Source: Natrinema gelatinilyticum (GTDB lineage Archaea; Halobacteriota; Halobacteria; Halobacteriales; Natrialbaceae). Taken from it: 64,000 nt of DNA. Position numbers and translations under genes: made by a program. Shown here piece by piece: positions 1 to 64,000 of the stretch. The stretch spans positions 1,612,001 to 1,676,000 of the forward strand of contig NZ_CP100756.1 of assembly GCF_024266705.1 (NCBI RefSeq), in the 5' to 3' direction. Numbering within the stretch: the first letter of the stretch is position 1; every line of letters begins with the position of its first letter. The notes beneath the pieces are model-generated. The model made no database searches. It was not told where the DNA came from and was given only the letters and a program-made list of their open reading frames with translations.

Positions 1-1701
1 CGGCAGTCGCTTCTGGGCGGTTGTGTCTCGCTCGCGGACCGTGACGGCCTCGTCTTCGAGGCTCTCGTAGTCGACGGTCACGCAGAACGGCGTCCCGACC
101 TCGTCCTGGCGGCGGTAGCGACGACCGATATTCCCGGAGTCGTCGTACGTGACCGATAGACCTGCTTCCCGCAAGGCTGCAGCGACCTCCCGGGCTTCGG
201 TCTCGAGTTCGTCGTCGTTTTGCAGCGGGAAGACGCCGACGAACGTGGGTGCGACCTCGGGTTCGAGGTCGAGGTACGTGCGTTCCTCGCCGTCGACCTC
301 GTCCTCACGGTAGGCGTGATGCAACACGGTGTAGACGACCCGGTCGACGCCGAAGGACGGTTCGACGACGTGGGGCGTGATGTGTTCGCCGGCCTCCGTT
401 TTCGCTTCGAGAGAGAACCCCGTCGTTTCGACTGGAATCTCGCGCGTTTCGCCGTCGAGGTCGATCTCCACGGTTTCCCCGTCGAACGCACTGCGATTGC
501 GCGCAGCTAACTCCTCGAGTTTCTCGACGACGGTCTCGGCGTCACCGCCGAATTCCGGCCCGAGGTAGCTCATGTCGGGGTCGACGGTGGCGCGCTCGAC
601 GGTCCTGGGTTCGTCGTACTGTTTGAAGATCGTGAACCGATCGCCGGAATGGTCGCCGTGTTTCGAGAGGTCGTAGTTCCCGCGGTGGGCGAAGCCGGCC
701 ATCTCGATCCAGTTTCCGTCGATTTCGCTTTCGGCGTCCCAGCAGTCGCTAGCGTAGTGGGCACGCTCGCCCGGGAGGTGCTGGCGATAACGGAATCGAT
801 CCATGTCGACGCCGACCGCCTCGTACCACGGTTTCGCGACGCCGAGGAAATACGCGACCCACTGATCGGTGATGATCCCCGCCGCGACGGCCTCGCCGAT
901 CGTCGTCTCGATCTCCGTACCCCCCTCCGCATCCTGCTCGCTGGCCGGATACAGGGTCACGGTAACGTCTTCGACGCTCGAGAGGTCCGGCTCGTCAGCC
1001 TCGGGATCGATGAAGTATTCGAGTTCGGCCTGCGTGAACTCGCGCGTACGGATGATCGAACGTCGAGGGCTAATCTCGTTGCGGTAGGCGCGCCCGATTT
1101 GCGTGACGCCGAAGGGAAGCTGATTGCGCGCGTACTCCTTCAGTCGAGGGAACTCCACGAAGATGCCCTGTGCCGTCTCGGGACGCAGATATCCCGGCTG
1201 GGAGTCGCCGGGGCCGATGTTCGTTTTGAACATGAGGTTGAAGGCTTCGACGGCCTGACCCGCGAGTCCCGCGCCGCAGTTCGGGCAGACGAGTTCGTAC
1301 TCGGCGATGACCTCTTCGACCTCAGGGATCGGGAGACTTTCGGCGTCTTCGTACTCCGTGTTGTCCTCGACGACGTGATCCGCCCGGTGGCTCTCGCCAC
1401 ACTCCGGGCACTCGACGAGCATGTCGTCGAACCCCTCGAGATGGCCGGAGGCCTCGAAGACGGGTTCGGGCATAATCGTCGGCGCGTCTATCTCCATGTT
1501 TCCTTCGGCGACTGCGAAGCGGTCGCGCCAGGCGTCTTCGATATTCCCTTTCAGTGCCGCACCCTGGGGCCCAAAGGTGTAGAAGCCACCGACGCCGCCG
1601 TAGGCCCCCGCGGACTGGAAGAAGTACCCCCGCCGTTTCGCCAGTTCGACCAGTTTTTCGCTCGTCGTGTCGGGAGTCTCCGCGTGTTCTTGCTCACTCA
1701 T
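1..1701 (-). CDS. glyS: Glycyl-tRNA synthetase (3' end outside window)
   Basis: Class II aminoacyl-tRNA synthetase that charges tRNA-Gly in the cytosol. The visible 567 codons run from the ATG at 1699-1701 to the window edge without a stop, so the C-terminus is missing. Near the N-terminus is a four-Cys zinc module (CPECGES, then CPNCGAG). The class II motif 2 region reads YRNEISPRR, preceded by RPETAQGIF, as in the alpha2-type glycyl enzyme of archaea and eukaryotes. The anticodon-binding domain starts late in the visible part (around FVGVFPLQ). The start overlaps the last 8 nt of the upstream CBS gene, so the two are probably co-transcribed and translationally coupled. Family assignment is secure. 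Confidence 0.96.
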   Translation of the reverse strand, partial: MSEQEHAETPDTTSEKLVELAKRRGYFFQSAGAYGGVGGFYTFGPQGAALKGNIEDAWRDRFAVAEGNMEIDAPTIMPEPVFEASGHLEGFDDMLVECPECGESHRADHVVEDNTEYEDAESLPIPEVEEVIAEYELVCPNCGAGLAGQAVEAFNLMFKTNIGPGDSQPGYLRPETAQGIFVEFPRLKEYARNQLPFGVTQIGRAYRNEISPRRSIIRTREFTQAELEYFIDPEADEPDLSSVEDVTVTLYPASEQDAEGGTEIETTIGEAVAAGIITDQWVAYFLGVAKPWYEAVGVDMDRFRYRQHLPGERAHYASDCWDAESEIDGNWIEMAGFAHRGNYDLSKHGDHSGDRFTIFKQYDEPRTVERATVDPDMSYLGPEFGGDAETVVEKLEELAARNRSAFDGETVEIDLDGETREIPVETTGFSLEAKTEAGEHITPHVVEPSFGVDRVVYTVLHHAYREDEVDGEERTYLDLEPEVAPTFVGVFPLQNDDELETEAREVAAALREAGLSVTYDDSGNIGRRYRRQDEVGTPFCVTVDYESLEDEAVTVRERDTTAQKRLP

Positions 1702-2548
1702 AGAGTGCCTCCAGCAGGTCGATGTCACAGACGATGCCGACCAGTTGCTCGCCTGTGAGTATCGGAATCTGTTCGATGTCGTTGCTGATCATCCGCTGTG
1801 CCGCCTCCTGGATCGACGTCCCGGCCGAGACCGTGACGACATCGTCGCTCATGAATTCCCGTACCGGTTTCGCCGGGATCTCGATGTCACGCGTGGGAAG
1901 ATAGCGGCTGCCGACGGCTTTGATGCCCTCCCACGACCACTCGTCGTCCTGATCACCGAAGTTGTCGCCTGTCGCCTCTTCCCCCTCGACGATCCTGGCG
2001 ACCTCGAGAATGTCGACCTCCGTGAGAATGCCACTCATTTCTCCGTCGTCGTCCAGCGCGACGGTGTAGGGGACGTTCGCGTAGGAGAGCTCACGTTCGG
2101 CGACGGGCAACGGCGTTCCCTCGTAGGTCGTGTTCACGTCCTCGCTAGCGACGGATTCGACGGATCCGTCCGCCTCCTGCTCACCCGCCGCAATCGCGTG
2201 AATCACGTCCGTCACCGTAACGATTCCCTCGAATTCGCCGTCGACGACCGGAACCCGTCGTGCACCCTCCTCGACCATCGTCTGAGCGGCGTCTTCGAGC
2301 CGGGTCTCGGAAGTCGTCGTCGGCACGTTCTCCTCCATCAGCATGACGAGTTGATCTTCGTCCGGTTGTTCGATGAGCGTCTCTCGAGAGATCAGTCCGC
2401 GGTATTTCGGGCCGTTGTCGGTCGGCTTGATGACCGGCACTGACGAGAACGATTGCTCCTGAAGATACTCGAGGACGTCCGAGCGGGTACCTGGCAGGTC
2501 GGCGGTCACCACGTCCTCGCGGGGCGTCATCGCGTCGGCTACGTTCAT
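1694..2548 (-). CDS. CBS-domain protein (four CBS repeats)
   Basis: A 284-residue protein made of tandem CBS motifs, which usually sense adenine nucleotides. Two pairs are visible: residues about 1-125 (MNVADAMTPREDVV; RRVPVVDGEFEGIVTVTDV) and about 150-284 (PVREFMSDDVVTVSAG; EQIPILTGEQLVGIVCDIDL). I start it at the ATG at 2548 because it is preceded by AGGTGAT and because the extra 18 residues of the longer frame lie across the TATA box. The stop overlaps the glyS start. No partner domain (channel, kinase, IMPDH) is attached, so the regulated target is unknown; the coupling with glyS is the only clue. Confidence 0.85.
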   Translation of the reverse strand: MNVADAMTPREDVVTADLPGTRSDVLEYLQEQSFSSVPVIKPTDNGPKYRGLISRETLIEQPDEDQLVMLMEENVPTTTSETRLEDAAQTMVEEGARRVPVVDGEFEGIVTVTDVIHAIAAGEQEADGSVESVASEDVNTTYEGTPLPVAERELSYANVPYTVALDDDGEMSGILTEVDILEVARIVEGEEATGDNFGDQDDEWSWEGIKAVGSRYLPTRDIEIPAKPVREFMSDDVVTVSAGTSIQEAAQRMISNDIEQIPILTGEQLVGIVCDIDLLEALYE

Positions 2549-2570
2549 ATCACCTGGGTACGGCGAAAAT

Positions 2571-2580
2571 GAGTATAAAC
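2571..2580 (-). promoter_or_regulatory. TATA box of the CBS-glyS operon
   Basis: On the minus strand this reads GTTTATACTC and sits about 28 nt before the ATG at 2548, the usual position for a leaderless or very short-leader haloarchaeal transcript. Confidence 0.5.
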
Positions 2581-2651
2581 CCAGTGTTTCACGGACCGCC
2601 ATTCAATCGATTCCTGAGTGGTCTCGCAGCTAACCAGTCCAATTCGACGAG

Positions 2652-2659
2652 TTTATATG
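2652..2659 (+). promoter_or_regulatory. TATA box of the 53-aa protein gene
   Basis: TTTATATG lies about 26 nt before the ATG at 2682, so the transcript is probably leaderless. It is divergent from the CBS-glyS promoter about 75 nt away. Confidence 0.5.
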
Positions 2660-2681
2660 TGAATGAGTGTCAGTAACAAAC

Positions 2682-2843
2682 ATGCCGACGAACCCCTCCA
2701 CAATGGCTTCCGATGACACGATCGTCGGATCGATCGATTCGACGGCTGCAAGCGACGAATACGTCATCGCAGACATCTCCGCCGACGGTGCCTGGCTTTC
2801 TATGCAAGCGGACGATGCGCCGATGCTCCCAGCCTGGAGATAA
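2682..2843 (+). CDS. Small acidic haloarchaeal protein (DUF7556-like)
   Basis: A 53-residue acidic protein starting at ATG 2682 and ending at TAA. An inner ATG (residue 8, ASDDTIVGS) is an alternative start. The C-terminal block with YVIADISADGAWLS and a final LPAWR resembles a conserved haloarchaeal family of 50-60 residues that I remember as DUF7556; the function is unknown. The TATA box at the leaderless distance supports expression. No membrane segment, signal peptide or cysteine is present. Confidence 0.7.
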   Translation: MPTNPSTMASDDTIVGSIDSTAASDEYVIADISADGAWLSMQADDAPMLPAWR

Positions 2844-2860
2844 CTGGGAAAGGTGGAAGT

Positions 2861-3109
2861 TTATTCGACGAGGTCGATGGCGACGTCAGTCGTGGCTGAT
2901 ACCGGCATTCCGACGATCGCCGCGTAAGCGTCTTCGAGCGTCGGAGCTGTTGTCTTCGGACGCGACCCATCGGCCGTCGTTCCGAACGACACGACTGCGG
3001 TCGTCAGCGTTGGCGTCAGTTCTCCGTCCCTCGTCGCGTGAGCCTCGATAACCGTCCCATCGGGGGCTGGCAGTGTGGACTTCGATTGGTTTCGATGTGA
3101 GTTCGGCAA
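2861..3109 (-). CDS. Uncertain short ORF, possible gene remnant
   Basis: An 82-codon frame, tail to tail with the 53-aa gene, starting at TTG 3109. From about residue 17 it looks protein-like with third-position GC preference (GTVIEAHATRDGEL to ATTDVAIDLVE), but the first part does not and there is no ATG. I do not recognise it. It may be the 3' remnant of a decayed gene or an unexpressed frame. Confidence 0.3.
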   Translation of the reverse strand: MPNSHRNQSKSTLPAPDGTVIEAHATRDGELTPTLTTAVVSFGTTADGSRPKTTAPTLEDAYAAIVGMPVSATTDVAIDLVE

Positions 3110-3217
3110 GCGTCGTCCGACTTCGGGACGTACGGTACGACGCGTAGCTTTGCGGTGGGCTTCCTGCCCGATTTAGACGCCCCGTCATTTTTGTGTACCG
3201 GGCTGCTCGCTAGGCCT

Positions 3218-3736
3218 ATGGATCGTTCTCGATCACGCAGTGGCCAGACCCCGAACTCGAGCGATGATCCCCGCGTCGACCCCGACGGTTCTCGGTCGAC
3301 CGTCGCCTCCTTTCTCGGGTCGCTGGTCCCCCCGTCTCTCGCACGACGGGCGATCGACGTTTCCGTCGCGACCGACCGGGAGGCCTACGAGCGCGACGAG
3401 TCGGTCGAGATCAGTATCGAGTTCAAAAATCGGCTCCCAGTTCCCGTCGAACTCCCGACGCCCCGCCAGCGCCGCTGGGGCTGGTCCGTCGACGGTCACC
3501 TCGAGGCCACCGACGAACGCGTCTACACTCGACACAATCCGGCCACGTTTGACTTCCGCAGTGGTGAACGAAAACGGATGTCGGTGACGTGGAACGGTCG
3601 CCTCGAGCAAGTTTGGTCCAACGGCCGACGAGAGTCCGTCCTCCCGGACCCGGGCGAGTACGAGATCCGGGCGTTCGTCGCGACTCGCGGGGACGCGACG
3701 CAACCCAGCGATTCGACGACGATCACCATCGAGTAG
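3218..3736 (+). CDS. BsuPI-like beta-sandwich protein (DUF7974-like)
   Basis: A 172-residue cytosolic protein. After a polar N-terminus of about 45 residues comes a single immunoglobulin-like beta-sandwich with alternating strands (VSVATDREAYERDE, EISIEFKNRLPVPVELP) and the end YEIRAFVATRGD, the pattern of BsuPI (intracellular proteinase inhibitor) related domains common in haloarchaea. The ATG at 3218 is preferred because the longer frame starts in sequence that looks non-coding. There is no signal peptide. Whether it inhibits a protease is not shown by the sequence; the fold assignment is moderate. Confidence 0.7.
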   Translation: MDRSRSRSGQTPNSSDDPRVDPDGSRSTVASFLGSLVPPSLARRAIDVSVATDREAYERDESVEISIEFKNRLPVPVELPTPRQRRWGWSVDGHLEATDERVYTRHNPATFDFRSGERKRMSVTWNGRLEQVWSNGRRESVLPDPGEYEIRAFVATRGDATQPSDSTTITIE

Positions 3737-4334
3737 TGCAGGGAGCGGTTCTGCGCCGTTCGAGCCGACGGGAACGGTCGACCACGTTTCTCGGCAGGGA
3801 GGCCTGTCAGCGGATAATCTGGCAGGACGTCCCTCGGACAGCCGGCGTCGGTACTCGGCTGATCGAACTCGCTCTTCGTCGCCGGACGTGGAACGAGCCG
3901 GCCGGAATCGAGAGAAAAGTGTGGCTTCGTTCGTGCGTTCCGGTCATCGACCCGAGTCCTCACCCGGTGAGGAAGCCACCCGGCGGAATGCGCGTCGTGG
4001 GACGGCCGGTCTCGTCCGTCGTCCGATCGTCGCCGAATTCGGGGGAGTGTGCGATCGTTCGTCGTGCTTTTGTGAATCGTTGCGTGCCTGCCGCGACTGT
4101 AGCTAGTAGTTTACTCATACAAGAGTAAATACGAACGCTGCTCATATAAGTATTTTCGAGATGAAAGATCATGTGGATACATTGGTTTCGTCCTCTGCTT
4201 GACTAATCACAAAAATCGATTTATAGGGCCTCTTCGGACGAAATTTCAACGATACAGTAATATGCGAATTCGAAGCTCGACGCAAATCTGAATTTATAAA
4301 AATAGTGTACTATTCCGATACGTGCCGCGGGCGG
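3737..4334. other. Gene-free stretch downstream of dppF
   Basis: About 600 bp between two convergent genes. The first 400 bp are GC-rich without a convincing coding frame, the last 220 bp are AT-rich (around 4110-4320). I see no RNA gene or repeat. It may hold the transcription ends of both flanking units. Confidence 0.4.
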
Positions 4335-5915
4335 TCACCGATGCAGATGACACGCCGCGAACCGCTCGCCCGATCCGTTCACCGATTCGATATCGTACGC
4401 CGGCTGTTCACGCGCACAGATACTGCGTTCGGCGAAGGACTCGAGCAACAGGTCCGTTGCCGCGTCCCATCGAACCGACCCGTCGTTCCCGTCACTTGCG
4501 TCGCGGTCCGTCGCGAGGTGGTCGATTGCCTCCTCGACGATCGATCCCGCTTCGTCCCGCGGGAGCGCGCTATCGAAGAACTCGGCTCGTAGTTCTGCGG
4601 CCGTCATCGGTTCGAACGTCCGTCGTTTGACCGCGCGCATGAACGTCCGCGTCAACGCCCACTCCTCGTCAGTCAAGTCGTACTCGTCGGGTGCGATCAG
4701 ACGCGGACACCGCGTCCGAAACCGACACCCGGAGGGTGGATCGGCCGGGCTCGGTACCTCGCCCTCGAGGACGCCTCTGGCCCCATTTTCTCGCGGGTCC
4801 GGGACGGGAATCGAGTCGAGCAGGGCGCGCGTGTACGGATGCTGGGGATTCTCGAACAACTCCTCTTTGTCGGCGAGTTCGACGATGTGCCCGAGGTACA
4901 TCACCGCCACGCGGTCGGAGATGTGGCGGATCACCGAGAGGTCGTGGGCGATGAAGAGGTACGTGAGGCCGAACTCCTCTTGGAGGCTTTCCATCGTGTT
5001 CAGGACCTGGGCCTGGATGGAGACGTCCAGTGCGGAGACGGGTTCGTCGCAAACGACGAAATCCGGATCGACCGACAGCGCACGCGCGAGGTTGATCCGC
5101 TGGCGCTGCCCGCCGGAGAAGGCGTGGGGATACCGATTGTAGTGGCGCGGGTCGAGCCCCACCTTCTCGAGGAGGCTCTTCGCTCGCTCGCGTCGGAGGT
5201 CGTCTTTGGATGCCGAAACGTCGACCTCGACCGTGATGGTGCCGTCGTCGGCCTCCGTGGCGGTGGCCTCGAGGAGTTCCGGGGCGGTAGCCGTCAGGCT
5301 GTCGCCGTCGCGATGAACTGACACTGGAACGCGAACGACGCCGTCCTCGTCCGTGTCCATGGCGAGGTCCGCGTCGTCTGCGACCGTCGCTTCGACCTGT
5401 GCATCGATCCCCTCGGTGGTGACCGTCGCCGTCGTCGGCACGTCGGGATTCGAGGTGGGCATATCGTGAGCCCGCATCGGCTCCTCGATGATCTGGCCGA
5501 CCTTCATCCGGGGGTCGAGCGACGATTGGGGGTCCTGGAAGATCATCTGCATGTCCGACCGCGTCTGGCGAAGCTTCTCGCCGCTGAGGTCGGCCAGATT
5601 TTCTCCCTTGAAGTAGATGTCCCCGTCCGTCGGCTCGAGCAGGCGCAGGATCGTCCGACCGAGCGTACTCTTGCCGCAACCGGACTCGCCGACGAGTCCG
5701 AGGGTTTCGCCGGGCTTGATTTCGAGGGAGATGTCGTCGACTGCCTTCACGGTACTCTGATCGACGCTAATCGGCGGGAACTGGTTCGATTCGAATTTCA
5801 GGCCCCCGAACAGTCCCGAGTTCTGGGAGAAGTACTTCGTGACGTTCTCCAGTTCGAGCAGCGCCCCCTCCCGATCGTAGCTGCTCTCCTCGTCCATCCG
5901 AATCCCGCTACTCAT
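4335..5915 (-). CDS. dppF: Peptide ABC transporter ATP-binding protein, DppF/OppF type
   Basis: Second ATPase of a dipeptide/oligopeptide importer (526 aa). Walker A is GESGCGKST, the Q-loop [11 protein letters not shown], the signature SGGQRQR and Walker [14 protein letters not shown], followed by the H-loop IAHDLS. The oligopeptide-type C-terminal motif CRFRTRCP is present. Two insertions are striking: about 85 acidic, Thr/Asp-rich residues between Q-loop and signature (about 5205-5460) and about 90 residues inside the C-terminal motif, before CAREQPAYD (about 4420-4700). The start at 5915 is chosen over 5936 because a perfect GGAGGTGA lies 5 nt upstream; it overlaps the dppD stop by 8 nt. 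It is the last gene of the operon. Confidence 0.93.
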
Positions 5916-7077
5916 GGCCGTCACCTCCCCGCTCATCGCCGGCCGGATTCGGTGCGAGTTCGGATTCCTGCTTGTCGATTCTCCGAGTTCCCTCGAGCGA
6001 CCTCCGAGCTCCCTCGAGCGGGTAACTCTCGTCGTAGCCGACGTCGAACTCGTCGTGTTTCACGCAGGCAGCTCGATGTGGCTCGCCGTCGGCGTCAGCG
6101 ACGGTCTTCGCGTCTGGGTGGACTTGCTTGCACACGTCCCGTGCCTCGGGACAGCGCGGATGGAACCGACAGCCCGAGGGGGGATTGATCGCTTCCGGCA
6201 TTACCCCCTTGATCGCCTCGAGTTCCGTGACGGTCTGATCGGGGCGGGGGATCGAGTCGAGTAGGGCGTCCGTGTAGGGATGCTTGGTGTCGTAGAACAA
6301 CTCGTCGACAGGCGATTGCTCGACGATCTCGCCGAGGTACATAACGTTCACCCTGTCACAGATCTCGGCGACGACGCCGAGGTCGTGCGTAACCCAGATA
6401 AAACTCGTCCCATACTTCGCCTGGAGTTCGTCGACGAGGTCGAGGATCTGGCTCTCGACCGTCACGTCAAGCGCCGTCGTCGGTTCGTCGGCGATGATGA
6501 GGCTGGGTTCGCAGGCCAGCGCCATCGCGATGAGCACGCGCTGGCGCATGCCGCCGGAAAACTGGTGGGGATACTCCTCGTAGCGCACTTCGGGATCCGG
6601 AATGCCGACCTCCCGGAGCATGTCGATCGCTTTCGCTTTGGCCTCGTCTTTCGGGAGCCCGCGATTGAGTTCGATGAACTCCCGAAGCTGCCCTCCGATC
6701 GTGAAGACGGGGTTGAGCGACTCCATCGGATCCTGGAAGATAACTGCGATCTCATTACCCCGGATTCGGGTACGGATCTCTTCGGTCGAGAGCATGTCGT
6801 CGCGCTCTCGAAGCTCGCCGTCCGGCCCCTCTTCGAGGCCGAAGATGGTTTCGCCCTTGTAAGTGATCTCGCCGGCGACGATTTCGCCGGGGCTTTCGAC
6901 GAGCCGTAGCAGGCTCATCGAGGCGACACTCTTGCCGGCGCCGCTCTCCCCGACGAGGCCGACGATCTCGCCCTCGTAGACGTCGAACGAGATGCCGTCG
7001 ACGGCGCGAACGGTGCCTGAATCTGTGAAGAACTGCGTTTTGAGATCGCGAACTTCGAGTAGTGGATCAGCGCTCAT
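5908..7077 (-). CDS. dppD: Peptide ABC transporter ATP-binding protein, DppD/OppD type
   Basis: First ATPase of the importer (389 aa). Walker [10 protein letters not shown]-loop [11 protein letters not shown], signature SGGMRQR, Walker [13 protein letters not shown] and H-loop THDLGVV are all intact. The C-terminal CRFHPRCP motif typical of the oligopeptide/nickel transporter ATPases follows, then a charged tail of about 50 residues. It starts 2 nt after the dppC stop and overlaps dppF, so the whole set is one transcription unit. It should pair with DppF on the cytoplasmic face of the DppBC permease. Confidence 0.95.
5921..5928 (-). promoter_or_regulatory. Shine-Dalgarno site that fixes the dppF start
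   Basis: GGAGGTGA on the minus strand, 5 nt before the ATG at 5915 and inside the end of dppD. Haloarchaeal genes often lack a Shine-Dalgarno site, so this one is informative: it marks re-initiation within the operon. Confidence 0.7.
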
Positions 7078-7079
7078 GA

Positions 7080-8057
7080 TCAGTTATCAATCCGTGGGTC
7101 GAGTGCGTCTTGCAGGCCGTCACCGAACAGGTTGAAGCCGATGACAGTGATTAGAATCGCGAGACCGGGCCAGATGCTGTACGTCGGAGCGTTGATCATG
7201 TGGTTGCGCGACCCGGCGAGCATCTGCCCCCACGACGGCGTCGGTGGCTGTGCGCCGAACCCGAGGAACGACAATCCGGCGATGATCAAAATCGAGTAGC
7301 CGATCTGTAACGTCGACTGGACCAGCACCGGTGCGAAGCTGTTCGGAATGACGTGTCTGAGGATGATGTTTCGGTCCTTGACGCCCGCCGCTTTCGCAGC
7401 CTCGATGTAGTCTTCCTCGCGGACACTTACGACGCGGGACCTGATCAGGCGGTTGAACACGGGTATCGACGCGATTCCGACGCCGATGATGGCGAACCAG
7501 ATGTTGTTTCCGAGAACGGCCATGATCGCGATCACGAGCACGAGGAACGGAATCGCGTACATCGTCTCCGTGATTCGCTGGAGCACGTCGTCGACTCGGC
7601 CGCCGTAGTACCCGGAGACGGCGCCGATGATCGTTCCACCAACGAACCCCACGACGGTTGCGAAAAAGCCCGCGGTCATCGCGATTCGTGTACCGTAGAT
7701 AAGACGGGTCAAGATGTCCCGGCCGCGGGCGTCGGTGCCGAGCGGATATTGGAGTTCGCCGCCCATGCCGACCGGCGGGAGCAATCGCAACTCGTTGATG
7801 TTGTTCGGATCGTTCACCGGATTCTGGAGGTACGTCTTCGCGAATTCGTAGTTGAACACGACGGCATCGACGGTCGTGAAGACCGTCACGGCGCACAGGA
7901 AACCGATGATGTACAGGCCGATTCGAGCGGTCGTGTCCTGTTTGACCTGCTTCAACGTATACGAGAGCCCGACGTTTGCCTCGACCTCTTCGGTCTCATC
8001 TTGGATGGGCTCTTCGTCCGCGGGGGTGTCGCCGCGTTGGTGTTCTGTCACTGCCAT
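7080..8057 (-). CDS. dppC: Peptide ABC transporter permease, DppC type
   Basis: Inner-membrane permease (325 aa). A cytosolic acidic N-terminus of about 45 residues precedes the first membrane segment (IGLYIIGFLCAVTVFTTVDA). A periplasm-facing loop with PLGTDARGRDILTRLIYGTR, characteristic of DppC/OppC proteins, is followed by the BPD_transp_1 domain with the EAA-type loop (EAAKAAGVKDRNIILRHVIP). An AGGTGAG lies just before the ATG at 8057. Gene order B-C-D-F and short spacers support the assignment. Substrate (peptide, sugar or metal chelate) cannot be read from the permease. Confidence 0.94.
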   Translation of the reverse strand: MAVTEHQRGDTPADEEPIQDETEEVEANVGLSYTLKQVKQDTTARIGLYIIGFLCAVTVFTTVDAVVFNYEFAKTYLQNPVNDPNNINELRLLPPVGMGGELQYPLGTDARGRDILTRLIYGTRIAMTAGFFATVVGFVGGTIIGAVSGYYGGRVDDVLQRITETMYAIPFLVLVIAIMAVLGNNIWFAIIGVGIASIPVFNRLIRSRVVSVREEDYIEAAKAAGVKDRNIILRHVIPNSFAPVLVQSTLQIGYSILIIAGLSFLGFGAQPPTPSWGQMLAGSRNHMINAPTYSIWPGLAILITVIGFNLFGDGLQDALDPRIDN

Positions 8058-8085
8058 CGTTTCTCACCTTCGTTGATTCCTTTCA

Positions 8086-9102
8086 TCATTCTTGGTCACC
8101 GTATTTGACTCGCGGATCGATGTACGCGTACGAGATGTCCGTAATGATAACGCCGACGAGGTACGTAACACCGAACACGATCGTCGTTCCCATCACGACA
8201 GGGTAGTCCCGTTGGTTGATCGCCTGGATAATCAGGCGGCCCATACCGTTTATTCCGAAGACGGTCTCAGTCAGCACTGCCCCACCAAGTGCCGTGCTTA
8301 GACCGAGCCCGATGATCGTGATGACCGGAAGCTGGGCGGGTCTGAACGCGTGTTTGCGGATAATTTTCCGTTCTGAAACGCCATAAGCCCGGGCGAGTTT
8401 GATATACTCGTCCTGTAACGTATCGACCATCGTCGACCGTTCGATCCGCGTGATCTGTGCCATCTGCAGCGTTCCCAGGGTAATCATCGGCAGGATCAGG
8501 TGCCTAGCCGAGAGAGCGACGATTTCTAGCTGGGTCTCGGCTCTGCGCGTCACCCGGCCGCCGGTTCCCGGCTCAGTCCACGGCATGATGAGTCCCCGCG
8601 ACGGGAACATGTCGAGGTGAGTGGCGAAGACGATGATCAACATCAGCCCGATCCAGAACGACGGTGTGGAGACGCCGATCAGTGAGACGATCCGTGCGAT
8701 GTGATCGGTCGATTCGTTTCGTCGTTTGGCGGAGATAATCCCCAGCGGAATGGCGGTGACGATCGCGAACGTGAATGCTGATACGGTCAGCAACAGCGTG
8801 ATCGGAAGCCGATTCATGATGAGTCTGGATACCGGCATTCCGGAATTGACGTTGATGCTCTCACCGAGGTCTCCCTGCGCGACGCTAGCGAGGTAATTCA
8901 GGTATCGCTCGTAGACCGGCTTATTCAGCCCATACTTGGCCCTCACTTCGGCGATCTGTTCTACGCTCGGTGACGGCCCGAGCATGATGGCTACCGGGTC
9001 GCCGGGAATGGCGTTGACGAGGAAGAACACGATCGTTATGATCCCGAGCAGCACCGGTACCGCTTGCACTAGTCGCCACGCTGTGTACCGAAGTAAACTC
9101 AT
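8086..9102 (-). CDS. dppB: Peptide ABC transporter permease, DppB type
   Basis: Membrane permease (338 aa) that forms the translocation channel with DppC. The N-terminal segment with VLLGIITIVFFLVNAIPGDP is the classic DppB/OppB start, followed by the long extracellular region (YGLNKPVYERYLNYL) and five further membrane segments. The EAA loop reads YIKLARAYGVSERKIIRKHA. It lies 28 nt upstream of dppC and about 120 nt downstream of the binding-protein gene; that AT-rich gap may allow differential expression of the binding protein. Confidence 0.94.
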   Translation of the reverse strand: MSLLRYTAWRLVQAVPVLLGIITIVFFLVNAIPGDPVAIMLGPSPSVEQIAEVRAKYGLNKPVYERYLNYLASVAQGDLGESINVNSGMPVSRLIMNRLPITLLLTVSAFTFAIVTAIPLGIISAKRRNESTDHIARIVSLIGVSTPSFWIGLMLIIVFATHLDMFPSRGLIMPWTEPGTGGRVTRRAETQLEIVALSARHLILPMITLGTLQMAQITRIERSTMVDTLQDEYIKLARAYGVSERKIIRKHAFRPAQLPVITIIGLGLSTALGGAVLTETVFGINGMGRLIIQAINQRDYPVVMGTTIVFGVTYLVGVIITDISYAYIDPRVKYGDQE

Positions 9103-9221
9103 GAATGATCACCCACTCATATGATACTGCACTAATTCTACCATCCTACTGTGTTCAAATTTCAATATTTTTTGGAATCGTCCGCTGCCAACAAATATGT
9201 TTCCTTTCCGTCTTTGGCCGA
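9103..9221. other. AT-rich gap between dppA and dppB
   Basis: About 120 bp with several A/T runs (for example around 9155-9175), unlike the otherwise 2-30 nt spacers of this operon. It could hold a partial terminator or an internal promoter; I see no clear hairpin. Confidence 0.35.
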
Positions 9222-10808
9222 TTACTCGACGCCGACGTTGTTGTAGTTCGTCGCTAGCGGGATTATAGCGGCACTCGGGTTCGACGCAAAGTCGTTGACG
9301 TAATTCGCTACACCGTAGCTGTTGTACGTGTTGTAGGCGGGTATGTGCGCGCGGTCCTCGAGGATCGTATTCGTCGCCTCGATGTACATCTCACGGCGCG
9401 CCTCTTTTTCGGTCTCTTCGCGTGCGTCCACGATCAGTTGATCGACCTCGTCGTTTCTGTAGTACGTTCCGTTCGTGGAGCCCTCGAGTTCCTGCGCAAA
9501 TAGGTAGTAGGTGAACGCTTCGGGGTCGGGCGACCCGGACCACCCGAGGGTGTATATGTTGTAGTCGTCCTCGCTCCCCGTGGCGTACAGCTCGAGGAAG
9601 GTACCCCACTCGAGTCGCTCGAACGTGACGTTGTTGAAGCCGACTTCCTTGAGACCGTTGCTCACGGACTGGCCGATCGCTTCGCGCATGTCGTCCGGGG
9701 GAACGATGATGTTCCACGAGTAATCCATGCTGATGCCCGCGTCCTCGAACAGCTGCGTGGCCTGGTCGATGTCGCGGTCGTGCGGAATTTCTGCCCACTG
9801 GTCGGCGGGGAAGTCCCACGCCTCGACGACCGACTTTGGGAACGGGCTGTACTGGCGAACGCCGGCGGGCTTGACGAAGCTCTCGATCGCGTCGTCCATC
9901 GAGAACACGTAGTCGACGGCCTCGCGCACCTGCGGATCGGCGGTCGGTCCTTCGTTACAGTTGAACGCCAGGTAGAAGTACCCGATACCGAGGCTCGATA
10001 CGATCGACGCGTTGTCCATGTTCTCGACGTCCTTCCACAGCTGTGGTGGGACGGTCTCGATGACGTCGCTCTCGCCGGTCTCGAGTCCGGTCACGCGCGT
10101 GGATTGCTCCGTGACGAAGTCGAACTCGACCCCCGAGATGTTGGGGGTCTGTTCGCCCCAGTAGTCGTCCCATCGCTCGAGCAGAACGTATTGTCCGTCC
10201 TCCCACTCGACCCACTGGAACGGGCCGCTACCGACGGGATTGTGACCGAAGTCCTCGCTCCCTTCGCGTTCGGATTTCGGCACGACCGATGCGGTGACCG
10301 TGGTATTGAACGCCGCGTAGGGGTATTGGAGGGTGAACTTGACGGTCTTGTCGTCGACCGCCTCGATGCTGTCGATCATGTTGACCTCGGCGGCGTTCTC
10401 CGTCTCTTCCTTGACCGGCGCCTCGAACGAGTACTTGACGTCCTCCGCGGTAACGTCGTCGCCGTTCTGGAAGGTCGCCTCGTCTTTGATGCCGACCGTC
10501 CAGGTCAGCCCGTCGTCGCTCACTTCCGGCTCGCCGTCCGCAAGCACTGGGACGAGGGTGTCGGTTGCGTCCTCGTTGTACGTGTACAGACTCTCGTAGA
10601 TCTGCCCGTTTACCTGCGCGGTCGGGACGCCGTTCGCGACGATGGGATCGAAGCCATACGCCCACCCTTTCTCCTGCGTGAAGAAGAGTTCGTTCCCGCC
10701 ATCATCATTACCGCCCCCACCGATGCATCCTGCGATCGCTGCTGCCGAAATAGCTGCACCCGAACCGAGGAGACCCCGACGGGTTATCTCTGGCAATTGG
10801 TGTGACAT
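9222..10808 (-). CDS. dppA: Peptide ABC transporter substrate-binding lipoprotein, DppA type
   Basis: Extracellular solute-binding protein, family 5 (528 aa), that captures the ligand and delivers it to DppBC. The N-terminus has the twin-arginine motif ITRRGLLGSG and a lipobox ending AGC at about residue 28, followed by a Gly/Asp linker, so it is a Tat-exported lipoprotein anchored outside the membrane. Family 5 traits: TWTVGIKDEATFQNGDDVTAEDVKYS near residue 100 and NPVGSGPFQWVEW near 195. First gene of the operon; its promoter is at 10834-10843. Confidence 0.94.
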   Translation of the reverse strand: MSHQLPEITRRGLLGSGAAISAAAIAGCIGGGGNDDGGNELFFTQEKGWAYGFDPIVANGVPTAQVNGQIYESLYTYNEDATDTLVPVLADGEPEVSDDGLTWTVGIKDEATFQNGDDVTAEDVKYSFEAPVKEETENAAEVNMIDSIEAVDDKTVKFTLQYPYAAFNTTVTASVVPKSEREGSEDFGHNPVGSGPFQWVEWEDGQYVLLERWDDYWGEQTPNISGVEFDFVTEQSTRVTGLETGESDVIETVPPQLWKDVENMDNASIVSSLGIGYFYLAFNCNEGPTADPQVREAVDYVFSMDDAIESFVKPAGVRQYSPFPKSVVEAWDFPADQWAEIPHDRDIDQATQLFEDAGISMDYSWNIIVPPDDMREAIGQSVSNGLKEVGFNNVTFERLEWGTFLELYATGSEDDYNIYTLGWSGSPDPEAFTYYLFAQELEGSTNGTYYRNDEVDQLIVDAREETEKEARREMYIEATNTILEDRAHIPAYNTYNSYGVANYVNDFASNPSAAIIPLATNYNNVGVE

Positions 10809-10833
10809 ACCGTATCAACTGGAGTGAGGAATC

Positions 10834-10843
10834 TAATATAAGT
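10834..10843 (-). promoter_or_regulatory. TATA box of the dpp operon
   Basis: On the minus strand the sequence reads ACTTATATTAG around these positions, 27-36 nt before the dppA start codon at 10808, as expected for a leaderless or very short-leader operon transcript. Confidence 0.55.
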
Positions 10844-11013
10844 TTTGGTATCGTCCCTATTTATGCCGCATCGAGCATAAAAAAGGTATACTTTATTAAC
10901 TATTTAGGCTGATGGCTTATACGTATGTAGCACCGCATAGCCTCTCGAGGGCTTCGGTAATTTCTAGTTAGTACAACCAAGCCTACTGAGCCAGTCGGCG
11001 TTGTTCGCCTCTC
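10844..11013. other. AT-rich non-coding stretch
   Basis: Upstream flank of the dpp promoter with A-rich tracts (10876-10900). No gene, repeat or RNA recognised. Confidence 0.4.
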
Positions 11014-11094
11014 ATACGGTCTGCTGTACCGATGTACCGGTGCATCCGCAGGACGGTCGCGGTTGCACCGGCAATGACGTACAGCAGACCGTAT
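11014..11094. repeat. 81-bp palindromic element, copy 1
   Basis: Perfect 16-bp terminal inverted repeats (ATACGGTCTGCTGTAC and its complement) enclose a second inverted repeat (ACCGGTGCA and TGCACCGG), so the whole unit can fold into a long bulged hairpin. The same 81-bp unit recurs at 17950-18030 and 19657-19737. This copy is not next to an intact gene; its right end is 6 bp from a broken copy of the PPC-domain gene. Confidence 0.85.
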
Positions 11095-11100
11095 CAGTAA

Positions 11101-11312
11101 ACCTCGAAATGGGCAGATTGGCGCGCGGAGACCGAGTCGCTCGCGGACGCGGTCGACGCTGCCGCCTGGTTTACCGCTCTTGGTGCGGTCCGGGATGTCG
11201 AACTCTGGTTTACGATCAGGACGAGTGCGAGTACCGTCCGATCGCGTTCGACGAGCCACTCGAGGTCGCGAGTTGTACCGGGAACGTCTCCTGGCTCGAC
11301 GGTGAGCGCTGA
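11101..11312 (+). pseudogene. Truncated, frameshifted copy of the PPC-domain gene
   Basis: This stretch matches positions about 11623-11842 of the intact PPC/DUF296 gene almost base for base from GGCGCGCGGAGA through CTCCTGGCTCGA. It lacks both ends, has a 3-6 nt gap near the middle, and has lost one T in the TTTT run, shifting the frame. It ends with TGA after GAGCGC. Being adjacent to the 81-bp palindrome, it probably arose by a local duplication. It should not yield a working protein. Confidence 0.8.
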
Positions 11313-11579
11313 CCGCGCATCCAACATAACGCGAAGGGATGAGAGTGACGAATTGTCTGCCAGAATTTTATATTGATACACAAAATCAAGAGACGAACAA
11401 ACTTCGGACAGGAAGGCCATCAGTCCAAAAACAGACAGATACTGGCTGCTCAAACCAGCTCAAATCATCGGAGCATTCCCTCGGGAGAACACGGCGGAAC
11501 GGTCGATAGCAGTGCAAGTGTGGCAAATCTATCACCGGAAGGGGGGACCTTTTTCTATCGGCCCACACAGTACGTGTGT
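11313..11579. other. Non-coding stretch before the PPC-domain gene
   Basis: About 270 bp with lower GC than the neighbours and no convincing frame. A TATA-like TTTTATATT occurs around 11368-11376, too far from the next start to serve a leaderless transcript. Confidence 0.35.
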
Positions 11580-11999
11580 ATGAACTATCGAGCCGTCGAG
11601 ACTGCGGCGGAATACGTCGCCCGCCTCGAGACGGGTGCCGACTGGCGCGCGGAGATCGAGTCGCTCGCGGACGCGGTCGACGCCGACGCCGCCTGGTTTA
11701 CCGCTCTCGGTGCGGTTCAGGACGCCGAACTCTGGTTTTACGATCAGGACGAGTGCGAGTACCATCCGATCGCGTTCGACGAGCCACTCGAGGTCGCGAG
11801 CTGTACCGGGAACGTCTCCTGGCTCGATGGAGAGCGGTTCGCACACACCCACGCGGTGCTGTCGGATCCGGATGGCGAGGCGGTCGCCGGCCACCTGAAC
11901 GAGGCGACGGTCTGGGCCGGCGAGGTCCACATGCGCGTCTTCGAGGAGCCCCTCGAGCGCGAGTATGACGAGGTCACTGAACTCGATCTCTGGCTCTGA
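11580..11999 (+). CDS. PPC/DUF296 domain protein
   Basis: A 139-residue single-domain protein of the plants-and-prokaryotes-conserved (PCC/DUF296) fold, often annotated as DNA-binding. Typical blocks are LADAVDADAAWFTALGAVQDAELWFYD and, near the C-terminus, HTHAVLSDPDGEAVAGHLNEATVWAG with conserved His residues that in this fold can bind a metal. The ATG at 11580 is chosen because it gives the family's usual N-terminus (MNYRAVE). The TGA at 11997 ends 1 nt before the polymerase start codon at 12001, so the two are probably co-transcribed. The biological role is unknown. Confidence 0.82.
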   Translation: MNYRAVETAAEYVARLETGADWRAEIESLADAVDADAAWFTALGAVQDAELWFYDQDECEYHPIAFDEPLEVASCTGNVSWLDGERFAHTHAVLSDPDGEAVAGHLNEATVWAGEVHMRVFEEPLEREYDEVTELDLWL

Positions 12000-12000
12000 T

Positions 12001-15000
12001 ATGCGCGCGGAAGACGAACGATACTTCGAACGGCTCGAATCCCAGCTCGAGGCGGCCTTCGACGTGGCCGAGCGCGCCAAAGAACGCGGTGGCGATCCGA
12101 ACACCGACGTCGAGATCCCGGTCGCACAGGACATGGCCGACCGCGTCGAGAACATCCTCGGAATCGAGGGCGTCGCAGAGCGTGTCCGCGAACTCGAGGG
12201 GCGAATGAGCAGAGAAGAGGCGGCCCTCGCGCTCGCGGAGGACTTCGCCGAGGGACGCGTCGGCGACTACGAGACGAAAGCTGGCAAGGTCGAAGGCGCG
12301 GTTCGGACCGCCGTCGCCTTGCTGACCGAGGGGGTGGTCGCAGCGCCCATCGAGGGGATCGACAAAGTTGAAATCCTCACGAACGACGACGGGACTGAGT
12401 TCGTCAACGTCTACTACGCCGGCCCGATCCGCTCGGCGGGCGGGACCGCACAGGCGTTGTCCGTCCTCGTGGCCGACTACACGCGTGCGCTAGTCGGAAT
12501 CGAACAGTTCACGGCCCGACAGGAGGAGATCGAACGCTATGCCGAGGAAATCTCACTCTACGACAAGGAGACCGGCCTCCAGTACACGCCGAAGGACACG
12601 GAAACGAAGTTTATCGCCGAGCACATGCCGATCATGCTGGACGGCGAAGCGACGGGCGACGAGGAGGTATCGGGGTTTCGGGATCTGGAGCGAGTCGATA
12701 CCAACAGCGCCCGCGGCGGAATGTGTCTGGTCCTCGCCGAGGGGATCGCGCTGAAGGCGCCGAAAATTCAGCGTTACACCCGCAATCTCGACGAGGTCGA
12801 CTGGCCGTGGCTCCAGGACCTCATCGACGGCACCTACTACGACGCCGAGGACGAGGACGACGCGACTGGGAAATCCGACGGCGACAGTGACGACGGGGAC
12901 GCGGATGACGAGATCGCCGCGAGCGACGGCGACGATGGCGATGGCCATCTCGAGGGCCCGCCGCGCGTCGAGCGATCACAGAAGTTCCTCCGGGACCTGA
13001 TCGCGGGCCGCCCAGTCTTCTCTCACCCCTGCGCCAAGGGCGGCTTTCGCCTGCGCTACGGCCGGGCACGCAATCACGGCTTCGCCACCGCTGGCGTCCA
13101 CCCCGCCGCGATGCATCTCGTCGACGACTTCCTCGCGACGGGCACCCAGATCAAGACCGAACGGCCCGGCAAGGCCGCTGGCGTCGTTCCCGTCGATTCC
13201 CTCGAGGGACCGACGGTCAAACTGGCGAACGGCGACGTCCGTCGGATCGACGACCCCGAGGACGCCCTCGAGATCAGAAACGGTGTCGAGAAGATCCTCG
13301 ACCTCGGTGAGTACCTCGTCAACTACGGTGAGTTCGTCGAGAACAACCACCCGCTCGCACCCGCCTCCTACACCTACGAGTGGTGGGTTCAGGATCTCGA
13401 CGACGCGGGGGCCGACGTACAGGCCCTCCAGGACGACCCCCGCATCGATCTCGAGTCCCCCGATCCCGAGGAGGCCCTCGAATGGGCACTCGAGTACGAT
13501 GCTCCACTGCATCCCGAATACACGCCCCTCTGGCACGATCTCTCGGTCGATTCGTTTTGCGGCCTCGCGGCGGCAGTGTCAGACGGCCGAATCGAGGGCG
13601 AGAGTAGCGGCGACGGAATGGACGACGGCGGGACGCTCGTCCTCGACTATACGGATCCCGTCCGTGACGCCCTGGAGACGATCGTCGTCGAGCATCGCCA
13701 ACACGAGAACGAGGGCCGAATCGAGATCGACGACTGGCGCCCGTTCGTCCGAACGCTCGGCTGTAGCCCACGCCGAACGGTCGCCGACGGGGCCGCGATG
13801 GAATCCGATACGAGTGAAGACGAACTGGCAATCGAACTCGAGCGCACCTGGGCCAACGCCGATCTTTCCGAACGCGCTCGAACGTGGAGCCACGAGACCG
13901 AGGGCGACAACGCCATCGAAGCGGTTAACGAGGTCGCCCCGTTCACGGTCCGCGAGCGGGCGCCGACACGGATCGGCAATCGGATGGGCCGTCCGGAGAA
14001 GTCCGAGCGTCGCGACCTGAGTCCGCCGGTCCACACGCTCTTTCCCATTGGGGAAGCCGGCGGCGCTCAGCGCAACGTCGCCGACGCCGCAAAGCACGCC
14101 GAGACGATGTCGGATACGCCCGGCGTCGTCGAAATCGGAATCGGTCGCCAGCGCTGTGTGAACTGCGGGACCGAGACGTTCAAGAACCGCTGTCCGGAGT
14201 GTACCGACCGCACCACCCCTGACTACCGCTGTCCCGACTGCGACCAGCGGGTCGAACCGGACGACGCCGGACGCGTCGAGTGTTCTCGCTGCGAACGCGA
14301 AGCGACCTGCGTCGAACCGCGCGAAATCGACATCAACGACGAGTTTCGTAGCGCCCTCGAGTCGATCGGCGAGCGCGAGAACGCCTTCGAGATCCTCAAG
14401 GGCGTCAAGGGGCTCACGTCGACGAACAAGATCCCGGAACCAATCGAAAAGGGGATCTTGCGGGCGAAGCACGACGTGAGCGCGTTCAAAGACGGCACCG
14501 TTCGCTACGACATGACCGACCTGCCGGTCACGGCCGTCCGCGCGACCGAACTCGACGTCGACGTCGGCCAGTTGCAGGCACTCGGTTACGAGTCGGACAT
14601 CCACGGCGAACCGCTCACCCACGAGGACCAACTGATCGAACTCAAAGTCCAGGACATCGTCCTCTCGGACGGCGCGGCCGAACACATGCTCCGGACCGCC
14701 GACTTCATCGACGATCTGCTCGAGCAATACTACGGTCTCGAGCCGTTCTACGAGTTCGAGGACCGCCAGGAACTCGTCGGCGAACTCGTCTTCGGGATGG
14801 CCCCCCACACGTCGGCGGCGACTGTCGGGAGAGTGATCGGATTCACGAGCGCCGCAGTCGGCTACGCGCATCCGTACTTTCACGCGGCTAAGCGACGGAA
14901 TTGTTTCCACCCCGAGACGACGATTCGCTACGAGGGCGAATCGGGAACCGTTAGCGAAGAGTCGATCGAGACGTTCGTCGAGTCACGGCTGACTGATCCC

Positions 15001-16188
15001 CGCAAAGACGACGTCGGAACGCTCGTTCAAGACCTCGAGGGAGATGTCACCGTCCCGTCGATCGACGACAGCGGACACCACGTGAGCCGACCGGTCGACG
15101 CCGTTTCGAGACACCCGTCGCCGGATCACCTCGTCCGAATCGAAACTCGGGAGGGACGATCGCTGACAGTGACCCCTGATCACACGATGGTCGTCTGGAA
15201 CGACGGTCTCGAGCGAGTTGCCGCGAGCGAACTCGACGTCGAGGCTGAGATTCCGACCGCCGCGTCCACCCGCTCGGCCGCGAAATCAACCACGCGCACA
15301 GCGGGGGTTACTGATGGCGGTCGCCCACCGGTCGACATCGTCTCGCGGACCAAAATCGTGCCGTCCGAGATTGAGTACACCTACTGTCTTACGGTTTCCG
15401 ACACACACACGCTCGAGGCGAACGGATTGGCGGTCGGGCAGTGCGACGGCGACGAAGACTGCGTTATGCTACTTATGGACGGCCTGATTAACTTCAGCCG
15501 ATCCTACCTCCCCTCTTCCAGGGGCGGTCGTATGGACGCGCCCCTCGTCATGTCTTCGAGAATCGATCCGTCCGAAATCGACGACGAGGCCCACAACATG
15601 GACGTCGTCTCGCAGTATCCACGCGAGTTCTATCTCGCGACCCGCGAGCAGGCCGATCCCGGGGACGTCGACGTCGAAATCGCCGAGGATACGCTCAACA
15701 CCGACACGGAGTACACCGGCTTCGAACATACCCACGACACCACGAACATCGCGATGGGGCCCGACCTGTCGGCGTACAAGACGCTGGGATCGATGATGGA
15801 CAAGATGGACGCCCAACTCGAGCTCTCGCGCAAGCTCGAAGCGGTCGACGAGACGGACGTCGCGGAGCGAGTCATCGAGTACCACTTCCTGCCGGACCTG
15901 ATCGGCAACTTGCGGGCGTTCTCCAGGCAGGAAACGCGGTGTCTCGACTGCGGCGAGAAGTTCCGACGGATGCCCCTGACCGGCGATTGCCGCGAGTGCG
16001 GGGGGCGCGTCAACCTCACCGTTCACAAAGGATCGGTCAACAAGTACATGCAAACCGCCATCCAGGTCGCCCAGGAATACGACTGCCGGGACTACACGAA
16101 ACAACGGCTGGAAGTCCTGGAACGCTCGCTCGAGAGTATTTTCGAGAACGACAAGAATAAGCAGTCGGGGATCGAGGACTTCATGTAA
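12001..16188 (+). CDS. polC: DNA polymerase D large subunit (DP2) with mini-intein
   Basis: Catalytic subunit of the archaeal replicative polymerase PolD (1395 codons including the intein). Visible parts: N-terminal domain with YYAGPIRSAGGTAQALSVL, a haloarchaeal acidic linker at about residues 280-315, MGRPEKSERRDL, a multi-Cys zinc region (CVNCGTET, CPECTDR, CPDCDQR, CSRCE) around 718-765, and the catalytic motif NCDGDEDC, which is split by the intein. After it come SRGGRMDAPLV and a C-terminal zinc module (CLDCGEKF, CRECGG). The small subunit (DP1) is not in the window. Start at 12001 is supported by tight spacing after the PPC gene. Protein splicing is needed to rebuild the active site. 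Confidence 0.97.
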   Translation: MRAEDERYFERLESQLEAAFDVAERAKERGGDPNTDVEIPVAQDMADRVENILGIEGVAERVRELEGRMSREEAALALAEDFAEGRVGDYETKAGKVEGAVRTAVALLTEGVVAAPIEGIDKVEILTNDDGTEFVNVYYAGPIRSAGGTAQALSVLVADYTRALVGIEQFTARQEEIERYAEEISLYDKETGLQYTPKDTETKFIAEHMPIMLDGEATGDEEVSGFRDLERVDTNSARGGMCLVLAEGIALKAPKIQRYTRNLDEVDWPWLQDLIDGTYYDAEDEDDATGKSDGDSDDGDADDEIAASDGDDGDGHLEGPPRVERSQKFLRDLIAGRPVFSHPCAKGGFRLRYGRARNHGFATAGVHPAAMHLVDDFLATGTQIKTERPGKAAGVVPVDSLEGPTVKLANGDVRRIDDPEDALEIRNGVEKILDLGEYLVNYGEFVENNHPLAPASYTYEWWVQDLDDAGADVQALQDDPRIDLESPDPEEALEWALEYDAPLHPEYTPLWHDLSVDSFCGLAAAVSDGRIEGESSGDGMDDGGTLVLDYTDPVRDALETIVVEHRQHENEGRIEIDDWRPFVRTLGCSPRRTVADGAAMESDTSEDELAIELERTWANADLSERARTWSHETEGDNAIEAVNEVAPFTVRERAPTRIGNRMGRPEKSERRDLSPPVHTLFPIGEAGGAQRNVADAAKHAETMSDTPGVVEIGIGRQRCVNCGTETFKNRCPECTDRTTPDYRCPDCDQRVEPDDAGRVECSRCEREATCVEPREIDINDEFRSALESIGERENAFEILKGVKGLTSTNKIPEPIEKGILRAKHDVSAFKDGTVRYDMTDLPVTAVRATELDVDVGQLQALGYESDIHGEPLTHEDQLIELKVQDIVLSDGAAEHMLRTADFIDDLLEQYYGLEPFYEFEDRQELVGELVFGMAPHTSAATVGRVIGFTSAAVGYAHPYFHAAKRRNCFHPETTIRYEGESGTVSEESIETFVESRLTDPRKDDVGTLVQDLEGDVTVPSIDDSGHHVSRPVDAVSRHPSPDHLVRIETREGRSLTVTPDHTMVVWNDGLERVAASELDVEAEIPTAASTRSAAKSTTRTAGVTDGGRPPVDIVSRTKIVPSEIEYTYCLTVSDTHTLEANGLAVGQCDGDEDCVMLLMDGLINFSRSYLPSSRGGRMDAPLVMSSRIDPSEIDDEAHNMDVVSQYPREFYLATREQADPGDVDVEIAEDTLNTDTEYTGFEHTHDTTNIAMGPDLSAYKTLGSMMDKMDAQLELSRKLEAVDETDVAERVIEYHFLPDLIGNLRAFSRQETRCLDCGEKFRRMPLTGDCRECGGRVNLTVHKGSVNKYMQTAIQVAQEYDCRDYTKQRLEVLERSLESIFENDKNKQSGIEDFM
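14902..15441 (+). other. Mini-intein in polC (180 residues)
   Basis: In-frame intein between Asn and Cys of the DP2 catalytic motif (N|CDGDED), corresponding to residues 968-1147. It starts with Cys1 (CFHPETTIRY), has block B with TVTPDHTM, block F with YCLTVSDTHTLEANG, and ends LAVGQ before the +1 Cys of the C-extein. There is no homing endonuclease between blocks B and F. The last residue is Gln instead of the usual Asn and the penultimate residue is Gly rather than His. This insertion site is known for PolII inteins of archaea, and inteins ending in Gln are documented to splice. Confidence 0.95.
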
Positions 16189-16387
16189 TACCATTCCGTT
16201 CTGCGTGCGATCGCACTCGGCACCGTTTCGATCAAACGCTTTCCTCACTCCTTCGGTACGTTTTGGATCAGTCGTCGGCCTGCTCGCTCGACCTCCGGCC
16301 TCGCTCACGGCGGATTTCGGTGACACCTCCTCTCCGTCGAGTGGACGTTACGCGTCCGCGATGTGCGGAAATTTCGTCGAAGCCCGG

Positions 16388-17299
16388 CTAATCGCTGTTG
16401 ACTCGAGTAATACCGGGCATCTCTGCCTTGGTATACTGTGGTTTCGCCGCGTCTCGTTCTTTCGGCAGCCAGTCCCGAAGGCGCTCGTTGAACCACGCAG
16501 GCTTCTCTCTGGGTGTCCAGTGGCCACAGTCGTCGACGAGAGCGAGTTCCGCGTTCGGAATCCGGTCCGCCGCGCGTATCGACCACTTCACGGGGACGAG
16601 CGGGTCGTCCTTTCCGTGGACGAGGAGCGTCGGGACCGGGAGCGACTCGAGGTCGTCGGCGAAATTCGTCGCGACGCGACCGCTAAAGGAGAGTTCGTTC
16701 TCCTGAAATTCCTTGAACGCCTGTATCGAACCGGGTTCCATCAGCCTCGTTCGGACGTCCTCGACGAAGGGTTCGGGCAATGCGTCGGCGTCCGCGACGA
16801 GATTATCGAGGACCATCCGAACGCTCGCCGAGGAGGCGCTTGCGGCGATTTTTCCGAACTCGGTCACGCCGGGGAACTGGGCCAGAACCTTCCATGGAAG
16901 AGCCTGTGGCAGGTGACCCCCGAGACCGTAGCTGTCGACGAGCGCCAGCCGCTCGATACGGTCGGGGTTCGCGAGCGCGTAGCCGAGTGCGACACCGCCG
17001 CCCATCGAAATACCGGCTAGTGAAACGCGCTCGTCGGGAAGCGTCTCGATGAACCCGTCGAGGACATCGATGTACGCCTCGATGGTGTGTTCGACCGCTC
17101 CCGTGCTGTTTCCGTATTCTGGCCAGTCGAGTCCGTAGACGCGGTAGTCGTCGGCGAGCGAGTCGATCGTGTGTCGCCACGAGACGGTCGCGTCGTCGAT
17201 TCCCGCGCCGTGACAGAGGACCACGGCCGGGCCACTCGTTCCCGCTCGCCGGTAGGCGATCCGACAGTCGCCGATGGTGGCGACACCGGTCCCGCTCAT
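16388..17299 (-). CDS. Alpha/beta hydrolase
   Basis: A 303-residue alpha/beta-hydrolase-fold protein. The oxyanion region is VVLCHGAGID (residues about 28-37), the nucleophile elbow GISMGGG places the catalytic Ser near residue 100, the acid is the Asp of HGKDDPLVP and the base the His of DDCGHWTPRE. The lid region lies between about 135 and 200. It resembles carboxylesterase/C-C hydrolase members but the substrate cannot be told. The ATG at 17299 is preferred because the upstream 19 codons are basic and atypical. It is convergent with polC and has no operon partner. Confidence 0.88.
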   Translation of the reverse strand: MSGTGVATIGDCRIAYRRAGTSGPAVVLCHGAGIDDATVSWRHTIDSLADDYRVYGLDWPEYGNSTGAVEHTIEAYIDVLDGFIETLPDERVSLAGISMGGGVALGYALANPDRIERLALVDSYGLGGHLPQALPWKVLAQFPGVTEFGKIAASASSASVRMVLDNLVADADALPEPFVEDVRTRLMEPGSIQAFKEFQENELSFSGRVATNFADDLESLPVPTLLVHGKDDPLVPVKWSIRAADRIPNAELALVDDCGHWTPREKPAWFNERLRDWLPKERDAAKPQYTKAEMPGITRVNSD

Positions 17300-17620
17300 G
17301 ACCGGATCACGTCGTTGGTGCACCGTCCGACGACTACCGTCGCGTCCGGATTGCAACCGTTCAGCGTCCGCTTCAGTTCGAGCGCCCCGAGAGGTACTGC
17401 GTCGACTGCAGAGATATCACCAATCAGATATTGGGTGAGATAAGTTATCATACGACTAGCCTCTATTCGGGGAGTGTATATTGTTTTCTATTATTGCGGG
17501 GACATTTACCATTGGCTGCTGTGACTGCCACGCCCGTTTACGTTTGCTACACGGTTCGGGATGATTACTCTCGAACAATGCGCGCTTGGGCTTTATTTGC
17601 ATTGCGGAGTTTGCTCACGT
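17300..17620. other. Intergenic region between divergent genes
   Basis: About 320 bp. An imperfect inverted repeat (TATCACCAAT ... ATTGGGTGAGATA, about 17416-17443) could be an operator but has no independent support. No coding frame or RNA recognised. Confidence 0.35.
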
Positions 17621-17950
17621 ATGGGAGAAACACCTGCCAGAGAGGACGAAGAGGAAGCCGTTGAGGAGCTTCTGGACATCGACTTCGGAGAGACTGTCTA
17701 CGACGCGAACGGCAACGAACTCGGGCAGGTCCGCGGATTCGACCGGGGAGGATTCTTCGTGACGACTCGCGAGGGCATCGAGGCGATGAGTGTCGAACAC
17801 GCACGGGCCGGCCACGAGTTCGGCGAGGCCGAGTTGATGTGGCGCTGCATGGAGTGCGGCGAAATGGGCGAAATCGACGACGGACTTCCCGACGAGTGTC
17901 CGAACTGCGGGCGTTCGAAGGAGAACCTGATGTACTGGACCGAGGATTGA
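17621..17950 (+). CDS. Rubredoxin-like zinc-ribbon protein (DUF7130-like), paralogue 1
   Basis: A 109-residue acidic protein. The N-terminal half is a small beta domain resembling a PRC-like barrel (GETVYDANGNELGQVRGFD and EGIEAMSVEHAR). The C-terminal half is a rubredoxin-like knuckle pair, WRCMECGEMG and CPNCGRSKENL, ending YWTED. Both Cys pairs are intact, so it should bind Zn or Fe. The start at 17621 follows a gap without SD; the longer frame is not protein-like. It is about 60% alike by eye to the gene at 19364. Its TGA shares its A with the first base of an 81-bp palindromic repeat. Function unknown. Confidence 0.8.
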   Translation: MGETPAREDEEEAVEELLDIDFGETVYDANGNELGQVRGFDRGGFFVTTREGIEAMSVEHARAGHEFGEAELMWRCMECGEMGEIDDGLPDECPNCGRSKENLMYWTED

Positions 17951-18030
17951 TACGGACTACTGGAAGCCATTGCCGGTGCATCCACAGGACGGTCGCGGTT
18001 GCACCGGTACATCGTTATAGCAGACCGTAT
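17950..18030. repeat. 81-bp palindromic element, copy 2
   Basis: Same length and core as the copy at 11014 (centre CCGGTGCATCC.CAGGACGGTCGCGG), with a more diverged left arm (ATACGGACTACT) and an intact right arm ending AGCAGACCGTAT. Its first base is the A of the TGA stop of the upstream zinc-ribbon gene. Confidence 0.8.
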
Positions 18031-18059
18031 GAGCTGGCCGCGTCGCCTTCAGCAGAACG

Positions 18060-18278
18060 TTAGCATGCTGCCAGACGTGTATGTGAACGCGTCTCAACAG
18101 TGACTTTGGTTCGTTCGACGGTGACATCTTTATTGTCTCGTTCCATTCGTTCGGCGACCTCGAGTTCGCCCGAATGCTCGATCTTCGCCAGAAGGTAGTC
18201 AACACCGACGTTTTCGAGTGACTGATAGACGTCGAGCGTCTCGAACCCGCGGTCAGCGAGTGTCGGGCCGATGTTCAC
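18060..18278 (-). pseudogene. Remnant of a DDE transposase
   Basis: A 72-codon fragment, GTG start. The text PTLADRGFETLDVYQSLENV, then VDYLLAKIEHSGE and ERMERDNKDVTVE, has the pattern around the second catalytic Asp (ADRGF) of haloarchaeal DDE transposases. The end (RSHTRLAAC) is out of frame with what follows in such enzymes. Both the N-terminal part and the DDE Glu region are missing, so it is a remnant. The 5' end overlaps the stop codon of the amidohydrolase gene. Confidence 0.6.
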
Positions 18279-19126
18279 AATCCCTCACCGAGGAATTGCT
18301 CTGTCGCCTCCCGGAACAGAGCCTCAAACGCCATCTCCGAGAGGTCCCGACGGACCAATCCCTCGTATTCCTGCTCGTAGGAGTGCGGCATATTCGGATA
18401 GTCAGAGCCGTACATGACGCGGCCGGCGAGGTCTTCAAAGATGGTGTCATCGATAGAGGCGGGGTCGAAGTCGACGTGGTGGTCGACAACCGTCGCCATC
18501 GCAAAGCTGGTGTCGAGATACACGTTCTCGTCGGCACGGGCGATATCGAGAAACGCTTCGTGCTCGAACGTCCCCATGTGAGCACAACAGGCCCGCACCT
18601 CCGGGAATTGTTCGCGGAACTGCTGGAACCGTTCGATCCCGACGTGAGGACTCCCCTCAAACATCGGCGCGTTGCCAGCGTGATGGAGGACTGGCTGGTC
18701 GTACTTGGCGCAGAGTTCATAGGCGGGATCGAGCCGAGGATCGTCCGGCGCTACCTCCTGGACGGGACACTGGAACTTCAGTCCGCGGGCCCCGTTCTTG
18801 AAGGCGGCCTCAACGACTGCGTGGACATCATCGGCAGGGTGGACTGTCGCGAAGGGGATACACATCTCTGAGTTGCTCGCCTCCTCAAGCAACCATTCGT
18901 TGAGGTCGGCAGCAATATCCGGTTTGTGAGCGTATGGTAGCGCAATGTATCGCTCGATTCCGTGCTCGCGAAGATCTCCCTCAATTGCCTCCCTGTTGGT
19001 CGGGTGATCGAATTCCCAGCCCGCTGTATCATTGAGCGCCTCGCGAATGGCGACCATCAGCCGGTCAGGCATCAGGTGGACGTGTGCATCGATAGCACCG
19101 TCAACAGGAATCTCACCGGTTGTCAT
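18275..19126 (-). CDS. Amidohydrolase-2 family metal-dependent hydrolase
   Basis: A 283-residue TIM-barrel protein of the amidohydrolase-2 (ACMSD-like) family. Metal ligands are visible: DAHVHLMP near the N-terminus (HxH), His in QPVLHHAGN at about residue 160, His in CAHMGTFEHE at about 200 and Asp in MYGSDYP near 250. This family carries out decarboxylation or hydrolysis of small aromatic or lactone substrates; I cannot name the substrate. The ATG at 19126 gives the expected short lead before the HxH strand. The last codons run into the transposase remnant, so the natural C-terminus may be altered. Confidence 0.85.
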   Translation of the reverse strand: MTTGEIPVDGAIDAHVHLMPDRLMVAIREALNDTAGWEFDHPTNREAIEGDLREHGIERYIALPYAHKPDIAADLNEWLLEEASNSEMCIPFATVHPADDVHAVVEAAFKNGARGLKFQCPVQEVAPDDPRLDPAYELCAKYDQPVLHHAGNAPMFEGSPHVGIERFQQFREQFPEVRACCAHMGTFEHEAFLDIARADENVYLDTSFAMATVVDHHVDFDPASIDDTIFEDLAGRVMYGSDYPNMPHSYEQEYEGLVRRDLSEMAFEALFREATEQFLGEGL

Positions 19127-19363
19127 TGAAATCCATTTCCTCGGTGAGCGGGAAAAAGACACTGTCATAGTGCTGGTGAAGTCACCCTCGAACGGAGTGA
19201 AATGGTGATAGAGACGTTCTTACTACGGATAACAGCAATCAGATACACGAGACCTGGCTGAACGACCATTTACAGTAACTCACCATCCGAACTTGGATCC
19301 GGGAGCCATCACATTCGATATAGCGTACTAGCGTTTATCACGGTCTGTGCTGTAGCGTCGCGT

Positions 19364-19657
19364 ATGGCCGAGGAACAGTCTCAACTGGCGTTCGGAACGA
19401 CGGTGTACACGGAAGACGGCACGGAAATCGGACGCATACGAGGCATCGACGAGGACGGACTTTACGTCACACTCCGAGAGGGCCTCGAGGGGCTGAGCGT
19501 CGAGCACGTCCGTTCCGGTCACGAGTTCGGCGAGGCGGAGTTGATGTGGCGTTGCTGGGAGTGCGGCGAGATGGGACGTCTCGATAGCGATCTTCCCGAT
19601 ACGTGCCCCTCCTGCGGTGCCGGTCGCGAAGACCTCTACTACTGGACCGAGGACTGA
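19364..19657 (+). CDS. Rubredoxin-like zinc-ribbon protein (DUF7130-like), paralogue 2
   Basis: A 97-residue paralogue of the gene at 17621 with the same architecture: small barrel-like N-terminal half (FGTTVYTEDGTEIGRIRGID) and two knuckles, WRCWECGEMG and CPSCGAGREDL, ending YYWTED. It lacks the acidic N-terminal tail of paralogue 1. Its TGA stop shares its A with the 81-bp repeat copy 3, just as in paralogue 1, so gene and repeat may have been duplicated together or the repeat targets this site. Role unknown; a redox or zinc-binding accessory function is plausible. Confidence 0.8.
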   Translation: MAEEQSQLAFGTTVYTEDGTEIGRIRGIDEDGLYVTLREGLEGLSVEHVRSGHEFGEAELMWRCWECGEMGRLDSDLPDTCPSCGAGREDLYYWTED

Positions 19658-19737
19658 TACGGTCTGCTGTACCGATGTACCGGTGTAACCGCGACCGTTC
19701 TGCGGTTGCACCGGCAATGACGTACAGTAGTCCGTAT
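19657..19737. repeat. 81-bp palindromic element, copy 3
   Basis: Left arm identical to copy 1 (ATACGGTCTGCTGTAC), right arm GTACAGTAGTCCGTAT with two differences, inner inverted repeat ACCGGTGTAACC / GGTTGCACCGG conserved but the loop rearranged. The first base is the A of the upstream gene's TGA. Confidence 0.85.
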
Positions 19738-19862
19738 GAGACGGTGTCCGGTCTGCGGTCCGTCAGTCTCTCCGATCCGAGGTTCGAGAGTCGTCCCATC
19801 GGCCCGGTCTGGGAATCGTCGCACGATCGGCTCCTTCGAGTGGAGACTGTCTCGAAACGGGT

Positions 19863-20054
19863 TCAGTACCGGTTCCGTTCCATCTCGTAGCCGTCTTCGG
19901 CGGTCGCGATGGCGTCGTCGATCACTGCACCGTCGCTGGTGCCGAAGCCAATCTCGATCGAGGGATACCCAGAGCAGTCGAAGCGTGTTACGGACGATAC
20001 TCCGATCGGAGTGAATCGGGATACTGTAGTACCGGCCACTCGAACTGGCTCCAT
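19863..20054 (-). CDS. Possible small protein divergent from panE
   Basis: A 63-codon frame whose ATG overlaps the panE start codon on the other strand. The C-terminal part (IEIGFGTSDGAVIDDAIAT, then EDGYEMERNRY) is acidic and looks haloarchaeal, the N-terminal part does not. It would need divergent transcription from overlapping starts, which is unusual. Could be a remnant. I do not recognise a family. Confidence 0.25.
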   Translation of the reverse strand: MEPVRVAGTTVSRFTPIGVSSVTRFDCSGYPSIEIGFGTSDGAVIDDAIATAEDGYEMERNRY

Positions 20055-20961
20055 GAAAATCGTCGTCTTCGGTGCTGGCAGCCTCGGCAGTCTCGTCGGC
20101 GGGATGCTCGCGCGCACCCACGACGTCACCCTCGTCGCACGTGACGACCACGCTCGCGCCGTCCGTGAGTCAGGGGTGCGCCTCGAGGGAGCGTTCGCAG
20201 ACGGCCCCTCTCGGGTGTTCCCGGGAGCGACGACCGATGGCACGGATCTCGAGGCGGATCTCGCCGTCGTGACGGTCAAATCGTTCGACACCGCCTCGGC
20301 CGCCGACGCGCTCGCGACCGGATCGGTCGACGTCGTCCTCTCGTTACAAAACGGGATGGGAAACGAAGCGACGCTCGCGTCGCGGTTCGACGGTCCGGTA
20401 CTCGCAGGGACTGCGACGTACGGTGCGGTCCTCCGCGCTCCCGGCGTGGTCGAGTGCACGGGCCACGGCGATATCGTTCTGGGTGCCCGAGACGGCGGTC
20501 AGTCGGCACCCGCGACGCGGGTCGGCGAGGCCTTCGCAGACGCCGGCCTCGAGACGACTGTCGCCGACGACATGCCTCGCCGCCTGTGGGAGAAACTCGC
20601 GGTCAACGCGGGAATCAATCCCGTGACGGCGCTGACCGCGACCGAAAACGGGGCGATCACGGTAGAGCCGGCCTCCGACCTCGCACGTGCGGCGGCCCGC
20701 GAAACAGCCCGCCTCGCTCGCGCCTGCGACGTTTCGCTCTCGAATCGCGAGGCGATGGCCGAGATGGAAGCCGTCGCCGAAGCGACGGCGGCGAATACGT
20801 CGTCGATGCACCAGGATATCTTGTCCGGCCGGCGCACCGAGATCGATGCCATCAACGGCTACGTCGTCGACCGTGCGGCCGAACGTCGGCTCAAGGTGCC
20901 GACGAACCGAACGCTCACGGCGCTGGTCAGGACCTGGGAACGCGGTCACGGTCTGCGTTGA
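20053..20961 (+). CDS. panE: Ketopantoate reductase-family oxidoreductase
   Basis: 2-Dehydropantoate 2-reductase family (302 aa), NADPH-dependent reduction of ketopantoate to pantoate in coenzyme A synthesis. The Rossmann start IVVFGAGSLGSLVGG, the central LSLQNGMGNEATL, the catalytic Lys region RRLWEKLAVNAGINPVTAL (about residues 175-193) and the late motif TSSMHQDILSGRRTEIDAINGYVV with the conserved Ser/Asp/Glu are all present. Length is typical. The start at 20053 gives the dinucleotide-binding strand directly. Single gene; no other pantothenate genes nearby. Confidence 0.9.
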   Translation: MKIVVFGAGSLGSLVGGMLARTHDVTLVARDDHARAVRESGVRLEGAFADGPSRVFPGATTDGTDLEADLAVVTVKSFDTASAADALATGSVDVVLSLQNGMGNEATLASRFDGPVLAGTATYGAVLRAPGVVECTGHGDIVLGARDGGQSAPATRVGEAFADAGLETTVADDMPRRLWEKLAVNAGINPVTALTATENGAITVEPASDLARAAARETARLARACDVSLSNREAMAEMEAVAEATAANTSSMHQDILSGRRTEIDAINGYVVDRAAERRLKVPTNRTLTALVRTWERGHGLR

Positions 20962-21122
20962 GCGTCGATACGCCGCCTCGAGTTCGCTCGTTCCGAACGG
21001 CTGGGCCCGTGTGGGGATCGGTATCGAGCACGATCACGACACACGAAGCGAGCACTATCGGGAGTCGAACGGCGTCGAAAACGAAACTCGCCAGTTCGGA
21101 ACAGCGCGTGACGACCGTCTCG

Positions 21123-21479
21123 TTAGAACGGTGCTTCCGGCCCTTCGTCGGCCTCACTGTCGTCGACGGTTTCGCCGGGGAACGACGGGCTCATGCCACC
21201 CATGTCGTCACCGCCGTCCATGCCGGTCGTTGCGTTGACTTTCTCGATCTCGGGGATTTCCTTTACCATCCGGCTCTTGATCGCCTGAATCGTCATCGGC
21301 GAAATCCCACAGCCGCTGCAGGCACCGCCGAGGGCGATGCTCACTTCGCCCGTCTCGCGATCGATGTCCTGGATCGCCGCGCTCCCGCCGTGCATCTGGA
21401 TCTGCGGGAAGTTACGGCGGAGGAAGTTCGTCACGCGCTCCTCGAGGTCGTCACCGTCGTTCTGGGTCTCAGTACTCAT
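21123..21479 (-). CDS. nfuA: NifU C-terminal domain (Nfu-type) iron-sulfur carrier
   Basis: A 118-residue protein with one NifU-like domain (residues about 10-85): a helix ending RRNFPQIQMHGGSAAIQDID and the CxxC motif GACSGCGIS that ligates a transient 4Fe-4S cluster. It would transfer clusters to apoproteins in the cytosol. The C-terminal 30 residues form a Met/Gly/Asp-rich acidic tail typical of the haloarchaeal versions. The ATG at 21479 is chosen because the domain follows a short acidic lead. Gene symbol by family analogy. Confidence 0.88.
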   Translation of the reverse strand: MSTETQNDGDDLEERVTNFLRRNFPQIQMHGGSAAIQDIDRETGEVSIALGGACSGCGISPMTIQAIKSRMVKEIPEIEKVNATTGMDGGDDMGGMSPSFPGETVDDSEADEGPEAPF

Positions 21480-21562
21480 AGAAATCCCTTGGGTATCAGT
21501 CCCCCTAAACCTTCCGTCCTCCATGTTCGGCCGCCGCCCTCGGCGACGGTCCTATCCGAGGA

Positions 21563-21880
21563 TCAGGCGAACCCGAAGACGCGTTGCAGCTCGGTCTCGA
21601 TTTCCTCGACGTGGATTTCGAGGACGTCCTCGAACCGTTCTTCGTCGACGAGAACGCCCGTGAGCCGGTCGTAGGGCTCATCCGGGAGTTCGACGCGGAA
21701 CTCGCCGTCGCCGTCGTAAAATGGCTCGCTTTCGTTGAGCACCTGCTGGTCGATCGCGTGGACGAGCTGGGAGTCGTAGCGGTCGTTCATTCGGTTGAAC
21801 GCGTTCTTGTACGCCTGCTGGAGTTCGGGAAAGTAGTTCGCGTATTTGTCCTCGAATTTCTCGGGATCGAAGTCGGCCAT
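21563..21880 (-). CDS. Conserved haloarchaeal protein (DUF5783-like)
   Basis: A 105-residue acidic protein without signal or membrane segment. The beginning FDPEKFEDKYANYFPELQ, the middle YDSQLVHAIDQQVLNESEPF and the end VEEIETELQRVFGFA match a conserved haloarchaeal family I recall as DUF5783. Mostly predicted helical with a short central beta part. Function unknown. The gene lies 80 bp upstream of nfuA on the same strand and could be co-transcribed. Confidence 0.8.
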   Translation of the reverse strand: MADFDPEKFEDKYANYFPELQQAYKNAFNRMNDRYDSQLVHAIDQQVLNESEPFYDGDGEFRVELPDEPYDRLTGVLVDEERFEDVLEIHVEEIETELQRVFGFA

Positions 21881-22207
21881 ATCCGTCACCAGTACGAGCG
21901 AAGACAAAAGTCGGACGATCGTCCCCGCTCGAGGGCGTCCTCGCCGATCAGGACGTCGTGTCCGCCTGCTTCCCTCGCGTTCGCCGTTTCCACCGTCTCC
22001 GTTCGACCTCGCCCTGTTCGTCCAGCCCTGTTCGTCCGTACCGACTCGTCTTCTATCGGATCTCGGTGTGATCGATCGGAACCGGGCCGGTAGTCTTGAC
22101 GGAGTGCGTCCGGTATGCCAGGTCGTTGAAACGGTACGGACTCCGTATAATGATGCCAGCGTTCGCAAGCGGAACGGACACCCCCGTTCTGGGCGATACC
22201 GCTGCAC
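21881..22207. other. Intergenic region without recognised features
   Basis: About 330 bp between divergent genes. GC-rich in the first half; TATA-like CCGTATAATG around 22143-22152. No coding frame of good quality. Confidence 0.35.
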
Positions 22208-22600
22208 ATGGCTGTTGACCAGGTTCCCATCCCTCGGGAAGCGTTGCCGCCGAGATGGGGGCTTGCGGAGAACGGCGATGATCGGTTCATCTATCGGCAC
22301 AGCAATCCGACGATCGAACTCATCGCGGACAGTACCGTCGCCAATCGATCGCATCCCGGACTCGGACTCTGTCGGTGCTGGGAGCTCCGATATCGGTACT
22401 TCATGACGGACCGGGCGGTCACCCAGGCGATCGGTCGCGTTTCCACACGTCAGGCCGCGGTCAATGGGCTACTCGAGTGTATGCGGCGTATTCACGACAC
22501 CGTCTCGGCGGCCGACGGACCGCTCGAAGTCGACGACGTGCTCGATAGCGTTCGTCTTTCCGGCCTCGTTCCGCAGGGGCTGTTCCACTCGTCCGAGTAG
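22208..22600 (+). CDS. Conserved hypothetical protein
   Basis: A 130-residue protein I do not recognise. It begins with a Pro-rich lead (VPIPREALPPRWGL), has a beta-rich middle (DDRFIYRHSNPTIELIADS), a CRCWELRYRY block with two cysteines, and an amphipathic helical end (AVNGLLECMRRIHDTV). No membrane segment, no signal. Composition and third-position GC are ordinary for the window, so I think it is real; a TATA-like box is about 60 nt upstream. Confidence 0.6.
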   Translation: MAVDQVPIPREALPPRWGLAENGDDRFIYRHSNPTIELIADSTVANRSHPGLGLCRCWELRYRYFMTDRAVTQAIGRVSTRQAAVNGLLECMRRIHDTVSAADGPLEVDDVLDSVRLSGLVPQGLFHSSE

Positions 22601-23011
22601 CGAAGTGATACACGCTGACGCTCGCGTCCGGTCACCGTCGACGTTGATGGTCCCACCGGACCGCTGTCGTATAATCCGCTGCGTTTCGGGAGACCCCTTC
22701 TCGCGTGAGATTTCGTCCGAGGCGAGGTAGCCACTAAGAATGCGCGACTCAGCCGCTGCTCGTATCGATTGCGTTGTACAGTTGTCGCGCGCCCACCGAC
22801 TGGAACGGGGGTGTTCGATGAGTAATACCGTTTGCAGACGTACCTGGCTTCGTATCGCCGGTTCTCGAGTGTGGGTAATTCGCTATCGTACACTCTATAA
22901 TGATATATTGAACGCGGGGGGGTGGGTATTCCGATCGGCAGCACAGTGTTTATGCTGGGCAACGAGGTATTGCCGGTAACGACTCCCGCTACCAGCTATC
23001 TGGGACCTCCA
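22601..23011. other. Intergenic region without recognised features
   Basis: About 410 bp. Contains an AT-rich patch (22889-22912) next to a run of eight G (22916-22923). No good coding frame, repeat or RNA gene recognised; it carries the promoter region of the PHP gene. Confidence 0.35.
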
Positions 23012-23767
23012 ATGACCACTCAGATTCCGTTTGCAATCGACTTTCACGTGCACTCTGACGAGTCCTACGACGGACACGAACCGATCGAACTCATTCTCGA
23101 GCACGCCGCCGATATCGGACTCGACGGGGTGGTCGTCACCGATCACGACGAAATCGACGAATCACGCCGTGCTGCCGACCTCGCGCCGGAGTACGGACTG
23201 ATCGGTATCCCCGGCGTCGAGGTCTCGACCCGGCACGGCCACCTGCTCGCGATCGGCGTCGAGAAACGCCCCGATCCGGGCCAGCCGTTTATGGAGACCG
23301 TCGAAACCGTCCGCGAGTCAGGCGGCGTGGCGATCGTTCCACACCCGTTCCAGCGCAGCCGTCACGGTGTCCGAAAGCGTCGGATCGACGACGCCGACGC
23401 GATCGAGACGTACAATTCGATGTTGTTCACCGGCTACCGGAACCGACGCGCCCGAACGTTCGCGCGTCGGCGTGACTATCCACAGATCGGTGCCAGTGAC
23501 GCCCATTATCTCCCTCATGTCGGGAAGGCGTACACCGAAGTCATCGTCACGCCCGACGCGACGAACCCATCGAAGGCCGATATCGACGGCGACGACCTCG
23601 TCGAGGCGATCCTGGAAGGACGGACGCAGATCCGCGGTAAGCGCACGCCGATTCGCAAGAGCGCCGTCCAGTACGGCAAGGGTGCTGTTCGCAAGACGGC
23701 ATACATGTTTACTTCGCGCGCGCCGCTGCTGCCAACCGTGCCGGCGTCGATGGACCGATCGACCTGA
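23012..23767 (+). CDS. PHP-domain metal-dependent phosphoesterase
   Basis: A 251-residue PHP-fold protein. The N-terminal motif DFHVHSDESYDG (HxH), then VVTDHDEID, GVEVSTRHGHLLAIG, VPHPFQRS and the C-terminal GASDAHYLPHVG give the set of His/Asp/Glu ligands for a trinuclear metal site. Members hydrolyse phosphoesters such as histidinol phosphate or nucleotide substrates; the substrate here is open. The last 40 residues are basic (RKRTPIRKSAVQYGKG type) which is unusual for a haloarchaeal protein and might bind nucleic acid. Start ATG 23012 gives the HxH motif after ten residues. Confidence 0.85.
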   Translation: MTTQIPFAIDFHVHSDESYDGHEPIELILEHAADIGLDGVVVTDHDEIDESRRAADLAPEYGLIGIPGVEVSTRHGHLLAIGVEKRPDPGQPFMETVETVRESGGVAIVPHPFQRSRHGVRKRRIDDADAIETYNSMLFTGYRNRRARTFARRRDYPQIGASDAHYLPHVGKAYTEVIVTPDATNPSKADIDGDDLVEAILEGRTQIRGKRTPIRKSAVQYGKGAVRKTAYMFTSRAPLLPTVPASMDRST

Positions 23768-23913
23768 GAGGTGACGCGGTCTCGCGTCGATGAACCGTCG
23801 TTGCCGGCGATTCGGAACGAACCGAACCGCTGTCCGGCTCGACAACGAGATCCACAATTTCGATCCGAGTCGTCGGCCTGGCGTGCGATTGCGTTGTTCG
23901 CTCGTCGATCGTC

Positions 23914-25437
23914 TCAGGAGAGTTGATCGCCGACGAGTTCGTCGGCGTGTTCGATGAACGCGTCTTCGTTTCCGTTCGGCACCGTTGCACCCGCTGCGAC
24001 GTCGTGACCACCGCCGTCACCGCCGACGGCGCGGGACGCGTCTCCCATCACGGTCGAGAGGTCCAGTCCCTTCCGTACCAGCGAGTGAGTCCCCCTGGCG
24101 GAAACCTTCACTTCGTCGTCGGTCTTGTCAGCGAAGGCGATGATCGGTTTCGAGCGGCTGATGCCTGCGTTGCCCATCGCCATTCCCGCGACGATACCCA
24201 CGATCGTCTCGCGAATGCGATTCCCGGCGTGGAACCACTGCACGTGATCTTCCTGGGTGACACCTTCGCTGGTAACGAGGTCGATTCCGTTCGAGAGGTT
24301 CCGCCGGTGTTCGCGCAACAACTGGCGTGCGCGCTCGAGCGCACCGGCGCGGTCGCCGAGACACACGCCGAGGCCGACGTCGGCGCGCTCGTAGCGCGCG
24401 GTCGCGTTGAGCAGAGTCGAAAACTCGCTGGCATCCCGGAGTTCCGTCCCGACTGGCTCCTGGCTCAAGACGTAAGCCGTGCTCACGAGCCCGTCTATCT
24501 TCGATGCCGGGACGTCGCGCGAAACGGCCCGGCGGACGAGCGCGCTGGCGACGATCTGCTTTTCCTCGTTCGTGAGGCCGGCCCAGCGCCGCCACTTGCC
24601 GTCGCGTTTCAACTCGAGATCCAGCCCGTCGAGGAATCGGAGCGCGCCGTTCGAATCGTTCGAGATCCCGGGGATGTGAACGTCGGTGGCGTACTCGAGC
24701 AACTTCGGGAGCGGCCGGGTCTGCTTCCCGTAGAGCGCGAGATCCTTGCCGGTCTCTACGACCCCGGCTTCGACCCCTTCAGCGACGATATTCGCGTTCG
24801 CGCCGTGGAGTTCACCGCCGGCGGCCTGCATATCGCCGACGGCCCCGACGACGGCGAGGGCGGCCAGATCGCAGTTGTCGGCGCGGACCGCCGTTCCCGA
24901 CTGTTCGGCGACGGCCCCGCCGTCGGAACTGAGTTCCGACGAGGATCGCGATTCATCGAATCGCTCACTGCCGTCGGTCGCAGCGGTCAGCGACCGAACG
25001 TCCGCGAGCGCTCGCGCGAGGACGTAGCTCGCGCCAGCTCCCGACAGTTCCGAGGCCCCGTCGATGCCGAACAGGAGCGGATTGAGGTGGTAGTCGGTCT
25101 CCCGATCGGCGGGCCGGTGATGGTCTGCGATGACCGGCGTCACGTCGCCTGCGTCCTCGTGCTCGCCGATGACGTCGAGCTGGCCGCTTCCGAAGTCCGT
25201 GAACAGGACGGTCTCGTAGTCAGTCGCGGCGATCGCCGCGATCGCCTCCTCGTCGAGTTGCTTTTCGAAGACCGACTCGAACGGGATCCCAGCACGTTCG
25301 AGCGCCTGTGCGGCGATCGCGGCGCTCGTTAGTCCGTCGGCGTCGATGTGGGAGGCGAGCAACACACGGTCGGCCGCACACAGCGCCTCGGCGCACGCGA
25401 TCGCACGATCTTCGAGTTCGGGGACCGGCCCTGTCAT
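23914..25437 (-). CDS. DHH-family phosphoesterase, archaeal RecJ-like
   Basis: A 507-residue DHH/DHHA1 protein related to archaeal RecJ/GAN nucleases. Motif I is LLASHIDADGLTSAA (Asp ligands), motif III VIADHHRP with the DHH triad, and the C-terminal DHHA1 part ends with the Gly-rich GGDGGGHDVAAGATVP, which in this family binds the substrate. The middle part (about residues 145-200) has a Ser/acidic linker. Members act as single-strand exonucleases or as part of the CMG/GINS assembly; which applies cannot be read here. Single gene; the ATG at 25437 is the only good start. Confidence 0.88.
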   Translation of the reverse strand: MTGPVPELEDRAIACAEALCAADRVLLASHIDADGLTSAAIAAQALERAGIPFESVFEKQLDEEAIAAIAATDYETVLFTDFGSGQLDVIGEHEDAGDVTPVIADHHRPADRETDYHLNPLLFGIDGASELSGAGASYVLARALADVRSLTAATDGSERFDESRSSSELSSDGGAVAEQSGTAVRADNCDLAALAVVGAVGDMQAAGGELHGANANIVAEGVEAGVVETGKDLALYGKQTRPLPKLLEYATDVHIPGISNDSNGALRFLDGLDLELKRDGKWRRWAGLTNEEKQIVASALVRRAVSRDVPASKIDGLVSTAYVLSQEPVGTELRDASEFSTLLNATARYERADVGLGVCLGDRAGALERARQLLREHRRNLSNGIDLVTSEGVTQEDHVQWFHAGNRIRETIVGIVAGMAMGNAGISRSKPIIAFADKTDDEVKVSARGTHSLVRKGLDLSTVMGDASRAVGGDGGGHDVAAGATVPNGNEDAFIEHADELVGDQLS

Positions 25438-25683
25438 CGATTCATCGGTGAATGATGGGCCGCCATCCGGGATAAATTTCCGGTTGCACGCCTGGTCGGC
25501 TTCCCGCTCGAGCGACTCGAGGCAGGGACGGAGTTCTCCCTAAACGGCCACCGGATCACATCGTGTCTCCCGTAGCGCGTGTTCCGGCGAGGACTACCGC
25601 TCGCGAACGGTCGGATCCTCGGCAGTCGATCCATGAACCGTTATATAACCCGTCAAGTCAAAAATTGACGCCTGTTCCGGCAA

Positions 25684-26445
25684 TCACTCGCCGTCGGTCG
25701 GCGTCGCCACGTCGACGGTCTCGGCGGCGAGTCGCTCGAAGGTGGCTTCGCTCGCCACCAGATCGACGTCGATACCGTGTTCAGCGGCCGTCTCGGCCGT
25801 CGGTTCGCCGATGACGCCGACGGTCGCCGCGTCGAGTCCCGCGAGCGCGCCCTCGCTGATCCCCCGCTCGGCGGCGGCCTCGAGGAAGTGTTCGACGGTC
25901 AGCGACGAGGTGAAGCACGCAGCGTCGAGCCGTTCGGCGGCGGCCATCTCGGCGGCGATTCCGGTTCCGTCGGGCCGCACGAGTCGGTAGAGGACCGTCT
26001 CGTGGACGTACGCACCCGCCGTGACGAGTCCGTCGATCAGGACCTCGCTCCCGTGATCGCTGCGAGCGACTTCGACGCGCTCTCCGTCGACGTGGCCCGC
26101 GAGCGCCGAGACGAGCCCGCTCGATGTGTACTCTTCGGGGACGAGGTCGACCGGGTACCCTTCCTCGCGGAGCGCGTCGGCGGTTGCAGGGCCGATCGCG
26201 CAGACGGTTTCCGCACCCGTTTCCCACCCCGATTCGGAGACGATTTCGGCTCCGGTCTTGCTCGTGAAAACGACGTAGTCGGCGTCGGTCCGGGGGGACG
26301 CGCCGGTCGGTTCGACGGCGAGCATCGGGTCGGGAACCGGCTCTGCGCCGAGGTTGGTGAGCAGGGCGACGGCTTGCTCGAGGCGGTCGTCGTCGGGGCG
26401 AAAGACGGCGACGGTTGGTGCGTCGTTCGTCGGTGCGGCGGTCAT
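25684..26445 (-). CDS. hemD: Uroporphyrinogen-III synthase
   Basis: HemD (253 aa) cyclises hydroxymethylbilane to uroporphyrinogen III. The family has low sequence conservation; here the two-domain pattern is supported by VAVFRPDDDRLEQAVALL at the start, DYVVFTSKTGAEIV, ETVCAIGPATADALRE, and the C-terminal DAACFTSSLTVEHFLEAA and VGVIGEPTAETAAEHG. It is the last gene of hemC-cobA-hemD, starting 3 nt after the cobA stop, which makes the assignment firm. Confidence 0.9.
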   Translation of the reverse strand: MTAAPTNDAPTVAVFRPDDDRLEQAVALLTNLGAEPVPDPMLAVEPTGASPRTDADYVVFTSKTGAEIVSESGWETGAETVCAIGPATADALREEGYPVDLVPEEYTSSGLVSALAGHVDGERVEVARSDHGSEVLIDGLVTAGAYVHETVLYRLVRPDGTGIAAEMAAAERLDAACFTSSLTVEHFLEAAAERGISEGALAGLDAATVGVIGEPTAETAAEHGIDVDLVASEATFERLAAETVDVATPTDGE

Positions 26446-26448
26446 CGA

Positions 26449-27279
26449 TTAGTCCTCCCCTTCGGAGTCGGCCGCTGCTTCGGATTCGGCATCCGCGGCC
26501 GCGCCGTAGTCGTTACGAAGAAAGTCTGCGACCGACTCGCGCGTGCCCGCCACGTCGCCGATTACCGTCACCGCGGGCGGGGAAATGTCCGCCTCGTCGC
26601 GAACGTCGACGATGGTCTCTATGGTGCCCGTCGCGACTCGCTGGCCGGGCCGAGTTCCGCGTTCGACGAGCGCGACCGGCGTGTCGGGTGCCATGCCGGC
26701 CTCGCGTAAGGCGGCCGTGTAGTCCGGGAGCCGGCCGACGCCCATCAGGACGACGATGGTGCCGCCGGTGGCCGCTAACGCCTCCCAGTCGACGGCCGAT
26801 TCCGGCTTGGTGGGATCCTCGTGGCCCGTAACGAACGACACCGAGGAGGCGTGATCGCGGTGGGTGACCGGAATGCCCGCCACCGCGGGCGCGGCGATGG
26901 CGGCGGTGATCGCGGGGACGACCTCGAAGGGGACCTCGTGGGCCGCGAGGTACTCCGCTTCCTCGCCGCCACGGCCGAACACGAACGGGTCGCCGCCCTT
27001 GAGACGGACCACGGACTTGCCCGCGCGGGCAAGTTCGACCAGCCGCTCGTTGATCTCTGACTGGGGGGTGCGCTCGCCGCCGGCGCGCTTGCCGACGTCC
27101 TCGCGGCGGTCTTCCGGAAGCGACTCGATGATTTCCGGCCCGGGAAGTTTGTCGTGGAGGACGATATCCGCGGCCTCGAGCAGGCGTATCGCCCTGACGG
27201 TCAACAGCTCGGGGTCGCCGGGGCCGCTTCCGACGAGATAGACGGTTCCGGGCTCGACGTCGGTATCGGGTGCTGACAT
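26449..27279 (-). CDS. cobA: Uroporphyrinogen-III C-methyltransferase (SUMT)
   Basis: CobA/SUMT (276 aa) methylates uroporphyrinogen III twice with S-adenosylmethionine to precorrin-2, the branch point to sirohaem, archaeal haem and cobalamin. Signature blocks VYLVGSGPGDPELLTVRA at the N-terminus, VVRLKGGDPFVFGRGGEEAE in the first third and GIPVTHRDHASSVSFVTGHE in the middle are complete. It sits between hemC and hemD with gaps of 14 and 3 nt. The acidic, Ala/Glu-rich C-terminal tail is a halophilic trait. Confidence 0.95.
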   Translation of the reverse strand: MSAPDTDVEPGTVYLVGSGPGDPELLTVRAIRLLEAADIVLHDKLPGPEIIESLPEDRREDVGKRAGGERTPQSEINERLVELARAGKSVVRLKGGDPFVFGRGGEEAEYLAAHEVPFEVVPAITAAIAAPAVAGIPVTHRDHASSVSFVTGHEDPTKPESAVDWEALAATGGTIVVLMGVGRLPDYTAALREAGMAPDTPVALVERGTRPGQRVATGTIETIVDVRDEADISPPAVTVIGDVAGTRESVADFLRNDYGAAADAESEAAADSEGED

Positions 27280-27293
27280 TCGGTACTCGCTAG

Positions 27294-28424
27294 CTACTTC
27301 CCCTCGGGCTTATCTTCCTCGGAGACGTCGTCGCTCGCGTCGTCGCGGGCCGCCTGGATCAGCTCCGCCGCGCCGCGGTTCGCGAGGTCCCGTGCGAACT
27401 CTCGGGCGGCCCCGGCGTGCGTTTCGACGGGGAGATCGCGGCTGGCGGCCACCGATTCCGCACCGTCGCGGTCGAAGACGTTGACGGTCGCGTGAACGTA
27501 CTCTCCTTGGACGACCGCGTAGATACCGATCGGCGCGATACAACCGCCACCCAGTTCGGCGAGGATCGTGCGCTCGACGGTCGTCTCGACGCGACTCCGC
27601 GGATGGTCGATCGCGGTCTGAATCTCGCGGGCCGTCTCCCCGTCTCTCGCTGTCACCGCGAGCGCTCCCTGCCCGGGCGCAGGGACGAACGGCCCCGTCG
27701 GAAGCTCCCGATAGTCGACGGACCGGGTGAGTCCGCTGCGCTCCAGGCCGGCCGCTGCGAGGACGATCGCGTCGTATTCGGTCTCGACCTCGCGGCCGAG
27801 CGCTCGTCGCTCGAGTTCCGAGAGGTCGTCGAACCAGTCGTCGACGCTGCGGTCGTACGCAGGCTCGAAGTCCTCGTTTCCGGCATTTCCTTTGCGCTCT
27901 TTGTCTGCTTCCGTCCGCTCCTGGTGTTCTTCCTGCAGCGCGGGTGCGAGCAGCTTCTCGAGGCGCGTGTCGACGTTTCCTCGTAGTGGTTCGACCTCGA
28001 GGTCCGGTCGCTCGGAGAGCAGTTGTGCGCGCCGGCGGAGACTCGAGGTGCCGACGGTCCCACCGCGGGGGAGGTCCTGGAAGCTCGACCCGTCGGGCGT
28101 GACGAGCACGTCGCCCGGCCGACCGCGTTCGGGAACCGCGGCGGTCACGAGCTCGCTCGGCTGTTCGGTCGGCATGTCCTTCAACGAGTGGACCGCCCCG
28201 TCGAGGTCTCCCTCGAGGACGCGCTCGTCCAGTTCGCGGACGAACGCACCCGTCTTCCCGAGTCGGTGGATCAACTCGTCTCTGATCTGATCCCCGGTCG
28301 TTTCCACCGTGACGAGTTCGACCTCGTACCGGCGCTCTTCCAGGGCCTCTTTCACCAGGGCGGCCTGTCGCCGGGCGAGTGTTGACCCCCTCGTCGCCAG
28401 TCGCAACGTCCCGCGCGTTCTCAT
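27294..28424 (-). CDS. hemC: Hydroxymethylbilane synthase (porphobilinogen deaminase)
   Basis: HemC (376 aa) polymerises four porphobilinogen units. The start RLATRGSTLARRQAALV, AVHSLKDMPTE, GTSSLRRRAQLL and PLRGNVDTRLEKL are diagnostic; the dipyrromethane cofactor Cys lies in LGGGCIAPIGIY near residue 285. An insertion of about 45 charged residues (roughly 150-200, with EERTEADKERKG-type sequence) enlarges the protein beyond the usual 310, as in other haloarchaea. ATG 28424 is chosen because the longer frame precedes the universal first strand by 12 unneeded residues. First gene of hemC-cobA-hemD. Confidence 0.95.
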   Translation of the reverse strand: MRTRGTLRLATRGSTLARRQAALVKEALEERRYEVELVTVETTGDQIRDELIHRLGKTGAFVRELDERVLEGDLDGAVHSLKDMPTEQPSELVTAAVPERGRPGDVLVTPDGSSFQDLPRGGTVGTSSLRRRAQLLSERPDLEVEPLRGNVDTRLEKLLAPALQEEHQERTEADKERKGNAGNEDFEPAYDRSVDDWFDDLSELERRALGREVETEYDAIVLAAAGLERSGLTRSVDYRELPTGPFVPAPGQGALAVTARDGETAREIQTAIDHPRSRVETTVERTILAELGGGCIAPIGIYAVVQGEYVHATVNVFDRDGAESVAASRDLPVETHAGAAREFARDLANRGAAELIQAARDDASDDVSEEDKPEGK

Positions 28425-28667
28425 AGCCGTCAGTCCGAGCCTAAGGTATGAAAAGCGCACGCTTGTCGGACGGGCGCGCCATTCGACCGCCCGCCGCGCC
28501 CCAGACCGATCGCGAACCGAGCGAGCGGTGGATCCCGCCGCTGCGACGATCAGAGCGGAATCTGCGGATCGTACAGACCGCCGATGCCGCGGCGTTCAAC
28601 AGCAATCGTGTGCACCGCATACAAATTCATTCCAGTAAATTCATTTCGACAGACATTCATGCTGAAG

Positions 28668-28675
28668 TTTTTTTA
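28668..28675 (+). promoter_or_regulatory. TATA-like box of the truncated haemoglobin gene
   Basis: A T-run followed by TTTTTTTACT lies 25-32 nt before the ATG at 28700 and only about 15 nt before the ATG at 28688. This spacing favours 28700 as start of a leaderless mRNA. Confidence 0.4.
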
Positions 28676-28699
28676 CTCGAAGCCTGTATGTACGACCCG

Positions 28700-29065
28700 A
28701 TGGCAGATTCGCTGTACGAGCGACTCGGGGGTAAAGACGCGATCACGGCCGTCGTCGACGAGTTCTACGACCACGTCGTGGCGGACGAACAGGTTGCACA
28801 CTACTTCGACGACGTCGATATGCAGGCACAGCGCGCACATCAGACACAGTTCATCAGTTCGGTCGCGGGCGGTCCGGTCGAATATTCGGGCGAGACGATG
28901 GAAACCGCCCACGCCAATCTCGACATCACCCCGTCGGATTTTCAGGCGATTGCTGCCCACCTCGAGGACGCGCTTGTCGCGTTCGACGTCGAGGAGAACG
29001 ACCGGGAGGCGGTCCTCGATGCGGTCTCGAGCTATCAGGACGCAATCGTCACCGCGGCAGACTGA
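28700..29065 (+). CDS. Truncated haemoglobin (group I type)
   Basis: A 121-residue 2/2 globin. SLYERLGGKDAITAVVDEFYDHVV covers helices A-B with the B10 Tyr (FYDHV), and METAHANLDITPSDFQ carries the proximal F8 His (AHANL). Group I members bind O2 and NO; in bacteria they detoxify NO by dioxygenation. The next plus-strand gene is a quinol nitric oxide reductase, which fits a role in NO handling. The start codon 28688 (four residues longer) is possible, but the TATA spacing favours 28700. Confidence 0.9.
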   Translation: MADSLYERLGGKDAITAVVDEFYDHVVADEQVAHYFDDVDMQAQRAHQTQFISSVAGGPVEYSGETMETAHANLDITPSDFQAIAAHLEDALVAFDVEENDREAVLDAVSSYQDAIVTAAD

Positions 29066-29162
29066 GCCATCGACGATCGAACAGCAGACTCACGGGTTCG
29101 AGCGTCGAACCCGTGTTTGACGAGCGGCACCACGACAGTCGCGCCGATCCGGTGCCTTCGAG

Positions 29163-29539
29163 CGGATTAGCTGTAATTGAGGACGCTAACCCCCCTTCCT
29201 CAGCGAGCGAAGCGAGCAGAGAGGGGAGACAGCGCCCGCACGTCTTGTTTTCGTATGAATCGGCACCCTTATTATCCCTTCGGTCGAAGGTGAGAATAAG
29301 ATGCTCACCACGTTTCCGGCGGTGTTCAAACGCGACAACAAGCGTGCATCGTCGGTTGTGGCCGAGTGTCGATTCGGTAGGAGCGGGACACTCCGAACCG
29401 CCCGTAAAGGGAAGCCGCCTGCGGAGTCTGGAACCGCTGTGGGATCTGTTCCTGCACGTTCCGACACAGAAACAGGAAGCTCCGTCCGCACCAAGCGAGG
29501 GCCGGGGAGGCCCGAGCGCGGTAGGGCGGAGTAGTTCAC
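29163..29539 (+). mobile_element. TnpB-less IS200/IS605-type element A
   Basis: Non-autonomous element of 377 bp. It shares both ends with the inverted copy at 45446-45942: left end CGGATTAGCTGTAATTGAG, right end GGAGTAGTTCAC. It holds a 77-codon frame (29301-29534) whose end, with PAESGTAVGSVPARSDTETG, matches the typical C-terminus of haloarchaeal TnpB (P-E-ALP-..-VVETGS pattern). The right end has a GAGGGCC / GGCCCGAG hairpin. No TnpA or TnpB catalytic part remains. In intact elements this 3' segment is the omega RNA region. Boundaries are set by where the two copies stop matching. Confidence 0.7.
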
Positions 29540-29750
29540 TACTCACTGTCTCTGTTCTACATGTCGACCGATCGGTATCGTGGTGCTCCCCCCGCGTCGA
29601 CCGACCGCTACCGCGTCGTCACCTGAAGACCGACCTGAACCCACCGTCTCGTTCCCCATAGTCTGTTACGCGAACACGTTCGTCACCGCTTCCACTCCAT
29701 AGGAAATGGCGGACCCTTTGACGGGGCTCTCGTCCCTACTCTCAATCGTC
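29540..29750. other. Upstream region of the nitric oxide reductase gene
   Basis: About 210 bp between element A and the nor start. An alternative ATG at 29706 in frame with nor lies here. No repeat or RNA recognised. Confidence 0.35.
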
Positions 29751-32066
29751 ATGCAAGTGAAACGAAAGCAACTGGCGACGTTCCTCGCGGTGATTTTCGC
29801 CGTCAACCTCGTCGTCATGGGCGGTGGGGCCTGGCTCTCCTACGCGAACTCGCCCGACATCCCTGACACCATCGTCGGGCCCGACGGCGTACCCGTCGCG
29901 ACGAGCGAGGACGTTCGGAACGGCAAGGCGGTCTTTCAGGAGAACGGTCTAATGAACCAGGGCTCGATCCTCGGCCGCGGCAGTTACTACGACACCGACT
30001 ACACCGCCGACGCGCTCGAGTCGAAGACCGAGTACATGCGCGAGTACTACGCGCAGGCGCGTCACGGCGAGAACTATACGGCTCTCAACGCCACTGTGCA
30101 GGCGGGGATCGACGAGCGAGTCCGTCGGGAACTGCAGTCGAGCGAGTACGGTTCACGGGTCCAGTACTCCGATGCCGAGGTGTACGCTCACCAGCGGGTC
30201 CGTGAGGACTACGTCGAGCGCTACCACGCTGGCGACCGTGAACGCGGAATCCCTGAGGGACAAGTGCCGAGCGTAGAGGAGGCGGAAAACTTCGCCGATT
30301 TCGCGCTGTGGACCGCCTGGATCTCCCACACCGATCGTCCGGGCTCGGCGACGTCGTTTACCAACGACTGGCCGTATTCATCCGCCGCGGGCAACGACGC
30401 GGGCGGCCCCGTGATGATCTGGAGTGTCATCGCGATGGTGTTGTTGGTCGGCGGGGCCGGAATCGCCGTCTGGCTCTACCGGTCCGTCGAACTCCCCGAA
30501 CCCGAGGCCGACGGCGTTTCGATCCCCCATCCGAAGGAGATCGATCTGACACCGAGCCAACTCCTGAGCACCCGATTCGTTCTAATCGGCGCGGTACTGT
30601 TCGTCGCCCAGACGTTCCTCGGTGGGTTGCTCGCCCACTACTACGTCGAGCGCGACGGCTTCTTCGGCCTCCACGAGGCCATTGGATTCGACGTCCTCCA
30701 GTGGCTACCGTGGTCGATCGCCCGGACCTGGCACATCGACCTCGGTATCCTCTGGATCTCCACGATGTGGCTCGGTGCGGGTCTCTTCCTCGCGCCGCTT
30801 TTGACCGGCCGCGAACCGCCGAAACAGGCGCTGTACGTGAAGGCATTGATCGGCGCGTTACTGGTCGTCGCCGTCGGCGCACTGGTCGGCATCTGGCTCG
30901 GCATCAACAACGTCTTCGGCGGACGGCTCTGGTGGCTGGTCGGCAACGAGGGCCTCGAGTATCTCGAGATCGGCCGCGTCTGGCAGGTGGGCCTGTTGGT
31001 CGGCTTCCTCGGTTGGACCGTCCTCGTCGCCCGCGGCTTCAAGCCGCTGCTCGACCGCGAGCCCCGGTACGGGCTGGCACACATGATCGTCTACGCCGGC
31101 GGCTCGATCGGCTTGCTGTTTACCGCCGGATTCCTCTACACGCCGCGGACGAACATCGTGGTGACGGAGTTCTGGCGCTGGTGGGTCGTCCACATGTGGG
31201 TCGAAGGCGTCTTCGAATTCTTCATCCTCGTCGTCATCGCCCTGACGCTGGTCTCGATGAACCTCCTGCGGAAGACGGCCGCCGAGAAGGCCGTCATCTT
31301 CCAGGCTGCCCTCGTCATGGGCAGCGGGATCATCGGCGTCTCTCACCACTACTGGTGGGCCGGCCTCCCCGAAGTGTGGCTCCCGATCGGCAGCGTCTTC
31401 TCCACCCTCGAGTTCATCCCCCTGCTGTTCATCCTCTACGAAGCGCTCGGCCAGTACCGGGCGATGGACACCGCAGGAACCGACTTCCCCTACCGAACGG
31501 CGTTCTACTTCATCGTCGCGTCGTCCGTCTGGAACTTCTTCGGCGCCGGCGTGATCGGCTTCTTCATCAACCTCCCGATCGTCAGTTACTACGAAACCGG
31601 CACGTACCTCACCGTCGCCCACGCACACGGCGCGATGTTCGGTGCCTTCGGCCTGCTCGCGATGGGGATGGCCGTCTACATCCTCCGGGTGACCACCCGC
31701 GACGCTCGCTGGACTGACCGACGCCTCCGCTGGTCGTTCTGGCTCTGTAACGTCGGGCTGGCGCTGATGATCTTCCTGTCGCTGCTCCCCGTCGGCTTCC
31801 TCCAGCTCGAGACTGCCTTCACGCAAGGATACGCGGCCGCTCGCAGCCTCGAGTTCTACAACGGCGAACTGATCCAGACCCTGTTCTGGCTGCGGATGCC
31901 CGGCGACACGCTGTTAATTCTCGGTGCCATCGTCTTCGCCTGGGACGTCGCTGCAAAGCTGCTGTTCCAGCGGAAGGCGACCGCCGAGGAGACGCGCGAT
32001 CACGTCATCGCAGATCGGCTCATCGCGGACCGAACATCCGTCGAGCCGGTCAGCGACGACGACTGA
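29751..32066 (+). CDS. norZ: Quinol-dependent nitric oxide reductase (qNOR)
   Basis: Single-subunit NO reductase of the haem-copper oxidase superfamily (771 aa), reducing 2 NO to N2O with quinol electrons in the cytoplasmic membrane. After one N-terminal membrane helix comes the qNOR external domain (AVFQENGLMNQGSILGRGSY), then a second anchor and the 12-helix NorB core. Ligands seen: HMWVEGVFEFF (FeB His and the NOR-specific Glu, about 481), SHHYWW (about 531) and HAHGAMFG (haem His pair, about 623). MQVKRKQLATF is the family's usual start; ATG 29706, 15 codons upstream, is the alternative. Gene symbol by family analogy. Confidence 0.93.
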   Translation: MQVKRKQLATFLAVIFAVNLVVMGGGAWLSYANSPDIPDTIVGPDGVPVATSEDVRNGKAVFQENGLMNQGSILGRGSYYDTDYTADALESKTEYMREYYAQARHGENYTALNATVQAGIDERVRRELQSSEYGSRVQYSDAEVYAHQRVREDYVERYHAGDRERGIPEGQVPSVEEAENFADFALWTAWISHTDRPGSATSFTNDWPYSSAAGNDAGGPVMIWSVIAMVLLVGGAGIAVWLYRSVELPEPEADGVSIPHPKEIDLTPSQLLSTRFVLIGAVLFVAQTFLGGLLAHYYVERDGFFGLHEAIGFDVLQWLPWSIARTWHIDLGILWISTMWLGAGLFLAPLLTGREPPKQALYVKALIGALLVVAVGALVGIWLGINNVFGGRLWWLVGNEGLEYLEIGRVWQVGLLVGFLGWTVLVARGFKPLLDREPRYGLAHMIVYAGGSIGLLFTAGFLYTPRTNIVVTEFWRWWVVHMWVEGVFEFFILVVIALTLVSMNLLRKTAAEKAVIFQAALVMGSGIIGVSHHYWWAGLPEVWLPIGSVFSTLEFIPLLFILYEALGQYRAMDTAGTDFPYRTAFYFIVASSVWNFFGAGVIGFFINLPIVSYYETGTYLTVAHAHGAMFGAFGLLAMGMAVYILRVTTRDARWTDRRLRWSFWLCNVGLALMIFLSLLPVGFLQLETAFTQGYAAARSLEFYNGELIQTLFWLRMPGDTLLILGAIVFAWDVAAKLLFQRKATAEETRDHVIADRLIADRTSVEPVSDDD

Positions 32067-32084
32067 TCGCGTTTACAAGCGGTA

Positions 32085-32371
32085 CGAGGCGAATGCCACG
32101 GGGCTTGACCCCGTGGATGAAGCCGACACGCAGTGAACCAAATCATCATGTCGAAACACCTCGAACAGAGTGGTGTGACGGCATCCACCGCATCTGTCTT
32201 AGTCGGCGAAAACAAGCCGGGGCAGATGCTCCGCCGTCGCCACCAAGTAGGAATGGGAGACTCCGAATCCACGCCTGCGGAGACTGCACTCCCTGTGGAT
32301 TCCCTCGCGGAATCTGCAAAGCGCGTCGTGGAAACAGGAAGCCTCGGGGCTTGACCCCGAAGCACTTCACT
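32085..32371 (+). mobile_element. TnpB-less IS200/IS605-type element C
   Basis: About 285 bp between nor and hemL. Each end has a hairpin with the same core GGGGCTTGACCCC: CCACGGGG-CTTGA-CCCCGTGG at 32096-32116 and TCGGGG-CTTGA-CCCCGA at 32344-32360, followed by CACTTCAC. In between, a 73-codon frame (32133-32354) ends VGMGDSESTPAETALPVDS and KRVVETGS, the diagnostic C-terminus of haloarchaeal IS1341-type TnpB. Only the tnpB 3' end and the right end remain, so the element cannot move by itself. The last bases touch the hemL stop codon. Confidence 0.75.
32096..32116 (+). terminator. Hairpin after nor (element C left end)
   Basis: Perfect 8-bp stem with a 5-nt loop, 30 bp after the nor stop. 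It is primarily the left-end hairpin of element C but could act as a transcription end. No T-run follows. Confidence 0.3.
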
Positions 32372-33718
32372 TCACAGCGCTTTCTTGTACGCCTCGAGCG
32401 TCCGTTCGACGTCTTCCTCTGTGTGACCGTAGCTGACGAACTGACATTCGAACTGGTTTTGCGAGAGGAACACCTCCTGGTCTTTCATCTGGCCCCAGAA
32501 GATGCGCCGCCAGCGCTCGGTCTCGGCGTTTTTCACGTCGGCTGCGTTTTTGGGACAGTGATCGTAGCGCGGGCAGATCGGCTCCTGCCGGCAGCCGGCG
32601 TCGCACTGCTCCTCGAGCGAATCCGGACCGGGCCCTTCCCGCGTGAAGATCACTTTGAACATGCTATCCGTTCCGGTGACGGTGTAACTCGGGGCCTGGT
32701 CGGCGACGATTTCGGTCAGCCCGTGGCGGAGTCGGTCGCCGAGGTCGTTGACGTGGTCGTAGACGTCGTTTTCCGCGGCGAACTGGAGGGTCTCGAGGCC
32801 GGCGGCCATCGTGATGGGGTGGCCTGAGAAGGTGCCGGCCTGGAAGACGTCGCCCGAGGGCGCGAAGTGCTCGACGATCTCGGCACGGCCGCCGATCGCG
32901 CCGACGGGGAAGCCGCCGCCGACGATCTTTCCGAAGGTCGTCAGATCGGGGGTGACGCCGAACTCGCTCTGTGCGCAGCCGAGGCCACCGACGCGGAAGC
33001 CGGTGATCACTTCGTCGAAGATCAGCAGGGAGTCGTGTTCCTCGGTGATTTCTCGTACGAACTCGTGATACCCCTCCTCGGGGTAGACGATGCCGTAGTT
33101 CCCCAGGATCGGTTCGGTGAGAACGGCCGCGATGTCGTCTCCGTGCTCGTCGAAGACACCGCGAATCGCGTCCTCGTCGTTGAACGGCACGGGAATCGTG
33201 TGATCGGCGAACGACTGCGGGATACCGGCCGACGACGGCCGTGGGTTCTCGGCGTCGCCCTCGACCAGCGTCGACTCTTGGGCGCCGTGATAGCCACCCT
33301 GCATGACGACGATTTTGTTCCGGCCGGTGTACCCCCGCGCGAGTCGAACGGCGGAGACGGTCGCCTCCGTCCCGGAGTTGACGAACCGGATCTTCTCGAC
33401 GCTGGGGACGTGTCGGACGACGAACTCCGCGAGGTCGACTTCGACCGGCGTAGGCGTGCCGTACATCGGCCCTTCACTCGCCGTCCGCTGGATAGCCGCT
33501 CGCACCTGCTCCGGGAGGTCGTGGCCCAGAAGCAGCGGGCCGAGCCCCATGACCCAGTCGATGTATCGGTTGCCGTCGACGTCGATGACGTGGCCACCTT
33601 CCCCTTTTCGAACGAAGAACGGATACGGCTCGATGGCCGCGCGAACCGCGGAGTTGACCCCGCCGGGCATCACCGACAGTGCCCGGTCGTAAAGACGTCG
33701 AGAGTCCTCGTGTTTCAT
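32372..33718 (-). CDS. hemL: Glutamate-1-semialdehyde 2,1-aminomutase
   Basis: HemL (448 aa) converts glutamate-1-semialdehyde to 5-aminolevulinate with pyridoxal phosphate, first committed step of tetrapyrrole synthesis. Family blocks: [29 protein letters not shown], the PLP Asp in [14 protein letters not shown], and the Schiff-base Lys in [16 protein letters not shown]. Unusual is a Cys-rich insertion near residues 370-395 ([17 protein letters not shown], four Cys as C-x3-C-x6-C-x5-C), not part of the bacterial enzyme. The ATG at 33718 matches the family start. The TGA touches the right end of element C. Confidence 0.95.
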
Positions 33719-33779
33719 GTGTGGTCGGTTTTCTCGGCGTCTTAATAGAGGTGGTGATGCGCGTGGGACGTTCGGCGCA

Positions 33780-34004
33780 TCATCGCCGGACGTGTTCCCG
33801 ATGGTGCGCGGGAATAACGAGGTCGACGGTCCCGAGACGAAACGCCTCCTCGCGCAAGACGCCGAATTCGTACCGAAACACGGGCCGCGTCCGAGTCCAG
33901 GACCGCGTCGCACGGTCGAACACGCGGTGTACAGCCGGTCGCGCCGGCAGTAACTCGTCCGTCTGGAGCGGACCTGACGCCCGAATCGATTCGATCAGAG
34001 TCAC
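33780..34004 (-). CDS. Uncertain short ORF between hemL and amt
   Basis: A 74-codon frame, GTG start, on the hemL strand. It reads protein-like ([18 protein letters not shown], then [19 protein letters not shown]) and the same frame upstream of the GTG continues protein-like to a stop at about 34042, so it could be the truncated remainder of a longer gene. It is rich in Arg, unlike typical haloarchaeal proteins. No family recognised. Confidence 0.3.
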
Positions 34005-34134
34005 CAGTCGCCAGACGACTGTGTTTCCGATGACCGGGTTCTAGAGGTGGCGATTCCCGGCGGAAACGGAGAGATGGCAGCCGCGAGAGGGGTCGTGGTG
34101 CGAACCGTCGATGGGCGAGCCGCGATTCGCGACC

Positions 34135-35814
34135 TCAGACCGCGTCGGGGCCGGTCTTGCCGGTGCGAACCTGCGTCGCGGCTTCGACCGGCAGGACGAA
34201 GATCTTTCCGTCGCCCGGTTCGCCAGTTTCGGCGGCCTCGCGGATGGCGGTGACGACCTCCTCGGCTGGGATATCGGCGACGACGCATTCGATCTTGACC
34301 TTCTGGTGGAGGTCGACCGTGTACTCCTCGCCGCGCCACTGGCCCTTCTTCGCGGGCTGGGAGCCGCGACCGGAGACGTTGGTGACGGTCAGCGACGGTG
34401 CGCCGGCTTCGGCGAGTGATTGCTTGATCTCGCCGAGACGGTCCGGGCGAACGATCGCGGTGATCATCTTGATCTGGCCGTCGTTCGGCTTCCCCCCATC
34501 CGTACGGACGATCCCGTCGGCGCTGCCGCCGTCGGTGGCGATGTCGGGCTGTCCGAACTCCGGGTAGGTGTCGACGCCGTGTTCCGAGACGTCGAGACCG
34601 TCGCGCTCGTGTTCGGGCGTGACGCGTGCCTGGCCGACGGCCTTGAGCGCGCCCCAGATCGCGGCGGTCGCGGCGATCGTCCAGCCGGCGATGACGACGA
34701 CGCCGATGACCTGGGCCACAAACACGTCCATACGGGTGCCGCTGACCCCGCTCATGTACTCGGGCGAGGCGACGACCGGGAGCAGCACTGTCCCGAGGAC
34801 GCCGGCCGAACCGTGGACCGGGAAGACCGCACAGACGTCGTCGATCTGGAGGTGGTTCTCGACGAACCCGAAGACGAGCGGCAACTGCGCGCCGGCGAGA
34901 CCGCCGACGAGGAACGCGCCCCACCAGGTCGACGCGTGGGGGATCGCGGTGATGCCGACGAGACCGGCCAGAAGTCCGTTCGCGACGTACAGCGTGTCGA
35001 CTTTCCCGGTCTTGACCCACGCGACGAGTCCGGCCCCCATCGCCCCGCAGGCCATCGCGATCGTCGTGGTCATCGCGACGCGGCCGACGTAGGCGAAGTC
35101 GCCGAGCGCCAGCCCTTCGTCGGTGATCGAGACGACCTCCGCGGCAGTACCGACGTTGAAGCCGTACCAGCCGAACGCGAGGATGAGCGTCCCGAGCACG
35201 GCGAAGGTCAGCGAGTGACCGGGGATGACGTTCGCGGAGCCGTCCTCGTTGTAGCGCTCGAGGCGCGGTCCGAGCATCCAGGCGGCGGTGAGTCCGGCGA
35301 TGCCGCCCATTCCGTGAACGATCATCCCGCCGGCGAAGTCGTCGAAGACCACGCCGTTGAACGAGAGCAGTCCGCCCGACCACGTGAGGCCGGTGACGAC
35401 CGGGTATATAACCGCCGCCAGCAGGAAGGTGTACGCCACGTACGCGCGAAGCTTCGCGCGACCGGCGACCGCCCCCGAGACAATCGTGGCAGCCGTCATC
35501 GCGAAGACGGCGCTGAACAGCCAGCCGACCCAGTCGTTGACTTCGCCGACGTCGAACCCGGGAGCGAAGCCGCCTCCCGAGACGAGACTATCCACTCCGA
35601 CGCCGATGAGGAAGAATACCGTCACGCCGACCGACCAGGTCAGCAGGTTCTTCGTCAACTGGTTCGCGACGTTCTTCGAACGCACCTGGCCCGCTTCGAG
35701 CATGGCGAAGCCGGCGTGCATGAAGAAGATCAGGAACGACACCAAAAGGACCCACACGAGGTTGATGCCCTCCGCGAGCACCTCCACGTCTGACTGGAGC
35801 AGCGTCGGTTCCAT
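34135..35814 (-). CDS. amt: Ammonium transporter fused to a PII signal domain
   Basis: A 559-residue fusion. Residues about 1-400 are an Amt/Mep/Rh channel with 11 membrane helices; signatures [34 protein letters not shown] and [13 protein letters not shown] are intact. After a linker of about 45 acidic residues, residues about 446-559 are a complete PII (GlnB/GlnK) domain: [17 protein letters not shown], the T-loop with RGEEYTVDL (Tyr of the uridylylation site conserved) and [17 protein letters not shown] normally binds free to Amt and closes it when nitrogen is sufficient; here it is tethered. A strong SD (GGAGGTGG, 35822-35829) fixes the start at 35814. Confidence 0.93.
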
Positions 35815-35894
35815 CAGGCGGCCACCTCCGTCGTGCTCGTTCTGCCACCGCTGCATTGTAGACGCTTGTCCACGTCTAGGCCAACCGACTTCAT
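35814..35894 (-). CDS. Possible 26-aa upstream ORF of amt
   Basis: ATG at 35894, TGA at 35814-35816, so the stop overlaps the amt start as TGATG. The peptide ([18 protein letters not shown]...) is not acidic and is unlike anything I know. The overlap with the amt start makes translational coupling possible, but it may be chance in the leader. Confidence 0.25.
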
Positions 35895-35933
35895 GATTTT
35901 CTTCTGAATCACGTTTGAAGCCGATGTACTTGG

Positions 35934-35943
35934 ATTATATAAT
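35934..35943 (-). promoter_or_regulatory. TATA box of amt
   Basis: ATTATATAAT, symmetrical, about 120 nt before the amt start; this predicts a leader of roughly 95 nt, long for haloarchaea, with an SD at its end. Directly upstream is a near-palindrome GTTAGCGTTAAC (about 35946-35957) that could be an operator, for example of a nitrogen regulator. Confidence 0.45.
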
Positions 35944-35957
35944 GGTTAGCGTTAACA

Positions 35958-36349
35958 ATTGGTCGTAAATCATGGGGTAATAGGGACAACCGAACAAATC
36001 TAGAGGTAGTTTAATGTATATAAGGGTATCTGGTTGTACGGATTTTTCGACCTGTGGTTGTATATTCTTTCTTTGTAAACCCGAAACAACTCGAGGGAGA
36101 CAGTGATTTCGTCCGTGTGGCCGTTATTGAGTGCTCGAGAACCGGACGGCGCTCACGCGCGGCATATATTGCCACTCGTGAGGATGGAAACGGAATCAGA
36201 TGGACGTTCGTCCGAATGGGGACGGAAACGGTCGCGTTCGTCTCAGCAGCGGTGTCGAACCCGGCGATGCGGGTGTGTGGTTCGGACCGTTCGCCGGCGA
36301 TGGCGCTTCTCGACGATGTGTCGCTCCGTCAGTTCGCGGCTGATTGGGC
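35958..36349. other. Intergenic region between hemB and amt promoters
   Basis: About 390 bp; AT-rich near amt, GC-rich near the hemB stop. Frames on both strands lack protein-like character. No RNA or repeat recognised. Confidence 0.35.
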
Positions 36350-37381
36350 CTATCGGCGGCGATCGGCGGACAGTCGCCCTGCGACGTCCTCGGCGAAGTA
36401 CGTCAGAATGAGATCAGCACCCGCTCGCTTGATCGAGAGGAGCGACTCGAGTGCGACCTCCTCGAGATCGAGCCAGCCCTTCTCGGCGGCCGCGTGAAGC
36501 ATCGCGTACTCGCCGGAGACGTTGTAGGCGGCGACGGGATGGTCGAATTCCTGACGAACGGCGCTGACGATATCGAGGTACGGCAGCGCGGGTTTGACCA
36601 TCAGGACGTCGGCACCCTGTTCGGCGTCGAGACGGACTTCCCGCAGGGCCTCCCGGGAGTTCGCGGGGTCCATCTGGTAGTGTCGTCGATTACCGAACGA
36701 CGGCGCGCCGTCGGCGGCGTCACGGAAGGGGCCGTAGAACGCGCTCTCGTACTTGGCCGCGTAACTCATGATCGGGACGTGTTCGAATCCGTCGCGATCG
36801 AGCGCATCGCGGATGACGTCCACCATCCCATCTATCATGCCGCTCGGTGCGACCATGTCCGCACCAGCGCGGGCATGAGAGACGACGATCTTTTCGAGGG
36901 CCTCGAGCGTCGCGTCGTTGTCGACGGTGAGCGTCGGCTCGCAGACCGGGCCGTTCTCGACGACACCGCCCTCGCGCCGCAGTTCTTCCTCGAGTGGCCC
37001 GCAGTGACCATGGTCCGTGTACTCGCAGAGACAGACGTCGGTGATGACGTACGCATCGGTTTCGGCGGTAATCCGTCGGAGCGCGTCCTGAATGACGCCG
37101 TCCTCCGCCCAGGCGCGCCTGCCCTCGGGGTCTTTCGATTTCGGAATGCCGAAGAGCATGACCGCCTCGACGCCGGTCTCGAGGACTTCCTCGACGCGGT
37201 CGACCGCGTCACCGATCGGCACTCGCTCGTGGCCCGGCATCGACTCGATCGGGACACGTTCGTCGGTCGTCGCATCGACGAACACCGGTGCGATCAGGTC
37301 GGCGGGCTCGAGATTGGTCTCGCTGACCAGCCCGCGAACCCGATCCCGTCGGAGTCGCCGGGGTCGGTGTGTGAGATCCAT
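36350..37381 (-). CDS. hemB: Delta-aminolevulinic acid dehydratase (porphobilinogen synthase)
   Basis: HemB (343 aa) condenses two 5-aminolevulinate molecules to porphobilinogen. The Zn-binding cysteines are in [14 protein letters not shown] (about residues 115-128), so this is a zinc-dependent type. The two active-site lysines are in [17 protein letters not shown] (about 200) and [12 protein letters not shown] (about 255). The terminal LIRY-type end is replaced by [15 protein letters not shown]. With hemL, hemC, cobA and hemD in the same window and on the same strand, the route from glutamate-semialdehyde to precorrin-2 is almost complete here. Confidence 0.96.
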
Positions 37382-37433
37382 ACGCGGGTATTCGGCGGGA
37401 GCCGCAAAAGCGCCTCGCTCGCGAGTCCGTCGG

Positions 37434-39053
37434 TCAAGATCTCGCGTCTCGGAGCCACCGTTTGACGCTCGAGACTGTCGGCAACCGGTGCATTACGCGC
37501 GCCAACGTGAACATTCCGCTGGCGTACCACGACACCGGAAGCCTCGGCAGTGCGTCGAGCGGTCCGATCCGAGAGGTGGCGATCGTTCGAGACTCGAGGT
37601 AGCGCCGCACGCCCTCGGGACTGTGTCGGCGACCGAGTCCGGAGTCACCGAAGCCGCCCATCGGCGCGTCGACGGCCGCCCAGCCGGAGATGTACGCGTC
37701 GTTGACGCAGACGGTCCCGCAGTCGATCTCGCGAGCGACGACCGCTCCGCGCGTTCGGTCGCCGGTCCAGACGCTCGCGTTCAGGCCGTAGTCCGAGTCG
37801 TTCGCCCGTTCGATGGCCGTCGCGACGTCGGGAACGGATTCGACCGAGACGACCGGGCCGAACGTCTCCTCACAGGCGGCTGTCGCGTCCTCGTCGACGT
37901 CCGTCATGATCGTCGGCTCGTAGCAGAACGGCCCGACGTCCGGCCGGCGTCGCCCACCCGTGAGTACCGTTGCACCCCGATCGCGGGCGTCCTCGACGTG
38001 GGTCTCGACGCGCTCGAGTTGGTCGCCGTCGATCAGCGATCCGACGTCGTCCGCGAAGTCGAAGCCAGTCCCGAGCGTGAGCCGTCGCGTCGCCGTGACG
38101 AAGGCCTCGAGGAACTCGTCGTAGATCGCATCGGCGACGTAGAGTCGTTCGGCGGCGAGACACAGTTGGCCGGCGTTCGTGAAACAGGCCTGGACCGCGC
38201 CGCGGGCGGACGTCTCGACGTCGGCATCGTCGAGGACGAGTAGCGGGTTCTTGCCGCCCAGCTCGAGGGAGCACCCGATCAAATTTCGACCCGCACGTTC
38301 GGCGACGGCTCGTCCCGTCTCGGTACTCCCGGTAAACGAAACGTAGTCGACGCGATCGATCAGCGCCGGGCCGACCGTCGCGCCTCGTCCGGTGACGACC
38401 TCGAAGCAGCCGTCGGGCAGCCCGGCCCGCTCGAGCAGCTCCGCCAGCGCGAGTGCGGTGTAGGGCGTTTTCTCGTCCGGTTTGAGGACGACGGTGTTGC
38501 CGGCGACGAGCGCGGGCAAGACGTCGGTCAGCGACAGCGTGAGCGGATAGTTCCACGGCGAGATGGCGCCGACGACGCCGACCGGCTCGTAGGTCACGCG
38601 GGCCGTCGTCGCCGCCGGGAACACACCGCGCCGCCGGTCGTCACCGAGCGCGTCAGCGGCGTGATCGGCGTAGTACGAGCACGTAAAGGCGACGTCGAGG
38701 ACCTCCTCGACAGCGTGGCGGCGAGACTTGCCCGTCTCGAGTTGGAGGCAGTCGAGCAGTTCCGCGCGGTGTTTCAAGACGAGGTCGCCGAAGCGATCGA
38801 TCCGTTTGCTGCGCTCGTCAACCGAAGTTTCTGCCCACGACGACTGGGCGTTTCGGGCGCGCTCGACGGCCCGCTCGACGTCGGCCTCGGTGCAGTCGGG
38901 GATCGATCCAATCACAGCGTCCGTCGCCGGGGCTCGCACGTCGATCGTTTCGGCCCCGTCCGAATCGACACGATCCGACAGTTTCGAGAGCCACCAGTCG
39001 GAAATGCTCGTCTCGGCGAGATTGTTGGGCCGAGAATCGGTCTCGAGTGACAT
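37434..39053 (-). CDS. NAD(P)-dependent aldehyde dehydrogenase, succinate-semialdehyde type
   Basis: Aldehyde dehydrogenase superfamily (539 aa). Cofactor binding: [12 protein letters not shown] and [12 protein letters not shown]; catalytic Glu in [14 protein letters not shown]; catalytic Cys in [14 protein letters not shown]-terminal oligomerisation part with [18 protein letters not shown]. Closest in style to succinate-semialdehyde or broad aliphatic aldehyde dehydrogenases; the substrate is not determined. Residues after about 500 ([17 protein letters not shown]...) form an extra hydrophobic tail beyond the usual end. It is 52 bp upstream of hemB on the same strand but the functions do not suggest an operon. 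Confidence 0.92.
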
Positions 39054-39320
39054 GACTATCCACTCTCTCTTCGCCCGCGCTCATACGCCTTTTCTTCGAA
39101 GGCGATCTAGTCGATTGGAGGTGTACACTCGCAGCGCGTCGTACGAACACATCGGTCGGTCACGACCGGCCGCCTCGTTCTCGCCACCATCGTCCGCGAC
39201 CACTCTGCAATACCGTGGGCGCTCGAGAATGCTCACCCTGTTGTCACAGCCGGAGCACACGGTCGTGGACTTCGACCCGCCCCACGGTCGGTTTATCGGT
39301 ACAGCCCGAGAAGTAGGTCA

Positions 39321-39527
39321 ATGAACGCACAGTCTTGCCAAAGAGGTGCGGCACGGTGTACGGATTGCGGTAGCGCGTTCGCCATCTGGCTCACCGCCGA
39401 CGAAATCCGACCGATCGGGTGCGCCGACGGCTGTCTCTGCGGGGGTCCTCGTTTCGAACGTTCGACTGACAGTCGTTTAACCGCGTGGCGGGAGAAGGCC
39501 GCAGATTTTCCCCCTTGCTGGTCGTGA
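39321..39527 (+). CDS. Zinc-finger microprotein coupled to the TrmB-type regulator
   Basis: A 68-residue protein starting at ATG 39321. CTDCGSAF near residue 14, followed by CADGCLCGGPRFER near 34-47, forms a four- or five-Cys zinc-binding pattern like the small CPxCG-type zinc-finger proteins of haloarchaea. Its TGA (39525-39527) overlaps the GTG at 39524 of the next gene as GTGA, the classic coupling overlap, and a TATA-like GTTTATC lies about 30 nt before its ATG. These three facts argue that it is real although it is short. Confidence 0.6.
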   Translation: MNAQSCQRGAARCTDCGSAFAIWLTADEIRPIGCADGCLCGGPRFERSTDSRLTAWREKAADFPPCWS

Positions 39528-40324
39528 ACCGACTCGTGCCCGACCCCGAAGAAGCGGTCACGAGTCTCGAGGAACTGGGCCTAACGGAGTACGAGGCTCG
39601 CTGTTTCGTTGCGCTCACCCGCCTCTCGAAGGGGACCGCAAAGGAGGTGAGTCAGGTCGCGGACGTCCCTCGGTCGCGGGTGTACGACACCATCGAGCGG
39701 CTCGAGCGCACGGGGTTAGTCAGCGTTCAGCAGACTGACCCCCGTGAGTACAAGGGCGTCCCGGTCGAAACCGCGTGTCAACTGCTCCGCGAGGACTTCG
39801 ACGCCCGCATCGACGCCGCGGAGAACGCCCTCAAGCAGCTCGAAAAGCCCGAATCGACGGAAGACGAAGGGGTTTGGGCGATCACGAAGCGAGAACACGT
39901 TACGGAACGCGTCGTCACCTTCCTCGAGGACGCAGCGGACACGGTTCAGTACCTGATCCCGGCGATCGAAACCGTCGACGACCGTATTCTCGAAGCGTTG
40001 GCGTCAGCCAGTGACCGAAGCGTCGACTTGTACCTCGAAGTTCCCACGGAGGCCAATCGCGAGGACTTCGCGGCAGCGGTTCCGGAAGCAACGATCGCAG
40101 TCGCACCGGATCTCGAGCGAACGAACGACGTTCGCGGCCAGTGGCCGGCGCAGTTGCTCATGGTCGATCGGCGAGCGATCATCGCGGCCGGAATCAGAGA
40201 GAGCGACCTTCCGGACGTCCACAACGAGGTGGCCGTCTGGTCCTACGGCCGCGATCACGGCTTTGCCGTCTGGATCCGCGAATTACTCGCCGATCGCATC
40301 GCCGACCGCGATGTACACCGCTGA
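39524..40324 (+). CDS. TrmB-family transcriptional regulator
   Basis: A 266-residue regulator. Residues about 12-75 are a TrmB-type winged helix (LGLTEYEARCFVALTRL, then KEVSQVADVPRSRVYDTIERL), followed by a coiled-coil (DARIDAAENALKQLE) and an effector/sensor domain with AITKREHVTERVVTFLEDAADTVQY. Members control sugar or central metabolism genes. I place the start at GTG 39524 because it overlaps the stop of the zinc-finger gene as GTGA; GTG 39485 and GTG 39536 are alternatives. Candidate targets are the neighbouring divergent aldehyde dehydrogenase or the lipoprotein remnant. Confidence 0.87.
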   Translation: MNRLVPDPEEAVTSLEELGLTEYEARCFVALTRLSKGTAKEVSQVADVPRSRVYDTIERLERTGLVSVQQTDPREYKGVPVETACQLLREDFDARIDAAENALKQLEKPESTEDEGVWAITKREHVTERVVTFLEDAADTVQYLIPAIETVDDRILEALASASDRSVDLYLEVPTEANREDFAAAVPEATIAVAPDLERTNDVRGQWPAQLLMVDRRAIIAAGIRESDLPDVHNEVAVWSYGRDHGFAVWIRELLADRIADRDVHR

Positions 40325-40430
40325 CCCGACCCGATTCGGCCGATTTCGGTGTTCTCCGACCCGGTATTTTACTGCCGAGTTCGTGCTCTCCGGCCTGGTG
40401 TTCTCGGGTCATAGGTGACATTCGACGTCG

Positions 40431-41271
40431 CTATTCGACGATGATCGTCCCGACCATGCCTGCCATTTCGTGGGGGAGACAGACGTACTCGTGTTCGCCG
40501 GCCGTCTCGAACGTGTGGACGTACGACTGGCCCGACTGAATCGCTCCCGTCCCGTTCTCCCAGCCTTCGCGAGCGGCCGACTCGAGCTTTGAAGAAGCCA
40601 GCCTCGAGCAGCGCAGGTTCGACACCGGTTCCGACCCCCTTCGCGTCGTCGTTTTCGATCGCCGTCGTGAGGGAACCCAGTCCGTCGTCTTCGAATTCGT
40701 GATACGCGTCTTCGCTCGCTTCCTCGAGGGCTTCGTGTGCGCGGGCACCCTCGAAGTGTGCGAACACGGTTACGGTTTCGACGATCCGTTTCGCTGCGTC
40801 CGGCTGACCGCGTTGGAAGAGCCACGCGGCGTCGTGAACCCGCGGTCGGTCCTCGAGTTGCGTGCTGGCGACCGTCGTTTCCTCGCCGGCCCGGTCTCTG
40901 TCGCTCGCTTGCAGTCCCGTCGACCGGAATTCACCGAGTGCCTCCTCGAACTCCGCGTAGCTCGGTTCGCTCGTCTCCTCGAGCATCTCGTGAGCATTAT
41001 TCTCTCCCGATGCGCGCTCGAATCGACCGAAGATCCTCTGTGCGACTGCCGCCCCGGAGTCTTCGTGTCCCGCCCGACCGAGCGCGTAGGCGTCCCAGAC
41101 TCGAGCACGGATCGCGTTCCACTCGGCGGCGACCGCGATCTCGGCCGGTGCCACCGTTTCGGTATCCGAGTCTGCCTGCTCTGCGTCGAACGGACTTGTG
41201 CAACCGGCGAGTCCGAGCGTGAGAATTGTTGCACCACTTCCTTTCAGCCATGCGCGTCGCGTTCTCTGCAT
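40431..41271 (-). pseudogene. Broken DUF5059/plastocyanin-domain lipoprotein
   Basis: The first frame starts with a Tat lipoprotein signal (RTRRAWLKGSG, lipobox LAGC) and several helical repeats with HEALEEASEDAYHEFED, as in haloarchaeal DUF5059 proteins. At about 40580-40595 the sequence switches frame: after LLEAGFFK the first frame becomes Arg-rich nonsense, while the other frame continues LESAAREGWENGTG and ends with a blue-copper tail, HTFETAGEHEYVCLPHEMAG, MVGTIIVE. The N-terminal half of the plastocyanin domain, including its first copper His, is missing. An out-of-frame deletion explains this best. The copper-binding module is therefore lost. Confidence 0.75.
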
Positions 41272-41355
41272 CCCTGGCTTCAGGCTGGTCTAGAGATATA
41301 CGACGCTACTAATTTTTCGATGGACCTAAAAAACGGCCGCTTTCGTCCTTTCTGA

Positions 41356-41742
<387 letters not shown>

Positions 41743-41744
41743 AA

Positions 41745-41909
41745 TTACTCGGCGCGGTCGACGTCGACTTTTTCCTTCAGGCTCTCGAGCCCGTCAGCTT
41801 CAGCGAGCTCCTGTAACCGCTCGCGGAAGTGTTCCTCGCAGAGGCCCACTTTGAGTCCGTCGGACTCTGCGGCGAAGGCGGCCTCGCGGTCACAGTAGTG
41901 ACAGTTCAT
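41745..41909 (-). CDS. Small zinc-binding haloarchaeal protein (DUF6757-like)
   Basis: A 54-residue protein, tail to tail with the ferredoxin gene (3 nt apart). It starts MNCHYCDREAAFAAESDGLK and has CEEHFRERLQEL in the middle; the CxxC at the start plus C-x2-H form a plausible zinc site. It matches a conserved haloarchaeal family I remember as DUF6757. The end KVDVDRAE is acidic. No membrane segment. Function unknown. Confidence 0.7.
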   Translation of the reverse strand: MNCHYCDREAAFAAESDGLKVGLCEEHFRERLQELAEADGLESLKEKVDVDRAE

Positions 41910-42053
41910 ACTTGCCCATTGGAACCACGATGCATTGAACCCTCCGCTATCGGCGAAGGAGTGAGGATACTATCCAGTGACCGTGAATAGTTCTGAATCA
42001 TGTCAAATACGTGGATTTCCTACACTCTGAGCGGCCAGACGAACAGTTCTCGG

Positions 42054-42830
42054 TTACGTCGGAAGATCGAGCCGCTCGTAGGCCTGACGCGAGAGTCCAT
42101 CGACGCCGAGTCGCTCGTCGTGGGCGTCGCTTCCACCGGTCGTGAGCAGGTCGTTGCACTCGATCACCCGTTCGACGGGTTCGCAGTCGACATCCCGCCC
42201 GTACGGATACCGCAGTTCGACGGCGTCCAGGTCGGTCGCCAGTGCGAGTGCCCCTTCCGGATCGCGATACCGCAACGGGTGGGCGAGCGAAACGAGCCGA
42301 GACGACTCGGCCAGTGCCCCGCGTCCCCGGTCGAATGGCGGGACGTCTCGGGGAACGTAACACGGACAATCGGAGCCGATGAGGTAATCGAACGCATCCT
42401 GATAATCGTACTCGGCGTCGGGGTGGGCTTCGATCGCCCGTGCGATGTGCGGCCGTCCGAACCCGCCGCCAATCGTCACGCCGAGGTCGATACCGAGTCG
42501 CGACTCGACACAGTCGACGATCGCTCGCCCCCGCTCGATTCGGTTCGTCTGGATGTCCTCCAGTATGGCCTCGAGACCCGTGCTCGGCTCGAGCCCGTAG
42601 CCGAGCAGGTCGATTCGCTGGCCCCCGTCGGTCTCGACTCGAAGCTCGATCCCGTGGAGGAGGGTCACGCCGTCACACTCGACGACCGGTCCGTCGAACG
42701 GCTGTACCCGGTCGTGATCCGTGATCGCGACGACCTCGACGTCGCTGCGGCGAGCGGCCTCCGGGACCGCCTCGAGTTCGAGGCTCCCGTCCGAGCGGGT
42801 CGTGTGAACGTGTAAATCCGCGTATGGCAT
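42054..42830 (-). CDS. PHP-domain phosphoesterase (RNase AM/TrpH-like)
   Basis: A 258-residue PHP protein. YADLHVHTTRSDGSL, VVAITDHDRVQP, LLHGIELRVE, SLAHPLRYRD and TTGGSDAHDERLG give the full metal-ligand set. The insertion after the third motif (ERGRAIVDCVESRLGIDLG and GRPHIARAIEAH) follows the layout of TrpH/YciV proteins, which are 3',5'-nucleoside bisphosphate phosphatases and 5'-3' exoribonucleases. Substrate not proven. It differs from the PHP protein at 23012, which lacks this insertion. Isolated gene. Confidence 0.87.
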   Translation of the reverse strand: MPYADLHVHTTRSDGSLELEAVPEAARRSDVEVVAITDHDRVQPFDGPVVECDGVTLLHGIELRVETDGGQRIDLLGYGLEPSTGLEAILEDIQTNRIERGRAIVDCVESRLGIDLGVTIGGGFGRPHIARAIEAHPDAEYDYQDAFDYLIGSDCPCYVPRDVPPFDRGRGALAESSRLVSLAHPLRYRDPEGALALATDLDAVELRYPYGRDVDCEPVERVIECNDLLTTGGSDAHDERLGVDGLSRQAYERLDLPT

Positions 42831-42977
42831 ACAGTATGCGAACAGGGCTGCTCCTAAATGCGTTTCTCCGGCTCGCTCGCGGATTCCCGGTTCAGTCGTT
42901 CGATTTTCCGAGTCTCCCTAGGGCAATATTAGGTGTACTAGGTATGGGTTGCCACTAGGAAACATAGATGGACAATG

Positions 42978-42985
42978 TTTATAAT
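42978..42985 (+). promoter_or_regulatory. TATA box of the DUF5789-like gene
   Basis: TTTATAAT about 28 nt before the ATG at 43011: leaderless promoter. Confidence 0.55.
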
Positions 42986-43010
42986 TATCGTTCACGGTAG
43001 ATAGGGTGTA

Positions 43011-43298
43011 ATGTTGCTCAACGGCACCGGCGAGGTCATCGACGACCACGAGTACCCCGCGACAACCGAGGAACTGATCGACCACTACGGGGATCGAACC
43101 CTCGAACTCCCTAACGGATCAGAAACGGTCGGCGACGTACTCGCCCGCCTCGAGTCCGAAACCTTCGAAAATTCGGAAGACGCCCGCTTCGCAGTCTACT
43201 CCGCAGTGAGCGACAAAGCCGTCGGACGCGTCGGCTACAGCGACCGCGACCCAACACCGGTCGGTAGTCCGTACTCGCCCGACGCCCTCTCGTTCTAA
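43011..43298 (+). CDS. Conserved haloarchaeal protein (DUF5789-like)
   Basis: A 95-residue acidic protein with the typical order of the family: EVIDDHEYPATTEELIDHYGD, LELPNGSETVGDVLARL, and the end VSDKAVGRVGYSDRDPTPVG. I recall this family as DUF5789. No cysteines, no membrane segments. Function unknown. A good leaderless promoter precedes it. Confidence 0.82.
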   Translation: MLLNGTGEVIDDHEYPATTEELIDHYGDRTLELPNGSETVGDVLARLESETFENSEDARFAVYSAVSDKAVGRVGYSDRDPTPVGSPYSPDALSF

Positions 43299-43796
43299 AA
43301 CCGTCCGTTTTGCGCTCACATCTCCGGTAGTAATTCCCGGACGTTCTCTGCTCGAGGCAGCAGGTGCGAACAGTTGCCGACACCTCGCTCGAACCACCGC
43401 CCTCGAGCGATCCGTGGCGGCTAGTTACTAGACACGAAACCAACTATTGTGGAAATACCGCGATGGAAAACTCTTGTTGTCCGTTGCGATCACCGCTCGA
43501 GCACTGCTAATGGTCTCCACTCGTGTGGTCGCGAAAGTCAGGTCTGGATATTATCCGATGCTGCCAACTTGTTTCCGAAACGAATCGAGACTATACGATA
43601 GATCCTGTGAAGACGTTTGAATGTCTCGTTGAGTAGGTTTCCCAAACTGGAATCTCGAGCGTGTACGACTTCCATGGATTCGTCGTGGATGACGTGAAAT
43701 ATCATATAACAGATAGCTTTATTTGTACGTTCATTGGATATTGCATGTATGGTCCAAAGAAACTGTGGTGGGTCCGAGGATCGGTCACTCATTTCG
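43299..43796. other. Intergenic region before the PQQ-like protein gene
   Basis: About 500 bp with lower GC towards the right end and A/T-rich boxes (for example CATATAACAG at about 43702). No convincing gene; frames here are broken or continue the antisense of the next gene. Confidence 0.35.
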
Positions 43797-45449
43797 ATGC
43801 CGAATCGACGCCAGATTCTGCAAGCTACTATGGGCGCCTGTGCTACCTCCGCAGTCGGTATCGGGAGCGTCAGTGCCGCAGTGGGAGACACTACTGGAGG
43901 TGACGAAAAGTGGCGAGTCGAGTTCGAGGACGAGTCTAACTTGCATCTCTCACCCGTGGTGAATGGCACCCTCTTCGTGAATAACGCTGATACTGTGTAC
44001 GCGTTGGATGCTGCCACAGGTGACGAAGCGTGGCGGTTCGAGACTGGAGGCCTCAGACTTACTGATTTTCCGGTAGTAATAGATGGAATCGTCTACGTCC
44101 ACACCCATGATTTCTCTGACTCCGAGTCGGATGATTACGTGTATGCACTTGATGCGGCCACGGGTGACGAAAAGTGGCGGTTCCAAGAGCCATCTCTTTC
44201 GCTTCACCTGCTCGTGGTCGCAGAGGGAACCGTCATCGTTCACGGCCGTTTTTGCATCTATGCGTTGGATGCGGTTACCGGCGAGCCATTGTGGCAGTTC
44301 AAAGTCGGCTACGGTGTTGAAGACGAAGCGGTAGTAGCAGACGGGACGCTCTACGTCGGGGATGAAGATGGTAACGTGTTCGCCGTCGACATGGAAACGG
44401 GTGAGGAAGAGTGGCGATACGATGTCGGGAATCGGTTGACGTCCCCACTGACGATAGGCGACGGGACGTTGTTCACCGGCTCTTTCGACAGTAGCTCTGA
44501 TCGTTTGGGTGAAATCGAGTATTACGTGTCCACACTGGATTTGGAGACGGGTGACGAAGAGTGGTGCTTCACATTAGATACGGCGACGGGAGAAGACGCG
44601 TCGATTCTGGAAGATCCACGCATCGATTTAGTGACGGAGATTGACGGGACACTTTTCTTCGCGACTAGTGAATGCTATCCGGAGTATCCAGCTTGCGGTA
44701 GTCTGTATGCAGTGGATACAGTAACCGGTGCGGAGAAGTGGAAGTTCGAGGCGAACGGGTTGGTACACAGTCTCTTAATAGCCGATGGAACGCTCTTCCT
44801 TGGAACCGCCGATTTCGTATACGCAGTGGATGCAGCGACTGGTACAGAGAAGTGGAAGTTCAATGCTGACCATTTGTCGCATTCGATATCGATCGCGGAT
44901 GGTACCCTCTTCTTCGCGCACAGGATCGACCTCGACTACGAAGACGACTATCGGTTGACGGCGCTAGATGCAGCGACCGGAAACAAACAGTGGCAGTTCG
45001 TCGCCGACGAATACTTCACCCAGCCGAGGATAGGAGACGGCACTGTCTTCGTTGCGAGCGACTTCATGACGGTCCACGCACTGGATGCTGGCATCCAGAA
45101 CTCGAGTGGGGGGACTGGTACTGGCGGTGATTCGTCGGATAGCGGTTACGCGACAGATGGTACTGGATCGGATACCGACGACGACGGCTCGGGAGATGGT
45201 GGCGACGAATCCGAACCGGAAACCGGCGACGACGACACGAGAGATAGGGGTGGCAACGAATCGAACGAGCGTCCGTCAGACGCTGATACGAACGAATCCG
45301 ATACCGACCCGGCCGATTCAGGCGACAACGAGTCCGACGATCGCTCGGTGGATGCCGCGGACCAGACACCCGGCATGGGAATTCCCGCGGCGGTAACGAG
45401 CCTCGGCGGCGTCGGCTATCTGCTGAAACGACGTTTCAAACGCCTGTGA
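43797..45449 (+). CDS. Secreted PQQ-like beta-propeller protein with C-terminal anchor
   Basis: About 550 residues. A Tat signal (NRRQILQATMGACATSAV) is followed by seven or more PQQ/YVTN-like blades, each with VYALDAATGDEKWRF-type sequence (about residues 45-430). A Gly/Ser/Asp/Thr-rich spacer of about 85 residues follows (45100-45360), then GMGIPAAVTSLGGVGYLLKRRF, a PGF-CTERM-like anchor, so it is surface-attached. No PQQ-dehydrogenase catalytic ligands are evident; it is probably a scaffold like those called outer membrane BamB-like. GC is lower than in neighbours. The TGA lies within the right end of element B, so the natural end may have been changed. ATG 43749 is an alternative start. 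Confidence 0.82.
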   Translation: MPNRRQILQATMGACATSAVGIGSVSAAVGDTTGGDEKWRVEFEDESNLHLSPVVNGTLFVNNADTVYALDAATGDEAWRFETGGLRLTDFPVVIDGIVYVHTHDFSDSESDDYVYALDAATGDEKWRFQEPSLSLHLLVVAEGTVIVHGRFCIYALDAVTGEPLWQFKVGYGVEDEAVVADGTLYVGDEDGNVFAVDMETGEEEWRYDVGNRLTSPLTIGDGTLFTGSFDSSSDRLGEIEYYVSTLDLETGDEEWCFTLDTATGEDASILEDPRIDLVTEIDGTLFFATSECYPEYPACGSLYAVDTVTGAEKWKFEANGLVHSLLIADGTLFLGTADFVYAVDAATGTEKWKFNADHLSHSISIADGTLFFAHRIDLDYEDDYRLTALDAATGNKQWQFVADEYFTQPRIGDGTVFVASDFMTVHALDAGIQNSSGGTGTGGDSSDSGYATDGTGSDTDDDGSGDGGDESEPETGDDDTRDRGGNESNERPSDADTNESDTDPADSGDNESDDRSVDAADQTPGMGIPAAVTSLGGVGYLLKRRFKRL

Positions 45450-45942
45450 ACTACTCCGCCCTCCCGCGCTCGGGCCTCCCCGGCCCTCGCTTGTTGCGGA
45501 CGGAGCGTCCTGTTTCTGTGTCGGAACGTGCAGGAACAGATCCCACAGCGTCCACAAGACGCGGAGCGTCTCGTGCGGCCCGGCAGAACGCTGTTGGCGT
45601 TCTGCGGACGGTTCCAGACTCCGCAGGCGACTTCCCGTTACAGGTGGTTCGGAGTGTCCCACTCCTACCGGTTGGACACTCGACCACAACCGACGATGCA
45701 CGCTTATTGTCGCGTGTGAACCACGCCGGAAGCGTGGTGAGCATCTTACTTTCACCTTCGATCGAAGGGATAATAAGGGTGCCGATTCACACGAAACCAA
45801 GACGTGCGGGCGCTGTCTCCCCTCCCTGCTCGCGCCTTCGGCGCTCGCTGCGGATAGCGCGGGACCGTCGGTCCCGCTGACCATGCGAACGGCGTCGCCG
45901 TGAGCAGAAGGGGGCTTAGCGCCCTCAATTACAGCTAATCCG
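45446..45942 (-). mobile_element. TnpB-less IS200/IS605-type element B
   Basis: Inverted, longer relative (497 bp) of element A with the same ends. On the minus strand it holds a 97-codon frame (45451-45744) homologous to that in A, with 20 extra codons in frame. The added segments are palindromic: CAGAACGCC/GGCGTTCTG, GGGACCG/CGGTCCC and GCGCCG/GGCGC at about 45564-45880. Such hairpins suggest a structured RNA. No transposase part is left. Its right end begins inside the stop codon of the PQQ-like gene (TGTGAAC). Confidence 0.7.
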
Positions 45943-46082
45943 ACGACGAAACAGTATAACCGCCGTTCGGCGTACTGATTTCGTGGATACCCCGCGGTGA
46001 TTGCATTAACAGACGTGTTCCACGCACCGTTACGGGGCTGATCGGTGTGGGCCGTACCGATCGTCATCCGGCCGTTTCCGCT

Positions 46083-47144
46083 TCAGAACTCGTCGACGAC
46101 TGGAATGCCGACCGTCTCGAAGTCGGTCATTGCGTCGAGTTTGTCGCTGACGTCCTCGAGGCCGATCGTCTCGGAGACGACTGCCGACGGTCGCAGTTTC
46201 CCGGTCGCGACCATCCGGAAGATCTCGTCGTAGCGGGTCACCGGCATGCCGAGCGAGCCGATAAATTCGATCTCTCCCATGACCATCGCGTCGGTCGGCA
46301 GATGTATCATCCCCTGTTCCTCCTGGGTCGTGAGCCCGACCTGGATGTGTTGGCCGCGCGTGTCGAGGCTCCCCACGGAGTTCTGGCTGGTCGTTTCGAT
46401 CCCGAGGGCGTCCATCGCAATGGCCGCCCCGCCGTCGGTGATCCCCTTCACTTCGAGCGGGACGTCGTCCACGTCCTCGGCGTTGATCGTCTCGACGGCG
46501 CCGAGTTCGCGAGCCTTCTCGAGTTTTTCGTCCTTGAGGTCCACCGCGATGACATTACCGCCCAGTGCGTCGGCGATGTGGACCGCCGAGAGGCCGACGC
46601 CGCCGCAGCCGTGGATCGCCACCCAGTCGCCTGCGCCCACGTCGGCGCGGTGGGCCAGCGCGTGGAACGACGTCATGAAGCGGCAGCCGAGTCCGGCCAT
46701 GTCGACCGACGAAACCCCGTCGGGGAGCTTCACGAGGTTGTGATCCGCAATCGGGACGTGAACCTGTTCTGCGAACGCGCCCTGGACCTCTTGGATGAAC
46801 CCGAGCGGCATCACGTTCTCGCAGGTGTTAGAGTGGCCCCGCTGGCACTGTGGACACACTCCGTCGCCGAGGTTGAACGGGACCGCGACGTGGTCCCCCT
46901 CGTTGATCCCTTCGACTTCGTCGCCGACGGCGACGACCCGACCCGCGGGTTCGTGGCCGAGAATCTGTCCAGGCTGGGTCTCGATGCCGAGCCATTCCCA
47001 GTCGCCCTGCCAACCGTGCCAATCGCTCCGGCAGACGCCGCAGGCTTCCACCTCGACGACGGCGCCGGTCGGCGTCGGGTCGGGTGCGTCGACGTCTTTG
47101 ATCGATAGCGGTGCTGCGTGTTCCTCGAGGACTGCTGCGCGCAT
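46083..47144 (-). CDS. adh: Zinc-dependent alcohol dehydrogenase
   Basis: Medium-chain dehydrogenase (353 aa). Catalytic zinc ligands: Cys in EACGVCRSDWHGW and His-Glu in QILGHEPAGRV. The structural zinc loop reads DGVCPQCQRGHSNTC, where Asp replaces the first of four Cys, a known variant. Rossmann motif VAIHGCGGVGLSAVHIA at about 170 and the acidic VIAVDLKDEKL after it fit NAD preference. Substrate unknown; primary alcohols or an aryl alcohol are possible. The ATG at 47144 gives the usual MRAAVLEE start. Single gene. Confidence 0.92.
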   Translation of the reverse strand: MRAAVLEEHAAPLSIKDVDAPDPTPTGAVVEVEACGVCRSDWHGWQGDWEWLGIETQPGQILGHEPAGRVVAVGDEVEGINEGDHVAVPFNLGDGVCPQCQRGHSNTCENVMPLGFIQEVQGAFAEQVHVPIADHNLVKLPDGVSSVDMAGLGCRFMTSFHALAHRADVGAGDWVAIHGCGGVGLSAVHIADALGGNVIAVDLKDEKLEKARELGAVETINAEDVDDVPLEVKGITDGGAAIAMDALGIETTSQNSVGSLDTRGQHIQVGLTTQEEQGMIHLPTDAMVMGEIEFIGSLGMPVTRYDEIFRMVATGKLRPSAVVSETIGLEDVSDKLDAMTDFETVGIPVVDEF

Positions 47145-47253
47145 GCGTGTGGGTCTCGTTCTCAACCCACAAATATTTGGGAGTCGTTTGCAGCGGTTGA
47201 TAGATCAGACTCGCAGACCAGTGGCGGAGTATCGACCGTCGAACCGGTCGCCT

Positions 47254-48288
47254 TCAATCCAGAAACTCGACCGTGTCGCCGAACTCGAGGGGGACCGCGC
47301 CTTTCCGGTAGCCGTCGACGTGGCCGTTCGGTCGAGCGCGGTAGACGACGGCCGGGCGGTGGCGCACGTCGGGTTGCTCGCCACGAACGGCCGCCCAGGC
47401 GTCGTCGTGAAAGCTCGAGCAGTCGACGAACAGGATCGCGCCGCCGCCGTGTTCGGCCAGTTGGCCGTTCGTTTTCGTCTCGGCGGTGTCGCGGACGGCG
47501 GCCACGGGGCCGGAAGCCGCCCGTTTTTGCGGCGGTTGCGGGCGCGTGACTTCCACGAGGACGTTGGTGTCGTTGCTTTCGGCCCGGAAGTCGAGCGAGT
47601 GACCCGTCGTCACTTCGATCTCCGGCACCACGTCGTAGCCCGAATCGGTGAGGATCTTTGCGGCGATGAACTCCGCCATCGCGGCGCTCATCCGGACGTG
47701 ATCGACGTGATCGCTCGTTCCGAGTTTGCCCGACATGACGTGGCGGTAGTCGTCCAAGACGCCGGTTCGCAGGAATTCGTCGAAGAACCGGGTCGTCTCG
47801 CGGGGGTCGGCGTCGGGAAAGCCGGCGGCGTGTTCGCGAAAGAACGTGCGCGTCGAATCGCGGCCGTCCTTGGACATGAACACCGGGAGGAAAAACCACG
47901 AGAGGTGGGGATACTCGGCGAGCCAGGGATCTTGCTCGTGTAGCGTCGCGGTCAGTTCTCGCTTGGCCCATCGCGAGACGCGGTAGGGAACCTCCCGCCA
48001 GCCGAACTTGTCGGTCTTCCACAGCGCGGAAGGGGTCTGCGTGTTGCCCATCCAGTAGGCTTCGTCGTCGGTGCGCGCGAAGAGAGCGACGTCACCGTTT
48101 TCCATCTCGAAGCGGTGTGATCGCCACCCACCGCCGATCTTGAACCACGGCGTGACGGTGCGAGCCCCGATGTTCGATTGGAGCGATCCAAGAATGTCGT
48201 GTTGCACTCGCCCGTCGCTCCACGACTGAGGCGAATATCGAAAGCGTAGCGGCCGTGCCACGTTTCGTAGTAGGAGATGGGGATGCAT
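47254..48288 (-). CDS. Conserved haloarchaeal protein (DUF5784-like), possible nuclease fold
   Basis: A 344-residue protein known only from haloarchaea (I recall DUF5784). The N-terminal half has many aromatic residues (FRYSPQSWSDGRVQHDILGS, WFFLPVFMSKDGRDST). In the C-terminal half, residues about 225-255 read YDVVPEIEVTTGHSLDFRA and then NVLVEVTRPQPP: a Glu, then Asp, then E-x-T in consecutive strands, similar to the core of PD-(D/E)xK nucleases, where Lys would be replaced by Thr. That is inference from pattern only. ATG 48288 preferred over the longer frame. Confidence 0.8.
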   Translation of the reverse strand: MHPHLLLRNVARPLRFRYSPQSWSDGRVQHDILGSLQSNIGARTVTPWFKIGGGWRSHRFEMENGDVALFARTDDEAYWMGNTQTPSALWKTDKFGWREVPYRVSRWAKRELTATLHEQDPWLAEYPHLSWFFLPVFMSKDGRDSTRTFFREHAAGFPDADPRETTRFFDEFLRTGVLDDYRHVMSGKLGTSDHVDHVRMSAAMAEFIAAKILTDSGYDVVPEIEVTTGHSLDFRAESNDTNVLVEVTRPQPPQKRAASGPVAAVRDTAETKTNGQLAEHGGGAILFVDCSSFHDDAWAAVRGEQPDVRHRPAVVYRARPNGHVDGYRKGAVPLEFGDTVEFLD

Positions 48289-48403
48289 ATACTGTTCGCT
48301 GCCAGCGGCGACTGGTTTCGTCAACTCGTCAGCCCCGTCGAAGCAACCGCTCTACTGACCGTGAGTCGGTTCACCGGGTCGTCGTGTATGATCGACCGTT
48401 ACA

Positions 48404-48414
48404 TTAATAATCGT
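48404..48414 (+). promoter_or_regulatory. TATA box of the DUF5786-like gene
   Basis: ATTAATAATC region about 28-36 nt before the ATG at 48441, at the distance of a leaderless transcript. Confidence 0.45.
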
Positions 48415-48440
48415 CTCCCGCATACGTGTGTACACTTACC

Positions 48441-48614
48441 ATGTCAATGGGTGCCTATGACGAAGACGAACACGAGCGACGCGAACAACAGGCCTCAACG
48501 GTTGACGCGGATTTCGACGACGAGCGGACGATCTACCATGGCCAGGTCGAGTACGACTCCGGCGAATCCGCCGAAGAGCTTCTCGACCAGTTCGAGCAGA
48601 TAAAATCGGAGTAG
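48441..48614 (+). CDS. Small acidic haloarchaeal protein (DUF5786-like)
   Basis: A 57-residue, very acidic protein, MSMGAYDEDEHERREQQAST to ESAEELLDQFEQIKSE. It matches a highly conserved haloarchaeal family I remember as DUF5786. The C-terminal third is an amphipathic helix. The ATG at 48441 is chosen because the family begins MSMGAYDEDE. Function unknown. Confidence 0.85.
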   Translation: MSMGAYDEDEHERREQQASTVDADFDDERTIYHGQVEYDSGESAEELLDQFEQIKSE

Positions 48615-48719
48615 CGACAATCGACCGGTTATTTCTTGTACTCAGTTCTTCGATACCGCGTTCCCACCCAGCCACGGTGTTCTATCGGGCCTCTCTATTC
48701 CCGTCCACCTCGGTGCCCG

Positions 48720-49730
48720 TCACTCGAGAGCGTCCCAGCCCGGCGTTTCGGGTGCACCGCGTTCGACCTCGACGGCGTCGGCGACGGCCGGCGATGGAAG
48801 GGCTCCGTCGGCCTCCCGGCAGCGCTCGTGCCAGTCGCGGATCACCGGGCCGACCCACGATTCGCTTTCCGCCGTCGGTTCGGCGTCTTCACCTTCGATC
48901 ACTCGCGCTTTCGCCCACTCGTAGTGGTGATCGGAAATCGCGAGCGTGCCGGGACTCGAGGCGGCGGCGACCGCGATCAGTTCGGCGCGATCCCGCCGCG
49001 TCAGTTCGCCCGCCGCCGTCCGATCGACGATTCCCTCGAGATCAGCCGGCCGTGGATGGGAGAACAGCTTCGCACCGAGCGCCTGCGAGCCGAGCAGCAG
49101 TCCGTCCGTGTCGTCGTACTCGGTCTCGAGCAGTCGGTCACCGCCGACGGCTGCTTCGACACGTTCGCACTCGGTTTCCTGCTCGAGCGCGAGATTGTAC
49201 GCGGGATACGAACCGCACTCGTCCGGAAAGAGATCGCTCTCGTGGATCCGACACTGGAGGGTCGTTGGATCGAGGAAGACACAACTCGGAAGCCACGTCG
49301 GCTCCTCACGTCCAAACGGGGCGACCGGCTTCGGCGGCTTGCGAAGGCCCACGAAGAACGCGGGCCGACCCGCGATGGCGGCGACGGTGTGGCCGTCAAC
49401 GCCCACTCCCTCGCTCTCGTTGCGGGCCGCCCAGAATCGCGGGGTGAGCGCATCGGCCATCCCCGCCTCGAGGAACGCCCGCACCTCGTCGCGGGTCAGC
49501 GCGACGAAGTTCGGATCGTCGTCGAACGGTTCCCGTGACGAGGCGTCACCGGTCGCACTATCGATCGGATCGCGCTGTCGACGATGCCGGCGCCCGGAAT
49601 CGCGGTCGCTGCTGCTCGCGTTATCGCCCCCGTTCTCGCCGTCTTTCGCCTCGGTCGATTCCGAGCCGTCCTCGAGCAGCGGACGCCAGTCCATGCAACA
49701 GCCGGCACAGCCCTCGCAGTTCACCTCCAT
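48720..49730 (-). CDS. YkgJ-family cysteine-cluster protein
   Basis: A 336-residue protein of the YkgJ/CxxCxxCC family. It begins with MEVNCEGCAGCCMDWRP, the hallmark Cys cluster, followed by a long Ser/Asp/Arg linker (about residues 20-60, a halophile-specific insert), then WLPSCVFLDPTTLQCRIHESDLFPDECGSYP with further conserved Cys. The family is thought to bind a metal, perhaps zinc or an Fe-S cluster; the function is not established. The C-terminal part (SDHHYEWAKARVIEGED) is helical. The ATG at 49730 places the cluster at the very N-terminus as is usual. Confidence 0.85.
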   Translation of the reverse strand: MEVNCEGCAGCCMDWRPLLEDGSESTEAKDGENGGDNASSSDRDSGRRHRRQRDPIDSATGDASSREPFDDDPNFVALTRDEVRAFLEAGMADALTPRFWAARNESEGVGVDGHTVAAIAGRPAFFVGLRKPPKPVAPFGREEPTWLPSCVFLDPTTLQCRIHESDLFPDECGSYPAYNLALEQETECERVEAAVGGDRLLETEYDDTDGLLLGSQALGAKLFSHPRPADLEGIVDRTAAGELTRRDRAELIAVAAASSPGTLAISDHHYEWAKARVIEGEDAEPTAESESWVGPVIRDWHERCREADGALPSPAVADAVEVERGAPETPGWDALE

Positions 49731-49862
49731 ACCGATCCGTACGATGCTATCGCGTATAACCGTATGCGGACACCGACCTCGAGCACCCGATGAACGAACA
49801 CACGTCTCGAGCGCTGACTCCGCGGAGGAACGATTTTCACCGTTCGGACCCCATCCATACGC

Positions 49863-50108
49863 ATGTCGAAGGCTTCCTGTGACGGCTGCGGTCGAACGGT
49901 AACGGTCTCGGGCGGGATCGCCAACCTCTGGTCGTTCGGGACGGACGCCGGCACCGTCGGGACCGCGATCTCCCTGGAACTCGAAGACGGGACGAAACAT
50001 CTCCTGTGCTATCCCTGTCTCGAGGCGATACCCGACCACCCGACCGAAGCGGACGTCGAACGACTCGAGTGGAACGACGAGGAATCCTCGCGACTCGGCA
50101 CTCGGTGA
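49863..50108 (+). CDS. Small zinc-ribbon haloarchaeal protein (DUF7561-like)
   Basis: An 81-residue protein with CDGCGRTVTVSGG near the start and HLLCYPCLEAIP near residue 47; the two CxxC pairs should bind zinc. The segment between them (IANLWSFGTDAGTVGTAISLEL) is beta-rich. The end is acidic (PTEADVERLEWNDEE). It resembles a conserved haloarchaeal family I recall as DUF7561. Function unknown. Confidence 0.7.
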   Translation: MSKASCDGCGRTVTVSGGIANLWSFGTDAGTVGTAISLELEDGTKHLLCYPCLEAIPDHPTEADVERLEWNDEESSRLGTR

Positions 50109-50408
50109 ACCGGTCGGCGTACGGATCCGCCATCGTCGGATAGGTTGTCACATGGTTGACTGTTCGTTCAGAGCGCACATCGGCCTGGATCGACTGCTCG
50201 AAGAACTCCAACAAACGACCGAAGACTGATTCTGCCGGCCCACATCTCGGAACCGAGCAGGAGTGTTCGGGGGTATCTTCGCGGCTATCGAAGTTCGGAC
50301 CGACCGCCGCGCCCATAGGTAGTTTCGACCATCTGACGGACACACCGTGGGAGCGTAAACACGGTCGCGATCCGTTGTCAGAATCACAGCACACCCGCAG
50401 CCGTGAGC
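50109..50408. other. Intergenic region before the tRNA-like locus
   Basis: About 300 bp. A 25-codon frame (50152-50229, ending LEELQQTTED) is protein-like but too short to call; it might be the 3' remnant of a lost gene. Otherwise nothing recognised. Confidence 0.3.
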
Positions 50409-50496
50409 GGAAGGGGTGGGATTCGAACGCCACGAGGCATAATGCCGCCGCGGAACCAGGTGGCACCGCGGTGCTCTTCCGCTGAGCGACCCTTCC
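50409..50496 (-). tRNA. Abnormal tRNA-like gene, Gly(GCC)-like, possibly decayed
   Basis: On the minus strand GGAAGGG pairs with CCCTTCC as a 7-bp acceptor stem; GCTC-AGCGGAA-GAGC is a proper D arm; GTTCGAATC is the T-loop. But the anticodon arm is too long: CCGCG, then GTGCCAC (T33, GCC, A37 as in tRNA-Gly), then seven extra nt, then CGCGG. A GGCA-TTA-TGCC hairpin fills the variable region and the T stem has an extra C (GTGGCG versus CCCAC). The 88 nt thus resemble a tRNA with an insertion, a divergent tRNA or a tRNA pseudogene. No CCA is encoded. Confidence 0.5.
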
Positions 50497-50719
50497 GTAC
50501 CTCGTGCCGAGGACAGATTTCGTATTTGTAATCGGTCGGCTACCCGATCGATGGGCTCTCTGTGGCTCCCGTAGGGAATCGATACCACGCAGGTAGACGT
50601 CGGTTTCGACATCGCTCGAGCGCGTCCACGATCGACGTTCACTTCGCCGGGTACGCCGTCGCATCACCTGGCGCGACAGTCCGCAGCATTTAGGACCTGG
50701 CCGCGTGGTGAATCGAACG

Positions 50720-52600
50720 GTGAACCCCGAGCGGATCTTCGAGGCGTTTCCCGCACCGAGTTATCGCGGGGCCCAGCAGCAGGCCCTCCGGGACATTCGC
50801 GGCGCGTTCGAGGCCGGCAACGACGTCGTACTCGTACGCGCCCCGACCGGGAGCGGTAAGTCGCTGCTCGCCCGCGCGGTGGCCGGGTGCGCCCGCCGTG
50901 CGGACGAGGGAGACCCCAGCGACGCGACGGGCGCGTACTACACGACGCCGCAGGTCTCCCAGCTCGACGACGTCGCGTCGGACGACCTGCTGGCCGATCT
51001 GAACGTCATCCGCGGCAAGTCGAACTACGCGTGCATCCTGCCCCACGAACGGAACACGCCGGTCAATCAGGCGCCTTGCGTTCGCGAGCGGGGGTACGAT
51101 TGCTCCGTGAAACACCGGTGTCCGTACTTCTCAGACCGGGCGATCGCATCGAACCGGGAAATCGCGGCGATGACGCTCGCGTACTTCATGCAGACCGCCG
51201 GAAGCGACGTCTTCCGGACCCGCGACGTCGTCGTCGTCGACGAGGCCCATGGCCTCGCGGAGTGGGCGGAAATGTACGCGACCATTCAACTGGGGCCGCG
51301 AACCGTGCCGTTCTGGGACGAGTTGCGCGTTCCCGATGTCGACTCGATCGAGCGAGCCGTCCGGTACGCCGAGTCTCTCGCGGGAACCTGTACGCGCCGG
51401 AAGGACGAATTGCTCGCGCAGGACTCGCTCTCTCCGGGCGAGGTGCGTGAACGCGACTGCCTTCAGGAACTCATCGGCGAACTCGAGTGGTTTGTCTCCG
51501 ACTTCCGCGATCCGGAGAGTCCGACGACGTGGCTGATCGACCAGGCCGACTGCCCCGCGAGCGCTCGAGGGACCGGCGATGGGGCTGACTCCCGTGCTAG
51601 CGGGCACGCGAACGACCCGCAGGGCGGTCCGCTGACGATCAAGCCGATGAACCCCGAGAAGTACCTGCAACACACCGTCTGGGACCGGGGCAACAAGTTC
51701 GCGCTGCTGTCGGCGACGATCCTCAACAAGGACGCATTCTGCCGGCAGGTCGGGCTCGATCCCGAGACCGTCGCGCTGATCGACGTTGAACACACGTTCC
51801 CCGTCGAGAACCGGCCGCTGTACGACGTCACACAGGGGAAGATGACCTTCGAGCGGCGGTCGGAAACGACGCCGAAGATCGCCCGAACGATCGTCCGACT
51901 CATGCAGCGCCATCCCGACGAGAAGGGGCTCATCCACGCCCACTCCTACGACATTCAGGAGCGCCTCGCGGACCTTCTGACCGACTTCGGCGTCGGCGAC
52001 CGGATCCGGGTCCACGACCGCGACGGTCGCGACGCCGCCCTCGAGGAATGGTCGGCTGACGACGACCCGGACGTCTTCCTCTCGGTGAAGATGGAGGAGG
52101 CGCTCGACCTCAAGGACGACCTCTGTCGCTGGCAAGTAATCTGCAAGGCGCCCTTCCTCAACACCAGCGACTCACGAGTCGCCCACCGCCTCGAGGAGGG
52201 TCAGTGGGCGTGGTACTATCGCACGGCGCTTCGGACTGTCATCCAGGCCTGTGGTCGAGTGGTCCGCGCGCCCGACGACCACGGGGCGACGTACCTCGCC
52301 GACTCGAGCTTGCTCGATTGCTTCGAACGCGCCCGGACGGACATGCCGGACTGGTTCGAAGCGCAGGTCGACCGCATGGTGCAACCGGATCTCCCGGCGT
52401 TCGAGCCACGTGCAGCGCTCGGCGACTCAGCCTCGAATTCGAGCGCGGGAACGCCGACGGGAACTGGACCGAACGGGCGCTCGAGCGGGAGCGGATCCAG
52501 CGATCGCGGCGGGACGGACGACGGCCCATCGCGATCCCACCGGTCGCGGCGTTCGTCACGCTCGAGCCCGCTTGCGGACGTCTGGGACACAGACGGGTAG
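50720..52600 (+). CDS. XPD/DinG-like DEAH-box DNA helicase with Fe-S domain
   Basis: Superfamily 2 helicase of about 626 residues. Walker A APTGSGKSLLA (about residue 42), Walker B VVVDEAHGLAEW, motif III-like LLSATIL and motif VI QACGRVVRAPDD are present. Four cysteines between motifs I and II (one in NYACILPHE, one in QAPCVRE, two in YDCSVKHRC) fit the 4Fe-4S domain of XPD/Rad3/DinG helicases. The C-terminal 55 residues are Ser/Gly/Arg-rich low complexity. I start it at GTG 50720 (NPERIFEAFPAP), 25-30 nt after a TATA-like ATTTA; GTG 50705 is the alternative. Role in DNA repair is inferred from family. Confidence 0.9.
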   Translation: MNPERIFEAFPAPSYRGAQQQALRDIRGAFEAGNDVVLVRAPTGSGKSLLARAVAGCARRADEGDPSDATGAYYTTPQVSQLDDVASDDLLADLNVIRGKSNYACILPHERNTPVNQAPCVRERGYDCSVKHRCPYFSDRAIASNREIAAMTLAYFMQTAGSDVFRTRDVVVVDEAHGLAEWAEMYATIQLGPRTVPFWDELRVPDVDSIERAVRYAESLAGTCTRRKDELLAQDSLSPGEVRERDCLQELIGELEWFVSDFRDPESPTTWLIDQADCPASARGTGDGADSRASGHANDPQGGPLTIKPMNPEKYLQHTVWDRGNKFALLSATILNKDAFCRQVGLDPETVALIDVEHTFPVENRPLYDVTQGKMTFERRSETTPKIARTIVRLMQRHPDEKGLIHAHSYDIQERLADLLTDFGVGDRIRVHDRDGRDAALEEWSADDDPDVFLSVKMEEALDLKDDLCRWQVICKAPFLNTSDSRVAHRLEEGQWAWYYRTALRTVIQACGRVVRAPDDHGATYLADSSLLDCFERARTDMPDWFEAQVDRMVQPDLPAFEPRAALGDSASNSSAGTPTGTGPNGRSSGSGSSDRGGTDDGPSRSHRSRRSSRSSPLADVWDTDG

Positions 52601-52627
52601 TCTCTCCGTCCGACCGGAGCCGCCCTC

Positions 52628-52714
52628 CTAGAGGAGAGCCGTCGCGCCCCAGGCGACCATCGAGGACACCATGAGGAAGGCGAAGAGGAGGGCGATGAGC
52701 TGGTTTCTGTTCAT
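52628..52714 (-). CDS. 28-aa single-helix membrane microprotein
   Basis: ATG 52712-52714, TAG at 52628-52630. The peptide MNRNQLIALLFAFLMVSSMV then AWGATALL is one hydrophobic helix with a short polar, positively charged N-terminus. Similar tiny membrane peptides appear to recur in haloarchaeal genomes (memory, not searched). It lies between two larger genes in a 195-bp gap. Could be a small regulator of a membrane protein; unknown. Confidence 0.55.
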   Translation of the reverse strand: MNRNQLIALLFAFLMVSSMVAWGATALL

Positions 52715-52795
52715 AGGAAATGCATTCGCTCCGCGAGTATCAATGTCACGACACCCCCGTCGACGTGGCGTCCCTGTCGATGGAGGAGTGGCCGG

Positions 52796-54052
52796 CTACT
52801 CGAAGCGCGCGTCGACGACGACGTGTTCGACCCCCGCGCTGTGACTCTTCACCCGCCGTTTCTCGAGGACCTCGAGTTCCCGCCCCGCATCCGTGCCGGC
52901 CGCTTCGAGGCGCTCGAGCGGCCGATCCCACAGAAGGGGTTCGGGGGTTGCTTCGTGATAGTGGACGATGCCACCGGGGACCAGCGCCTCGAGGGCAGCC
53001 GGGAGGAACTCGTGTGCCTCGTCGACTCGAGTCCCGTGGTCCATTTCGTCGGTGTCCGCGTCAGTCCCGCCAGAACTTCCGTAGTAACCCATGACGACGC
53101 GATCGGCCTCGAGTTCGCTCGCGAGAGCGCGGCAGTCGGTCATGTAGGCGTCGATCCGGTCGCCGACGTCGTTGAGCATCGCGTTCTCGAGTAGGGAGCG
53201 GAAGGCGGTCGGATTGATCTCGGTCGCGGTCACCCACGCGCCGGCTCTGGCCAGCGGCAGGGTGAAGTAGCCGATACCTGCGAACATGTCGAACACCCGT
53301 TCGTCAGCCACGGACTCGAGGTCGCCCATTCGAGCGCGTTCGGCCTGGTTTCCCGGTGAAAACATCACCGAGGCGGGATCGATCCCGTATCGCGTGCCGT
53401 GTTCCGTGTGGATCGTCTCCGTGTTTCGGTCGCCCGCGAGGTGTCGGGTGCGGGGTTCCCGGTAGGTTCCCGCTGGGCCGTCGTTCGCGATCCCCTCGTC
53501 GGCGAGGACGCTGTCGGCTTCCCCGTGTACCTCGAGCAACGCCTCGGCGAGTTCTGTCTCGTCCGGACAGCCCTCGGGAACCGTCACGACGATCACTGAC
53601 CCGATCACCGCCCAGGAGCTGGGTGCGGACTCGAGGTCCTCGTCGCTCCAGCCTCGGTCGGCGAGCAACCCCTCGAGATCCGGACCTCTGGGCTCGGGTT
53701 CGAGTTGGCGGACGACCTCGAGGACGCGCGTCTGGGTCGGCGGCTCCAAGACGGGGAGGGCGATCCGCTCGGGCCCCTTCTTACTGGTCGAAGACCCGTT
53801 CGTATCATCCGAGGGCTCCGCGCTGCTTCGCCCTCGTGCCTCACGCACGCGCCTCGACTCGTCGTAGATACCTTCGGCGCGCAACGACTCGATCGCCGTC
53901 TCGGCGCGCGGTTTCTCGACGATCGCCGCGAGCGGCGCGTCGGTCCCGGCTCGTTCGAGGACGCGGTCCGCCGCGGGTTCGAGACCGCGACGCGTCGTGT
54001 CATCGAAGTCGCAATCCGCTCCATCCGTGGACCGGTTTTCGTCCTCAGTCAT
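52796..54052 (-). CDS. taw2: Taw2-like tRNA(Phe) wybutosine-pathway transferase
   Basis: Class I SAM-dependent protein of 418 residues, Trm5/Taw2 family. The SAM motif is VFDMFAGIGYFTLPLARAG (about residues 255-275), then TEINPTAFRSLLENAMLN, and the late VVMGYYGSS and GGIVHYHEATPE. The HYHE motif and the GY-type motif in place of the Trm5 NPPY-like one point to Taw2, which transfers the aminocarboxypropyl group of SAM to 4-demethylwyosine at G37 of tRNA-Phe. A Trm5-type methyltransferase is the alternative. The ATG at 54052 overlaps the nmd3 stop by 8 nt, supporting an RNA-processing operon. Confidence 0.82.
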   Translation of the reverse strand: MTEDENRSTDGADCDFDDTTRRGLEPAADRVLERAGTDAPLAAIVEKPRAETAIESLRAEGIYDESRRVREARGRSSAEPSDDTNGSSTSKKGPERIALPVLEPPTQTRVLEVVRQLEPEPRGPDLEGLLADRGWSDEDLESAPSSWAVIGSVIVVTVPEGCPDETELAEALLEVHGEADSVLADEGIANDGPAGTYREPRTRHLAGDRNTETIHTEHGTRYGIDPASVMFSPGNQAERARMGDLESVADERVFDMFAGIGYFTLPLARAGAWVTATEINPTAFRSLLENAMLNDVGDRIDAYMTDCRALASELEADRVVMGYYGSSGGTDADTDEMDHGTRVDEAHEFLPAALEALVPGGIVHYHEATPEPLLWDRPLERLEAAGTDAGRELEVLEKRRVKSHSAGVEHVVVDARFE

Positions 54053-55217
54053 CGCTATCGTCGGGCAAAATGTGCACACCGGCGCGGCTCTTCAAGACTG
54101 GCACCGTTTCGGCGTCCGGGTCGAAGTACGCCGGCCGTGCGACGGTCTTCGCCTGGAACGTCTCGGGATCGAGTATCTGCACGGCGTTGTCGTCCTCGAC
54201 GGTGACGACCGTCGTCTTGACGGCGTCCTCGAGCGAGCCGAGTCTGTGGGCGTCGGGCGAGTTGCCCTCTTCGTAGCTCGCCTCGTAGCGCTCGCCAGTC
54301 GTGGCGCGGACCCCCTTTAAGTTGCCGCGGGCGCTGCGGACGATGACCGGGCCGTCCTCGTCATCGACGAGATCGATAACCTCGCCGGGCGTGTACGGCG
54401 GCAGGCGGACCGCGAACGTGACGCGGTAGACCTCGTTCCCGTCTTCGTCTTCCGTGACGAGTGTTTCGGCGTCGGTGACAGTGCCGCCGAACTCCTCGAT
54501 CATCTTGTTCGCGATCTTCTTGCCGATTTTGTTGGTCGAGACCTTGATGTTCAGCCCGTCGGAGGTCTCGTTCGTCTCGGTGACGAAGGCGTTCCGATCG
54601 CCCGTCGCCTCCATCTCGGCTACGATTCGGTTTGCGATTTCCTCGGCTCGTTCGGTTTCTTCGGTGGTCGGGGTGCGGTCTTCGGCGCGGATCTGGACGA
54701 TGCTGGCGTAGTAGTCGCCGGCGATCCGACCGCAGCGGGTGCAGGTCTGACGGGAAATCTTGACCGGTACCGTCACCTGCTCGTCGACCGGCGTACCGCG
54801 GACCACGCCTGTGAAGTAACAGTGCATCCGAATCGTGTTCTGGTCGACCTGCTCGGGCTCGATCTGCCAGGCGACGTCGGAGACGTCGACGTGGACGCCG
54901 AGCGCCTCGCTGACCTCTTCGATGGCGATGTCGGTGTAATCTTCCGCGCCGACGTCGACCCACCGATTCCCTCGGTAGACCGCCCCGCACTGCGAACAGA
55001 CGCGAACGTCGATCCGATCCGGCGCGTCCACGAAGTCGAAGTCATCGAAGTAACACGCATCGCAGAGTTCGACCTCGGCATCCGGCCGAAGCGGGTCGTT
55101 GGCGGCGCCGGTGTCACCCTCGGAGACGGCCCCGCCGGAACCACCGTTCGCGTCGCTCCTCGAGTGCTCGGGTACCGGATCCCCACACCGGGGACAGAAC
55201 GCACGCGACTCACTCAT
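54045..55217 (-). CDS. nmd3: Nmd3-family ribosome biogenesis protein
   Basis: Archaeal Nmd3 homologue (390 aa). Four zinc knuckles are visible: CPRCGDPVP, CDACYFDD, CSQCGAVYRG and CTRCGRIAGDYYASIVQIRA, the last followed by the family's conserved VQIR block. Then come the eIF5A-like and OB-type regions (GLNIKVSTNKIGKKIANKMI and PPYTPGEVIDLVDD). In eukaryotes it is the export adapter of the 60S subunit; in archaea it probably helps late 50S maturation. The first linker (residues 15-45) is Ser/Gly/Asp-rich. It leads an operon with taw2; an insertion sequence starts 46 bp upstream of its ATG and may have displaced its promoter. Confidence 0.92.
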   Translation of the reverse strand: MSESRAFCPRCGDPVPEHSRSDANGGSGGAVSEGDTGAANDPLRPDAEVELCDACYFDDFDFVDAPDRIDVRVCSQCGAVYRGNRWVDVGAEDYTDIAIEEVSEALGVHVDVSDVAWQIEPEQVDQNTIRMHCYFTGVVRGTPVDEQVTVPVKISRQTCTRCGRIAGDYYASIVQIRAEDRTPTTEETERAEEIANRIVAEMEATGDRNAFVTETNETSDGLNIKVSTNKIGKKIANKMIEEFGGTVTDAETLVTEDEDGNEVYRVTFAVRLPPYTPGEVIDLVDDEDGPVIVRSARGNLKGVRATTGERYEASYEEGNSPDAHRLGSLEDAVKTTVVTVEDDNAVQILDPETFQAKTVARPAYFDPDAETVPVLKSRAGVHILPDDSDD

Positions 55218-55263
55218 TGACCCTTGTTTGGGTTTCAGGGAGTTAAGCCACCCGTTCTCTCGT

Positions 55264-56642
55264 CTCGACAGTAGGTGCCGAACCTCCAAACAGATGCGTC
55301 CAGTTCTCGACCGCAGGGTCAAGATTAACCAGTCAACTAGTGTTCACTCCTTGAGCAAACACATTCATCAGACAATCAATTGACCGCAGAAGGGAATGAA
55401 TGTAGCCTTGCCAGTCGGCAGCAGCGTGCTGACCCGGGTCGGCCCGGGTCAGCCGCCGCACTCTCTGCTAACTGTCTGGAAGAGACAATACAAATAGCCG
55501 AAACAGGGCTGTCGAGACTGCCGGCCGGTCGGTCAATACTCGCTGCTCAACGAGAACCAGACACACCAGAATCCAAAGATTGTACAACGCCACAGCGAAC
55601 AGAAACTCGAACAGTCGCACCGCGAACGTCGGCGACGACGTTCGCGGGAGAAACTCTCCGATCTTCCGATAGGACGTCTCTATCCCCCAGCGACGGCGGT
55701 ACGCTTCCGCAAACGGTTCGGCGAACTCCACCGAGACGTCACAGTTCGTTACCAGACAGAACGAGTCGTCGTCCCGCGTTCGGTGCGGGACGACGACGAG
55801 TGTTACCGATATTCGTCCCGTCGGTGGTTGTTTCCGGACCATCTCGTAGTTGGTGACGAATGTCTCCTCGTCATGGGCGTCAAGCACGCGCTTGACGCCC
55901 GGTGTCTTCGGCGCGCGTACGACGAACCTGACGTCCAGATCAGCCAATGTTTGAACAAGTGAAACCCGGTAGAAACTCCTGTCGCAGTAGACGCGGTTGA
56001 TCTGGACGAACTGGCGAGCGATCTCGATGAGTCGGCGGATGGACTCCCGCAGCGTGCGGGAGTCATCCGCCTCGATCGATTCCCACGCCAGTGTCAGCCG
56101 AACCGCTGGATCGACGACACAGAGCGTCACAAATGCGTAGGCAAGGTTCGTTCCACGGTCTGGATTGATCGCACAGACGTGCGGTGTCTCGGCCGAGCCG
56201 TAGTAGAGCCACTCGTGAATATCGAGCGCGACGTCGACAGGACGAGCGAACGCCCGCTGCTGGCGGGCGTGAGCGAACGTGGCTGCCCGGACGCCATCGA
56301 ACTGGGCGCCGATGGCGTCCGGGCTTAGTCCACGAAGATGGTAGAGAAGCGATTTCGCGAGCGGACTCCGTTGCTGAAGGTCAATGTCTTCTCCTCGAGC
56401 GAGCTGCAGTTCTTTCGCGGTCGTATGGACAAACTCGCCGTCGAAGGCACTTCGAGCGAGGACTTTCTCAAAGTCCTCGCTCGAATACTGCCCGTTCGAT
56501 TTCGTCGCAAAATCGAGCCGCGTGAACAACAGAGAGGTAGCTGCACGAGATAGGTGTTTTGCCTCGGTCGCATGGATCATACTGTTGATTCGTCACCGAC
56601 GACGAAAACGACGACTTAGCTACTTCGGCACCTACTGTCGAG
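55264..56642 (-). mobile_element. Insertion sequence with DDE transposase, 1.38 kb
   Basis: Terminal inverted repeats of 19 bp match exactly: CTCGACAGTAGGTGCCGAA at 55264 and its complement at 56624-56642. Between them lies one intact transposase gene on the minus strand. Length and layout resemble the ISH3 group or other IS4-type haloarchaeal elements of about 1.4 kb. I found no clear target duplication by eye (left flank CTCGT, right flank TCGCG). The element sits 46 bp upstream of nmd3. Confidence 0.88.
55468..56580 (-). CDS. DDE transposase of the 1.38-kb IS
   Basis: A 370-residue transposase with an intact frame. The first Asp is in PVDVALDIHEWLYYG, the second in NRVYCDRSFYRVSL and the Glu in RRRWGIETSYRKIGEFLP: DDE triad with the Y-R spacing of IS4-like enzymes. 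The N-terminal 80 residues contain the DNA-binding part (SPLAKSLLYHLRGLSPDAIG). No frameshift is seen, so the element may still be active. Family within ISH3/IS4 superfamily not certain. Confidence 0.88.
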   Translation of the reverse strand: MIHATEAKHLSRAATSLLFTRLDFATKSNGQYSSEDFEKVLARSAFDGEFVHTTAKELQLARGEDIDLQQRSPLAKSLLYHLRGLSPDAIGAQFDGVRAATFAHARQQRAFARPVDVALDIHEWLYYGSAETPHVCAINPDRGTNLAYAFVTLCVVDPAVRLTLAWESIEADDSRTLRESIRRLIEIARQFVQINRVYCDRSFYRVSLVQTLADLDVRFVVRAPKTPGVKRVLDAHDEETFVTNYEMVRKQPPTGRISVTLVVVPHRTRDDDSFCLVTNCDVSVEFAEPFAEAYRRRWGIETSYRKIGEFLPRTSSPTFAVRLFEFLFAVALYNLWILVCLVLVEQRVLTDRPAVSTALFRLFVLSLPDS

Positions 56643-57792
56643 TCGCGGGAGTCACTCGAGGCGACTCCTGTAATTCCTCCGATTACGACATTCTGTATCT
56701 ATCCGTGATAGTCACGTCGCTCTATACGAAACGAAGGGGTTGGTGGTACCGAACCTGTCAGACACACGTTAGACACTGGTGAAATTTTCCTGCGTCAGAC
56801 GTGTCCATGTCCCGTGGTCTCCATGCGAAACGAAGGGGTTCGGGTGATCGAAGCGAAGCGAACATTCCCCGCCGTTACGGAGCATCAAAATATCAATTCT
56901 GTTTCACACGAGGCGAACAACGTCGTGTCGCTGCGATCCGTTTTTCGCTCGTCGTCGCGCCAGCCGCCGATTCGCTCGACGACGGTGGCAGTGACCACGC
57001 TGCACATTCCCGTTCGGCCTCGACGGACCCTTGTGAAATCACGGCGGTCCGTCCTCGAGTGACAGTTTCAGATCGGGTCACGGTCGCACTCGACCGAGAG
57101 CTCGTATTCGACCGAATGGAATGGAATCCTCGACAGTAGGAATCCAACCGAGGGCCATCTTCGTCCAGCAAGCCGAGTCACCTTCCCGAAAGCGGCCACT
57201 GAAACCGAGCTTTCGTCGGGTACGGTGTAGTCACTACGCGTCGGTCACGTCTTTTCGAGGCACCGCGGTGAATCCTCGGGCCGGAAAATAGCGAGACGTA
57301 AGTCGACACCCGGGTATGTATGTCACACCAACAGGGACCGGGTGAATCGACTGAAATTCTCCCTGTTAGACGGCGAGGTAGCATCGTCTCTTAGGTGCCA
57401 TCGGAGCCTCCCCGCCACTTCGTCATTGGCGCTACTCGGTGATAAACTCCCGACAACCGGCAGGATGTTTCAAACGAGCGCCGGCGCGGTCCGACCGGTT
57501 CGAGGGCAGGGCCATCGGTCCGAACCGAATTGCGGAAAACGCCGGCCAGAGGGCATTGTCTCCCTGTATCCCTGTACGACCGACCGCAATTCTGGTGGGG
57601 TCGTGTTATCGCTACTCGATCTGCCCGGTAGACGGAGGGTGGGTCGCCGTCTTCGCGGAGGCAGTGCTTCTGCCGTCGGGAGCGTCCTCAGTCGTGGTTG
57701 TGCCAGGGTCGGCGGATGCGGTCAGTTACCTCCTTCATTTGAGAGAAGATTCAGAGCAAGATTGACATCACCGTGAGCCGACCGTGGTAACT
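56643..57792. other. Gene-poor 1.15-kb region with ORB-like repeats
   Basis: No convincing protein gene over 1.15 kb, the longest such stretch in the window. Frames of 70-110 codons exist but are Arg/Ser-rich shadows; the end of one (about 57595-57765, GGWVAVFAEAVLLPSGASS) is slightly protein-like and could be a remnant. Two ORB-like repeats lie near the left end. The region borders the IS. Confidence 0.4.
56728..56840 (+). repeat. Two origin-recognition-box-like repeats
   Basis: GAAACGAAGGGGT occurs at 56728-56740 and again at 56827-56840 (GAAACGAAGGGGTT), same orientation, 99 bp apart; the second is preceded by TCCATGC. This is the core of the haloarchaeal origin recognition box (TTCCAnnGGAAACGAAGGGG) bound by Orc1/Cdc6. 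No orc1/cdc6 gene is in the window and no long AT-rich unwinding region lies between them, so it may be a weak, accessory or abandoned origin. Confidence 0.45.
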
Positions 57793-58806
57793 ATGCCCGA
57801 TGAGACTAATCGGCAGTGGATCTTGTCCGAGAGACCGACGGGTGAGCCGTCAATGGAGCACTTCACGCTCCATGAGAACGCAATTCCCGAACCAGGGCCG
57901 AAAGAAGTCCTCGTTCGGACGCTGTACATGTCCGTCGACCCGTACATGCGCGGTCGGATGCGGGACGCGGCTTCCTACGCCGATCCCTGGGAAACCGGCG
58001 ATCCGATGCGGGCTCGCGTCGTTGGCGAGGTCATCGAATCGAACTACGGCGGCTTGGAGCCAGGAAATCTCGTCACAGGGAACCTCTACTGGGCCGAGTA
58101 CGCCACCAGCAACGGAGTTGATCTCGAACGTATCGACACCGGCGAGGCGCCGGCATCGACTGCGCTACACGTCCTTGGAATGCCCGGACTGACGGCCTAT
58201 ATCGGAACGGTCGAGGTCGGCCACGTGAAGCCGGGGGACACGGTGGTCGTCTCGGGAGCAGCGGGAGCTGTCGGCTCCGTTGCCGGCCAGATAGCCAGAA
58301 TAGCCGGCTGTCGCGTCGTCGGTATCGTCGGCTCCGACGAGAAGGCCGCCTGGCTCACTGGGGAACTTGGGCTCGACGCGACGATCAACTACCAGTCAGC
58401 TGACAATCTCTCGGCGGCAGTCGCAGAGGCCTGTCCACGCGGCGTCGATCTCTACTTCGAGAACGTCGGCGGCGAAGTCAGCGACGCCGTGCTGGATCAT
58501 CTCACCGACTACTCGCGAGTCGCCGTCTGCGGGAAGATTTCGCTCTATAATCTCGCGCCTGATGACGAGCGAATGACCGGCCCGCGTCGGCTCTACCAGC
58601 GCACACGGACCCGGGTTGAAGGATTCATCGTCAGCGACTACGACCACCTGGCTGAGAGCGCGACCAAACGGCTGGCTCGCTGGATTAGCGAGGACGATAT
58701 CCGCTACCGAGAGACGATAACTGACGGTATCGAAGCCGCTCCCGAGGCATTTCTTGGCCTCTTCGAAGGTGAGAACATCGGCAAACAACTGGTCAAGGTC
58801 GACTAG
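57793..58806 (+). CDS. NADP-dependent medium-chain oxidoreductase (CurA/PTGR type)
   Basis: Zinc-independent MDR protein (337 aa) of the leukotriene B4 12-hydroxydehydrogenase/prostaglandin reductase group, which reduces enones or alkenals. Family traits: LYMSVDPYMRGRMRD at about 45, GLTAYIGTVEVGHVKPGD, the Gly-rich VVSGAAGAVGSVAGQIA, and YFENVGGEVSDAVLD near 215. No zinc ligands are present, as expected. The start at ATG 57793 gives the typical NRQWILSERPTGEP beginning. It is single and follows the gene-poor region. Confidence 0.92.
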   Translation: MPDETNRQWILSERPTGEPSMEHFTLHENAIPEPGPKEVLVRTLYMSVDPYMRGRMRDAASYADPWETGDPMRARVVGEVIESNYGGLEPGNLVTGNLYWAEYATSNGVDLERIDTGEAPASTALHVLGMPGLTAYIGTVEVGHVKPGDTVVVSGAAGAVGSVAGQIARIAGCRVVGIVGSDEKAAWLTGELGLDATINYQSADNLSAAVAEACPRGVDLYFENVGGEVSDAVLDHLTDYSRVAVCGKISLYNLAPDDERMTGPRRLYQRTRTRVEGFIVSDYDHLAESATKRLARWISEDDIRYRETITDGIEAAPEAFLGLFEGENIGKQLVKVD

Positions 58807-58850
58807 TCTCCCCTCAACAGCGAGAGAGTTCTGCCGTGTCCAGCGTACTC

Positions 58851-58867
58851 AGAACGGGAACCGTTCT
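58851..58867 (+). terminator. Perfect 7-bp hairpin after the oxidoreductase gene
   Basis: AGAACGG-GAA-CCGTTCT, 45 bp after the stop codon, could end or protect the transcript. No T-run follows, so terminator function is uncertain. Confidence 0.3.
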
Positions 58868-58960
58868 GATGGGCATCGCAACCCTTCGGTTTGCTCAACG
58901 AGCGTGAATCGCGCCAGCTGATACCGAACTTTGATGTATTCGCTACGACAGGTAGTCTGC

Positions 58961-59275
58961 ATGGAATTTGTCACCACTGAAACGGTCCCTAATCGTGAGA
59001 TCGACGACTCGCTCGGCATCGCTCGAGGAAACACGGTCAAGGCCCGAAATGTCGGCCGGGACATCACGCAGAGCATTCGAAACATCACCGGCGGAGAGTT
59101 GAAGGCCTACTCCGAACTATTGAGCGACGCTCGCGACGAGGCCTTAGAGCGGATGGCCGACGACGCGAGCTCGATGGGCGCGGACGCCGTCGTCAACGTT
59201 CGTCTCGAAAGCTCTGAAATCGCGAACGGCGGCTCAGAAGTCATCGCGTACGGCACCGCTGTGACGCTGAATTAA
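58961..59275 (+). CDS. YbjQ/UPF0145 family protein
   Basis: A 104-residue YbjQ-type protein: FVTTETVPNREIDDSLGIARGNTV at the start, the central ARNVGRDITQSIRNITGGEL, then the conserved SMGADAVVNVRLES and the end VIAYGTAVTL. The family forms pentameric rings and was named heavy-metal-binding, without a proven role. The ATG at 58961 gives the universal start. About 20 bp downstream begins the decayed IS630. Confidence 0.9.
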   Translation: MEFVTTETVPNREIDDSLGIARGNTVKARNVGRDITQSIRNITGGELKAYSELLSDARDEALERMADDASSMGADAVVNVRLESSEIANGGSEVIAYGTAVTLN

Positions 59276-59288
59276 CATCCTCCTCCGG

Positions 59289-60406
59289 CTTGAGTGATCA
59301 CTGTAACACCTGAATATCCGGAAGGAAGGTCTCAATCCAGTCAACAGCAAAACTAAGTCGGTGACTCAACCGGAGAAACGCCTCAGTAAGGAACTGACGG
59401 AAGTGATCTTTGTCCTCGAAGATAGTCGGTGAAATCTCGCGTTTGACGTCTTTCCACAGCGGTTCGATCGCGTTCAATGTCGGTGAGGACGGCGGGAGGA
59501 AGACGAACTCGATGCCAAGTTCGTCGGCCAGTTGCTGGGTGAGACACGCATGATGAGACCCATAGTTGTCGGCCACGAGCAGAATCCGCCCAACCGGGTT
59601 CTGCTCGCGGATCTCTTCGAGCGCCTCGACGATCGCCTCCTTGACCAACCGCTCTTTGAACGTAATCACGCTCTGACCAGTTAGTGCGTAGAACCCGATC
59701 GACCGCCACGAAACCGTTACGAGCGGTTTCTCAATCGTCACAGTCCGGTCGAACGACCACATCCGCTGAGAGTTCTCGAACGGTTGGGGCCACGCCTCAT
59801 CGAAAGAACCCGAACACGACAGGCTCGTCGTCCTTCTCTTCGTGGGCTTCCTCGCCGAGCGCCTCGATCAGGCGCTCGGCGAGAATCTCCTCAGCGTCGT
59901 CGGGACGGCGAGGGTCCTTGGACGTGGCTTGGCATAGTTCATTCCGGCTTCACGTAACTTTCGGCTGAGATGTGCCGAATGATACGTGACGCCGTAGCGA
60001 TCCTTGATAAGCGTGTGAATCTGTGTAGGCGTCCACGGTTGGTCGCTTTCGAGGATTTCACAGAGTTCCTCGAACTGTTCGGACGAGAGCTTCGGCGGCC
60101 TGCCGCCACCGAAGCCCGGACGAAGCCCCTCGACACCACTATCATTCCATGCACACGCCCACCGATGCGTCGTGGATCGGGAGATTCCGACGCGGTTGCC
60201 CGCTTCTTCGCGCGTATCTCCCTGATAGAGGTTCTTCACGAAACACAACCGCCGGACGAGACGGGTCTCGTCCGCCTTCTGCGCCTTTTCGATTGCCTGA
60301 TCCAGTTCCGCCTCCGCCAGATGTTTCACCAAACAGCCTCATGGGCTGCTCTTCATTACGGTCTATACTCTTCCGAACGGGTCAATCCTTTCGCAGACCA
60401 CTCAAG
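59289..60406 (-). mobile_element. Decayed IS630-type element
   Basis: About 1.1 kb around a frameshifted IS630 transposase. The proposed ends are short imperfect inverted repeats (CTTGAGTGATC at 59289 and GACCACTCAAG at 60396-60406). No TA target duplication is obvious, so the exact boundaries are tentative. Confidence 0.5.
59298..60332 (-). pseudogene. IS630-family transposase with two frame shifts
   Basis: The N-terminal frame (60332-59868) carries the helix-turn-helix pair (EEAGNRVGISRSTTHRW and RPPKLSSEQFEELCEIL). After NYAKPRP it shifts; the true continuation, DPRRPDDAEEILAERL to DDEPVVFGFF, is in another frame, and a second shift follows before DEAWPQPFENSQRMW. The last frame (from 59762) has the DDE domain: LLVADNYGSHHA and LPPSSPTLNAIEPLWKDVKRE, the IS630 signature. 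Two separate shifts make a programmed frameshift unlikely; it is a pseudogene. Confidence 0.8.
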
Positions 60407-60487
60407 GCGCAGGTATTCTCCTTGATTTCGTATAACTCCCTCGCGTCCACTACGGTTCGATAGACGTGCCACGAGTGACGTATACCC

Positions 60488-60955
60488 ATGGTCGAACGAA
60501 GTGATCCGGCCAGAGCCGGCGTCAAAGCCGGTCGAGTCGTCGGGCTTCTGACGGCCGGTCTCGCGGTCGTGAGCCTGCTGCGGATTCAAGGCCCGTTCTA
60601 CGCGGATACGACGGTGTTACTGGGAATGATCGGGATCGAGTCTGGCCGCTCGGTCCTGGCGATATTCTGGTGGAACGTCCTTGTCGCGGCGGTGGTCCGT
60701 TACACTATTGGGTACATCGTCGGCTCGCTCATCGGCGTCCTGTACGACTGGCTCGATCATCCCCCATCGTCGGTTCTGGTCGGAATCGTCCTCGTCGTCG
60801 TCGTCGGCGACGGGCTTCTCGAGGGCATCGACACGCGCAATGCCCTCGTCGGCGGTGCGTACGTCATCGCCTGGCTCTGTTACGTCCCGGTGTTTTACTG
60901 GATATACGATCCCGAGGCCGGCGATGATCGATCTGGCCCGCTGCGGCTCAGTTGA
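60488..60955 (+). CDS. Four-helix membrane protein of unknown function
   Basis: A 155-residue protein with four predicted membrane helices: VGLLTAGLAVVSLL, LAIFWWNVLVAAVV with the following YTIGYIVGSLIGVLYDW, SVLVGIVLVVVVGDGLL and AYVIAWLCYVPVFYWI. Short polar N-terminus (SDPARAGVKAGR) and acidic C-terminus on the cytoplasmic side. No family recognised. It follows the decayed IS630 by 80 bp. Confidence 0.7.
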   Translation: MVERSDPARAGVKAGRVVGLLTAGLAVVSLLRIQGPFYADTTVLLGMIGIESGRSVLAIFWWNVLVAAVVRYTIGYIVGSLIGVLYDWLDHPPSSVLVGIVLVVVVGDGLLEGIDTRNALVGGAYVIAWLCYVPVFYWIYDPEAGDDRSGPLRLS

Positions 60956-61353
60956 TCGTCGAAGCCCTGTTCCAGGTTTCCGAATAGCCTGTTCCGGCCT
61001 GGAACGGTGCTGTTGTTCGTTGGGCCGATACGTATCTCCGCTGATCGTAGTCATCATCTACGACGGCTTCTGAGCAAGTGAGCGATGGCGGGTGGCGATT
61101 TTTCACGTATAAGTCAGTTACCGGCCGTGAAACGGTTGCTCGGTGCGGGGTAAAGCCAATCATATATTACCGTTCACGACACAGCGAACCGATGACCATG
61201 AATCGAAGTCTGCCCCGATCCGCGTTGAGGCCCCCGGGTAAGCGAACACCTCATCAGTAGATCCGAAGAAACGGTCGGTTCCCGTTTTTATCTACCACGT
61301 AGCCGTTCTGGCTTGCATTACGGTGTCGGTAGTCCGTGATGCCGTTCAGGACA
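60956..61353. other. Intergenic region with a TATA-like box
   Basis: About 400 bp. CGTTTTTATC at 61284-61293 is a TATA-like box about 60 nt before the next start. Otherwise no gene, repeat or RNA recognised. Confidence 0.35.
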
Positions 61354-62031
61354 ATGTCACAACAAGTACAACCGCCCCAGACACAGGGCCGACAGACCGG
61401 GTATCAGGAACAGACTCAGCCAGGACAGGCAATGCAACAAACACAACCCGGCCAGTTCGCAGCCGGTGTATTGCAGTCAGAAGCCGGCCAGTTTATTGGC
61501 CAGCAGTACCAACAGTCCGTTCCCCAGGAGATTCAGCAGGCTGTGACGGACCTCAACCGGTTGGAGAACGTCTGTGAATGGTTGGCTACTCGGGCGACAG
61601 AGCGCGGTATGATACACCTCGCGGAACGAAGCACCGATATTGCCAACATCGCCCACCTCGAGAAGAAGCTCCTGCTTCGCCAGTCACCGTTCGCAGAGCC
61701 GATCAGAGGGGCAATCCAGCAAACCATTCAGGAACTCCAGCAGTACGCTGGCGAACCTGAGGTGCAGGAATCCCTGACGCACGCACAACGAGCCCTCGAC
61801 ACGATCAGCACTGCACTCGAGCGCATCCAGACAGCCGGGGGGCAGCAGGCCGGTCAACAGCCCATGCAGATGGGAACGCAACAGGCTCAGCAGCCATCCC
61901 AGCAGATGAGGGGTCAGCAGGGTCTTCGACAACCGGCCCAGCAGCCATCCCAGCAGATGGGAGGTCAGCGGGGTCTTCGACAACCGTCCCAGCAGATGGG
62001 GGGCCAACAGGTTCAACAGCCACGGCGGTAA
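61354..62031 (+). CDS. Gln-rich protein with helical core and C-terminal repeats
   Basis: A 225-residue protein. The first 60 residues are Gln/Pro/Thr-rich (QQVQPPQTQGRQTGYQEQ). The core, about 50-150, is helical with a conserved look: PQEIQQAVTDLNRLENVCEW, RSTDIANIAHLEKKLLLRQS and PEVQESLTHAQRALDTISTAL. The tail holds three near repeats of QQPSQQMGGQRGLRQ-type sequence. Gln/Met-rich composition is unlike other genes here. No signal or membrane part. It may bind a nucleic acid or another protein; unknown. ATG 61339 is an alternative start. Confidence 0.7.
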   Translation: MSQQVQPPQTQGRQTGYQEQTQPGQAMQQTQPGQFAAGVLQSEAGQFIGQQYQQSVPQEIQQAVTDLNRLENVCEWLATRATERGMIHLAERSTDIANIAHLEKKLLLRQSPFAEPIRGAIQQTIQELQQYAGEPEVQESLTHAQRALDTISTALERIQTAGGQQAGQQPMQMGTQQAQQPSQQMRGQQGLRQPAQQPSQQMGGQRGLRQPSQQMGGQQVQQPRR

Positions 62032-62137
62032 CAGTCGTTGCAAATACGACTTCTTTATCCAGTCTGCAGCGTGGTTTTCGTGCCGATTCCTCCGTCTCGA
62101 CAGGGCACTTATTTCCTCGGAGCCCTACGTTTCAGGT

Positions 62138-63028
62138 ATGAACTGGCAGGCGGACTGGGGACTGCGCGTTCGGATGTTCGTGACGATGTTCCTGCTGTTT
62201 GCACTGTACATCGTCTTCGCCGGAGTGCTCACTGCCTATCTCGACGCTGGGCTGGTCGTGGTCGCACTACTCTTCGGCGGATTCTCGCTGGTGCAGTACT
62301 ACTTCAGCGACACGCTCACGCTGAAGAGCATGGGTGCGAAGACGGTCTCGGCCGACGAGTATCCGCAACTGCACGCCTCCATCGAACGGCTCTCACAGCA
62401 AGCCGACCTCCCGAAGCCGAAGGTGACGGTCGTCGACTCGAACGTGCCGAACGCCTTCGCGACTGGCCGAAATCAGGCCAATGCCGCCGTGTGCGTGACG
62501 ACCGGGCTCATGCGGATGCTCGAGCGGGACGAACTCGACGGCGTCCTCGCACACGAACTCTCCCACGTAAAAAACCGCGATATGATGGTGATGACGATTG
62601 CTTCGTTCCTCTCGACGATCGCGTTCATGATCGTCCGCTGGGGCGCGTTCTTTGGCGGCGGACACGGCCGCGGCGGCCGGGAAGGTGGCGGTGGCGGTAT
62701 CATCGTTGCGATCCTCGTCTCGCTGGTCGTCTGGATCATCAGCTATCTGCTCATCCGGGCGCTTTCGCGCTACCGCGAGTTCGCTGCCGACCGCGGCGCT
62801 GCTGCCATCACCGGCAATCCGTCGGCCCTCGCGTCGGCGTTGCTGAAGATTTCGGGCCAGATGGACAAGGTTCCGAAGGCGGATCTTCGCGAGGAAGCCG
62901 AGATGAACGCCTTCTTCATCATCCCGATCAAGTCCGGTATCGTCGGCCGGCTCTTCTCGACGCACCCCTCCACCGAGCGTCGCGTCGAACAGCTTCGCGA
63001 ACTCGAGCGCGAAATGCAATCCTTCTAA
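62138..63028 (+). CDS. htpX: HtpX-like M48 membrane protease
   Basis: A 296-residue membrane zinc protease of family M48. Two N-terminal membrane helices (FVTMFLLFALYIVFAGVL, GLVVVALLFGGFSLV) precede the domain with GVLAHELSHVKNRDMMVM (HExxH at about residue 140). Two more helices flank a Gly-rich loop at about 165-185, and the third ligand Glu is in SRYREFAADRGAA. HtpX degrades damaged membrane proteins. 23 bp downstream is pspAB; the pair is a typical haloarchaeal envelope-stress unit. Confidence 0.95.
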   Translation: MNWQADWGLRVRMFVTMFLLFALYIVFAGVLTAYLDAGLVVVALLFGGFSLVQYYFSDTLTLKSMGAKTVSADEYPQLHASIERLSQQADLPKPKVTVVDSNVPNAFATGRNQANAAVCVTTGLMRMLERDELDGVLAHELSHVKNRDMMVMTIASFLSTIAFMIVRWGAFFGGGHGRGGREGGGGGIIVAILVSLVVWIISYLLIRALSRYREFAADRGAAAITGNPSALASALLKISGQMDKVPKADLREEAEMNAFFIIPIKSGIVGRLFSTHPSTERRVEQLRELEREMQSF

Positions 63029-63051
63029 CCACGGGCCCCCTCACACGAACT

Positions 63052-63702
63052 ATGGGACTGCTGGACGGGATCCGCGCGGTACTCGGGATGCGCGCCGAGA
63101 CCGACGCCGGACGCGACGCCGACCCCGACGACCTCTTCGGGATGAGCACCGCCTACCTCACGATGGAGGCCGACCTCGGCTACGAATCGCTCGACATCGG
63201 CGCGCTCTGCTTTTCGGGTGTCGACTCGAGCGACTTCCGCGAGGCCGTCGACGAGGTCGAAGCCATCCTCGAGGCTGGTCAGGAGGAAACGGGAACCAAC
63301 TTTTCGGTCACGGCCGACGATCACGGCTACCACTGGGTCGTCCTCGAGGACGACGATCCGGAGGATCTGATCACGAGCATACACTTCGCCGCAGACACAT
63401 TCATCGAACAGGGGTATGGCTCGCGGCTGCTCGCGGCCGTTTTTGCCTACGGGGACCGCGATACGGCGACGCCGCGTCGAAGTGGCGGTGGGACCGCCGC
63501 CGCAGACCGAACCGCCTACTGGATCTACTCCTTCCGTCGCGGCTGCTTCTATCCGTTCGTTCCCCGATCCGGTCGGGAACGGGACTCGAGCGCGGAGTTC
63601 ACGCTCGAGTCCGCGTTGGATGGCGAACTCGAGATTGAGCGAGAGAAAGAGTACTGGTATCCGCTCTGGCCCAGCGAACGCGGAACGCATCCCTGGGAGT
63701 GA
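63052..63702 (+). CDS. pspAB: PspA-associated protein PspAB
   Basis: A 216-residue protein, MGLLDGIRAVLGMRAETDAG start, then STAYLTMEADLGYESLDIGALCFSG, HYWVVLEDDDPEDL-type core, and the end YWYPLWPSERGTHPWE. This matches the PspAB family found next to htpX in haloarchaea, thought to be linked to the phage-shock/PspA membrane-stress response. No membrane helices. It follows htpX by 23 bp and is probably co-transcribed. Confidence 0.88.
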   Translation: MGLLDGIRAVLGMRAETDAGRDADPDDLFGMSTAYLTMEADLGYESLDIGALCFSGVDSSDFREAVDEVEAILEAGQEETGTNFSVTADDHGYHWVVLEDDDPEDLITSIHFAADTFIEQGYGSRLLAAVFAYGDRDTATPRRSGGGTAAADRTAYWIYSFRRGCFYPFVPRSGRERDSSAEFTLESALDGELEIEREKEYWYPLWPSERGTHPWE

Positions 63703-64000
63703 TTGATTCGACGACCGGTCTAGCGCGTCTCTGTTTCGATGATCGCGATCCGCGAACTCCCAAATTGTGTGGGGAACATCGATATCACAGGTCGGGACGT
63801 AGCCAATATACGCGGCAGGAAACCATAATCCCAGAGAAACCCCATCATCACAGCTGCGCCATACACCAGTTGCTCCCCTTTTCCTGCCGCTCTCCCATTC
63901 AATTACTTCAAGCGAGTAGCTCACAGACGTTCAGTCAGTCTTCCTGAGAGCGGAAGTCCGTCTGCGAATCGTACTAGCGGGCTCCCCGTTTCGCTCGTTG
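63703..64000. other. Right-edge region without recognised gene
   Basis: About 300 bp, AT-richer than average. A 60-codon minus-strand frame (TTG start, 63720-63902) has no haloarchaeal character. Nothing else recognised. Confidence 0.35.

Follow-up and report, generated by a model that had tools for sequence, protein, structure and literature searches.

PII proteins are commonly regarded as mobile hubs that visit many targets. At Amt ammonium channels, the T-loops of ADP-bound PII plug the channel exits, and Mg-ATP together with 2-oxoglutarate withdraws them (PMC8395244). The C-terminal region of E. coli AmtB makes contact with GlnK, and in Haloferax, where the GlnK-AmtB complex is known and haloarchaeal amt and glnK have been described as gene pairs, GlnK binds AmtB following ammonium shock (all PMC3831643). 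In a 2013 survey of gene fusions, Marsh et al. list AmtB-GlnK, on STRING fusion evidence, as a pre-fusion complex with its genes fused in at least one genome, and state that its fusion would not conserve assembly order (PMC4009401). A full-text literature search, with most subscription journals outside it, returned no study of a natural Amt-PII fusion, and no biochemistry of a fused protein. We describe such a fusion from the haloarchaeon Natrinema gelatinilyticum and its relatives, which probably works as a self-gating ammonium channel.

The fused gene lies in a window of 64,000 nucleotides (contig NZ_CP100756.1, positions 1,612,001 to 1,676,000). Its features are, in window positions:

35935-35942, minus strand: TATA box, 30 nt upstream of the GTG of a short ORF
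35814-35912, minus strand: short ORF of 32 codons with a GTG start and a TGA stop that overlaps the Amt ATG (TGATG)
34135-35814, minus strand: fused amt-glnK (Amt-PII) ORF of 559 aa (ORF reading and Pfam)
34564-35757, minus strand: Amt channel domain, residues 20-417, with 11 transmembrane helices (Pfam, alignment, AlphaFold model and fold search)
34552-34626, minus strand: cytoplasmic C-terminal region of Amt, residues 397-421, counterpart of the GlnK-contacting region of E. coli AmtB (conservation)
34483-34596, minus strand: disordered linker, residues 407-444, about 38 aa (pLDDT under 50)
34492-34506, minus strand: linker motif RTDGG, residues 437-441 (alignment)
34138-34473, minus strand: PII (GlnK) domain, residues 448-559, ferredoxin-like fold (Pfam, match to solved PII, model)
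34309-34365, minus strand: T-loop, residues 484-502, with R494 (Arg47, the pore plug), Y498 (Tyr51) and Q486 (Gln39)

The frame is open from 35856 to the stop at 34135 without a stop between the domains, and matched PF00909 completely (1-399, E 3.9e-97) and PF00543 over positions 2-102 of 102 (E 8.1e-27). This bears out the initial annotation, in which an Amt channel and a full PII domain with a T-loop tyrosine (Y498, PII Tyr51) and the GDGKIFV motif (residues 534-540) had been read as one polypeptide; the 1:1 supply of channel and regulator that it proposed is fixed by the construction of the single chain. An in-frame ATG at 35856 would give an alternative product of 573 aa. On sequence grounds 35814, the start given in the initial annotation, is the better one, because a Shine-Dalgarno-like GGAGGTG stands just upstream and relatives align from the first residue. 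The channel half has the complete PF00909 domain, the 11 transmembrane helices and the twin-His pore of the Amt/Mep/Rh family (H167 and H334, invariant in an alignment of 50 fused relatives) and is predicted to conduct. C-terminal of the Amt domain, Pfam found PF00543 alone and no catalytic signalling domain of the kind present in Amt-histidine kinases (Amt-HK) or Amt-diguanylate cyclases (Amt-DGC). In the AlphaFold model, the transmembrane helices are followed by a short helix in the cytoplasm, residues 407-444 are disordered, and PII has its ferredoxin-like fold with a mobile T-loop; the fold search matched AmtB, Amt-1, entries of the E. coli AmtB-GlnK complex and Haloferax GlnK2.

The promoter 5' of the fused gene is conserved and consists of the TATA box and, 30 nt on, ACGTGATTCAG, whose GTG opens the short ORF. 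The spacing suggests that the transcript begins at or very near this GTG and is leaderless. Among loci with the ACGTGATTCAG motif, 65 of 68 have an ORF of 23-34 codons with a stop that shares 1, 4 or 7 nt with the Amt start. In the set of 67 loci kept, for which a length of 20-36 codons was an inclusion criterion, the frame of the short ORF is open in all 67 (32% expected on shuffling), compared with 8/67 and 16/67 for the other frames. No sign of amino-acid selection on the short ORF and no conservation of the peptide sequence was seen at these 67 loci. In a general scan, upstream ORFs of this overlapping kind precede the start of 107 of 126 fused amt genes and 49 of 76 separate ones, compared with 14 of 84 hemL and 4 of 41 hemB starts. 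The spacing, and a frame that stays open over a peptide that is not conserved, suggest that ribosomes may be handed from the short ORF to amt by termination-reinitiation. Further 5' of the fused gene, at about 36010-36030 on the minus strand and likewise in Natrinema loci, stands another conserved TATA-like element, CCTTATAyACATTAAAyCTrC, possibly a second promoter. The fused gene has hemB (ALAD) on one side and, on the other, a class-III aminotransferase gene that is hemL by position and similarity (window 32372-37381), and a gene for a single-subunit nitric oxide reductase, NorB, with a cytochrome c-like domain and COX1 (29706-32066, plus strand), adjoins this hem/amt cluster. At 80 amt loci of relatives (L033-L112), hemL, hemB or norB was matched in 69, and hemL and/or hemB flank the amt locus in most relatives; norB is also near the cluster in several Natrinema and Halopiger loci.

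The PII half is a complete PF00543 domain with a ferredoxin-like fold, T-loop and B- and C-loop motifs, and matched 41 solved PII sequences. The closest, 4ozj, aligned over the whole length of the domain (E 1.3e-55). Residues Q39, K58, G87-K90 and R103 of the ATP/2-oxoglutarate site are all present in the N. gelatinilyticum protein, which is predicted to bind both ligands. In 127 fused sequences Q39, R47, K58 and G87-D88-G89 are invariant, K90 is found in 126 and R103 in 125, and the conservation of these ligand-site residues and of Arg47 equals that in 76 separate sequences. Ser at position 38 and Gln at position 101 are shared with the unfused PIIs of haloarchaea, and Tyr51, present here, is replaced by Phe in 16/127 fused proteins. 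The canonical C-terminal residue of PII is kept as the chain end in 126 of the 127, and the present protein ends exactly at PDAV. In methanogen GlnKs, 2-oxoglutarate binds properly only if the C-terminus is free, and a tag at the N-terminus is less consequential (PMC8395244). Since PII is joined by its N-terminus and its C-terminus is free, the topology of the fusion would preserve ligand control.

In the N. gelatinilyticum genome (5.44 Mb, three contigs, 99.99% complete), a single PII match exceeds the cut-off and a single Amt match is present, and the two lie within the fused ORF. The initial annotation, which had seen no separate glnK nearby, thus holds genome-wide, and a second glnK or amt elsewhere was rejected by the same whole-genome search. 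Two genes of the glutamine synthetase family are present. The GlnD-type uridylyltransferase domain PF08335 is absent from this genome and also from the Haloferax volcanii control; GlnK of Haloferax mediterranei has been reported to be uridylylated (PMC3831643).

Between the two domains, the order is Amt C-terminal region, which is retained in the 50-sequence alignment of fused proteins, an acidic tail ending in RTDGG, PNDGxI and the first PII strand. R437, D439 and G440 are invariant in these 50 fused relatives and other linker positions vary. The motif R.DG was found in 123/127 fused linkers and 52/76 unfused Amt tails; RTDGG likewise occurs in unfused Amts, and PNDGxI in the N-terminal tail of some unfused GlnKs. 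Judged by alignment, the fused linker is the sum of the C-terminal tail of a separate Amt and the head of a separate GlnK. The acidic character noted at first is real in that the linker is net acidic, but it is not special, as C-terminal tails of unfused haloarchaeal Amts are equally acidic. The gene order is Amt to PII in all pairs. In 80 separate pairs, the glnK start precedes the amt end by 8 nt in 36 and by 4 nt in 30, close to the arrangement known from translationally coupled archaeal genes (PMC6728339, PMC10666635), and such overlaps are found in both deep clades of haloarchaeal Amts. As the reading frames are arranged, an indel of one or two bases, and little else, can probably join or split the two genes.

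On the basis of these features, we propose that the natural Amt-PII fusion probably works as a self-gating channel. As is usual in the family, three chains would form an Amt trimer, and the three PII domains one PII trimer beneath the cytoplasmic ends of the pores. Under nitrogen plenty, with 2-oxoglutarate low and ADP bound to PII, the T-loops would insert with Arg47 leading and block the pores; in nitrogen shortage, Mg-ATP and 2-oxoglutarate bound between PII subunits would withdraw them and open the channel. The disordered linker would hold the released PII beside the channel and allow fast re-closing without rebinding from the molar-salt cytoplasm. A polymer estimate from the 38 linker residues gives an effective PII concentration in the millimolar range, on the order of 10 mM. 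At high salt the AmtB-GlnK complex of E. coli dissociates (PMC4009401), so a tether may help in a molar-salt cytoplasm. Life at high salt does not depend on tethering, however, since many haloarchaea thrive with amt and glnK as separate genes coupled in translation. Sensitivity to ATP/ADP and 2-oxoglutarate had initially been suggested as an effect of the fusion, but it is already a property of unfused GlnK-Amt pairs. The change brought by fusion would be that PII can no longer depart for other targets: as the only PII of the genome, it would be a private gate instead of a mobile hub, at the likely cost of travel to glutamine synthetase.

The initial annotation proposed a survey of haloarchaeal genomes; this recovered both fused and unfused forms and identified the fusion as the normal form in the family instead of a peculiarity of one genome. 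Fusion was scored when both domains were in one ORF or, in the family survey, when both matches reported equal ORF length. ORF length alone is unsafe as a criterion, as it can mislead in these G+C-rich genomes, and a fusion call on that basis was rejected for genome G267, in which a 599-aa open frame over PII is out of frame with its Amt. Among 125 genomes of the same family, PII was found in 117 and Amt in the identical 117, so that joint presence or absence is strict in 125/125; the eight without PII are exactly those without Amt (G043, G362, G208, G101, G032, G047, G409 and G414). The two genes are fused in 111 of the 117 and form a separate pair in six, and in 97 family genomes the fused gene is the only copy of each. 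Both forms also occur in other haloarchaeal families. Of the 80 top-ranking loci in public genomes, 78 carry the fusion, and the remaining two are from Haloferax, with two separate pairs each. Outside the class (haloarchaea), there was no stop-free fusion among the matches listed from 393 genomes of the phylum; in some other, methanogen-type members of the phylum, glnK follows amt in frame but one or two stops interrupt the reading. Some haloarchaeal loci are tandem arrays of a separate amt-glnK pair of Amt clade I directly followed by a fused gene of clade II (L059, L066, L069, L102, L113, L114, L143, L144 and L146), and an extra PII gene is directly 3' of the fused gene at L119, L121, L122 and L127.

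Clades I and II are the two deep haloarchaeal clades of a tree of 140 Amt domains, separated by a long and well supported branch. The PII tree has too few columns for resolution. Clade I consists almost entirely of separate pairs, with one verified independent fusion (L190, genome G003), which has a longer linker with repeated DGG units (VRADGG, LRTDGG, LRTDGG). In clade II there are 74 fused forms, 22 separate ones and, at its base, a further group of four that are separate. Separate pairs are nested among fused ones, and a single exclusive clade of the clade II fused genes was rejected by an AU test (p 3e-8, quick tree). At least 15 changes between the fused and separate states are needed on the tree, in a count free of direction, and the best supported branches make five of these unavoidable. 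Such repeated change suggests a modest selective difference. This nesting, and the 8- or 4-nt overlap already present in 66/80 separate pairs, where a small indel can join or split the genes, would also fit a neutral event that joined two genes coupled in translation, without functional consequence. We regard that explanation as tentative and less likely than a functional one, as the fused form is retained by 111/117 genomes of one family and is dominant in one Amt clade and almost absent from the other, though separate pairs overlap in both. The invariance of R437, D439 and G440 also speaks against neutrality, although RxDG is common in unfused Amt tails as well.

It is unlikely that the fused gene still produces free PII, by linker cleavage or internal initiation, and so supplies other targets with a mobile form. 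Such a soluble form would have a use, as GlnK activates the glutamine synthetase of Haloferax (PMC3831643), also in vitro (PMC10799026); the linker, predicted to be disordered, could be cut, and most fused genes have a Met codon at PII position 3. This Met, however, occurs in unfused GlnKs too and gives way to Leu or Val in some of the fused genes, and initiation at this codon would shorten strand 1. Within the 25 codons that precede PII, an in-frame ATG was found in only 12/127 fused genes and any ATG, GTG or TTG in 40/127; an internal start was thus rejected, as no start codon before PII is conserved in the 127 genes, and no conserved protease site is evident in the linker. Somewhat less likely still is the reverse direction of signalling, in which Amt is the sensor and PII the output of a transceptor that signals external ammonium inward, like Amt-histidine kinases or Amt-diguanylate cyclases. 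The solved structures nearest to the channel half are such proteins (the sensor Amt 6eu6 and the receptor Sd-Amt1 8qj3/8qj4; PMC5764959), but may owe that rank to being the closest Amt sequences. PII has no catalytic output, and its pore-plugging and effector-binding residues are kept as in ordinary GlnK, which fits control of the channel by PII.

An extension of the self-gating reading to an Amt-PII-GS unit, in which T-loops leaving the pore in nitrogen shortage would recruit or activate glutamine synthetase at the channel mouth, we consider improbable. Compared with the T-loop residues by which M. mazei GlnK1 contacts glutamine synthetase, the fused PIIs carry Lys42, Gln45 and Trp46; in our presumed register, Gln45 and Trp46 are the letters of the M. 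mazei GlnK2 that does not bind glutamine synthetase, but Haloferax GlnK2 has the same letters, and Haloferax GlnKs activate the enzyme in vitro (PMC10799026). If true, such a unit would bring ammonium import and assimilation to one place and confine PII control of glutamine synthetase to the membrane. A sequencing error or missed stop, the refutation proposed in the initial annotation, fails because the same open frame and invariant linker motif are common to more than 100 independent genomes.

The separate AmtB-GlnK systems (E. coli 2NS1/2NUU; Haloferax AmtB1/2-GlnK1/2) share with the Amt-PII fusion the same domains, the Amt C-terminal region, Arg47 and the ATP/2-oxoglutarate site, and the 3:3 stoichiometry of the separate complex is expected for the fused protein. 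Unlike them, the fused protein is one polypeptide, from which PII never dissociates away, and it contains the sole PII of the genome. About a hundred species with their only PII tied to one channel thus offer a test of what a PII that cannot leave still does. The mosaic of fused and separate forms among close relatives provides natural matched pairs for asking why subunits fuse, and a test of tethering as compensation for weak complexes in molar salt. The archaeal order amt-glnK places PII on the cytoplasmic C-terminus of Amt and leaves the PII C-terminus free, which differs from the E. coli complex. The AmtB N-terminus is extracytoplasmic. A fusion in the bacterial order glnK-amtB would therefore place PII outside the cytoplasm, a constraint which suggests why the archaeal gene order allows the fusion and the bacterial one should not.

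GlnK2 of Haloferax mediterranei (4ozj/4ozl/4ozn) has the same T-loop as the fused PII but is soluble and stand-alone; 4ozn, from the same series as 4ozj, is the form with ATP. In Ks-Amt5, an Amt-histidine kinase, and in Sd-Amt1, the cytoplasmic C-terminus of an Amt channel likewise bears a regulatory domain. Their C-terminal domain is a signalling output, whereas that of Amt-PII would be the channel's own inhibitor. The AmtB-GlnK entry of Marsh et al. (2013), in the sections drawn on here, comes without organism name, anatomy or distribution (PMC4009401). Compared with all of these, the Amt-PII fusion is a lineage-wide covalent variant of a known complex and not a new kind of system.

What the first reader, a model, noticed from the sequence alone, without database searches (positions are those of the whole stretch)
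50409..50496. tRNA-like gene with overlong anticodon arm
Acceptor stem, D arm and T-loop are clear, and the anticodon loop could read GCC (Gly), but seven extra nt sit between loop and 3' stem, a hairpin fills the variable region, and the T stem has an extra base. It may be a tRNA with a tiny intron, a new tRNA-like RNA, or a decaying tRNA left by an integration event.
Basis: seen in the sequence. Interest (0 to 1): 0.5.

Follow-up and report, generated by a model that had tools for sequence, protein, structure and literature searches.

The report
Anticodon-less tRNA-like RNA of salt-loving archaea
This salt-loving archaeon carries a gene for an RNA built like a transfer RNA but without a normal anticodon, and relatives of it are kept across many salt-loving archaea, so it is probably a working RNA with a job outside protein decoding rather than a broken tRNA.

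Summary
On the minus strand, window 50496 to 50408, lies a cloverleaf with a 14-nt anticodon loop (12 nt above a 6-bp stem), a hairpin in the variable region and one extra base in the T stem. A decaying tRNA or a small-intron tRNA is unlikely. It is in 29 of 29 genus genomes (genus inferred as Natrinema) and in 188 of 392 order genomes at E<=1e-9 (hand count); outside the order the best hit is 1.2e-9, and six checked hits there are tRNA-Ser. The acceptor, D arm, T loop and T-stem bulge recur throughout, partly because of how relatives were sought. The anticodon arm is a changing hairpin with co-varying pairs; its predicted tip loop has 7 nt in 3 of 116 distinct sequences. A promoter-like box starts 36-37 nt upstream in 29 of 29 genus copies. 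The genome has a separate intact tRNA-Gly(GCC). I conclude: a non-decoding tRNA-like RNA, widespread in haloarchaea, missed in this window by default ARAGORN and Rfam at gathering. Its task is unknown; first guess an amino-acid carrier outside translation, closely followed by a regulatory tRNA mimic. Expression has not been shown.

The parts
50408..50496 (-). tRNA-like RNA gene, 89 nt including discriminator G
50490..50496 (-). acceptor stem 5' strand GGAAGGG
   Evidence: same letters in 88 of 88 distinct rows of A3, but many rows were found with a pattern that fixes it
50473..50487 (-). D arm GCTC-AGCGGAA-GAGC
50448..50471 (-). anticodon arm: CCGCGG / 12 nt TGCCACCTGGTT / CCGCGG; no 7-nt anticodon loop
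   Evidence: all 6 pairs of this helix show changes on both sides among relatives
50436..50446 (-). variable-region hairpin GGC-ATTAT-GCC
50416..50433 (-). T arm GTGGCG-TTCGAAT-CCCAC with one bulged base
   Evidence: 2 of 5 pairs without and 5 of 5 with a 1-nt bulge in 116 of 116 distinct sequences
50429..50429 (-). bulged C of the T stem
   Evidence: sequence
50408..50415 (-). acceptor 3' strand CCCTTCC and discriminator G; no CCA encoded
   Evidence: CCA directly after it in 0 of 148 loci
50523..50533 (-). promoter-like box GATTACAAATA, 27-37 nt upstream of the RNA
   Evidence: GATTACAAA within 80 nt upstream in 29 of 29 genus copies, starting 36 or 37 nt before the RNA

Best explanation
The gene makes a stand-alone, non-decoding tRNA-like RNA. 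It keeps the tRNA parts that processing and charging enzymes grip (acceptor stem, D-loop/T-loop elbow, discriminator). It has lost the anticodon: the arm is only a structural hairpin free to change. A one-base bulge in the T stem, the arm that elongation factors bind (recalled), would keep it out of the ribosome. Shown: recurring body, co-varying arm, T-stem bulge, wide distribution in the order, conserved box upstream in the genus. Inferred: transcription from its own promoter, trimming by RNase P and tRNase Z, CCA addition, action in trans as a tRNA mimic. My mechanism of choice, about 0.3 on its own, is that it is charged by a synthetase that does not read the anticodon (SerRS first) and hands the amino acid to a non-ribosomal reaction.
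For: Kept in 29 of 29 genus genomes; mean majority identity per column 0.96 in the RNA (28 copies of 89 nt), 0.82 at -40 to -20 where the box lies, 0.55-0.71 in the rest of the 80 nt upstream, and 0.77, 0.60, 0.47, 0.46 going downstream to +60. Family: 116 of 125 genomes at E<=1e-5, 105 of 125 at 77 bits or more (hand count of that list). Order: 209 of 392 at E<=1e-6, 188 at E<=1e-9 (hand count). In 88 distinct aligned sequences 95.9% of pair cells pair (shuffled mean 89.8); 9 pairs change on both sides against a shuffled mean of 5.5 (1 of 500 shuffles as high); covariation score 0.173 against 0.080 (0 of 500) and at most 0.026 for slid structures. T-stem bulge in 116 of 116 distinct sequences; of 44 ordinary tRNAs of the genome 42 have 5 contiguous pairs, one 4, one not parsed. 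Predicted tip loop of the anticodon arm 3-15 nt, 7 nt in 3 of 116, with U in second place in 2. Base 48 is C in 147 of 148 loci. Variable arm GGC-N5-GCC and discriminator G of the window's copy resemble tRNA-Ser; tRNA-Ser(TGA) is the best other match in the genome.
Against: No transcript seen. Not found at E<=1e-9 in 204 of 392 genomes of the order (some genomes incomplete and filters strict), so hardly essential. Alignment A3 was fitted to the structure, which favours it, and related sequences can beat shuffles without structure (the tool's own caution). For the charging idea: discriminator A in 20 and C in 1 of 116 distinct sequences, the variable hairpin is not predicted in some relatives such as L185, and the lead of tRNA-Ser over tRNA-Arg is small (35.4 against 34.5 bits). 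The single-sequence fold of L185 is not a cloverleaf and not better than shuffles (39 of 200 as good). No partner protein found.
Confidence: 0.75

Rival explanations
1. A regulatory tRNA mimic: the uncharged RNA binds a tRNA-handling protein (RNase P, tRNase Z, CCA enzyme, a synthetase or a modification enzyme) and tunes it, or serves as a scaffold inside a regulatory RNA, as proposed for Bacillus cereus tRNA-Other.
For: Body recurring, anticodon arm free, patchy presence in the order. Bacillus cereus tRNA-Other is reported not to work in translation and suggested to act within a larger regulatory RNA (PMC3399842, abstract).
Against: In the genus the flanks are much less conserved than the RNA and the box starts 36-37 nt upstream, which speaks against a larger conserved RNA. 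No target known.
Confidence: 0.3
2. An intron-bearing tRNA, Gly(GCC) or Thr(GGT), spliced to a 7-nt anticodon loop.
For: The loop can be read as G-U-GCC-A-C plus 7 nt; ARAGORN with introns proposes Thr(GGT) with a 7-nt intron.
Against: Of 40 relatives' stretches ARAGORN (one of them, L182, an ordinary tRNA-Ser) with many different anticodons and nothing in 13. Relatives with 3-5-nt tip loops leave no room for an intron at the usual place. 14 nt cannot hold a bulge-helix-bulge with a loop (minimum 17, my count). A scan for that motif is unspecific and so decides nothing: 78 of 116 sequences, the window's copy included, against a shuffled mean of 60. Intact Gly(GCC) and Thr(GGT) genes exist.
Confidence: 0.04
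3. A decaying tRNA or an integration remnant.
For: Extra bases look like decay; in relatives 3'-end copies lie downstream in 22 of 145 loci.
Against: Co-variation, recurring body, conserved box, 29 of 29 genus genomes; the window holds one copy of the 3' end only.
Confidence: 0.03
4. Kept mainly as a DNA attachment site for integrating elements, not for its RNA.
For: Its 3' end recurs downstream in 22 of 145 loci and upstream in 0 of 145, up to 5 mismatches allowed; ordinary tRNA genes show the same (4 of 36; 8 of 39 in the own genome).
Against: This would not explain co-variation in the anticodon arm or the promoter-like box; 123 of 145 loci have no such copy. The reverse complement of the 3' end, used as a control, also matched 8 times in the same downstream stretches, so some weak copies may be chance.
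Confidence: 0.07

Closest known systems
Bacillus cereus tRNA-Other (pseudo-tRNA; PMC3399842, abstract seen)
   Same: tRNA-like, not used in translation
   Different: Reported beside one genomic island and as part of larger RNAs; the present RNA is spread over haloarchaeal families, with a T-stem bulge, a changing anticodon arm and poorly conserved flanks
Archaeal tRNA-Ser (class II)
   Same: Extra arm of GGC-N5-GCC form and discriminator G in the window's copy; best other match in the genome is tRNA-Ser(TGA); six hits checked among the seven best places outside the order are all tRNA-Ser
   Different: No anticodon loop, bulged T stem, different acceptor letters (GGAAGGG), discriminator A in some relatives
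Intron-bearing archaeal tRNAs (such as tRNA-Gln(TTG) with a 30-nt intron in this genome by ARAGORN)
   Same: Overlong anticodon region
   Different: The extra stretch is 7 nt, too short for a bulge-helix-bulge by my count; no anticodon is kept in relatives
mascRNA and tRNA-like ends of long RNAs (recalled, no call)
   Same: tRNA fold used for processing rather than decoding
   Different: Here a promoter-like box stands close to the 5' end in the genus, so no long upstream transcript is indicated

Membership tests
canonical elongator tRNA | cloverleaf with D arm, T loop and 7-bp acceptor | tested here: met
canonical elongator tRNA | 7-nt anticodon loop with U33 | tested here: not met
   14-nt loop in the window; predicted 7-nt tip loop in 3 of 116 distinct sequences, U in second place in 2
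canonical elongator tRNA | 5-bp T stem without bulge | tested here: not met
   bulge in 116 of 116 distinct sequences
intron-bearing archaeal tRNA | bulge-helix-bulge at the splice sites | tested here: inconclusive
   does not fit at the usual site by length; the motif scan is unspecific (78 of 116, shuffled mean 60)
tRNA pseudogene or integration fragment | no selection on structure; [quoted passage not shown]
   co-variation; one copy in the genome
tRNA-Ser | long extra arm and discriminator G73 | tested here: inconclusive
   met in the window's copy; discriminator A in 20 and C in 1 of 116, extra hairpin not predicted in some relatives
non-decoding tRNA-like RNA (pseudo-tRNA in the tRNA-Other sense) | transcript that does not enter translation | not testable with these tools
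   no expression data held
Rfam families other than tRNA | score above gathering cut-off | tested here: not met
   none; only RF00005 is above its cut-off (31.5, cut-off 29)

The most novel reading that the evidence does not exclude
A haloarchaeal RNA family derived from a tRNA, charged with an amino acid by a synthetase that ignores the anticodon, barred from the ribosome by a T-stem bulge, and used as a dedicated amino-acid donor for a non-ribosomal reaction.
Probability: 0.25. Interest if true: 0.85.

Novelty: new variant of a known kind. Interest (0 to 1): 0.62.

Why it matters
A tRNA-like RNA kept over many haloarchaeal genera, yet missed in this window by default ARAGORN and by the Rfam gathering search, would be a widespread component of these cells outside decoding. 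It would give a direct handle on the question of what tRNA-shaped RNAs do when they do not translate, in organisms (Haloferax, Haloarcula, Natrinema) that can be grown and, for Haloferax, genetically changed. The one-base T-stem bulge also makes a clear prediction about how a cell keeps a tRNA look-alike out of the ribosome.

Tried and rejected
Gly(GCC) or Thr(GGT) tRNA with a small intron, a decaying copy and an integration fragment were rejected for the reasons given under the rivals. A bulge-helix-bulge scan was too unspecific to use. An alternative pairing of GCAC with GUGC around the anticodon stem co-varies once (C to U with G to A in L030, L033, L034) but is broken in L035 and L036, so it was not pursued. 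The phylum-wide search with model R2 gave many hits outside the order; the 6 checked are ordinary tRNA-Ser, so I do not claim the RNA outside the order. A viral-contig scan with an exact pattern and blastn searches of plasmids and phages with the window's RNA gave nothing; blastn with this one copy would not find distant relatives. Neighbour genes gave no partner: SdhA (succinate dehydrogenase) upstream on the same strand in 42 of 116 loci (33 of the 42 within 600 nt, others up to 4 kb), a helicase upstream on the other strand in 45 of 116, neither in 29; I read these as two inherited positions. Eight literature searches showed no paper on this RNA in the lists returned, several of which were capped; subscription journals are mostly not held. 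A first extraction script found nothing because of a wrong length range and was corrected. The first flank alignment mixed both strands and is not used for a number; one search replaces it.

Limits of the counts: loci L190-L305 were found with a pattern that fixes acceptor, most of the D arm and T loop, so constancy there is not independent; 39 of 40 stretches L150-L189, found with a covariance model, have the same acceptor letters (the other, L182, is an ordinary tRNA-Ser). The 148 loci are 29 of the genus, these 39, and the first 80 of the 116 pattern loci; they give 116 distinct sequences. Loop sizes are from minimum-energy folds of the middle part alone. Alignment A3 holds 91 sources that I chose from the loci to avoid near copies; all 91 gave one match. 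An earlier alignment A2 held two matches on the wrong strand and was not used. Model R1 also hits ordinary tRNAs at around 43-54 bits, so weak rows are mixed; two weak family rows that I fetched look real (L168, L189). Of, 21 rows between 1e-6 and 1e-9 were set aside. For one search I fetched 40 of the 44 ordinary tRNA genes; 39 could be parsed. The gene neighbourhood clustering used 100 of the 116 pattern loci plus three genus loci.

Full report
What is there. The window lies in a haloarchaeon; its place is G000:C1:1612001-1676000. On the minus strand, 50496 to 50408, the sequence reads as a cloverleaf: acceptor GGAAGGG/CCCTTCC with discriminator G, D arm, anticodon arm CCGCGG-12 nt-CCGCGG, variable hairpin GGC-ATTAT-GCC, T arm GTGGCG-TTCGAAT-CCCAC. 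Default ARAGORN and Rfam at gathering miss it in the window, and the whole-genome Rfam tRNA search does not list it at E<=10; with lax filters on a short stretch the tRNA model gives 31.5 bits. It folds into this shape better than shuffles.

It is conserved. A blastn search with 211 bases finds it in 29 of 29 genomes of the genus; the 29 copies comprise 22 distinct sequences. Mean majority identity per column is 0.96 in the RNA (28 copies of 89 nt; one copy is 88 nt), 0.82 at -40 to -20, 0.71 at -20 to 0, 0.55-0.64 further up, and falls from 0.77 to 0.46 over 60 nt downstream. GATTACAAA stands upstream in 29 of 29 copies, starting 36 or 37 nt before the RNA. A covariance model of ten of the 22 sequences (R1) finds the RNA in 116 of 125 genomes of the family at E<=1e-5; 105 of 125 reach 77 bits or more by my count, and weaker rows include ordinary tRNAs. 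In the own genome it scores 116.4 bits and the next best is tRNA-Ser(TGA) with 35.4. A wider model (R2) finds 209 of 392 genomes of the order at E<=1e-6, of which 188 at E<=1e-9 by hand count. Of 294 genomes drawn from the phylum (about 240 outside the order, by handle numbers), no match outside the order is better than 1.2e-9; six hits checked among the seven best places there are tRNA-Ser. A pattern scan of genome contigs (one genome for each of 84,980 species) gives 116 stretches; the titles are haloarchaeal genera such as Natrinema, Natrialba, Haloarcula, Haloferax, Halorussus, Haladaptatus, Halobellus and Halorientalis, some MAGs named after haloarchaeal groups, and one MAG titled only Euryarchaeota archaeon (L190).

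Constant body, changing arm. In 88 distinct aligned rows the acceptor pairs never vary, while all six pairs of the anticodon helix, two of the variable hairpin and one of the T stem show changes on both sides; the whole structure beats shuffled and slid controls. The alignment was fitted to the structure and its rows are related, both of which favour such a result. The anticodon arm ranges from a 5-bp stem with a UUCG loop (L178) to long hairpins (L156, L186). The predicted tip loop has 7 nt in 3 of 116 distinct sequences and U in second place in 2. The T stem pairs 2 of 5 without and 5 of 5 with a one-base bulge in 116 of 116; the bulge is at one of two places (61 and 55 sequences). Among the 44 ordinary tRNAs of the own genome found by the Rfam search, 42 have five contiguous pairs, tRNA-Leu(CAA) has four and tRNA-Val(TAC) could not be parsed. 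CCA is encoded in 0 of 148 loci. Discriminator: G in 95, A in 20, C in 1 of 116.

Not a normal tRNA of the set. The genome has 44 tRNAs over the cut-off of the Rfam search, among them an intact tRNA-Gly(GCC) (L077) and tRNA-Thr(GGT) (L007). Not among the 44 are Trp(CCA), Arg(CCG), Pro(CGG) and a third CAT tRNA. In Haloquadratum, tRNA-Trp and one tRNA-Met carry introns (PMC3119063, passages), so such genes may simply be missed here. I did not search further for Arg(CCG) and Pro(CGG).

Place in the genome. In the window the next genes are a Rad3/DinG-like helicase (50705-52597 +; below the curated NCBIfam cut-offs, Helicase_C_2 in Pfam), a DUF7561 protein (49863-50105 +) and a DUF7531 protein (48723-50039 -). 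Over the 116 pattern loci a homologue of this helicase lies upstream on the other strand in 45, SdhA (succinate dehydrogenase flavoprotein; TIGR01812 E 8.8e-105 for a piece) upstream on the same strand in 42 (33 of them within 600 nt, others up to 4 kb), and neither in 29. I read this as two inherited positions of one old gene; no shared neighbour points to a task.

How it may work. Shown is a structure that looks selected, has kept what processing and charging enzymes hold and dropped what decodes. Inferred is an RNA made from its own promoter and processed like a tRNA. The T-stem bulge would hinder elongation-factor binding (knowledge of EF binding to the T stem, recalled). A carrier of an amino acid for a non-ribosomal reaction is my first choice (about 0.3), with SerRS the first candidate because it does not read the anticodon (recalled) and because the extra arm and discriminator of the window's copy look like tRNA-Ser. 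The A discriminators and the missing hairpins of other relatives speak against a strict Ser rule. A regulatory mimic is about as likely.

Novelty. Non-decoding tRNA-like RNAs are known, such as tRNA-Other of Bacillus cereus (PMC3399842, abstract). I saw no paper on this RNA in the lists of eight searches, several of them capped; of PMC8450103, PMC9897764, PMC7921747 and PMC3119063 I saw passages only. I file it as a new variant of a known kind.

A side finding. Downstream of the tRNA-like gene, 22 of 145 loci (0 of 145 upstream) hold one or two further copies of its last 20 or so bases, with up to 5 mismatches allowed; the reverse complement, as a control, matched 8 times in the same stretches. 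Most units between copies are about 90-165 nt and fold as hairpins. In 18 of 27 units the left arm matches the inverse complement of the T loop in at least 9 of 11 bases; in the other 9 it is 7 or 8, which shuffles often reach. Read by eye, the left arm often follows the local T-loop letters. Ordinary haloarchaeal tRNA genes show the same: 4 of 36 and 8 of 39 in the own genome, of which one at +750 and one with four mismatches and no left arm are doubtful. The window's gene has none. Partial tRNAs next to full copies have been reported for Haloferax gibbonsii LR2-5 (PMC7921747, passage).

Noticed in passing
L193, L220, L237, L238, L257, L258, L290, L302 and others; own-genome tRNAs L356, L358, L367, L369, L382, L383: Hairpin units of mostly 90-165 nt downstream of tRNA and tRNA-like genes; each ends with a copy of the tRNA's own last 20 nt and in many the left arm is the inverse complement of its T loop. 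They resemble attachment-site cassettes; I did not search for a recombinase.
   Followed up: partly
116 pattern loci: SdhA lies upstream on the same strand in 42 of 116 loci (33 within 600 nt), in several genera such as Haloarcula, Haloferax and Halobellus; a helicase lies upstream on the other strand in 45 of 116.
   Followed up: partly
window 52799-54079 (-): A TRM5/TYW2-family protein (PF02475) lies about 2.3 kb from the RNA; by eye, an ORF cluster found in 12 of 103 scanned loci is the same protein.
   Followed up: no
L255, L264, L272 (Halegenticoccus soli); L193, L220 (Halobium salinum); L238, L275 (Halorientalis persicus); G111, G112, G114: Some genomes carry two or three copies of the tRNA-like gene at different places; those compared have different anticodon arms (L158 and L159, L255 and L264).
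   Followed up: partly
window 55471-56580 (-): DDE transposase of the PF01609 family.
   Followed up: no
window 54048-55322 (-): NMD3-family protein next to the TRM5/TYW2 gene.
   Followed up: no
L105 (G000:C1:2539347-2539449): tRNA-Gln(TTG) of this genome carries a 30-nt intron (ARAGORN).
   Followed up: no
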